A stretch of DNA of 26,138 bases from a virus, in IMG/VR virus record IMGVR_UViG_3300025120_000470, positions 1-26,138 of that record; one strand, written 5' to 3'. The notes under the pieces were generated by a model. The model made no database searches and was not told the DNA's origin. It was given only the letters and a program-made list of their open reading frames with translations. Below, one piece after another: positions 1-26,138 of the stretch; the stretch's first letter is position 1, and every line of letters starts with the position of its first letter. Made by a program: the position numbers and the translations under genes.

Positions 1-96
1 GAAACCATTGTCTATCCATTGAACTAATTCTTCAACAGTAGTGCCGAAAAACTCTGCACGTTTGTTTAGAACTGTCATTGCACCTTTGATACGCAT
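1..96 (-). CDS. Hypothetical phage protein, C-terminus beyond window edge
   Basis: The first 32 residues read leftward from an ATG at 94-96 without a stop and run off the window edge, so the protein is incomplete. A good Shine-Dalgarno (AAGGAG, about 7 nt upstream) fixes the start. The visible part begins MRIKGAMTVLNKRAEFFGTT and continues with an amphipathic helix-like stretch. I do not recognise a family. It lies directly downstream of the 118-aa conserved protein on the same strand (11-nt gap), so the two are probably cotranscribed from the promoter at 507-535. Confidence 0.7.
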   Translation of the reverse strand, partial: MRIKGAMTVLNKRAEFFGTTVEELVQWIDNGF

Positions 97-107
97 TATA
101 AATCTCC

Positions 108-464
108 TTATGCGGCAGTTTGAATGTAAGGGGTATCCCAACGACCAATGTGGATGTCGGTGTAATAAGAACGATGAAAGTAATCAGTCATTGCATCGTC
201 ATCGCAGAACCAACCTTCACCTTTCATTGCAGTAACCATCTCTTCTAGAAATGCAGTCTGCTTAGTACCAGTACCGTAGAACTTTTCTACATGGTACACA
301 TTGACTTGCTCATAGTCATCGAACTGTAAAGGACCTTCTTTAACACGAACAACTAAAGAAGAATGGTTGTTGATACCGATAGTAACTTTCATACCAAACT
401 TCTTGGCAACTGCTTTGATAGCAGGAGCAAGTTCTTTTTTCTTTTCTTGTGAAATATACGCCAT
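108..464 (-). CDS. Conserved hypothetical protein (118 aa), MAY-SQE...ELAPAIKAV family
   Basis: This 118-aa soluble protein starts MAYISQEKKKELAPAIKAVA and ends with a YFHRSYYTDIHIGRWDTPY-type segment. I recognise it as a small conserved family that recurs in phages and some bacteria; its function is unknown to me. There is no signal peptide or membrane segment. The start is supported by GAGAGG upstream of the ATG. A textbook TTGACA-17-TATATT promoter lies just upstream on the same strand (507-535), so this is the first gene of a short leftward early-type unit with the partial gene at the window edge. Confidence 0.8.
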   Translation of the reverse strand: MAYISQEKKKELAPAIKAVAKKFGMKVTIGINNHSSLVVRVKEGPLQFDDYEQVNVYHVEKFYGTGTKQTAFLEEMVTAMKGEGWFCDDDAMTDYFHRSYYTDIHIGRWDTPYIQTAA

Positions 465-506
465 AATAATAACCTCTCTTTGTGTTTCAATTCATCTTAC
501 TTATAT

Positions 507-535
507 AATATAACAGATGTTTGCCACAATGTCAA
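507..535 (-). promoter_or_regulatory. Sigma70-type promoter for the 118-aa gene
   Basis: Read on the minus strand, TTGACA (530-535), a 17-nt spacer and TATATT (507-512) form a near-consensus promoter. The predicted start point lies near 500, giving a leader of about 35 nt before the ATG at 464. Confidence 0.75.
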
Positions 536-596
536 GGGAAATCCACATAAAAGATGAAATAAAAACCATTGAAAAACAAGGGTTTAGTATTTTTCT

Positions 597-1166
597 TTAA
601 GAAAAGTTAAAAGAAAGTGTAACTCTCATGTCTGAATTATTGTATCCTACATAATGTTCTAACCAAGATGGGAACAGAACTAGTTTACCTGTCTCTGCTG
701 GTATGTTTATAAACTCAACATCGTAATCTGTACTACCTCCTATAGATGGTTCGTACATCTTATGTGCCATGAGCGGATTAGCAAAAGTGATAGGCGCCGC
801 ATCTTTATCAGCGTGAAGATAAAATGCTCCACTGATAACCGAGCGTCTATGATTATGTTGCATTATAGTAGAACCTTGCTTTTGAATATTGAACCAACTT
901 CTACCTAATTTCACATCTTTCATATTGATACCGATTTGTTGTGCAAAGGTTCGCACTTCAGATGTGATGACAGACCTTGCTAAAGAAAAAGATGAATGCT
1001 CTAAGATGTTAGTTTCAGTCGTGAAGGTGCTTTGTGCTTCTCCATGTAATAGACCATGGTCTTCACTTTCAATATCTAAGCAAACCTGTAGCATATCACT
1101 AGTATCAATGCGAGTATCTTTTATGTAAATTGCACTAGGAAAAATAGATAATATATTATTCATCAT
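597..1166 (-). CDS. Putative 2OG-Fe(II) oxygenase (TIGR02466-like)
   Basis: A 189-aa protein with the layout of small phage 2-oxoglutarate/Fe(II) oxygenases of the TIGR02466/2OG-FeII_Oxy_5 type. The metal-binding region is QHNHRRSVISGAFYLHAD (about residues 103-120, His104/His106), followed by LVLFPSWLEHYV with a distal His171 and RVTLSFNFS with the 2OG-binding Arg181. Such enzymes hydroxylate proteins, nucleobases or small molecules; the substrate here cannot be told. The ATG overlaps the ThyX stop by 4 nt (ATGA), which implies translational coupling. It is the first of three distinct 2OG oxygenases in this window. The family assignment is by motif and recall. Confidence 0.75.
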   Translation of the reverse strand: MMNNILSIFPSAIYIKDTRIDTSDMLQVCLDIESEDHGLLHGEAQSTFTTETNILEHSSFSLARSVITSEVRTFAQQIGINMKDVKLGRSWFNIQKQGSTIMQHNHRRSVISGAFYLHADKDAAPITFANPLMAHKMYEPSIGGSTDYDVEFINIPAETGKLVLFPSWLEHYVGYNNSDMRVTLSFNFS

Positions 1167-1831
1167 AACTCTTTAGCGAGTGGAAATATTTTTGCAATAA
1201 CTTCTGCACAAGTTTCTGCGATTGCCATATGCTCTCGTTGTGTTCCATTTTCTTTTCTTAATTCTATATAATGCATCCAGGAACGTAATGTTCCATTCAT
1301 ATACATTCTAGACATTGTGCAACCTTCTGGTAGAACTGCCCTTGCTTGTTCTTTAGCAATGCCTTGTTCAATCGCCCACTCATATACTTCTTTAGACTTT
1401 GCGATAACTTCTTGTTGCTTCATATCCCACATATCTTGTATAGACTGAGGCGCCGCATCAATAGAGTTCTGTCTATTCTTAGGGTCTTGTAATCTAGCAC
1501 CTCTGCGAACAAATTCTAAATCTGTTGTGGGATCAGCATAGCGTTGACTGAATTCTTGAAAAGAGAAACTACGATGCCGTAAGATTTGTCTTGCGATATC
1601 TCTTGTTGTCTCAATCTCTAAACAAGCAGACACCATTTCAAAAGGTGACCAATGTTTATGTTTTGCTAGATACGACAACAGTTTTGCCGATGTGTCTTCA
1701 TTGAGTTGATTTGATGGGTTAGAAACTCTGGCGCAATAAGCGATAAGTTCTTGTACGTCTTGACCTACATAAAGTTCATTTTCATGTGGTTGACTGTAAC
1801 TAATTAATCTGACTTTCAATACTGTCTCCAT
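1163..1831 (-). CDS. thyX: Flavin-dependent thymidylate synthase ThyX
   Basis: This protein makes dTMP from dUMP using methylenetetrahydrofolate and FAD, supplying the phage with thymidylate. The diagnostic ThyX motif RHRX7S is intact (RHRSFSFQEFS, residues 85-95, followed by QRY), and the C-terminal region has ARAVLPEGCTMSRMYMNGTLRSWMHYIELR, typical of the family. The length of 222 aa is normal. The ATG at 1829-1831 has no good Shine-Dalgarno. The GGAG within codons 1-2 sits 6 nt before a TTG at codon 5, so initiation at that TTG is an alternative. It is the first gene of a unit with the 2OG oxygenase and has a strong promoter about 140 nt upstream (1980-2008). Confidence 0.95.
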   Translation of the reverse strand: METVLKVRLISYSQPHENELYVGQDVQELIAYCARVSNPSNQLNEDTSAKLLSYLAKHKHWSPFEMVSACLEIETTRDIARQILRHRSFSFQEFSQRYADPTTDLEFVRRGARLQDPKNRQNSIDAAPQSIQDMWDMKQQEVIAKSKEVYEWAIEQGIAKEQARAVLPEGCTMSRMYMNGTLRSWMHYIELRKENGTQREHMAIAETCAEVIAKIFPLAKEL

Positions 1832-1979
1832 TATATTATAGTACTATGTATATGTGCAATTTTGTCACATCTGTTGTGCCAAATAAACATCAGTAATACT
1901 GACGTTTTTGGCGTTTCATTGTATATATAGTTGCGTAAGTTGGGTCACTGATTTACACTTTTCACATAACTAGAAACAT

Positions 1980-2008
1980 AGTATAACACATTTGAGATAG
2001 TGTGTCAA
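1980..2008 (-). promoter_or_regulatory. Sigma70-type promoter reading toward thyX
   Basis: On the minus strand TTGACA (2003-2008), 17 nt and TATACT (1980-1985) match the consensus. The predicted start near 1973 leaves a leader of about 140 nt before thyX. The leader includes a small imperfect dyad (CAGTAATACTG near 1891-1901) but no structure I can name. Confidence 0.7.
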
Positions 2009-2035
2009 GCACTTTGGCGTGCATAGAGGAACAAG

Positions 2036-2200
2036 ATGAAGACTATAACAACATGGATCAAACAATTATTTGAACCTAAACCTAACCAAACAGATATGGT
2101 CAGGTTTATAAGAACAGAATTTGCAAACGATACTAAACATTTACAAGATGCTGACTGTATCTCGTATTATCAATCATATTTAAACGGGAGGAGAACCTAA
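2036..2200 (+). CDS. Small hypothetical protein (54 aa)
   Basis: A short ORF beginning MKTITTWIKQLFEPKPNQTD and ending with YQSYLNGRRT. GAGGAA upstream of the ATG is a good ribosome site, and its TAA stop shares one base with the ATG of the next gene (TAATG), so it belongs to a tightly packed run of four small ORFs. The amphipathic N-terminus (TWIKQLF) resembles those of its neighbours. Function is unknown. Packing, ribosome site and absence of any competing ORF make it credible as a gene. Confidence 0.6.
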   Translation: MKTITTWIKQLFEPKPNQTDMVRFIRTEFANDTKHLQDADCISYYQSYLNGRRT

Positions 2201-2424
2201 TGTCAATAGGTGTAGCATTACATTATAGTTATGAATTTACTTGTGAAATTTGTACAAAAATAAGAGCAGTCTTTTTAGCAGGATTAGTAGCAGTATGTGC
2301 GTTTACTGAATCCGCTGGTAGAGCAAGAGCGGCATCTGAATTATCTAGAATGGGATATTATAAAGAAGCAAAAGCATTAATGCTTGGTAAAGAAATATCT
2401 CAGGAGGAAAAGATAAATGATTAA
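2200..2424 (+). CDS. Small hypothetical membrane-associated protein (74 aa)
   Basis: The protein has a hydrophobic segment around residues 22-37 (IRAVFLAGLVAVCAF) followed by a charged, helical, Ala/Glu/Lys-rich tail. One membrane span is likely. The ATG has a strong GGGAGGAGA ribosome site and overlaps the preceding stop by one base; the following ORF starts inside its last codons. It has no recognised family. The arrangement suggests a host-takeover or early small-protein cluster, which is an inference only. Confidence 0.65.
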   Translation: MSIGVALHYSYEFTCEICTKIRAVFLAGLVAVCAFTESAGRARAASELSRMGYYKEAKALMLGKEISQEEKIND

Positions 2425-2551
2425 TATGATTGTAAAATGGTGGAATAATTTAACGATGGATCCCATCGAAAAATATCTATCTAACTCTGCTGACTTAGTA
2501 GACCTAGAAAATAGAATGAAAAATCTTAAACGTAAAGGAGTGTGGTTATGA
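2417..2551 (+). CDS. Small hypothetical protein (44 aa)
   Basis: This ORF starts at ATG 2417, overlapping the end of the preceding ORF, with AGGAGG about 8 nt upstream, and ends at TGA 2549-2551 (MINMIVKWWNNLTMDPIEKY..., ending KRKGVWL). It is Trp-rich at the N-terminus, possibly membrane-peripheral. It shares ATG-stop overlaps with both neighbours, the pattern of translational coupling. No family recognised. Confidence 0.55.
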   Translation: MINMIVKWWNNLTMDPIEKYLSNSADLVDLENRMKNLKRKGVWL

Positions 2552-2685
2552 TGAAATTTCTAAATAAACTTTTTGCAATCAATTTGTATGAAGGCAATCC
2601 TCTACGCTATCGTGAAAATCAATTCACACTAGCAGAGTTAGAAAAGCGTTTAGTAGAAGAAGTGAATGGATATAAAGAAAGATAA
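2548..2685 (+). CDS. Small hypothetical protein (45 aa)
   Basis: It starts MMKFLNKLFAINLYEGNPLR and ends EEVNGYKER. The ATG overlaps the previous stop (ATGATG/TGA) and AAAGGAG lies 9-15 nt upstream. Its stop abuts the end of the convergent kinase gene with no gap. It is the last of the four coupled small ORFs and its function is unknown. Confidence 0.55.
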   Translation: MMKFLNKLFAINLYEGNPLRYRENQFTLAELEKRLVEEVNGYKER

Positions 2686-3390
2686 TTATCTTCTTTTGTT
2701 TTTTAGTTCATTTTCGATCCATGCTTTAGCAATATAATTAGTTACTTTTTGTTTAACTAATTTACCAACGTGTTTCCAAACTGAACTGAGATATACATCC
2801 GATGCTTCATTATTATCAACAATGATAAAGTTTTTCTGACCAAATAGTGATTGAAACCCACCGATGTTCTTTTGAACTTCATTCCACATTTTTGTAACTT
2901 CATCTCTAGCAAGAGTACGCTTTCTTTGTTGATTGCGTTCTTGTGCGACTTCTTCACTAGTGTTTACGAAAATCATATAAGTATCGTAACCTAATCCTTT
3001 GAGGGCGCCTGCTTGTTTTTGTATCTTAGAAATATCTTTACCAGTACCATCTATAACTAGACCTAATCTTCCTTTTAGAAAATTTGATTGTCTTGCTTTA
3101 GTCATTTCTTTTGCACGACCACGAAGTGCTTGACCTTTATCTGAATAGATATCTTTAGGCACACTCTCCATACCAGCGTCTTTTAGCAACTTCTCAAATA
3201 TATCATCTGAGTTTACTACTTTAAGACCTCTAGCACCAGTCGTTCTTTTCTGAACATATGACTTACCAGAACCAGGACCACCTGCTAAGAAGAATGCTTT
3301 GAAGATGCCGGGATCGTATACACCTTCATTGAGTTCTTTTGCTTGTTCAATAAACAAGTCATCTTTGATATCTGAAAATTTTCTTATCAT
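2686..3390 (-). CDS. P-loop kinase / zeta-toxin-like ATPase
   Basis: A 234-aa protein with a perfect Walker A motif GGPGSGKS (residues 37-44) preceded by the strand FKAFFLA, and a later LVIDGTGKD segment typical of zeta-toxin/AAA_33-type kinases, where the Asp region acts near the phosphate acceptor. T4-like marine phages commonly carry this small kinase with the same EGVYDPGIFKAFFLAGGPGSGKS-like start. The substrate is unknown: possibilities include nucleotides, sugar nucleotides or RNA ends. It is transcribed leftward, convergent with the four small ORFs, with a T4-type late box TATAAATA at 3419-3426 on its own strand. Confidence 0.8.
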   Translation of the reverse strand: MIRKFSDIKDDLFIEQAKELNEGVYDPGIFKAFFLAGGPGSGKSYVQKRTTGARGLKVVNSDDIFEKLLKDAGMESVPKDIYSDKGQALRGRAKEMTKARQSNFLKGRLGLVIDGTGKDISKIQKQAGALKGLGYDTYMIFVNTSEEVAQERNQQRKRTLARDEVTKMWNEVQKNIGGFQSLFGQKNFIIVDNNEASDVYLSSVWKHVGKLVKQKVTNYIAKAWIENELKNKRR

Positions 3391-3418
3391 TCTAACCTCG
3401 ATATATATGCTATGTTAT

Positions 3419-3426
3419 TATTTATA
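3419..3426 (-). promoter_or_regulatory. T4-type late promoter box upstream of the kinase gene
   Basis: TATAAATA on the minus strand, about 29 nt upstream of the kinase ATG. It lies back to back with the rightward promoter at 3429-3457. Confidence 0.5.
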
Positions 3427-3428
3427 AC

Positions 3429-3457
3429 TTGACAAATCGTATAAATACTATTATATT
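3429..3457 (+). promoter_or_regulatory. Sigma70-type promoter with embedded late box
   Basis: TTGACA (3429-3434), a 17-nt spacer and TATATT (3452-3457) precede the gene at 3475. The spacer itself contains TATAAATA (3440-3447), the T4 late box, so the site could serve both the host polymerase and late phage transcription. The predicted start near 3464 gives an 11-nt leader that carries the GAGG ribosome site. Confidence 0.7.
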
Positions 3458-3474
3458 ATATAAGAGGATGGAAA

Positions 3475-4077
3475 ATGTCAGAATCAGATTACGAAAAGAC
3501 GCAACGAAAAATAACTCCTAAAGGCGATACTCAATATATTGTTGGTGGTAGTAGACATCAGAACACCACTACAAGAGGTGATGTTATTACTAAGGTTGGG
3601 GTCATTAGTCCTGGCGATGTCATGTCGGCGATGATGAAAGATGTGCCGCCTGAAATATCTAGAAAGAATATGAAAGCACTTGACCAACAAGGATATATTG
3701 ATAGAGAAGCATTAAAGAAAGAAGGTCTCAAGTTTATTTTAGAAGATGAAGTTGATGATGAAGCAACTCATGTCTACTATGGTAATAAGAGATATCCAAA
3801 AACATCAAAACTATTTCCTGGTGATGTGATTGAAGTTGTTAAACCTCACGACCGGCGAAAGCACGGATCACTTGCTAGAGTTGTTCATGTAAGAAATTTT
3901 GAAAATTACACAATATCTGCAAATTATTTTGAAGGTGACTATATGGGATTAAAAGATGTATTAACAGTGGATGAATATAAAGTAATACGAAGAAATGACG
4001 GTTCAATTCCAAGAGACATGAAGAGAGTACGAACAGATATCGTAAAAGAAGATGACGATAACATAGACAAAATATAG
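3475..4077 (+). CDS. Hypothetical protein with KOW/SH3-like segment (200 aa)
   Basis: I do not recognise the family as a whole. Around residues 117-170 the sequence LFPGDVIEVVKPHDRRKHGSLARVVHV has the GD-V-V--GP---G--A-VV pattern of KOW/SH3-like barrels found in ribosomal and NusG-type proteins, which would suggest RNA or protein binding; this is a weak inference. The N-terminus is polar and the C-terminus acidic (EDDDNIDKI). The start is supported by AGAGGATGG upstream and by the promoter. The stop shares a base with a possible GTG start of the next gene, so the two form an operon. Confidence 0.65.
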   Translation: MSESDYEKTQRKITPKGDTQYIVGGSRHQNTTTRGDVITKVGVISPGDVMSAMMKDVPPEISRKNMKALDQQGYIDREALKKEGLKFILEDEVDDEATHVYYGNKRYPKTSKLFPGDVIEVVKPHDRRKHGSLARVVHVRNFENYTISANYFEGDYMGLKDVLTVDEYKVIRRNDGSIPRDMKRVRTDIVKEDDDNIDKI

Positions 4078-4088
4078 TGGATGATATT

Positions 4089-4787
4089 ATGATGAATATT
4101 GATTATGTATTTCCTCACCCCATAGGTGAGATGAGTTTACTAGAAAAAGTAGACAATGATAAAATCAAAGAAACAATAGAAAACCTATCATCAGACATAG
4201 ATGAACATACTGGCGCAAGAGTTTGGGACTGTAAAGTAAAAACATCTTTTGAGAATGATGCCTTGTCAATGGAATTCACAAAACGTCATTCAGACTTTTT
4301 AGAAGTAGTTAACGAAGCAGTCAATCAATACATGGTTCAGGTTGGTTGGTACGAACCTTCTAAACCGAATAAAGTTACTCAATGTTGGTGGAACAAGTAT
4401 GACGAAAGTCATCACTTTCAAGAAGCACATCATCATGGTGTGCATGAAGTCTGTGCAGTTTATTATGTAACAAATGATACTATACCTACTTGCTTTCATA
4501 ATCCTAACTATTATACAGTACAAAGTCGATATGATAATACTCCTGGTGGAGAAACAGAAGTTACGCAGAGATTGCATGAGAAATTTGCAACGGCAGGAAC
4601 TTTGATTATATTCCCTGGTTATATGATGCATTCAGTACCATATATTAGAAAAGGTAAATATCAAGATAGTGATTTGATGCAAAAGAATAGAATTACTATT
4701 GCCATGAACTTTCATAAATATGAACAAGACTTATTGACAAGAATAGAAGAAGACCCTAATCAAATTCACATAAAGTTCGCCGAATGA
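4089..4787 (+). CDS. Putative 2OG-Fe(II) oxygenase (TIGR02466-like), second copy
   Basis: A 232-aa protein of the same broad class as the gene at 597-1166 but clearly divergent. The metal-binding area is HHHGVHEVCAVYYV (about residues 114-127), then a PGGETEV insertion, LIIFPGYMMHSVPY with the distal His and RITIAMNFH with the 2OG-anchoring Arg. I chose ATG 4089 because GGATGA lies about 7 nt upstream; GTG 4077 (overlapping the previous stop) and ATG 4092 are alternatives. It is probably cotranscribed with the KOW-like gene. The substrate is unknown. Confidence 0.72.
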   Translation: MMNIDYVFPHPIGEMSLLEKVDNDKIKETIENLSSDIDEHTGARVWDCKVKTSFENDALSMEFTKRHSDFLEVVNEAVNQYMVQVGWYEPSKPNKVTQCWWNKYDESHHFQEAHHHGVHEVCAVYYVTNDTIPTCFHNPNYYTVQSRYDNTPGGETEVTQRLHEKFATAGTLIIFPGYMMHSVPYIRKGKYQDSDLMQKNRITIAMNFHKYEQDLLTRIEEDPNQIHIKFAE

Positions 4788-4793
4788 TTATTG

Positions 4794-4834
4794 CCATAAA
4801 AAGACTTGACAAATGTAAACAACTAGAGTATAGT
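4794..4834 (+). promoter_or_regulatory. Sigma70-type promoter of bS21 gene with shared 19-nt block (leaderless)
   Basis: The block ccataaaaagacttgacaa (4794-4812) is identical to one at 12343-12361. TTGACA (4806-4811), a 17-nt spacer and TATAGT (4829-4834) place +1 at about 4841-4842, i.e. on the ATG of the bS21 gene, so the transcript would be leaderless. No Shine-Dalgarno precedes the ATG. Confidence 0.75.
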
Positions 4835-4841
4835 GTGTAGT

Positions 4842-5108
4842 ATGAGAACATTTAATAACAATTACAACAAACCACGAAAACCTAACTTCAAAGAAAGACC
4901 TAGAGATGGTGGTCTAGAAGTTACTGTTCGTAATGGTGACCTTGAGAAAGCACTAAAGATTTTCAAACGTAAAGTTCAGAAGTCAGGTCTTCTCAAAGAA
5001 CTAAAACAAAAATCATTCTACGAAAAACCGTCTGAGAAAAAGCAACGTAGAAAAAAAGAAGCAGTGAAGCGTTGGCGTAAACTTCAAAAGAAGTTAGAGG
5101 ACAAATGA
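4842..5108 (+). CDS. rpsU: Phage-encoded ribosomal protein bS21
   Basis: Residues about 22-80 match bS21: EVTVRNGDLEKALKIFKRKV followed by QKSGLLKELKQKSFYEKPSEKKQRRKKEAVKR, with the hallmark FYEKPSEK(K/R) box. bS21 sits near the anti-Shine-Dalgarno on the 30S subunit and affects initiation, so a phage copy may exchange into host ribosomes and favour phage mRNAs. Viral bS21 has been reported in pelagiphages and other aquatic phages. An N-terminal extension of about 20 basic, Asn-rich residues precedes the core; total 88 aa. The ATG at 4842 coincides with the promoter's predicted start point. The next small gene overlaps its stop (ATGA). Confidence 0.9.
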   Translation: MRTFNNNYNKPRKPNFKERPRDGGLEVTVRNGDLEKALKIFKRKVQKSGLLKELKQKSFYEKPSEKKQRRKKEAVKRWRKLQKKLEDK

Positions 5109-5275
5109 TAAAAGTTTTATTATCTGTAATTTTTGCTTTACTTATTATAATATGTGTGATATTAATACAAGTACACTATCAAATAAATGATATGATGATG
5201 TATCTGGATTCTATCTATCTTGAACTTTCAATATGCGAGGACCTTGGTGATGAATATATTCTACCTACACAATGA
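5105..5275 (+). CDS. Small single-span membrane protein (56 aa)
   Basis: The protein starts MIKVLLSVIFALLIIICVIL, a clear N-terminal membrane helix (residues 4-24), followed by a short polar and acidic tail ending in YILPTQ. Its ATG overlaps the bS21 stop (ATGA), so translation is probably coupled, and its 3' end overlaps the start of the next gene by 26 nt. No family recognised. The helix could be a signal anchor with the tail outside the membrane. Confidence 0.6.
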   Translation: MIKVLLSVIFALLIIICVILIQVHYQINDMMMYLDSIYLELSICEDLGDEYILPTQ

Positions 5276-5831
5276 CCCAAAGCAATGTGCAGAATGGCAC
5301 GTTGATAAACACGTTTCTAAAATGCTTGTTGAGTACGCTCAACTTATGAGTACCGCTCATAGGGTCTTAGACGGTGAAGAATATACTGCTTATAGTAAGA
5401 ATAATAGAAAAGTCAAACGCTGGCGTTTGAGTAACCCTAATGAAGAGAATACAATATATAAAGCGTGTCATGTCAATCATCCTAGTGCTATTTGGGTTAG
5501 GCAGTCTGTTACTCACTACAAATGGTTGTACGACCTTTGGTGCGAACTGTACAAAGAGTTCCAGTTACGATACGAAAACGAACACCTTAGTTATACGCTA
5601 CTGCATGAAATACTAAAAACCCCACCTAAGAATATTGCAGATACCTCTTTTGTAGAACCACCACAAGCAATGAAAGAGTTTCCGCAGTGTATGGTTGAAG
5701 ATGATAGTATCTCTGCATATCGTAATTTCTATATCGAAGCAAAGAAAGGTTTTGCTAACTGGAGAAACAGAGAGGTTCCGTATTGGTATGAATATTCCAA
5801 CAATCAATCGCAGACTGCTTTATCTATATAA
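5250..5831 (+). CDS. Conserved marine T4-like phage protein (193 aa), function unknown
   Basis: The sequence begins MNIFYLHNDPKQCAEWHVDK and has the conserved-looking segments HVSKMLVEYAQL, HPSAIWVRQSV, PPQAMKEFPQC and AYRNFYIEAKKGFANW. I recognise this as a family frequent in cyanophages and pelagiphages, without a demonstrated activity that I can cite. The paired His residues in WHVDKHVSKM could bind metal, which is speculation. I chose ATG 5250 with GAGG 9 nt upstream over the longer open frame from 5220. Two overlapping genes flank it. Confidence 0.75.
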   Translation: MNIFYLHNDPKQCAEWHVDKHVSKMLVEYAQLMSTAHRVLDGEEYTAYSKNNRKVKRWRLSNPNEENTIYKACHVNHPSAIWVRQSVTHYKWLYDLWCELYKEFQLRYENEHLSYTLLHEILKTPPKNIADTSFVEPPQAMKEFPQCMVEDDSISAYRNFYIEAKKGFANWRNREVPYWYEYSNNQSQTALSI

Positions 5832-5925
5832 AGCAAAGCACAACGCACAAGACCCTTGGTTCAAAGATTACTGGCAAAAAGTAATTAATTATATGGAAGA
5901 ACTCAAGCGTAAGCAAATGCACTAA
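5788..5925 (+). CDS. Small conserved phage protein (45 aa)
   Basis: Starting at ATG 5788 inside the end of the preceding gene in another frame, it encodes MNIPTINRRLLYLYKAKHNA followed by QDPWFKDYWQKVINYMEELK. The NAQDPWFKDYW core looks like a small protein found next to the upstream family in marine T4-like phages (recall, not checked). A GAGG lies about 13 nt upstream, rather far. It overlaps the upstream gene by 44 nt. Confidence 0.5.
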   Translation: MNIPTINRRLLYLYKAKHNAQDPWFKDYWQKVINYMEELKRKQMH

Positions 5926-5955
5926 CTAAATAATATTATTGGAGTATAATACATA

Positions 5956-6252
5956 ATGCCTACATACAGTTTTATTAATCAAGCAACAGGAGAAGTTGAA
6001 GACCACTTCATGTCATTTACTGAACTTGACGATTTTCAAAAAACAAATCCTCACTTAGATAAAGTGATTACTGCTCCTGCGATATTGGGAAGTGTATCCA
6101 TTAGAGATAAAAGACCTGATGGGTTCAAAGAAGTTATGTCTAAGATAGCAGAAAAGAATCCAGGTTCTAATCTAGACAGTTATCGTTCTAAATCTATTGC
6201 TGAAGTAAAGACAAAAAATATTTTACAAAAACATAGGAATAAAAAGAAGTGA
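5956..6252 (+). CDS. Conserved phage protein resembling a cysteine-less FmdB N-terminus (98 aa)
   Basis: The N-terminus MPTYSFINQATGEVEDHFMS resembles the FmdB-type zinc ribbon start (MPTYEYRC...), but the cysteines are absent, so no zinc site can form. The rest (NPHLDKVITAPAI..., DGFKEVMSKIAEKNPGSNL, then a basic tail) matches a small protein I recall from marine T4-like phages. Function unknown. GGAG and a TATAAT-like hexamer (5945-5950) lie just upstream. The stop overlaps the GTG of the next gene (GTGA), suggesting coupling. Confidence 0.7.
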   Translation: MPTYSFINQATGEVEDHFMSFTELDDFQKTNPHLDKVITAPAILGSVSIRDKRPDGFKEVMSKIAEKNPGSNLDSYRSKSIAEVKTKNILQKHRNKKK

Positions 6253-7280
6253 GAGAGTTAATTTACGACTTTGCTCAATGGTTATCAACTAAGAGTTATT
6301 CGCCTCCTAGAGTAGAATACTATTCGCATATTGCAGGTATGGATAAGTGGGCACCAGTTCAACCTACTGCTAGATTTATGCCTAAGTGGTACAAAGACTT
6401 ACCTAAGAGAGATACTACTGATGAACAGTTGACAGACCATAAAGAAGGTCAAGCACTCTCAAGAGGTATACCTCATGGCATTCATCCAGACTTTGATACA
6501 TGGGGTCACACAATCAAAACTTGTCCTGGTATGCAAGATATTCTTACACTAGGTTACACTGTGCCTTTTTGGGCGAACAGTGTTCTTAATACTACTCTAG
6601 ATGGTAAACAAGTATTAGCACACACTTCTTCAGAAGGTTCTTCTTATAATTACGGTGATCCAGAATATGCTAATGGAGACCATACAAAAATTAAAACACT
6701 AGAACCTGACAGTGAACAAGTACGAGCATATCTAATGGGACTAGGTTACACCGCAGAAGATGTAGGTGATTGGCGTAAATTTCATAAGAGAGAAGATATA
6801 TCTCCTAGTTGGAAGACACATCCTCAGTCTCAATACTCAACAATGATAGATGAGTTACCTGAAGAGTGGTGTACTGCACTTCTTAAATTAGAGACACCAT
6901 GGAGAATAGTGACGCCCAAAGGTTGGAGTACTCTTTTGATTGATCCTACATTTCAATTTAATGATTGTATGCAGGCAGTTCCTGGAATACTTAATACTGA
7001 CTATTGGCACGAAAGCAATATGTTCTTTTTTGTTAAGAGAAGAGGTGTGCAGTTTGCTATGACGTTCGGTCAACCTCTAGTTACACATATACCAATTCAG
7101 AGAAAGAAGTTACCTCTTGAAATACGATTAGCAAATGATGCTGATGTAGAAAGAGATAGAGAAGCATTCGACCTAATCAATACTCAATGGAGAGGATCGA
7201 AGGCATATAGAATAGCAATGAAGACGCTAGGATTTAAGCAAGAAAAAGAGAAAGGGGGTAAGTGTCCGTATAACCACTGA
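6249..7280 (+). CDS. Large conserved phage protein of unknown function (343 aa)
   Basis: The frame is open from GTG 6249, which overlaps the previous stop. The protein contains VEYYSHIAGMDKWAPVQPTA, RFMPKWYKDLP, KTCPGMQDILTLGYTVPFW, LETPWRIVTPKGWSTLLIDP and a Cys/His-ended tail (GGKCPYNH). I remember similar proteins in marine T4-like phages but no assigned function. The W/P-rich repeated turns and several His/Cys suggest a folded globular enzyme or metal protein, which is only a guess. No signal peptide or membrane helix. Confidence 0.7.
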   Translation: MRELIYDFAQWLSTKSYSPPRVEYYSHIAGMDKWAPVQPTARFMPKWYKDLPKRDTTDEQLTDHKEGQALSRGIPHGIHPDFDTWGHTIKTCPGMQDILTLGYTVPFWANSVLNTTLDGKQVLAHTSSEGSSYNYGDPEYANGDHTKIKTLEPDSEQVRAYLMGLGYTAEDVGDWRKFHKREDISPSWKTHPQSQYSTMIDELPEEWCTALLKLETPWRIVTPKGWSTLLIDPTFQFNDCMQAVPGILNTDYWHESNMFFFVKRRGVQFAMTFGQPLVTHIPIQRKKLPLEIRLANDADVERDREAFDLINTQWRGSKAYRIAMKTLGFKQEKEKGGKCPYNH

Positions 7281-7332
7281 TGATGAGATTTGATGACCTT
7301 ATAAGATGGTGACACATTCAAAAGGAGAACTC

Positions 7333-8091
7333 ATGTCAAGACAACGTAAAAATAAAGTACCAGTTCGTGCAAAGTGTTTAACTAAAACATCATTAAAAAA
7401 TATTGAACCAATGACAGTCAATCAAAGTAAAACATTTGACGCATTTCAAAATGATAAGAACTTAATGTTGCATGGTTGTGCAGGTACAGGAAAAACATTT
7501 ATAATGATTTACCTTGCGATGAAAGCAGTGCTTTCAAGAAGAGTAGAACAGACGAAAGTTGTCATCGTGCGTTCTATGTTACCAACAAGAGACATAGGTT
7601 TCTTACCTGGTTCGCAGGAAGAGAAAATGTCTGTTTATACAGAACCATATTATTCATTATTCGATGAGTTGTTTCCTGAAGTAGAGAACCCATACGAACT
7701 TGCTAAATATCAAGACATACTAGAGTTTATGCCCACATCATATATAAGAGGTATAACATTAAAAGATTCCTATATTATTGTAGATGAATGTCAGAATTTG
7801 AACTTTCACGAATTAGATACAATCATTACTAGGGTTGGTCAAAATTCTCGCATCTCATTTTGTGGAGACTTTATGCAAACTGATTTAGTAAAGCAATCAG
7901 AGCAAACGGGTATTATCCAGTTTATGGATATTATAAAGAATATGTCTTCTTTCGATATGATAGATTTTACCGAAGAAGACATTGTAAGAAGCGGTCTAGT
8001 TAAAGAATACATCTTAGCAAAGAACCGCAAAGAGTACAGAGGGTTATTCGAAAGTGTAGACAAAAAAATGTCACAAAAACTCTGTGCATAA
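7333..8091 (+). CDS. phoH: PhoH-like P-loop ATPase
   Basis: A 252-aa PhoH-family ATPase/helicase-like protein. Walker A is GCAGTGKT (residues 48-55), and Walker B is YIIVDECQN (about 147-155, Asp151/Glu152). VIVRSMLPTRDIGFLPGS and FCGDFMQTD are also typical PhoH segments. phoH is among the commonest auxiliary genes of marine phages; its biochemical role is still debated (RNA metabolism, phosphate stress). The open frame extends upstream to 7306, but AAAAGGAG precedes ATG 7333 at ideal distance, so I start there. A late-type CATAAATA box overlaps the 3' end for the next genes. Confidence 0.92.
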   Translation: MSRQRKNKVPVRAKCLTKTSLKNIEPMTVNQSKTFDAFQNDKNLMLHGCAGTGKTFIMIYLAMKAVLSRRVEQTKVVIVRSMLPTRDIGFLPGSQEEKMSVYTEPYYSLFDELFPEVENPYELAKYQDILEFMPTSYIRGITLKDSYIIVDECQNLNFHELDTIITRVGQNSRISFCGDFMQTDLVKQSEQTGIIQFMDIIKNMSSFDMIDFTEEDIVRSGLVKEYILAKNRKEYRGLFESVDKKMSQKLCA

Positions 8092-8094
8092 ATA
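8087..8094 (+). promoter_or_regulatory. Late-promoter-like box before the lysis genes
   Basis: CATAAATA, one mismatch from the T4 late box, lies 13 nt before the ATG of the small membrane protein and directly upstream of its AGGAGG ribosome site. Confidence 0.4.
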
Positions 8095-8107
8095 ATAGGA
8101 GGTCAAT

Positions 8108-8269
8108 ATGACTACATGGATTAAAGACAGAATTAAAGAAAGAACAAGTTGGGATGGCGCTGGATTAATTATTCTCGGTTGCCTAGTACTGTTCCTGTCA
8201 CCACTAGCAAAGATTGCCGCAGGTATTGCCATTGCGTGGGGTGCCTGGACAATCATTAAAAAAGGATAA
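8108..8269 (+). CDS. Small membrane protein, holin candidate (53 aa)
   Basis: The protein starts MTTWIKDRIKERTSWDGAGL and then has two short hydrophobic stretches (LIILGCLVLFLSPLAKI and AAGIAIAWGAWTII) that could form one or two membrane helices, ending KKG. AGGAGG precedes the ATG. It sits 6 nt upstream of a GH108 endolysin, an arrangement typical of holin-endolysin pairs, so a holin or lysis-accessory role is reasonable but unproven. The family with TSWDGA near the N-terminus recurs in marine phages. Confidence 0.65.
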   Translation: MTTWIKDRIKERTSWDGAGLIILGCLVLFLSPLAKIAAGIAIAWGAWTIIKKG

Positions 8270-8275
8270 AGTAAA

Positions 8276-8875
8276 ATGGCACAACATAATTTTGGAAACT
8301 GCGTTCATAAAGTATTACGACATGAAGGCGGTTATGTAAATCATCCTGATGATCCAGGCGGAATTACAAATTTGGGAGTTACTAAGAAAGTCTATGACGC
8401 ATGGACTGGAAAAGAAAGTACAGTAGACCAGATGAAAGCATTGAATGACGAAGATGTAAAACCAATCTACGAAGAAAACTATTGGAACAAAATCAAAGGC
8501 GATGAACTACCAAATGGTTTAGATTTGTGTATCTTTGACTTTGGCGTAAACGCAGGACCTAGTCGTGCCGCCAAGATGATACAGAAGATGGCAGATACTA
8601 CTGTTGATGGTGGAATCGGTCCTAATACTATTAAAGCAATTAATGCTCTAGTAAAAAAAGATGGACTTGAAGAAGTTATTAATTTGTATCAAACAAAGCG
8701 TCAAGCATATTATGAAAGTCTAAAACACTTTGATACATTTGGTAGAGGTTGGACTCGTAGAAATGAAGATACAACTGCATATGCTCTAGAGATGGCAGAA
8801 TGGCCAGAGCAATGGAATGAACAGTCGCCAGAAGAAAAAGCAAAAATCAAAGCAGAAGAAGAAGCGGCGAAATAA
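8276..8875 (+). CDS. Endolysin, glycoside hydrolase family 108 (N-acetylmuramidase-like)
   Basis: A 199-aa peptidoglycan hydrolase. The GH108 signature RHEGGYVNHPDDPGGITNLGVT occupies residues 15-36 with the catalytic Glu17. The second conserved part, LDLCIFDFGVNAGPSRAAKMIQ, is the PG_binding_3 region, and TVDGGIGPNTIKAI follows. The C-terminus is a charged Glu/Ala/Lys tail. There is no signal peptide, so export would need the neighbouring holin candidate. The window also encodes a second, secreted wall hydrolase at 12390. The assignment is secure. Confidence 0.92.
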   Translation: MAQHNFGNCVHKVLRHEGGYVNHPDDPGGITNLGVTKKVYDAWTGKESTVDQMKALNDEDVKPIYEENYWNKIKGDELPNGLDLCIFDFGVNAGPSRAAKMIQKMADTTVDGGIGPNTIKAINALVKKDGLEEVINLYQTKRQAYYESLKHFDTFGRGWTRRNEDTTAYALEMAEWPEQWNEQSPEEKAKIKAEEEAAK

Positions 8876-8879
8876 ACAC

Positions 8880-8908
8880 TTGACTTTATTATAACAGTGT
8901 GATATAAT
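8880..8908 (+). promoter_or_regulatory. Sigma70-type promoter of the Cas4/MGME1-like nuclease gene
   Basis: TTGACT (8880-8885), a 17-nt spacer and TATAAT (8903-8908). The predicted start near 8915 gives a 20-nt leader with the GAGG ribosome site before the GTG at 8935. Confidence 0.75.
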
Positions 8909-8934
8909 ACTATATTACACTTGAGGATTATGAT

Positions 8935-9594
8935 GTGCTATTTAAACACTTAGAAGAAAAAAAGTTAGTTGAACTAAAAACAATTAACGAGAACAATCGA
9001 AGACTGTATGTGACACCAGAAGGTAAACAATATCCTTCAGTCACTACAGTCCTCGGTTGGGACACTAAGCAAGGTATCTTAGAATGGCGTAAGCGAGTAG
9101 GCGAAGCGGCGGCGAATAAAATAAGCAGACAAGCATCTGCTAGAGGTAGTCGCTTTCATTATCAGTGCGAAGATTATCTTGATAACAAAGAACCTAAGAT
9201 AGAAGGTCCTGGTGAGAAGTCAATGTTCACTAGTATAGTGCCTTTTCTTAATAGAATACAAAACATACATCTACAAGAAAAGAGTTTATACTCTGACCAC
9301 TTGCAGACTGCAGGTCGTGTAGATTGTATTGCAGATTTTGATGGTAGACTATCTATCATCGACTTCAAGACTTCAAGTAAACCTAAATCAAAAGAATGGA
9401 TTACAAATTATTTTTGTCAAGGTTCTGCTTATGCAGTTATGTATGAAGAACGTACTGGTATACCGATTGATACTATTACTATTCTTATGGCAGTTGAAGG
9501 TAATGAAGCACAACTCTTTCAAGTAAAGAGAGATGATTATATCAACAAATATCTTGATATAAGAAATAGATATAGAGATGCAAATGGACATTGA
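8935..9594 (+). CDS. PD-(D/E)XK exonuclease, Cas4/MGME1-like
   Basis: A 219-aa nuclease of the PD-(D/E)XK superfamily. The active-site strand order is clear: AGRVDCIADFDGRLSIIDFKTSSKPK (about residues 129-154) carries the catalytic Asp and the D-x-K triad, preceded by RGSRFHYQCEDYL, a typical H motif, and followed by YFCQGSAYAVMYEE with the Q-Y element. YPSVTTVLG at the N-terminus matches Cas4/MGME1-like phage exonucleases. A role in recombination, DNA processing or host DNA turnover is likely. The GTG start is chosen from GAGG 9 nt upstream and its own promoter. Confidence 0.88.
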   Translation: MLFKHLEEKKLVELKTINENNRRLYVTPEGKQYPSVTTVLGWDTKQGILEWRKRVGEAAANKISRQASARGSRFHYQCEDYLDNKEPKIEGPGEKSMFTSIVPFLNRIQNIHLQEKSLYSDHLQTAGRVDCIADFDGRLSIIDFKTSSKPKSKEWITNYFCQGSAYAVMYEERTGIPIDTITILMAVEGNEAQLFQVKRDDYINKYLDIRNRYRDANGH

Positions 9595-9676
9595 TAATGT
9601 GCGACTTTTTATCACAGAGATATATAAAGCATTTTTACCAAAAGATATAATACATAAAAGTAGAGAAGACCCTTAG
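9584..9676 (+). CDS. Possible tiny ORF (30 aa)
   Basis: ATG 9584, inside the end of the nuclease gene, opens a 30-codon frame (MDIDNVRLFITEIYKAFLPK...) that ends at TAG 9674, just upstream of the next gene's AGGAGA. The ribosome site (AGAGA) is weak. It fills the gap neatly but is too short to be sure of. Confidence 0.3.
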   Translation: MDIDNVRLFITEIYKAFLPKDIIHKSREDP

Positions 9677-9685
9677 GAGATTAAT

Positions 9686-10072
9686 ATGAACACTAAAATA
9701 TTCTTATCAGGTTGTGTCGTAGTTTGGTCGCTAACTTTCATGGCAGGCCTTGCTTTTGGTGAACCAAAGCAAGACGATAATTCACCAACAGGCGAAATGT
9801 TTGGGTTAGAGAAACCAGTATCGTGTACCACAGATGACTATGACGAAATCAAAAAGAAACTACAGAAGTCTCACGGAGAAGTGGGAGTTGTTAGATTTAT
9901 TTCAGCAGATGGAACTGTTGTTGAAGTATTAGCAAATCCTTCAACAGGAACTTCAACTGTATTAGAATTTCTTGCTAATCGTGAAGTAACTTGTATAATA
10001 TCTACTGGTGGTGGTGCAGAGTATAATACTAATCTCTTTAAGGGTATTAACCCACCAGGAATTTCCACATAA
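9686..10072 (+). CDS. Secreted hypothetical protein with signal peptide (128 aa)
   Basis: The N-terminus MNTKIFLSGCVVVWSLTFMA followed by GLAFGEPK has the basic start, hydrophobic core and small-residue cleavage site (GLAFG-EP) of a Sec signal peptide, so the mature protein (about 103 aa) is probably periplasmic. It contains three Cys, two of them after the signal (VSCTTDD, VTCIIST), that could form a disulfide, and a Gly-rich IISTGGGAEY. AGGAGA precedes the ATG. No family recognised; small periplasmic proteins of this form are frequent in marine T4-like phages. Confidence 0.7.
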   Translation: MNTKIFLSGCVVVWSLTFMAGLAFGEPKQDDNSPTGEMFGLEKPVSCTTDDYDEIKKKLQKSHGEVGVVRFISADGTVVEVLANPSTGTSTVLEFLANREVTCIISTGGGAEYNTNLFKGINPPGIST

Positions 10073-10080
10073 TATAAATA
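10073..10080 (+). promoter_or_regulatory. T4-type late promoter box upstream of the Rieske-type gene
   Basis: Perfect TATAAATA directly after the preceding stop codon, 26 nt before the ATG at 10106. Confidence 0.6.
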
Positions 10081-10105
10081 TTTGATACGGCAGAAGGAGA
10101 ATGCT

Positions 10106-11197
10106 ATGCCACCTCGTAATCATAAGCAGTGGTCATCTGCACCACAAGTAGAAGCAATCAGTAGTGCTTGTTATAATAGTTTTGAAATCCATCAACAAGA
10201 ACAAGATAAAATCTTTTCTAAAGTTTGGGTTCCCATGTGTCACAAATCAGAGATGCCAAATGCAGGTAATTTTAGAACGACACAAATTGCAGGCGTTAAT
10301 ATTATTGCAGTCAATAACGGCGATACAATTAAGTCTTATCTGAATACAGGTAAGATTAATACACCTTCAGGAACAATGACTAGAGTAGAATTCCTAATGA
10401 ATGATTATAAGGAATTATATACAGAAGTTAAACACGGAGGTATGGTGTGGACAACTCTAAACGAAAACCCCACACAGTCAGTAGAAGAATGGACTGCAGG
10501 TGCATTTGATTGTATTGCAGACGCAATCGACACAGAAGAATTAGAAGTCTTTCACTATCATAAGGCAGTGATTAATACAAACTATAAATTGTGGCATGAC
10601 ACAAACAGTGAATTCTATCACGACTTCATGCATTACTTTAATAGAGTATCAGGATTCAACGATGAATATTTCGCTAGAAAGAATATTCCTTTTGATAACG
10701 GTCATGTTAATGTTAGTAGTTTTACTGTTAATTATGAAGAGTATTCAGGATTTGAAGATAGAGGGGAATTATCTTTTCCCAATCTGCCGCCCAACCAGTG
10801 GTACATGGTTGACCTCTTTCCAGGATTCAACTTTAACCTCCGTGGGAGTGCATATCGTTCAGACGCAGTGACACCACTAGGTCCGAATAAAGTTCTGATT
10901 GAGTTTCGTGGATATGGATTGTTAAGTGATACGAAAGAAGAAAGACTAACTCGTATCAATCATCATAATTCTATATGGGGTCCTTTTGGTCGCAACTTGC
11001 ACGAAGACTTGATTGGTGTTGCTGGTCAAGGTGTAACAATGCGTGAAGGTACAGAAGCAAGAAACATTCTTCATGGTAGACATGAGAACAGTACAATACA
11101 TGATGAAGTCGGTATGAGACATTACTATAGTGAATGGGGAAAGTATTTAGATATTGATCCATATTTTTCAGAAAAAGTACTTGACAAAGTTGCTTGA
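10106..11197 (+). CDS. Rieske-type oxygenase alpha-subunit homologue lacking Rieske cluster ligands
   Basis: A 363-aa protein laid out like a Rieske non-heme iron oxygenase. Residues 23-80 (YNSFEIHQQEQDKIFSKVWV, then CHKSEMPNAGNF and an N after SYL) match the N-terminal Rieske domain. The catalytic domain shows NYKLWHDTNSEFYHDFMHYF (about 159-178, candidate iron ligands His172 and His176) and HEDLIGVAGQG (Asp301). The CxH...CxxH ligands of the [2Fe-2S] cluster are missing: where the first pair should follow residue 80 there is TGKINTPSG, and the second place reads EVKHGGMVW with one His and no Cys. Electron delivery must therefore differ, or the function has changed. AAGGAG fixes the start; the longer frame from TTG 10082 is less likely. 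Confidence 0.78.
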   Translation: MPPRNHKQWSSAPQVEAISSACYNSFEIHQQEQDKIFSKVWVPMCHKSEMPNAGNFRTTQIAGVNIIAVNNGDTIKSYLNTGKINTPSGTMTRVEFLMNDYKELYTEVKHGGMVWTTLNENPTQSVEEWTAGAFDCIADAIDTEELEVFHYHKAVINTNYKLWHDTNSEFYHDFMHYFNRVSGFNDEYFARKNIPFDNGHVNVSSFTVNYEEYSGFEDRGELSFPNLPPNQWYMVDLFPGFNFNLRGSAYRSDAVTPLGPNKVLIEFRGYGLLSDTKEERLTRINHHNSIWGPFGRNLHEDLIGVAGQGVTMREGTEARNILHGRHENSTIHDEVGMRHYYSEWGKYLDIDPYFSEKVLDKVA

Positions 11198-11211
11198 GTA
11201 TGATATAAATA
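11181..11211 (+). promoter_or_regulatory. tmRNA promoter: sigma70-type with overlapping late box
   Basis: TTGACA (11181-11186), a 17-nt spacer and TATAAA (11204-11209) lie in the last codons of the Rieske-type gene and just beyond it. The -10 is itself part of TATAAATA (11204-11211), the T4 late box. The predicted start at about 11216 coincides with the first paired base of the tmRNA acceptor piece (11217). Confidence 0.75.
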
Positions 11212-11280
11212 AGATTACAGTTTGTTGATACAATCTGAATGACGGACAGGACGAGGGTGCGATACCCTCCGCCTCCACCA

Positions 11281-11400
11281 TAATTACTTGAGGACAATAT
11301 GTTTGATAGACTAACAGAGTTTTTTATAAAACTTTTTAAGATACACGAAATTCCACCAGTAAGATATCTATCAGGTGTTGGTAAATCGAGTAATTATGAT
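11281..11400 (+). other. tmRNA intervening segment between acceptor and coding pieces
   Basis: These 120 nt separate the acceptor CCA (11278-11280) from the mature 5' G (11401). In two-piece tmRNAs such a segment is cut out of the precursor by end-processing nucleases (RNase P at the new 5' end; a 3' endonuclease or exonucleases after CCA). Here it also contains a ribosome site and ATG of a 47-codon ORF. Confidence 0.75.
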
Positions 11401-11442
11401 GGGGGCGAAATAGGATCGACTGACGTAGATAAGAAAGAGTAG
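11299..11442 (+). CDS. Candidate 47-aa ORF through the tmRNA intervening segment
   Basis: ATG 11299 has TTGAGGAC at ideal spacing and opens a frame starting MFDRLTEFFIKLFKIHEIPP, continuing VRYLSGVGKSSNYDGGEIGS and stopping at TAG 11440. About two thirds lies in the intervening segment and the last 14 codons lie inside the tmRNA coding piece, including the acceptor strand. The amphipathic N-terminus resembles other tiny ORFs of this phage. Translation and tmRNA folding of the same molecule would compete. It may equally be a chance ORF. Confidence 0.45.
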   Translation: MFDRLTEFFIKLFKIHEIPPVRYLSGVGKSSNYDGGEIGSTDVDKKE

Positions 11443-11482
11443 AACTGTCGGGTGACTGCGTAATTGGTCAAACACTACAAAC

Positions 11483-11527
11483 GCAAACGATAACTTTGCA
11501 CATTCAGAATACGCCCTAGCGGCATAA
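11483..11527 (+). other. tmRNA tag reading frame (ANDNFAHSEYALAA)
   Basis: Resume codon GCA at 11483 begins 14 sense codons A-N-D-N-F-A-H-S-E-Y-A-L-A-A followed by TAA 11525-11527. The C-terminal YALAA is the classical ClpXP/FtsH degron, and the ANDNFA start resembles alphaproteobacterial tags such as that of Caulobacter. The 3' part of the frame contributes to helix P5, as in bacterial tmRNAs. Confidence 0.92.
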
Positions 11528-11529
11528 TC

Positions 11530-11569
11530 TGAGGGGTTGGTCACTTACCTTGCAACAGAAAAGTGACAC
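11530..11569 (+). repeat. 40-bp direct repeat, copy 1 (tmRNA terminal pseudoknot)
   Basis: An exact 40-bp repeat with copy 2 at 11848-11887. Within it GTCACTT (11540-11546) pairs with AAGTGAC (11561-11567) and GAGG (11531-11534) with CCTT (11548-11551), giving a canonical H-type pseudoknot (loops of 5, 1 and 9 nt). This copy directly follows P5 of the tmRNA. Confidence 0.9.
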
Positions 11570-11611
11570 ACACACATACACAAGTATGCGTGACACACAC
11601 ATACACACAAG
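11563..11611 (+). repeat. Imperfect CA-rich 22-bp direct repeat pair
   Basis: Two closely similar 22-mers at 11563-11584 and 11590-11611 both start gtgacacacacac/gtgacacacacat and end acacaag, separated by 5 nt. They link the end of the tmRNA to the ribosome site of the next gene and look like a local duplication or slippage product. Confidence 0.7.
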
Positions 11612-11621
11612 GAGAAATAGT

Positions 11622-11840
11622 ATGAGTAATCCATTCGATTTACGCTTCTCAATGATTGAGAGTGCTAAACAAATTCTAATAGAACAGTATCACACTGACT
11701 GTGGACATCTAAAAGAGAAATACTTTGCAGAACTGGAAAGAGGACTAGATGTTCAGTTTCCTGAACTGCCAACATTTCCAACATTCGGAGATATCAGTAA
11801 CCTGGCAAATGAGATGAACTCTTTCGTTTCACAACGCTAA
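11622..11840 (+). CDS. Small conserved phage protein (72 aa) between the 40-bp repeats
   Basis: The protein starts MSNPFDLRFSMIESAKQILI and ends ISNLANEMNSFVSQR, a helical 72-aa form with a Pro-rich PELPTFPTF linker. It resembles a small family I recall from marine T4-like phages (NPF-L/V-RF near the N-terminus, FVS(K/Q) at the C-terminus); function unknown. AAGGAG precedes the ATG. It lies between the two exact 40-bp copies of the tmRNA pseudoknot, ending 7 nt before copy 2, so it may have entered the locus with, or been isolated by, that duplication. Confidence 0.72.
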   Translation: MSNPFDLRFSMIESAKQILIEQYHTDCGHLKEKYFAELERGLDVQFPELPTFPTFGDISNLANEMNSFVSQR

Positions 11841-11847
11841 CTAATAA

Positions 11848-11887
11848 TGAGGGGTTGGTCACTTACCTTGCAACAGAAAAGTGACAC
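11848..11887 (+). repeat. 40-bp direct repeat, copy 2
   Basis: Identical over 40 bp to 11530-11569, 318 bp downstream, and able to form the same pseudoknot. It sits between the small 72-aa gene and the membrane protein gene. Here no tag frame precedes it. Confidence 0.9.
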
Positions 11888-11904
11888 TTTATTATAGGTG
11901 TGTG

Positions 11905-12336
11905 ATGTATAGAATAACTGGTTACTTCAAAAATCATGTTGTAGTGAGATACTACGCTGACAAATATGATGCAATAGATTTCAAAGATACTATAGATGCA
12001 CACTACCCTTTGAAAGTAACATTTGAACAAGGAGTATATCCAATGAGAACTTTTATTGTGAATTCTTGGAATTCAATTATGAATGCTGACTTTAACCCAC
12101 TCAGAAACATTCCTGACTTACAGGTACGACATTTAGTATTACAAGTACTTGCTTGGATGTGGTGCATCGTATTTGCTTTTATTGTAGGTAGTTGGACTGC
12201 TTTCGGTATTAGTGCAGTAGTTCATGTTCTACTACTTGCCGCAATCGCAATCACAGTAGGAACATTTGAAACTGCCAGACGCAATCCTCAGTACTTCGGT
12301 GGACTAGGAAGAGCAAACGGCGGCGAACACGAATAA
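11905..12336 (+). CDS. Two-span membrane protein, possibly with an extra N-terminal domain
   Basis: From ATG 11905 the frame encodes 143 aa. Residues 1-46 (MYRITGYFKNHVVVRYYADK...) form a small soluble-looking domain. From Met47 the sequence MRTFIVNSWNSIMNADFNPL, then IPDLQVRHLVLQVLAWMWCI and further hydrophobic stretches resembles a conserved membrane protein of marine T4-like phages with two membrane helices (roughly residues 78-98 and 103-125). Met47 (ATG 12043) has its own strong GGAG at 8-nt spacing, so either the long protein or a 97-aa protein, or both, may be made. The frame also opens at GTG 11881 within repeat copy 2, less likely. Ends GGEHE. Confidence 0.65.
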   Translation: MYRITGYFKNHVVVRYYADKYDAIDFKDTIDAHYPLKVTFEQGVYPMRTFIVNSWNSIMNADFNPLRNIPDLQVRHLVLQVLAWMWCIVFAFIVGSWTAFGISAVVHVLLLAAIAITVGTFETARRNPQYFGGLGRANGGEHE

Positions 12337-12342
12337 CTTTCA

Positions 12343-12383
12343 CCATAAAAAGACTTGACAATCTAACCTAAATGGAGTATAAT
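12343..12383 (+). promoter_or_regulatory. Sigma70-type promoter of SleB-like gene with shared 19-nt block (leaderless)
   Basis: The 19-nt block at 12343-12361 is identical to that before the bS21 gene. TTGACA (12355-12360), a 17-nt spacer and TATAAT (12378-12383) place +1 at 12390, exactly the A of the ATG. No ribosome site precedes the ATG. Confidence 0.8.
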
Positions 12384-12389
12384 CTGTTT

Positions 12390-12917
12390 ATGAATAAATT
12401 TTTATTAACTACAATATTATCTGTCGTTTCTTTTTCTGCAAGTGCAGAACCTGTATTGCCAAGTTCAAATCCTGCAATATGTCTTGCTAATAATATTTAC
12501 CATGAAGCAAAAGGTCAACCTGATGCTGGTCAAGTTGCAGTTGGACTCGTAGTATTGAATAGAGTACAAGATAGTAGATATCCAAACACTGTATGTGAAG
12601 TTGTATATGATGCTAGAATGCGAGAGAGTTGGAAAACAAAACAGTATCCAGATTTACCAGACGATGAAAGAAAGTATTATCCTAGAAAACATCAATGTCA
12701 GTTTTCATGGTATTGTGATGGTAAAGCAGATAGAATTAGAGATAAGAAATCATATGCAAAGATTTACGCATTAACAATTCGTATCTTAACAGGTAGGTAT
12801 GATGGATTGATTGAGGGTGCTACACATTATCATGCTCATTATGTCAGTCCTTCATGGAGTAAAACACACACATATGTAGGTCAAATTGCTGACCACATAT
12901 TTTATAGATGGGACTAA
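12390..12917 (+). CDS. Secreted SleB-type cell wall hydrolase
   Basis: A 175-aa protein with a Sec signal peptide (MNKFLLTTILSVVSFSASA, cleavage before EP) and a Hydrolase_2/SleB-type domain: ICLANNIYHEAKGQPDAGQV has the catalytic Glu in the YHEAKG box, followed by VVLNRVQDSRYPNTVCEVVY, HQCQFSWYCDG and ATHYHAHYV. Such enzymes are lytic transglycosylases or related peptidoglycan hydrolases. Export into the periplasm suggests a role late in lysis or in superinfection exclusion, in addition to the GH108 endolysin. An upstream in-frame ATG (12372) overlaps the promoter -10, so ATG 12390 is chosen, which fits the signal peptide. Confidence 0.88.
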   Translation: MNKFLLTTILSVVSFSASAEPVLPSSNPAICLANNIYHEAKGQPDAGQVAVGLVVLNRVQDSRYPNTVCEVVYDARMRESWKTKQYPDLPDDERKYYPRKHQCQFSWYCDGKADRIRDKKSYAKIYALTIRILTGRYDGLIEGATHYHAHYVSPSWSKTHTYVGQIADHIFYRWD

Positions 12918-12920
12918 TTA

Positions 12921-13151
12921 ATGAATGACGTAGAACCGATGACACCTAAAAGATTTTCTAAGATAGTTGAAGATATTGTTAAAGATAAACAAGTCAATTA
13001 TATGGATGCAATATTAATTTATTGTGAGAACCATGAACTTGAACCAGAAGATGTTAAGAAGTTTGTCAGTAAGACATTGAAAGAGAAGGTTGCAGTTAAT
13101 GCTCAAGATTTACATTATCTTCCGAGAACAACTGCAGAGTTACCAGTATGA
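12921..13151 (+). CDS. 33: T4 gp33-like late transcription co-activator
   Basis: In T4, gp33 links the sliding clamp (gp45) to RNA polymerase carrying the late sigma gp55 and enables late transcription. The 76-aa protein here aligns by eye with the C-terminal half of T4 gp33: KIVEDIVKDKQVNYMDAILI followed by YCENHELEPEDVKKFVSKTL and NAQDLHYLP correspond to the T4 stretch with MSYLEATTAFLEENSI and SEAIDENLL. TATAAATA boxes through the window fit such a system. It overlaps the next gene by 4 nt (ATGA) and directly follows the SleB-type gene. Confidence 0.75.
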   Translation: MNDVEPMTPKRFSKIVEDIVKDKQVNYMDAILIYCENHELEPEDVKKFVSKTLKEKVAVNAQDLHYLPRTTAELPV

Positions 13152-13747
13152 TTTTAAAGTATCAATTTTCTGAAACAAAACGTATATTAGATGATGCAAC
13201 CATTGCAAAGATTATTGATATGGGTAATTCTAATATTGAACCAGCAAAGATTGATGGTACTGAAGAAGCAATAAAAAACCATCGACTGAGTTCTGTTGCA
13301 TGGTTCAAAAGAAATGCACAAACTGAATTCTTTTATAAACCTCTACTTCAGATGATATATTTAGAGAATGTTAATAATAAGTGGAACTTTGATTATGATA
13401 TAATTGAAGACTTGCAGTTTACGAAGTATGAAGGTAGTAAGAAGCAACATTACGACTGGCACGCCGACCAGAGAAGCACTCCCTACTCTTCTAATGACGT
13501 ATCTAAAGAACTAGCAGGTAAGATAAGAAAGATTAGTTTTTCTATCATTTTAAATACTGATTACACTGGTGGTAACTTTGAGTTTGAAGTGGGGGCACCA
13601 CACGAAAAAAATAGAACAGAAGTCTTGACACCTAAGTTAGGATGTGCTATAGTGTTCCCTAGTTTTATGTTTCATAGAGTAACTCCCGTAACAGAGGGTA
13701 CTCGTTATAGTTTAGTAGGATGGATATGCGGCAAACCTTATCGATGA
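13148..13747 (+). CDS. 2OG-Fe(II) oxygenase, prolyl-4-hydroxylase/PKHD type
   Basis: A 199-aa enzyme with the full facial triad: HYDWHAD (His105, Asp107), then RKISFSIILN and a GGNFEFE strand, and GCAIVFPSFMFHRVTPVTEGTRYSLVGWICG with distal His176 and the 2OG-binding Arg186. This is the P4Hc/PKHD-hydroxylase layout (PiuC-like) and differs from the other two 2OG enzymes in the window. It is coupled to gp33 upstream and to gp59 downstream through 4-nt overlaps, placing it inside the replication/late-transcription block. The substrate is unknown. A promoter for gp59-gp32 lies within its 3' end (13625-13653). Confidence 0.88.
   Translation: MILKYQFSETKRILDDATIAKIIDMGNSNIEPAKIDGTEEAIKNHRLSSVAWFKRNAQTEFFYKPLLQMIYLENVNNKWNFDYDIIEDLQFTKYEGSKKQHYDWHADQRSTPYSSNDVSKELAGKIRKISFSIILNTDYTGGNFEFEVGAPHEKNRTEVLTPKLGCAIVFPSFMFHRVTPVTEGTRYSLVGWICGKPYR
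13625..13653 (+). promoter_or_regulatory. Sigma70-type promoter inside the 2OG gene, for gp59-gp32
   Basis: TTGACA (13625-13630), a 17-nt spacer and TATAGT (13648-13653), predicted start near 13660, reading into gp59. It lies inside coding sequence, so chance is possible, but hexamers and spacing match the intergenic promoters. Confidence 0.6.
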
Positions 13748-14385
13748 ATGAATTTGATGCTTTTAATGTGTACCTTGCTTTCAAGTTACACTTCACGACA
13801 GATAGATATGATATAACAAAGACCAGAGGTGCAGTCAAGACAAAAGACGAAACCTTTTATAAAAGGTCTGACCAGTTTAACTTCAAGAGACTTGCAGAAG
13901 AGTTTAGTGAAGATGAACTACCAAAGTTTCTGATTGCTAATCATGTAGATGGTAATCGGTGGGGTGGTGCTTTCATTTATGAAGAAGCACTACAAGTATA
14001 CAATATCTGGAGAGGTCGTTTACAGAGTTTAACAAAGAACTTGACTAATGACCTAGAAGAAATTTGCTCAGAACTTGAAGAAGAGAACATCAACAAGTTC
14101 GACAAATGCTTTGTAGTAAAAGATGAGCAACATCCTCTGCTACTACAAATGTATAGTCGTGGCGATGTTAAAATCGAAACGATGCTTATACTAGATGCTA
14201 TTAACAACTACTTGTCATATTGGGACAAGATGCTCGGTGAAGATTTCTTCTGGAAAGAAGAACGGCGAAAGTTAATCAAATACCGACCTTTTCTTGATTT
14301 AGATGTTGACAAATACAAGGTAATAGTGTATAGTAGAATACAGAAATATGATGAAAGTCATATAAATAGTCTTATATCATGTTAA
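13744..14385 (+). CDS. 59: gp59-like helicase loader
   Basis: T4 gp59 loads the gp41 helicase onto gp32-coated DNA at forks and recombination intermediates. The 213-aa protein matches its overall plan: MNEFDAFNVYLAFKLHFTTD, RYDITKTRGAVKTKDETFYK, RSDQFNFKRLAEEFSEDELP, FLIANHV and WGGAFIYEEA correspond to T4 segments (YKLYLMIKQHMNGKYDVIKY, YQKRRDKYFFQKLSEKY, FISNLV, WIGD). The ATG overlaps the preceding stop (ATGA), although the frame extends upstream to 13720. Its position directly before gp32 is as in other marine T4-like phages. Confidence 0.9.
   Translation: MNEFDAFNVYLAFKLHFTTDRYDITKTRGAVKTKDETFYKRSDQFNFKRLAEEFSEDELPKFLIANHVDGNRWGGAFIYEEALQVYNIWRGRLQSLTKNLTNDLEEICSELEEENINKFDKCFVVKDEQHPLLLQMYSRGDVKIETMLILDAINNYLSYWDKMLGEDFFWKEERRKLIKYRPFLDLDVDKYKVIVYSRIQKYDESHINSLISC
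14306..14334 (+). promoter_or_regulatory. Sigma70-type promoter upstream of gp32
   Basis: TTGACA (14306-14311), a 17-nt spacer and TATAGT (14329-14334) inside the 3' end of gp59. The predicted start near 14341 gives a leader of about 100 nt for gp32. Confidence 0.6.
14361..14368 (+). promoter_or_regulatory. T4-type late promoter box upstream of gp32
   Basis: Perfect TATAAATA near the end of gp59, about 74 nt before the gp32 ATG. With the sigma70-type site it would allow both early and late gp32 synthesis. Confidence 0.55.
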
Positions 14386-14441
14386 CGTGGATAAGATAAA
14401 CTTATACAACGCAATATAACGTACATACGAGGTAAAAACAT

Positions 14442-15380
14442 ATGAGTACATTCGCACAACTAAAGAAGTCTAACGACAATCTTTCCCGTCTACTAACAGA
14501 AGTAGACAAAGTAAATACCCCCCAAAAGTCTAATAACAGTAATCAAGATGAACGCTTCTGGCGTCCAGAACTAGATAAGTCTGGTAATGGTTACGCAGTT
14601 ATTAGATTCCTTCCAGAGAGTGAAGGTGAAGAACTACCATGGGTTCGTATCTTCAATCATGGGTTTCAAGGTCCTACTGGTAAATGGTATATTGAGAATT
14701 CTCTCACTACGCTAAATCAGAAAGACCCGGTTGCAGAGCATAACTCTGTACTATGGAACTCTGGTACTGAAGCGAACAAAGACATTGCGAGAAAGCAGAA
14801 GCGTAGACTTTCTTATATCGCTAACGTCTTAGTAGTTTCTGATCCTAAGCATCCTGAGAATGAAGGTCAAGTGAAACTGTTCAAGTTTGGTAAGAAAATC
14901 TTTGATAAGATTATGGATCAGATGAAACCACAGTTTGAAGACGAAAGTCCTATCAACCCATTTGACCCTTGGAAAGGTACAAACTTCAAATTGAAGATTA
15001 GAAAAGTAGAAGGTTTTACTAACTACGACAAATCTGAATTTGATTCCGGATCATCTTTATTCGAAGGTGATGATGCTAAGATTGAAGCATTGTGGAACTC
15101 ACAATATAAGTTGCAAGAATTTCTTGCATCATCAAACTTCAAGTCTTATGATGAGTTGCAATCAAAACTTAATTTGGTTCTTAACTTAGCAGGAGCATCT
15201 CAAGAAAGTTTCACGCCTGCTGATAACTATGTGGCACCAACGCCAACACCAGCAAGTGTGGATAAAGCACCATGGGTAGAAGAAGCGAAATCTACTACAC
15301 CAGAGGTGACACAATCATCAGGCGATGATGAAGATGATGAAGCAATGTCATATTTCAGTAAACTCGCCAGCGATGACTAA
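14442..15380 (+). CDS. 32: gp32-like single-stranded DNA-binding protein
   Basis: A 312-aa T4 gp32 homologue that coats single-stranded DNA in replication, repair and recombination. Core landmarks: FWRPELDKSGNGYAVIRFLP, WVRIFNHGFQGPTGKWYIEN, ARKQKRRLSYIANVLVVSDP and PINPFDPWKGTNFKLKIRKV. The T4 zinc ligands (His-X12-Cys-X9-Cys-X2-Cys) are absent: after KWYIEN comes SLTTLNQKDPVAEHN with no Cys, as I recall for cyanophage gp32. The C-terminus is acidic (SSGDDEDDE...LASDD), as needed for protein partners such as gp59. ACGAGGT precedes the ATG. A strong terminator follows at 15491. Confidence 0.95.
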   Translation: MSTFAQLKKSNDNLSRLLTEVDKVNTPQKSNNSNQDERFWRPELDKSGNGYAVIRFLPESEGEELPWVRIFNHGFQGPTGKWYIENSLTTLNQKDPVAEHNSVLWNSGTEANKDIARKQKRRLSYIANVLVVSDPKHPENEGQVKLFKFGKKIFDKIMDQMKPQFEDESPINPFDPWKGTNFKLKIRKVEGFTNYDKSEFDSGSSLFEGDDAKIEALWNSQYKLQEFLASSNFKSYDELQSKLNLVLNLAGASQESFTPADNYVAPTPTPASVDKAPWVEEAKSTTPEVTQSSGDDEDDEAMSYFSKLASDD

Positions 15381-15440
15381 CATAACACAATAGGAGCGGA
15401 AGTTATTCCATTCATTAGATTACTCTTATACTAGTTTGAG

Positions 15441-15455
15441 GAAATCTTAGATTTC
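15441..15455. other. Small perfect dyad after gp32
   Basis: GAAATCTTAGATTTC is a perfect inverted repeat (6-bp arms, 3-nt loop) between gp32 and the terminator. It could fold in the 3' leader of the gp32 transcript. No T-run follows, so it is not itself a terminator. Confidence 0.35.
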
Positions 15456-15490
15456 GTTTGATGAAGAAAGTAACAGTTGTTTAAGAAAAG

Positions 15491-15514
15491 GAGGACTTAC
15501 GTCCTCTTTTTTTT
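15491..15514 (+). terminator. Rho-independent terminator after gp32
   Basis: GAGGAC (15491-15496), loop TTAC, GTCCTC (15501-15506) and eight T residues (15507-15514), with flanking A/T pairs extending the stem. This is the clearest terminator of the window and closes the replication/auxiliary block before the virion genes. Confidence 0.92.
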
Positions 15515-15534
15515 ATGCCGATATTGAGAACCGT

Positions 15535-15542
15535 TATAAATA
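15535..15542 (+). promoter_or_regulatory. T4-type late promoter box after the gp32 terminator
   Basis: TATAAATA about 72 nt upstream of the ATG at 15614, right after the terminator, so the first virion-region gene can be switched on late. Confidence 0.6.
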
Positions 15543-15613
15543 GTATCAACGATTGATATGGTCGCACTTCCCTACAGTATGATATAAGATGTTTAACCTA
15601 GCAAGGGGTATTC

Positions 15614-16054
15614 ATGCTGGCAGAACTCGCACTATGCTCGGCGGCATTTAACACAGTTAAAGAATTTGTTCAGAACGGAAAAGAACTTCATCAAATGGGT
15701 GAAGGTCTCTTAAACTATTTTGACGCCAAAAGTAATCTGCAGAAAAAAGTAAATAAAGCAAGTGGAGATAAATCCGACTTAGAAGAGTTTCTTGCACTAG
15801 AGCAAATCAAAGCACAAGAAGACGAACTGCGTGAACTAATGATTTACACAGGACGTGCTGGTATGTGGCAAGATTGGATTAAGTTTCAAGCAGACGCATC
15901 ACAGAGAAGAAAAGACCAAGAGAAGGCAGAACTAAGAGCAAGAATACGAAGACAACAACAAATGTATCAATGGTTTGAGATTGGTGTTGCTACTGTTCTT
16001 ATTACTGTTGGTTGTGTATTTTTATTTTGGTTGTTTTATAAACTATCTACTTAG
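15614..16054 (+). CDS. C-terminally membrane-anchored phage protein (146 aa)
   Basis: The protein begins MLAELALCSAAFNTVKEFVQ, has a highly charged helical middle (LEEFLALEQIKAQEDELREL, then a GRAGMWQDWIKFQA segment and long Arg/Gln/Lys coiled-coil-like stretch to about residue 117) and one membrane helix at the end (IGVATVLITVGCVFLFWLFYKL, residues 121-142). I recall this family beside tail genes in cyanophages; function unknown. GCAAGGGG precedes the ATG. Its last 4 nt overlap the end of the convergent tape-measure gene. Confidence 0.72.
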   Translation: MLAELALCSAAFNTVKEFVQNGKELHQMGEGLLNYFDAKSNLQKKVNKASGDKSDLEEFLALEQIKAQEDELRELMIYTGRAGMWQDWIKFQADASQRRKDQEKAELRARIRRQQQMYQWFEIGVATVLITVGCVFLFWLFYKLST

Positions 16055-17979
16055 AAATCAACATTCGTAAGTTGAGTTAAATCTGACTTATGATGTATGT
16101 TATTCGTTGAAACAGTTGTAGTACTTGCATTACTAGAGTTGGTACTGTTAATCTGCGTCACGCTTGGTTTTTGTTGATTTGCCAACATTTCTAAAGTTGT
16201 TAGTTCGTTATTTTCTGCTTGTGCAGTTTGTAATTTATTTCCTGACTTATTAACTACAACACCATCACCAACTAATTGTGTGTTTGGTGGACCGGTCATA
16301 GCACCAGCAGTTGTAATTGGTGCCGCTGGTTCAGGTGCTACAAGACCTAGCGAATCCCTTAACATTTTAATATTCTTTGATGCTTCTTCGAAATTTACTT
16401 CACCTGATGCAAGACCTTTAAATTCTATACTTTCTCCACCGAACAATTTTTTAAAGAAACCACCCTCTGCTTTACCACCCATGATTGCTTTTTCGATTGC
16501 TGGCACGGCACCTACTAAGTCATCCGCCATATCTTTAATATTAATATCACCGCCATCAAATTTAAGTCCACTTAATTTTGATAATGCACTTTCAATTCTT
16601 TCTAGTGCAGTTGCGCCTTTTGTTAGGTCGTCTGCTTTACTAGCAACATTCATCATTTCTGTAATAGGGGACTCACTGCCTGTTAAGAAATTTACTATTT
16701 TTGCTCCAGCGTTTGCAAGAGAAGCAACAAGATTACCTGTACCGAATGACATTAGTCCATCTGATAATCCTGACATTACAGTTTTAAATCTCTCTACTTC
16801 TGCAGGAGTTGATCCAGGCAAAGATGGAATAGTTAAAAGATTTTTAACATTATCTACTGTAGTTTGTGACCAATCAGAACCTCCAGTAAATTTAGCGATA
16901 GCGGCACCTACTCCAGCGACAGTACTACCAATACCAAATGCTACAAGACCAGCAGATATAAATCCCATGTTTGTTGCAAAATCTACTACTTTCTTAAAGT
17001 CTATATCTCCAACAGTTACGAGAGTTTTTACATTATCAACAATACTTTGTGCCCATGTAGGATCAGTAAAGTTTGCAAGGGCACCACCAAGACCTCCAAC
17101 TGCCGCACCAACACCAAAGATAATAAGACCAGCAGATATGAATCCCATGTTGACGGCGAATTTTATTGCCTTAGTAAAATCAATGTCTGCAACTTCAACG
17201 AGTTTTTTTACATTATCAACAATAGTTACTGCCCATTTGGGGTCCATAAAATTATTCAATGCTCCTGCTAAACCTGCAACTGCAGAACCAATACCAAAGA
17301 TAGCAAGACCACCTCCGATTGTTCCTAATGCAAGTGCCGCTATGAATGCATCTGCTAATGATATATCTGCACCTAGTCCAGCGAGTTTCTTGACGTTCTC
17401 AACAATACTATCTACAAAATTACTGCTACCAGTAAAGTTTAGAAGTGCTTCAGAGAGACCTGCTACTGCAGAACCTCCTCCAAATATTGCTAGACCACCA
17501 CCAAGAGTTGTAAGTGCAAAAACAGTTTTCGTTATATCTCCAAGAGAAACTTCCTCGTTTAAACTTGTGAGTGTTAATACTTTGTCTTTTACTTTTTGTG
17601 CATCGAAATCTAAGAAACCTGCAAAGGCGGCAACAAGACCAGCGGCCGCACCTGCGGCGGCAACACCAAGCATTGCAAGTTTACTCATTGGTTTTTTCTT
17701 ATCAACTGCTACTTGACTATTATCAGCAGGACCTGCTATGATAGGCGCACCATCTGGTGCTTCTCTATTCGTTTCTGTTGCTTGTGCCGCACCAAATGCA
17801 TCAGGTGCAAGTGCGGCCGCAATTTGTTCTAGTAAATCAGTTTGAGGTGCGAGTGTACCTAAGATGTCTTGCAGATATGTTTCCATACTAGCAAGATGCG
17901 TAACTTGTGCATCTAACTTGATGCCATTTTCTACTTGCATCTTTTCAATTACATCTGCTAGTGAATTTATATCTGCCAT
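16051..17979 (-). CDS. Putative tail tape-measure protein (gp29 position) with five ~60-aa repeats
   Basis: A 642-aa protein rich in Ala, Gly and hydrophobic helices. A unit around (G/A)GL-x-x-FG-x-G--VAGL--A---F is repeated five times with motif centres near residues 163, 225, 285, 345 and 409 (period 60-64), each followed by (I/T)VDNVK-L-like sequence in the middle copies. An early hydrophobic stretch (about 99-123) and a Ser/Thr/Asn-rich C-terminus complete it. I infer a tape measure from size (T4 gp29 is 590 aa), hydrophobic repeats and position downstream of gp26 and the gp51-like ORF. A membrane or other structural protein is the alternative. GGAAC is the ribosome site. Confidence 0.6.
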   Translation of the reverse strand: MADINSLADVIEKMQVENGIKLDAQVTHLASMETYLQDILGTLAPQTDLLEQIAAALAPDAFGAAQATETNREAPDGAPIIAGPADNSQVAVDKKKPMSKLAMLGVAAAGAAAGLVAAFAGFLDFDAQKVKDKVLTLTSLNEEVSLGDITKTVFALTTLGGGLAIFGGGSAVAGLSEALLNFTGSSNFVDSIVENVKKLAGLGADISLADAFIAALALGTIGGGLAIFGIGSAVAGLAGALNNFMDPKWAVTIVDNVKKLVEVADIDFTKAIKFAVNMGFISAGLIIFGVGAAVGGLGGALANFTDPTWAQSIVDNVKTLVTVGDIDFKKVVDFATNMGFISAGLVAFGIGSTVAGVGAAIAKFTGGSDWSQTTVDNVKNLLTIPSLPGSTPAEVERFKTVMSGLSDGLMSFGTGNLVASLANAGAKIVNFLTGSESPITEMMNVASKADDLTKGATALERIESALSKLSGLKFDGGDINIKDMADDLVGAVPAIEKAIMGGKAEGGFFKKLFGGESIEFKGLASGEVNFEEASKNIKMLRDSLGLVAPEPAAPITTAGAMTGPPNTQLVGDGVVVNKSGNKLQTAQAENNELTTLEMLANQQKPSVTQINSTNSSNASTTTVSTNNIHHKSDLTQLTNVDF

Positions 17980-17989
17980 TTTTTAGTTC

Positions 17990-18322
17990 CTATTTGCTTT
18001 TTTTATCAGCGTAAGCATTCGCTCCAAAATAAGCGGCAACCAATGCTGAAATTGCGACAAAGTAAGTTGGGGCGATATCTGCAATCAATCTTGCCGCCAC
18101 TTCTTGTCCTAGTAATGATGTAATCAAAATACCTGATGGGTAAAATAACATTCCCATCAAAGCAAACCATGTCATAAATCTCATAGCATCTCTTCTCGCA
18201 TCTGCATCCTCTAGTTCTTTTCGTTTAAATTCAAGATACATCTCTTGTTCGCCTGGTGTTACTTTACCGTCACCATTTGTATCTGCTGGATGAAATCCTG
18301 CTTTTTTAATCTCTTCCGTCAT
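17990..18322 (-). CDS. Membrane protein with EF-hand-like calcium loop (110 aa)
   Basis: Residues 14-25, DTNGDGKVTPGE, form a canonical EF-hand loop (Asp14, Asn16, Asp18, Lys20 backbone, Glu25). A charged helix follows, then two membrane helices (FMTWFALMGMLFYPSGILIT and FVAISALVAAYFGANAYA) and a basic tail. The ATG overlaps the stop of the -1 frame ORF by 4 nt (ATGA). It sits between the tail chaperone region and the tape measure. The shape is compatible with a holin-like or virion membrane protein; neither is shown. Similar EF-hand/two-helix proteins occur in marine T4-like phages by recall. Confidence 0.7.
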   Translation of the reverse strand: MTEEIKKAGFHPADTNGDGKVTPGEQEMYLEFKRKELEDADARRDAMRFMTWFALMGMLFYPSGILITSLLGQEVAARLIADIAPTYFVAISALVAAYFGANAYADKKSK

Positions 18323-18507
18323 GTTGCGTTCCTCTGTCTTTGTTTTTCATTCTCTTCTTGAATATATTGGGTCAACAGAGTAATATATATTTCCCTCTCC
18401 CACGGTATCATGTTTTCTAGTTCTGTTAATGAGTATTTATGATGTTGCATCAATGCAAAATTCGTTTGCATATAATTAACTAACTCATCATGCGAGAGGG
18501 TTATACT
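18319..18507 (-). CDS. gp51-like -1 frame ORF, probably reached by ribosomal frameshift from gp26
   Basis: A 62-codon frame with no good start runs from the slippery site at the end of gp26 to TGA 18321-18319. It reads SITLSHDELVNYMQTNFALM then QHHKYSLTELENMIPWEREI and YITLLTQYIQEENEKQ. The FALM-HHKYSLTELENMIPWER core looks like the T-type part of tail assembly chaperones and occupies the place of gene 51, which follows 26 in T4. The only ATG (18471-18469) has no ribosome site and would omit the first 12 residues. Between this and the tape measure lies only the EF-hand gene. Confidence 0.65.
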   Translation of the reverse strand, partial: SITLSHDELVNYMQTNFALMQHHKYSLTELENMIPWEREIYITLLTQYIQEENEKQRQRNAT

Positions 18508-18513
18508 AAAAAA
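18393..18513 (-). promoter_or_regulatory. Candidate programmed -1 frameshift signal
   Basis: On the minus strand the heptamer T TTT TTA (18513-18507) is followed after 6 nt by CCCTCTC (18500-18494), which pairs perfectly with GAGAGGG (18399-18393). Heptamer phase, spacer and GC-rich stem match known -1 frameshift signals. The zero frame stops 6 nt after the heptamer, while the -1 frame stays open for 62 codons. Confidence 0.65.
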
Positions 18514-19202
18514 TTTTGTAACCCACTTATTTCTCTAGTTTGTTCTTTACCACAAGTACTACACACATAATCTAAAGTAGTAGAAATCTTCGGCATTGAT
18601 TCCAGATAAGTTCTAATTTTATCAAACTGTTCTGCAGTCATACTTTCGATGAATTCTTTTAACTCTTCTTTAGGTGTAGTCTTAGCATCAATAATATTAC
18701 CATCACTTTCAATACTTTCAATACAGTTCTGTAGAAAGTTAAAGTTACCATCAACTTTTTCTACATCAACATTACTGAGCGTTTTAATTGTAGGATATTG
18801 CATATGAATAGTAATATCATCATTGATTTTAATCTTACTATCAACAAGTTTTGATGCATCATATTTAACATCTGTTAAATTTAGTTGTATGTTTGTTAGA
18901 CCTTCACAACCTTCTTCTAAACATTTAACTCTAAAGTCAATGCTCTCGCCCACTGACTTTTCTCTTAAACGTAAAAAGATATTCTCTATCTCAAATAGTG
19001 GTAATGTATCCATGTCTAATTTTTGAAACGTACAATTATTAATAATCTTTTTAATTGCATTCATCAAATTAGAAGTTCCTGCTTCTTCCATTGCGAGAAG
19101 AAGTATTTTCTGTTCTTTAACCAAAAAAGGTCTGAACTTTATGATATCGCCATTATATATTTTTAACTCATATTCTGGTGCATCAATTCTAGGTAGTGCC
19201 AT
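18501..19202 (-). CDS. 26: gp26-like baseplate hub / tail assembly chaperone protein
   Basis: A 233-aa protein of the T4 gp26-type baseplate family: MALPRIDAPEYELKIYNGDI then IIKFRPFLVKEQKILLLAME, IENIFLRLREKSVGESIDF and a late VCSTCGKE Cys pair which, with KCLEEGCEG around residue 112-120, could bind zinc. In T4, gp26 and gp51 are needed for hub assembly. The 3' end AAT TTT TTA GTA TAA contains the slippery heptamer T TTT TTA (18513-18507) in the right phase, so part of the product may be extended into the gp51-like frame. AAGGAG supports the start. Confidence 0.85.
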   Translation of the reverse strand: MALPRIDAPEYELKIYNGDIIKFRPFLVKEQKILLLAMEEAGTSNLMNAIKKIINNCTFQKLDMDTLPLFEIENIFLRLREKSVGESIDFRVKCLEEGCEGLTNIQLNLTDVKYDASKLVDSKIKINDDITIHMQYPTIKTLSNVDVEKVDGNFNFLQNCIESIESDGNIIDAKTTPKEELKEFIESMTAEQFDKIRTYLESMPKISTTLDYVCSTCGKEQTREISGLQNFLV

Positions 19203-19233
19203 AATTATTTCTCCTTAATATTGTCACTTGTTA

Positions 19234-20001
19234 TTATAAACTTATTACTTCATTTCCATTAGGTAATGTAGTATTACCTCCAGAAGAACTTTCAGTTGTA
19301 AACAATCCTGTACTAGGATCGTAACTCTTTGTACTTGCAACAAGTCCGTGTGCGCCTACTGACCCCAATCCTTCTGGGATTGTGGTATCTGTCCATTTTC
19401 TATATGCCATAGAAACATTCAGTCTTGGAACTTCAGCACCTCCTGCTGAGTATCCAATCTCAGCAACAGTTTTCGGATAGCATTCTTGAAGAGTACACTG
19501 ATACTTTGCTTTCAACGGTTTACCATTTTGTCCATCATTATCATTTGCATCGAGTGCAAGAATATGAATATCACAAATGTATTCGTTATAAAAATTCATA
19601 TGTCCGCTGTCTTCATCGTATATTGCTTTTTGCCAAGTATCAAAATATTTTTTAAGTATATAATCTCTATCTATGTAGTAAGTAAAATTTACTGGTGTGT
19701 AACTGCGACCATAAGGCATCTCTCTGCCAGGACCATATACTTTATTTAATTTACTATCAATGTTCAATGCTGGTAGTGATGCTACTTCACAATAAAGACT
19801 TGTAAGATACATACCATTACTACTTCTATTCAGTTGAGTAAAGTCGCTCATAAGATTACCTTCACCAAACATTGATGATACGCCGTTTCTATTTGCTGAC
19901 TTTCCTCTAGGTAGTCCCATGACGACCATGTATCTACTCGACTTTGCTAGTCCAGCACCACCTATTCCTTGAACTTCTGCTAAAAAATTGTTTATGCTCA
20001 T
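19234..20001 (-). CDS. 54: Baseplate-tail tube initiator, gp54-like (gp19-type tube fold)
   Basis: A 255-aa protein with the tail-tube fold pattern: MYLTSLYCEVASLPALNIDS, VYGPGREMPYGRSYTPVNFT, YYIDRDYILKKYFDTWQKAI and LQECYPKTVAEIGYSA..RLNVSMAYRKW. This pattern is shared by T4 gp19, gp54 and gp48; the size and position beside gp48 and gp26 favour gp54, which with gp48 caps the baseplate and nucleates the tube. A gp19-like tube protein is the alternative but would be shorter. The ATG overlaps the preceding stop (ATGA), so it is coupled to the unknown gene upstream. Confidence 0.75.
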   Translation of the reverse strand: MSINNFLAEVQGIGGAGLAKSSRYMVVMGLPRGKSANRNGVSSMFGEGNLMSDFTQLNRSSNGMYLTSLYCEVASLPALNIDSKLNKVYGPGREMPYGRSYTPVNFTYYIDRDYILKKYFDTWQKAIYDEDSGHMNFYNEYICDIHILALDANDNDGQNGKPLKAKYQCTLQECYPKTVAEIGYSAGGAEVPRLNVSMAYRKWTDTTIPEGLGSVGAHGLVASTKSYDPSTGLFTTESSSGGNTTLPNGNEVISL

Positions 20002-20588
20002 GGTCTCTGCCTCATTTTTCTATTACTATCTAAGTATACTGCTTGTTTACTTTTTCCTCTGAATGATTCCGTTGGTAAGATTGCCGCAACTGTCCAATCA
20101 TCAGGTGGTATAAAAAGTTTTCTACCTTTGATTACGTCTGTTCTATATTTCTTTACTGCAGGTCTAACTTCTCTGAACCTTGCAAAGTTACTCAGTATCT
20201 TCCAGTCTGCACGAATTCTTGTCTGTATGTCTGTATCACCTATTTTAAATCTGCTTAGTTTTTCTAATAGTATAAGTCTTTGAATTGGATGTAAGTAATG
20301 AAAGTTTAAAGCACTTATTAGATTACCTTCAAAGTTAAATGGAAGTATTAAAGGAAACTGGTCATAGTATGGCAACTTTGCCTTCGTGACAGGATTCATA
20401 TAGTTAATCAAATACATTCTTCCTGGTAACAGTCTGTTAGTCAAATTATCAGAATAATCACTCATAAGTTTCTGACCACTGTAAACTGTTCCAACAAGTT
20501 GACGCACTTGGTTTTGATACCACTGTGCAGACTTACGCTGGTCTCCAGTCGCCGCTCTGATTTCTTCTAATACTCTTATCTCTGCCAT
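19998..20588 (-). CDS. Conserved structural-region protein (196 aa), function unknown
   Basis: Key stretches are SAQWYQNQVRQLVGTVYSG, LLPGRMYLINYMNPVTKAKL, PYYDQFPLILPFNF and ALNFHYLHPIQRLILLEKL, then a basic C-terminal part with DDWTVAAILPTESF. I recall cyanophage proteins with the same PGRMY--YY-PK---LPYYD-FPL pattern next to gp4/gp53, without a firm function. The ATG has no ribosome site. A late-type box CATAAATA (20594-20601) ends 5 nt before it, so the message could start on the ATG. Confidence 0.7.
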   Translation of the reverse strand: MAEIRVLEEIRAATGDQRKSAQWYQNQVRQLVGTVYSGQKLMSDYSDNLTNRLLPGRMYLINYMNPVTKAKLPYYDQFPLILPFNFEGNLISALNFHYLHPIQRLILLEKLSRFKIGDTDIQTRIRADWKILSNFARFREVRPAVKKYRTDVIKGRKLFIPPDDWTVAAILPTESFRGKSKQAVYLDSNRKMRQRP

Positions 20589-20593
20589 ACTAG

Positions 20594-20601
20594 TATTTAT
20601 G
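20594..20601 (-). promoter_or_regulatory. Late-promoter-like box abutting a start codon
   Basis: CATAAATA on the minus strand followed by 5 nt and the ATG at 20588; same geometry as the TATAAATA before gp25 at 26014. Confidence 0.45.
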
Positions 20602-21036
20602 CTAGTTTAAATGGTCTTCTGTAAGAATTATGAATTCCCACTTCTTATCTTTAGCATATTCTGTTGCCGCTTTCCACTTTGCTTCATTGACACCCCAATT
20701 CTTAACTTCAGAGAACCATGCTCTAGTCTTCTTCTTAGGTGTCTTAGATGGAGGTTTTGTGTATTTCTTAGGTTTGACTTCTACTAAGTATGACTTTATT
20801 GTACCATTCTTATCTTGAAGTTGCACATAAAAGTCTACAAAGTATCTGTGTATCTTCCTATCTATAGGAGAAACGTAGGGTATAATAGTCTCTTCACTAC
20901 CCCATTTTAATACACTCGCATTCAAGTCGCACCATTTCATAAATTTACGTTCCCACAAAGAACGATAAATAACATTTGTAGGGTTGCCTTGATATTTCTC
21001 TTTATTGATAGGAGAATATCTTCCTTTGTATGCCAT
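20602..21036 (-). CDS. 4: Head completion protein gp4 (TnsA/endonuclease-like fold)
   Basis: A 144-aa protein matching T4 gp4 (gp50/65) head completion: MAYKGRYSPINKEKYQGNPT, then IYRSLWERKFMKWCDLNASV, KWGSEETIIPYVSPIDRKIH and RYFVDFYVQ...YLVEVKPKK. The E..(I/V)PY...D.....Y.DF.V......E(V/I)KP pattern is that of a PD-(D/E)XK TnsA-like nuclease core (Glu from WGSEE, Asp in VDFYV, E-V-K-P). In T4 gp4 acts after packaging to finish the head before tail joining. Start supported by ATAGGAG-like sequence downstream of a late box (21071-21078). Confidence 0.88.
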   Translation of the reverse strand: MAYKGRYSPINKEKYQGNPTNVIYRSLWERKFMKWCDLNASVLKWGSEETIIPYVSPIDRKIHRYFVDFYVQLQDKNGTIKSYLVEVKPKKYTKPPSKTPKKKTRAWFSEVKNWGVNEAKWKAATEYAKDKKWEFIILTEDHLN

Positions 21037-21048
21037 GCTAAAATCTCT

Positions 21049-21056
21049 TATAAATA
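21049..21056 (+). promoter_or_regulatory. T4-type late promoter box, rightward (gp48 operon)
   Basis: Perfect TATAAATA reading toward gp48 at 21092; predicted start near 21062. Confidence 0.6.
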
Positions 21057-21070
21057 ATCATATAGTATAC

Positions 21071-21078
21071 TATTTATA
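21071..21078 (-). promoter_or_regulatory. T4-type late promoter box, leftward (gp4 operon)
   Basis: Perfect TATAAATA on the minus strand reading toward gp4; predicted start near 21065, within a few bases of the rightward start from 21049-21056. Confidence 0.6.
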
Positions 21079-21091
21079 GGACGGAGACGAA

Positions 21092-22189
21092 ATGAGTTAT
21101 CTCACTAGACCATCATCATTAAACTCTAACAATCGCTCAGGCAAATTCAACACCGGTGCGAGTAGAAGAGAAGTTCAGAAAACAGGTAGAGTATATGGTA
21201 CGGAAAATTTAACGTACCCTATTGATATGGGTATTGATGCTGGACCTGAATTAGACAATCATGTTATATTTGATATCTTTTTTGATGAGTCCTCTGCTTT
21301 CCAATTAGATGGTAAAAAGGGTGAACCTAAAGCATGGAAAGGTCACACTTCATTAATATCACCAGCGTTAGGAAAAGCAGGTGATGAATTAGGTTCGACT
21401 ATTGCAAAGGGAGTTAATAATTTTATTGGAGGCGATAAAGCAGATAATGCTGAGAAACCAGGAGTTGTTGCGAAGACAGCACAAAAGGCATTTGCTTCCA
21501 CTACGAAATTTACTTCTGGTATGTTTGCAGGTGCAAGAAATCTAAAAAAATTGAATTCATCAATCGCTCTTGCAGTTCCTCAGACAATGACTTCAACATC
21601 AGCGGCAAACTATACTGAAACAAAACTAGGTGCTATTGCTGGTGCTATTGGACGAGCGGTGACTAGTAATACAGGTGGTGAAGATGGTGCTACACTCGCC
21701 GGTCAAAGTGCTAGACTTGTAATGGAATCAGTCGCACAGATACCAGAAATGTTTGGTGTTAATTTAAATAATATAATGGAAGTCACTACCCGAAGAGTTT
21801 CAAACCCACACATTGAACAGAGATTTGAAAGTGTAGCATTCAGAGAGTTTTCATTTGTATATGACATGGCGGCAAGGTCTGAAGCAGAAGCAATCGCAAT
21901 CGATAACATCATTAAGACATTTAGATTTCATATGCATCCAGAACTCATTAAGAGTGGGTTGTTTTATGACTACCCATCTTTGTTTGATATATCTCTTATG
22001 TTCAAAGATGAAGAAAATAAGTTTCTACAAAAGATATCATCTTGTTATCTAACAAGTTTCACGACTAACTACACATCGTCTGGTGTTTTTTCTACATTAA
22101 GAAATGGTATGCCTACTGAAGTTCAGATTACAATGAACTTTAGAGAGATTGAACCACTACACAAACACAGAATTGCAGAAGGTTTCTAA
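21092..22189 (+). CDS. 48: Baseplate-tail tube cap gp48
   Basis: A 365-aa gp48 homologue, the cap of the baseplate on which the tail tube is built together with gp54. Landmarks: a polar N-terminus, ENLTYPIDMGIDAGPELDNH then VIFDIFFDE typical of the gp48 start, an Ala/Gly-rich middle, and a C-terminal tube-like domain with FESVAFREFSFVYDMAARSE, IIKTFRFHMHPEL and VQITMNFREIEPLHKHRI. T4 gp48 is 364 aa, nearly the same length. GGAGACGA precedes the ATG. Its stop touches the ATG of gp53, so it starts the rightward late operon gp48-gp53-gp27-like-unknown-gp5. Confidence 0.85.
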   Translation: MSYLTRPSSLNSNNRSGKFNTGASRREVQKTGRVYGTENLTYPIDMGIDAGPELDNHVIFDIFFDESSAFQLDGKKGEPKAWKGHTSLISPALGKAGDELGSTIAKGVNNFIGGDKADNAEKPGVVAKTAQKAFASTTKFTSGMFAGARNLKKLNSSIALAVPQTMTSTSAANYTETKLGAIAGAIGRAVTSNTGGEDGATLAGQSARLVMESVAQIPEMFGVNLNNIMEVTTRRVSNPHIEQRFESVAFREFSFVYDMAARSEAEAIAIDNIIKTFRFHMHPELIKSGLFYDYPSLFDISLMFKDEENKFLQKISSCYLTSFTTNYTSSGVFSTLRNGMPTEVQITMNFREIEPLHKHRIAEGF

Positions 22190-22750
22190 ATGAGTTACTT
22201 TAACAGATTTCCAGATATGATATATGATATATCTAAACCAGGTGTCAACGAACAAAAAATCGTTGTCACAAAAGATATTATTCGTAGAGTTAAATTAAAG
22301 GGTGGTGTTGCCGATAATATATTTGCATATGACCCTTATGATATTCAAGAAGGTGAGAGACCTGATATTCTCGCACATCAGTTTTATAGTTCATCAAAAC
22401 TTGCTTGGATTATTCTAGTCACAAATGAAATACATGATGTATATGAAGATTGGCCAAGAACTGAGCGTGAACTTAAAAAGATGATAAACAAAAAGTACAC
22501 GAATCCCGATGCAGAGCATCATAAAGAAAGACCACAAGCATCCGGTGATACCTCTGTTATGGTTAAAACTACTGCAAATTTCTATGACTTAGTTACTGGT
22601 ATCGGTACTACTCAAAACTTTGCTAGTATTTCTGTAAGCAATCGTCAATACGAAGACCGTGAAAATGAGAAGAAAAGAACAATTAAAATATTACGACCAG
22701 AACTAGTAGGTGATTTTCTAAAAGAGTTTGATGAGATTATAGGAGCATAG
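22190..22750 (+). CDS. 53: Baseplate wedge protein gp53
   Basis: A 186-aa gp53 homologue with its recognisable N-terminal part: MSYFNRFPDMIYDISKPG... and the LysM-like segment GERPDILAHQFYSSSKLAWI followed by ILVTNEIHDVYEDWP. T4 gp53 (196 aa) clamps adjacent wedges and helps join hub and wedges. The C-terminal half (ANFYDLVTGIG..., RTIKILRPELVGDFLKEF) matches the family's habit of ending with a peptide that pairs with the wedge. Translation is likely coupled to gp48. Confidence 0.9.
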   Translation: MSYFNRFPDMIYDISKPGVNEQKIVVTKDIIRRVKLKGGVADNIFAYDPYDIQEGERPDILAHQFYSSSKLAWIILVTNEIHDVYEDWPRTERELKKMINKKYTNPDAEHHKERPQASGDTSVMVKTTANFYDLVTGIGTTQNFASISVSNRQYEDRENEKKRTIKILRPELVGDFLKEFDEIIGA

Positions 22751-22751
22751 T

Positions 22752-24152
22752 ATGGCAAATGTGAAAGGTGGAGGTGAAGTTCAGATACTTGCTTTAGATT
22801 TGTATCACCCATATATCAATAACGTGCCAAGCACAAAAAAATCAAAAGACTTCTTAGACTTATTGGATGTATATGCTCAATTCACAATATACGATAGTAT
22901 ACTCACGCCTTTTCAATCTGCAGAAATTTTAATAAACGATAGTAACGACATGGTTCCTGATTACCCTATTATTGGTGGTAATATCTTACATATAAAATAT
23001 AATGTGAAAGAAGGACCTAAAGAAACTGAAATTAGTCAATACTTCAGAGTTACTAAAGTAAAAAATATTGTTATTAATGAGAGAAAACAGTCATTCACTT
23101 TAAATCTAATTAGTGAGGCAGGTTGGCATAATATGCACACATCTCTTAGCACTGCTTTCAAGGGATCGCCTTCAGATATTATTAAAACAGTGTTCGATAA
23201 TTATATCTATGGTCCTTCTGGTACTAAAAAGAATATTTCTCTTGATGGGTCTGCTGGTAACTTAAAATTAGTTTGCCCTAGATGGAAACCTAGTCAAGTC
23301 ATTAAGTGGGTTACAGATAAAGCAATAGATTTAGATGATGATATGCCTGGTCTTTTCTTCTTTGAAACTAATACAGGATTTAGATTTCTATCTTTAGCAA
23401 CTATGCTCGACAAAGGAAAAAATGTACCTATCACCGATACAATGGGTGAGACTAAATCAGATAGAAAAGAAGGAAAATTAACAAAAGGTTATTTATTTAA
23501 GATTCCTGGTGTGCCTACTTATGGCGCAGATGGAAAACCTCAATCAGGTATGGTAGGTAGTGAGACTACACAAAATATCGATGACTTCAGAGTATTTACT
23601 AGAGCGAATGTTGGAGAAGATGTTGTTAATGGTCACTTGTTTTCTAAACATATAACACATGATATATTTCATAAATCTTTAACTACGAATGAGTATAATT
23701 ATTTTAAAGAGATGGATGGTGAGTACCCTAAAAGAACCAGACTATCAAATAGTCCACAATACTATGGAGAGGGTCCTGAACCTCACGATCCTAATGTTAA
23801 AGTTAGTGTAAGTCCAAGACAATCGAAGATGCATTCTTTAACAAAAAATCAACCTGGAGATAGAACTCTGTGGGCAGATGATTATGGACTTATGAGAAAG
23901 CATATGATGAACCAGATTAATGATATGGTTATTTCTAACTTTCAAGTACCAGGTACTAATCTTATTGAAGCAGGTAGACTGCTAGAGTTTAACTATCCTG
24001 CAATTAGAAAAATTGAAGGTAATGATGATGTATATCAAAAAAAGTATACTGGACTATATTTAATTAGAGATTGCATTCATATGTTTAAACCTATAGGAAA
24101 TGCAACCGCAACATATAAAGTAGATATGAATATTGTAAGGGACGGATTCTAA
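22752..24152 (+). CDS. 27: Baseplate central hub protein, gp27-like
   Basis: A 466-aa protein between gp53 and gp5. Segments such as FTIYDSILTPFQSAEILIND, YFRVTKVKNIVINERKQSFT and LISEAGWHN resemble gp27/gpD-type hub barrels, and NQINDMVISNFQVPGTNLIE plus a C-terminal YLIRDCIHMF complete it. In T4, gp27 (391 aa) forms the torus joining the gp5 spike to the tube. The assignment relies mainly on order and general pattern, so a different hub component is possible. TAGGAGC precedes the ATG; the stop overlaps the next ATG (TAATG). Confidence 0.65.
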   Translation: MANVKGGGEVQILALDLYHPYINNVPSTKKSKDFLDLLDVYAQFTIYDSILTPFQSAEILINDSNDMVPDYPIIGGNILHIKYNVKEGPKETEISQYFRVTKVKNIVINERKQSFTLNLISEAGWHNMHTSLSTAFKGSPSDIIKTVFDNYIYGPSGTKKNISLDGSAGNLKLVCPRWKPSQVIKWVTDKAIDLDDDMPGLFFFETNTGFRFLSLATMLDKGKNVPITDTMGETKSDRKEGKLTKGYLFKIPGVPTYGADGKPQSGMVGSETTQNIDDFRVFTRANVGEDVVNGHLFSKHITHDIFHKSLTTNEYNYFKEMDGEYPKRTRLSNSPQYYGEGPEPHDPNVKVSVSPRQSKMHSLTKNQPGDRTLWADDYGLMRKHMMNQINDMVISNFQVPGTNLIEAGRLLEFNYPAIRKIEGNDDVYQKKYTGLYLIRDCIHMFKPIGNATATYKVDMNIVRDGF

Positions 24153-24538
24153 TGCGTAGTTTTAAAAATATCAGAGAAAACATTTCTCAACAAGAATTAG
24201 ACCAAATAGAAAAGTTTGCTGATAGAATATTTGCAAAAGTAGGTATTGATGTAGAGTTTACTAGACATTTTATTGATAGAGTAAATGATGCTCGTAATAA
24301 GAAAGATATTACACCAGCAGAACTTACAAGACTATTTAAGCAGACATATAATAAACACGGAAAGAAGATACCTCAATTAGGTCCAGATGCCGAAGGTGTT
24401 CTTAAAGATATGAGAACTGATATAAATATGCCATTTGTTCTCAAGTGGGATAAACAGTCGCAAGAGTTTGAACTTATCGCAAAAACAGTAATGCGTAAAA
24501 AGGGGTTTAAAACTACAAGTGATGTTTTGTCAGTCTAA
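24152..24538 (+). CDS. Conserved T4-like baseplate-region protein, possible RelE/DUF4258-like fold
   Basis: A 128-aa protein coupled to the hub gene. The second half has FTRHFIDRVNDARNKKDITP, ELTRLFKQTYNKHGKKI, then INMPFVLKWDKQSQEFELIA and KTVMRKKGF. The H--DR-n---R--I---E pattern followed by a central strand and a terminal K-T-v strand is reminiscent of RelE/DUF4258 or BECR-type small RNases; this is a weak structural inference, not a call. The protein recurs in the same place in marine T4-like phages by recall, so it may be a structural or assembly factor. Confidence 0.7.
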   Translation: MRSFKNIRENISQQELDQIEKFADRIFAKVGIDVEFTRHFIDRVNDARNKKDITPAELTRLFKQTYNKHGKKIPQLGPDAEGVLKDMRTDINMPFVLKWDKQSQEFELIAKTVMRKKGFKTTSDVLSV

Positions 24539-24559
24539 ATACAAATAAGAGGAATGAGC

Positions 24560-25465
24560 ATGAACCGTAATGTTATGGGATTCGATGGATTCACTTGGTT
24601 TCAAGGTGTAGTCGAAGACCACAATGATCCAGAGCAAATAGGTAGAGTAAAAGTTCGTTGTGTAGGTATTCACACTGAAGACAAAGAAACTTTGCCTACT
24701 GATGATTTGCCGTGGGCGATGGTGATGATGCCAACTACATCTGCTTCAGTTTCGCAGATTGGACATTCTCCATCAGGACTTCTCAAAGGGTCTTGGGTTA
24801 TGGGTTGGTTCAGAGATGGTAACAGTTGTCAAGAACCTGTTGTTATGGGGTCCTTTCCTGGATATCCTATGACAAGACCTAATACATCTTTAGGTTTTTG
24901 CGATCCAACAGGAACACATCCAGTAGAAATAGAAGAACCTGATACATCTCGTTTATCAAGAGGTGATAGAAATTCAAAACTATTAAAGAAGAAGAACGAA
25001 CATCTTGCTTCTACTGAACACCCACCTCACCCTATTGCATGGTCTACAGAGAAGTGGACTACAATGTCTAATCCATATAATGCACGTTACCCATTCAATA
25101 GAGTTAATCAAACAGAAAGTGGTCATGTTATCGAACTAGATGATACACCAAACGGAGAAAGAATAAACATACAGCATATGTCTGGTAGTTTTATTGAGAT
25201 GCATCCTGATGGTTCTATAAGAATTTTAAATGAAGGTACACATGAATTACTGATTGAGAAAGACCATAATCAACATACAAAAGGTAACTTTAACATATAT
25301 GTAAGTGGTACTGCAACTATTAAAGCAGAAGGTAATATCGATATGGAATCGACTAAAGACATTCGTGCTAAGTGCGTGAACTTTAGAGTTGATGCAAGTA
25401 GCGTAATTGATTTAAATGGTGGATCAGAAATTGATGCTGATGCACCGATTATTAACTTGAACTAG
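24560..25465 (+). CDS. 5: Baseplate spike protein gp5-like (OB fold and beta-helix), no lysozyme domain
   Basis: A 301-aa spike protein. Residues 6-110 form an OB-type domain (FTWFQGVVEDHNDPEQIGRV, then KVRCVGIH, DLPWAMVMMP, GSWVMGWFRDGNSCQEPVVM, GSFPG). The C-terminus is a gp5-like triple-stranded beta-helix with short repeats (GSIRILNEG, LLIEKDH, GNFNIYVSGTATIKAEGNID, AKCVNFRVDA). T4 gp5 (575 aa) has a lysozyme domain between these parts, which is missing here. The start at ATG 24560 gives GAGG a 7-nt spacing; ATG 24554 lies too close to it. PAAR at 25618 would tip the spike. Confidence 0.85.
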   Translation: MNRNVMGFDGFTWFQGVVEDHNDPEQIGRVKVRCVGIHTEDKETLPTDDLPWAMVMMPTTSASVSQIGHSPSGLLKGSWVMGWFRDGNSCQEPVVMGSFPGYPMTRPNTSLGFCDPTGTHPVEIEEPDTSRLSRGDRNSKLLKKKNEHLASTEHPPHPIAWSTEKWTTMSNPYNARYPFNRVNQTESGHVIELDDTPNGERINIQHMSGSFIEMHPDGSIRILNEGTHELLIEKDHNQHTKGNFNIYVSGTATIKAEGNIDMESTKDIRAKCVNFRVDASSVIDLNGGSEIDADAPIINLN

Positions 25466-25476
25466 GAGACTAAATA

Positions 25477-25617
25477 ATGGCAAAGACAGTAAGACAGACA
25501 ACGACAATACACGAGACAACAAAAAAGGGAACTTCTATTGGTAGACACCCTATAACATCTACAATGAATAAAAGTAAACGTAGAAGTTTTAAAAAATATA
25601 TAGGACAAGGTAGATAG
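25477..25617 (+). CDS. Small basic conserved protein (46 aa) between gp5 and PAAR
   Basis: It encodes MAKTVRQTTTIHETTKKGTS followed by IGRHPITSTMNKSKRRSFKK, a strongly basic, Thr/Ser-rich peptide that I recall in the same position in other marine T4-like phages. AGGAGA lies 8 nt upstream of the ATG and its stop abuts the PAAR ATG. The TSIGR-P-TS-MNK--RR--KKY-GQGR pattern suggests a nucleic-acid-binding or structural peptide; function unknown. Confidence 0.72.
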   Translation: MAKTVRQTTTIHETTKKGTSIGRHPITSTMNKSKRRSFKKYIGQGR

Positions 25618-26010
25618 ATGCCAGGAGTTGTACGAGTAGGTGTAGATAGTCATGTAGGTCATCCAAGTCCTACACCAAACCCATTTCATAGAACATCTTA
25701 TGCTGTTGGTTCACCTAATGTATTTACAAATGGTGCGAAAACAGTTCGTATAGGTGATACAACTTCTTGTGGTGATCCTGCCGCCGCTGGTTCGCCTAAC
25801 GTGTTTGTGAATGGTATCAAAGTACACAGACTAGGTGATGCTACAGGTGGTCATGGTTCGTGGGTACCAAATAATGCCGCAACTGCATCAGGTAATGTCT
25901 TTGCAAATGGCGGAGGTTCTGCACCTGCTACGTTAGGACCTATTACAACTATTACAGCAAATGGGTCGTGTGCCTCATATGACTGGAATGATGGCGTCTG
26001 TTTAGATTAG
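25618..26010 (+). CDS. 5.4: PAAR-repeat spike tip protein (T4 gp5.4-like)
   Basis: A 130-aa PAAR protein: MPGVVRVGVDSHVGHPSPTP, then VGSPNVFTNGAKTVRIGDTT, SCGDPAAAGSPNVFVNGIKV and HRLGDATGGHG. Repeated (A/G)GSPNVF-NG elements and His/Cys residues (His18, Cys51, His70, His79 area) suit a pointed metal-binding cone. In T4, gp5.4 sharpens the gp5 spike for membrane piercing. The C-terminal ~40 aa (ATASGNVFANGGGSAP...DWNDGVCLD) add a third NVFANG element and a short extension. It follows the 46-aa gene with no gap. Confidence 0.9.
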   Translation: MPGVVRVGVDSHVGHPSPTPNPFHRTSYAVGSPNVFTNGAKTVRIGDTTSCGDPAAAGSPNVFVNGIKVHRLGDATGGHGSWVPNNAATASGNVFANGGGSAPATLGPITTITANGSCASYDWNDGVCLD

Positions 26011-26013
26011 AGG

Positions 26014-26021
26014 TATAAATA
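26014..26021 (+). promoter_or_regulatory. T4-type late promoter box 5 nt before gp25
   Basis: Perfect TATAAATA, 5 nt from the gp25 ATG, placing the predicted start point on or near the ATG. Confidence 0.6.
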
Positions 26022-26026
26022 GTAGT

Positions 26027-26138
26027 ATGGCAACGACTGTAACAAGAAAAACTGCTGATTTTAGCGACTTAGACTTCAACTTTACTAGATTGAGTAGTAC
26101 TAGTGATGTGGCGAAGAAGACTGACGTAGAAGCAGTAA
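26027..26138 (+). CDS. 25: Baseplate wedge protein gp25 (partial, window end)
   Basis: The first 37 residues, MATTVTRKTADFSDLDFNFT then RLSSTSDVAKKTDVEAV, match the start of gp25-type lysozyme-like wedge proteins (YSDLDLSF...TGDV...N--AVK). gp25 with gp6 and gp53 forms the wedge core and starts the sheath. The frame is open at the window edge. There is no ribosome site at normal distance (GAGG is 14 nt away). Confidence 0.85.
   Translation, partial: MATTVTRKTADFSDLDFNFTRLSSTSDVAKKTDVEAV

Follow-up and report, generated by a model that had tools for sequence, protein, structure and literature searches.

A permuted two-piece tmRNA of a pelagimyophage-like virus as a probable carrier of exchangeable small genes

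The plus-strand locus at 11216-11569 of the window (the whole 26,138-base virus record analyzed here, a metagenomic fragment) is, with certainty as far as its sequence can tell, a circularly permuted, two-piece tmRNA of the alphaproteobacterial type, a sequence feature of known kind. We consider it probable that this complete tmRNA doubles as a gene carrier, with exchangeable genes in the intervening segment (IVS) between its two pieces and with downstream gene cassettes bounded by copies of its terminal pseudoknot. In comparisons among related phages, both the gene-bearing, exchangeable IVS and the pseudoknot-bounded cassette appear well supported.

A complete permuted tmRNA in a T4-like marine phage

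Using cmscan, two Rfam covariance models matched the locus above their gathering thresholds and over their full lengths: tmRNA_permuted (RF04321), the merged permuted model that comes from a 2025 tmRNA database paper (PMC11915505), at 11220-11527 (115.4 bits, gathering 47, E 3.5e-22), and alpha_tmRNA (RF01849) at 11177-11570 (110.3 bits, gathering 50, E 1.3e-29). ARAGORN called a permuted tmRNA in the window as well, with a tag reading frame at 11483-11527 that encodes ANDNFAHSEYALAA (11483-11524), ends in a hydrophobic degron and is closed by a stop codon (11525-11527); across the other loci, a large share of those that do carry a tmRNA received no ARAGORN call. The acceptor piece (11216-11280) ends in an encoded CCA (11278-11280) and lies 5′ of the coding piece (11401-11569), which runs from GGGGGCG to the terminal pseudoknot, an order found likewise in related viral tmRNAs. 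Pairing of the 3′ strand CGCCUCC-A-CCA (11270-11280; stem 11270-11276) with GGGGGCG (11401-11407) forms an acceptor stem with G3-U70, the T arm is GAGGG/CCCUC, and the coding piece closes with the pseudoknot GGGU..GUCACUU ACCU..AACAGAA AAGUGAC. The fold of the acceptor piece, the IVS and the start of the coding piece together has a z-score of -4.4. A preliminary description of this DNA had proposed a phage-borne circularly permuted alpha-type tmRNA, and the Rfam matches, ARAGORN, the fold and the pseudoknot pairs bear out every feature of it that can be tested on sequence; its coordinates and its anatomy, from the acceptor stem with G3-U70 through the T arm, CCA and tag to the terminal pseudoknot, proved right. 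The ORF within the IVS, the 13-bp helix that closes the IVS and an exact second copy of the pseudoknot, all taken up below, were not part of that description.

Its assignment to a T4-like phage also holds, with a gp32 that is 58% identical to that of Pelagibacter phage HTVC008M and with PhoH, ThyX and a gp5 baseplate domain in the neighborhood of the tmRNA; judged from these genes, the window phage is pelagimyophage-like. Whether such RNAs had been described in related phages, which the preliminary description could not say, is answered by the available text of the 2022 Melnitz paper (PMC9004378). It reports a two-piece permuted tmRNA in the Methylophilales phage Melnitz and 53 two-piece structures among phage genomes, nearly all of them aquatic, and relates these RNAs to alphaproteobacterial tmRNA and to pelagimyophages. 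The window region matches Melnitz ssrA at 76%, and the two are RNAs of the same type from related marine T4-like phages. The Melnitz tag is ANDNYVPVDYALAA, and a glutamine riboswitch is predicted in the 3′ part of Melnitz ssrA, again according to the available text (PMC9004378), whereas Rfam finds none in the window.

The tmRNA might instead be a degenerate, nonfunctional passenger taken from a host, given that gene transfer commonly occurs at ssrA and that no SmpB was seen for the phage in the records searched. We regard this as very unlikely, since the acceptor stem, G3-U70, CCA, tag frame and pseudoknot are all intact, the promoter is conserved, and the pseudoknot sequences vary among phages yet remain complementary. 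In a structure-aware scan, 251 of 311 phage tmRNAs had helix 2 of the pseudoknot, with 14 different complementary 4-mer pairs among them; the detector itself demands pairing, so the evidence lies in the sequence variety of helix 2 and not in the pairing rate.

The conserved promoter is represented in the window by a promoter-like TTGACA-17 nt-TATAAA site at 11181-11211, read from the sequence, which overlaps a T4-type late motif, TATAAATA. This motif lies upstream in 169 of 246 distinct phage tmRNA regions (6.6 in shuffles), and TTGANN-16..18-TATAAN in 139 of the 246. A generic promoter scan that requires T as the last base of the second hexamer did not return the 11181-11211 site. Elsewhere in the window, a perfect sigma-70 consensus (TTGACA-17-TATAAT) is found at 12355-12383, 5′ of an endolysin-like gene and within a 58-nt repeat also present at 4781-4838. 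From the conserved early/late-type promoter, a single precursor of the tmRNA would be transcribed.

The tags in the Pelagibacter genomes found in this analysis are ANESYAIAA and ANESYALAA, so with ANDNFAHSEYALAA the phage has a tag of its own. Unusually long tags of 29 aa, such as ANDNALSNVTFVDFSAPVTAVNEDFALAA, were noted in four other loci (L074, L087, L096 and L097). The SmpB family PF01668 had no match in 11 related phage records (the largest 216 kb, several fragmentary, and the window itself a fragment), and host SmpB would therefore have to serve. With SmpB and AlaRS supplied by the host, the mature tmRNA would add ANDNFAHSEYALAA to stalled proteins, and the phage tmRNA may control or replace host ribosome rescue, as the preliminary description proposed.

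Genes nested in the intervening segment

Between CCA and GGGGG, the window carries an IVS of 120 nt (11281-11400), the proposed gene slot, which is expected to be removed at maturation and which varies among phages with identical tmRNA cores. For comparison, we assembled a viral set from contigs sharing the 20-base start of the coding piece and contigs from a pseudoknot pattern scan (131 tmRNAs with both pieces), and a bacterial set from alphaproteobacterial genomes with the same 20-mer (118 tmRNAs with both pieces). IVSs of at least 100 nt were present in 59 of the 131 viral tmRNAs versus 1 of the 118 alphaproteobacterial ones; phage IVSs had a median length of 87 nt and reached 500 nt, while the median for the bacteria was 34 nt, the longest IVS being 117 nt. 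Among the 50 distinct phage IVSs of at least 100 nt, a single ORF spans at least 75% of the segment in 35, versus about 4 (3.1 + 1.1) in dinucleotide shuffles. No such excess over shuffles was seen for IVSs of 60-100 nt, and about half of the phage tmRNAs have a short IVS and no ORF. The largest nested gene seen, in L020, occupies a 500-nt IVS and encodes a 120-aa homologue of the protein encoded at 11905-12336 of the window.

In an enlarged locus set, ORFs of at least 25 codons were found in 111 distinct IVSs and fell into approximately 35 families by BLASTP clustering. This set takes in loci fetched by IVS-family DNA patterns, so the comparison to quote is the one between 131 viral and 118 bacterial tmRNAs, which predates those loci. 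The stop codon lies inside the coding piece for 34 of the 111 ORFs, and stops in general cluster within 15 nt of the coding-piece start or just beyond it, positions that appear largely dictated by the tmRNA sequence.

The window IVS holds a 47-codon ORF (11299-11442, MFDRLTEFFIKLFKIHEIPPVRYLSGVGKSSNYD...) with GAGGA upstream and its stop inside the coding piece. It belongs to a family (F2) with homologues in the IVSs of five other phages (L432, L444, L454, L475 and L506) in the same Shine-Dalgarno (SD) context, and a related family (F3) includes the IVS ORF of the cultured phage Melnitz (MFKWLSKTRLVVITRDYF...). That ORF is not annotated in the Melnitz record, and the available text of PMC9004378 makes no mention of it. 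For F2, pN/pS is 0.45 in frame versus 0.70 and 1.53 out of frame with only five usable sequences, which taken alone is moderate evidence of selection. The signal is stronger in the two largest families, which appear to be under strong purifying selection: F0 (MKNPLVREVSKWMFKAYIVWSICADITLLAGIIYLVFF, with one hydrophobic segment) has a dN/dS of 0.17 in frame versus 1.29 and 1.47 out of frame (0.24-0.29 in frame with the search pattern excluded), and F1 (MDEVILWEFRKELVKWICINNYSPRHARL...) has a pN/pS of 0.35 in frame versus 1.74 and 1.14.

Relatives of these short proteins were gathered by degenerate DNA patterns. The F0 pattern matched 120 viral contigs: in 61 the match is flanked by both tmRNA pieces, in 22 it follows an acceptor piece but the start of the coding piece is a variant one, and in 9 it has only a coding piece after it. 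The other 28 matches lie elsewhere, and many of them are free-standing, in-frame genes that have a stop codon of their own. Family F1, too, is found outside tmRNAs as an ordinary gene with its own stop, once directly 3′ of a tRNA-Gly gene, and in one locus (L386) an F1 ORF apparently extends out of the IVS and across the coding piece in the reading frame of the tag (...ANDESYALAA). Searches with tblastn found neither F0 nor F1 in the isolates of the phage collection, and for the IVS proteins tried, PHROGs and Pfam gave no function, with F0 producing just a below-cutoff match to DUF2542.

The tmRNA could be ordinary and the window ORF a chance open frame in a neutral spacer. The window IVS is just 120 nt long, the last codons of its ORF are read from conserved tmRNA sequence, the pN/pS of its own family is not decisive, and IVSs of 60-100 nt show no excess of ORFs. 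We consider this explanation unlikely in view of the long-ORF excess over shuffles at 100 nt and above, the strong purifying selection acting on F0 and F1, the homologues of the window ORF that other phages carry behind the same SD context, and the related ORF in Melnitz.

Exchange of intervening segments and precursor maturation

Conserved tmRNA sequence bounds the IVS on either side, and the genes within it are consequently exchanged among phages. The tmRNA cores of three phages are identical over 225 compared nucleotides, yet one has an F1 ORF in its IVS (L073), one an F2 ORF (L109) and one a 33-nt IVS with no ORF (L131); overall, the IVS class differs in 56 phage pairs with more than 93% core identity, in several lineages. 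Comparison of the window with L141 gives an identity of 99.0% for the upstream region, 100% for the acceptor piece and 99.4% for the coding piece; the IVSs of this pair are unrelated, while the converse applies to the window and L132, which have identical IVSs between tmRNA pieces of 95% and 97.6% identity. Differing IVSs on near-identical cores, and the converse, are the pattern expected from homologous recombination in the flanking tmRNA pieces, which is the most likely route by which IVS genes would pass between phages.

A structural feature accompanies the segment. In the window, the ends of the IVS are predicted to form a 13-bp helix (11279-11291 with 11386-11398) that closes the IVS and extends the acceptor stem, on which it stacks; the fold of 11270-11408 has a z-score of -6.1. 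Among long phage IVSs, 91% have their ends joined by a helix of at least 8 bp; the share is 67% for shorter phage IVSs and 42% for those of bacteria, versus about 5% (5.5%) for shuffles. This closing stem is a widespread property, and it would hold both tmRNA pieces together whatever the cargo.

In the proposed maturation, the acceptor and coding pieces of the precursor would pair, with the IVS ends paired atop the acceptor stem, and host tRNA-processing enzymes would release the two-piece tmRNA, RNase P acting at the 5′ end of the coding piece and 3′ processing occurring at CCA. For permuted tmRNAs, processing by RNase P and a 3′-end enzyme is established (Keiler et al. 2000, as cited in the available text of PMC11915505). 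The excised IVS, or else unprocessed precursor, would double as a short mRNA for a small phage protein.

Alternatively, the IVS ORF could be mainly regulatory, with ribosome entry or failed processing setting the level of mature tmRNA and the peptide itself hardly mattering. The closing helix of the window extends into the SD region, so that translation and maturation could be mutually exclusive, and the clustering of stops around the coding-piece start would also fit such a device. This reading strikes us as improbable because F0 and F1 show protein-level selection and have stand-alone homologues, because the stop positions are largely a product of the tmRNA sequence, and because the near-identical phage L131 does without an ORF.

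A further idea builds on the position of the stops. In the window ORF and in families F1, F2 and F3, the stop lies in the coding piece, and if the IVS is excised before translation, the stop codon is lost and a non-stop message results. The nested gene and the tmRNA might then form a self-sensing circuit in which RNase P cleavage creates a non-stop IVS mRNA whose product is tagged by the same tmRNA. If so, the small protein would build up only once rescue capacity is exhausted, and ArfA offers a parallel for accumulation under such exhaustion. Since the tmRNA sequence largely determines where the stops fall, we offer this circuit as a hypothesis only and consider it quite unlikely; our preferred reading is that the IVS is a slot for exchangeable protein genes.

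Pseudoknot-bounded cassettes and known systems

The last 40 nt of the tmRNA, the terminal pseudoknot (11530-11569), recur exactly (40/40) at 11848-11887 with no tmRNA attached, at a spacing of 318 nt. The 318-bp cassette so defined contains a single ORF of 72 aa (11622-11840) and no integrase, and is followed by a gene for a 143-aa protein (11905-12336) whose relatives are encoded beside other phage tmRNAs and inside the L020 IVS. Between the tmRNA and the 72-aa ORF lies an imperfect, ACACACAT-rich 22-nt repeat (11563-11611). An assembly artefact is conceivable, since a 40-nt exact repeat can mislead assemblers and the window is a 26-kb metagenomic fragment. This is highly improbable, given that L131, a different contig, shows this arrangement too, with a cassette that is 98.9% identical and has its own substitutions, that the architecture recurs with other genes and diverged pseudoknots in L023, L115, L282, L323 and others, and that L051 also has an exact repeat. 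The cassette is absent in other relatives: in five phages (L109, L073, L136, L139 and L141), only one pseudoknot is present, and the sequence that comes after copy 2 in the window adjoins it directly, so a cassette-free site exists in nature, and the cassette may have been gained in the window line or else lost in the L109 line.

Weak homologues of the 72-aa ORF product (approximately 27% identity, E 3e-4 to 0.01) are encoded 3′ of tmRNAs in five loci (L065, L083, L086, L094 and L029), and neither Pfam nor PHROGs gave a match. Identification as T4 gp33, the late-transcription coactivator, was prompted by Melnitz gene order and was set aside as unproven, with no BLASTP alignment to Melnitz gp33 and no Pfam or PHROG match.

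A structure-aware scan found the order tmRNA-gene-pseudoknot in 12 records with three kinds of gene: the 72-aa ORF (the window and L131), a conserved gene for a winged-helix protein with the Pfam domain HTH_39 directly 3′ of the tmRNA (L023, L346, L031, L101, L115, L274, L350, L282 and L323), and a ring-hydroxylase-like gene 3′ of the tmRNA, bounded by exact pseudoknot repeats (L051). The window has its homologue of this last gene at 10082-11197, just 5′ of the tmRNA. Most pseudoknot matches at a distance from tmRNAs were weak A+T-rich stems such as a reversed-sequence control also yields (8 per 5 Mb); we left these extra matches out of the count. In the HTH_39 group, the stand-alone second pseudoknot differs in sequence from the tmRNA's own and both helices are nevertheless kept, which suggests that the second copy is under selection. 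It may be a 3′-end stabilizer, a terminator or a mere recombination seam. As for a promoter inside the repeated pseudoknot, only a 9/12 match overlaps copy 2, and the total is not above shuffles. Our favored interpretation is that the terminal pseudoknot would have been turned into a repeat that bounds downstream gene cassettes.

T4-type mobile regulatory cassettes (PeSLs) consist of a repeated, RNA-structured element with an early promoter that bounds exchangeable single genes. The window-type pseudoknot copies similarly flank exchangeable genes of three kinds, but here the repeat is a tmRNA pseudoknot and no promoter above chance lies inside it. Genomic islands integrated at ssrA (for example, the available text of PMC3146451) share with the window an insertion at the 3′ part of the tmRNA gene and a direct repeat of that part; in contrast, the window cassette is a single gene in a lytic-type phage, without an integrase, and the exact repeat is the whole pseudoknot. 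With alphaproteobacterial two-piece tmRNAs, the window RNA shares the acceptor-IVS-coding order, the acceptor stem, T arm, CCA, tag frame and terminal pseudoknot, and it differs in residing in a phage, in its long and gene-bearing IVS, in its own tag and in the extra pseudoknot copy.

The phage two-piece tmRNA is thus already known, and as far as we found, a cargo-bearing IVS has not been described: a literature search with thin coverage of subscription journals returned no paper on ORFs in a tmRNA intervening segment. If our reading is correct, a precursor segment that a stable RNA gene discards would serve as a swappable slot for protein genes, which for tmRNA is undescribed as far as found, and a set of small phage proteins would sit unannotated within "non-coding" RNA genes. 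It would become possible to test how one transcript serves both translation and RNA maturation and by what means lytic phages swap single genes around conserved RNA structures, and the cultured phage Melnitz, with an ORF in its IVS, makes such tests practical.
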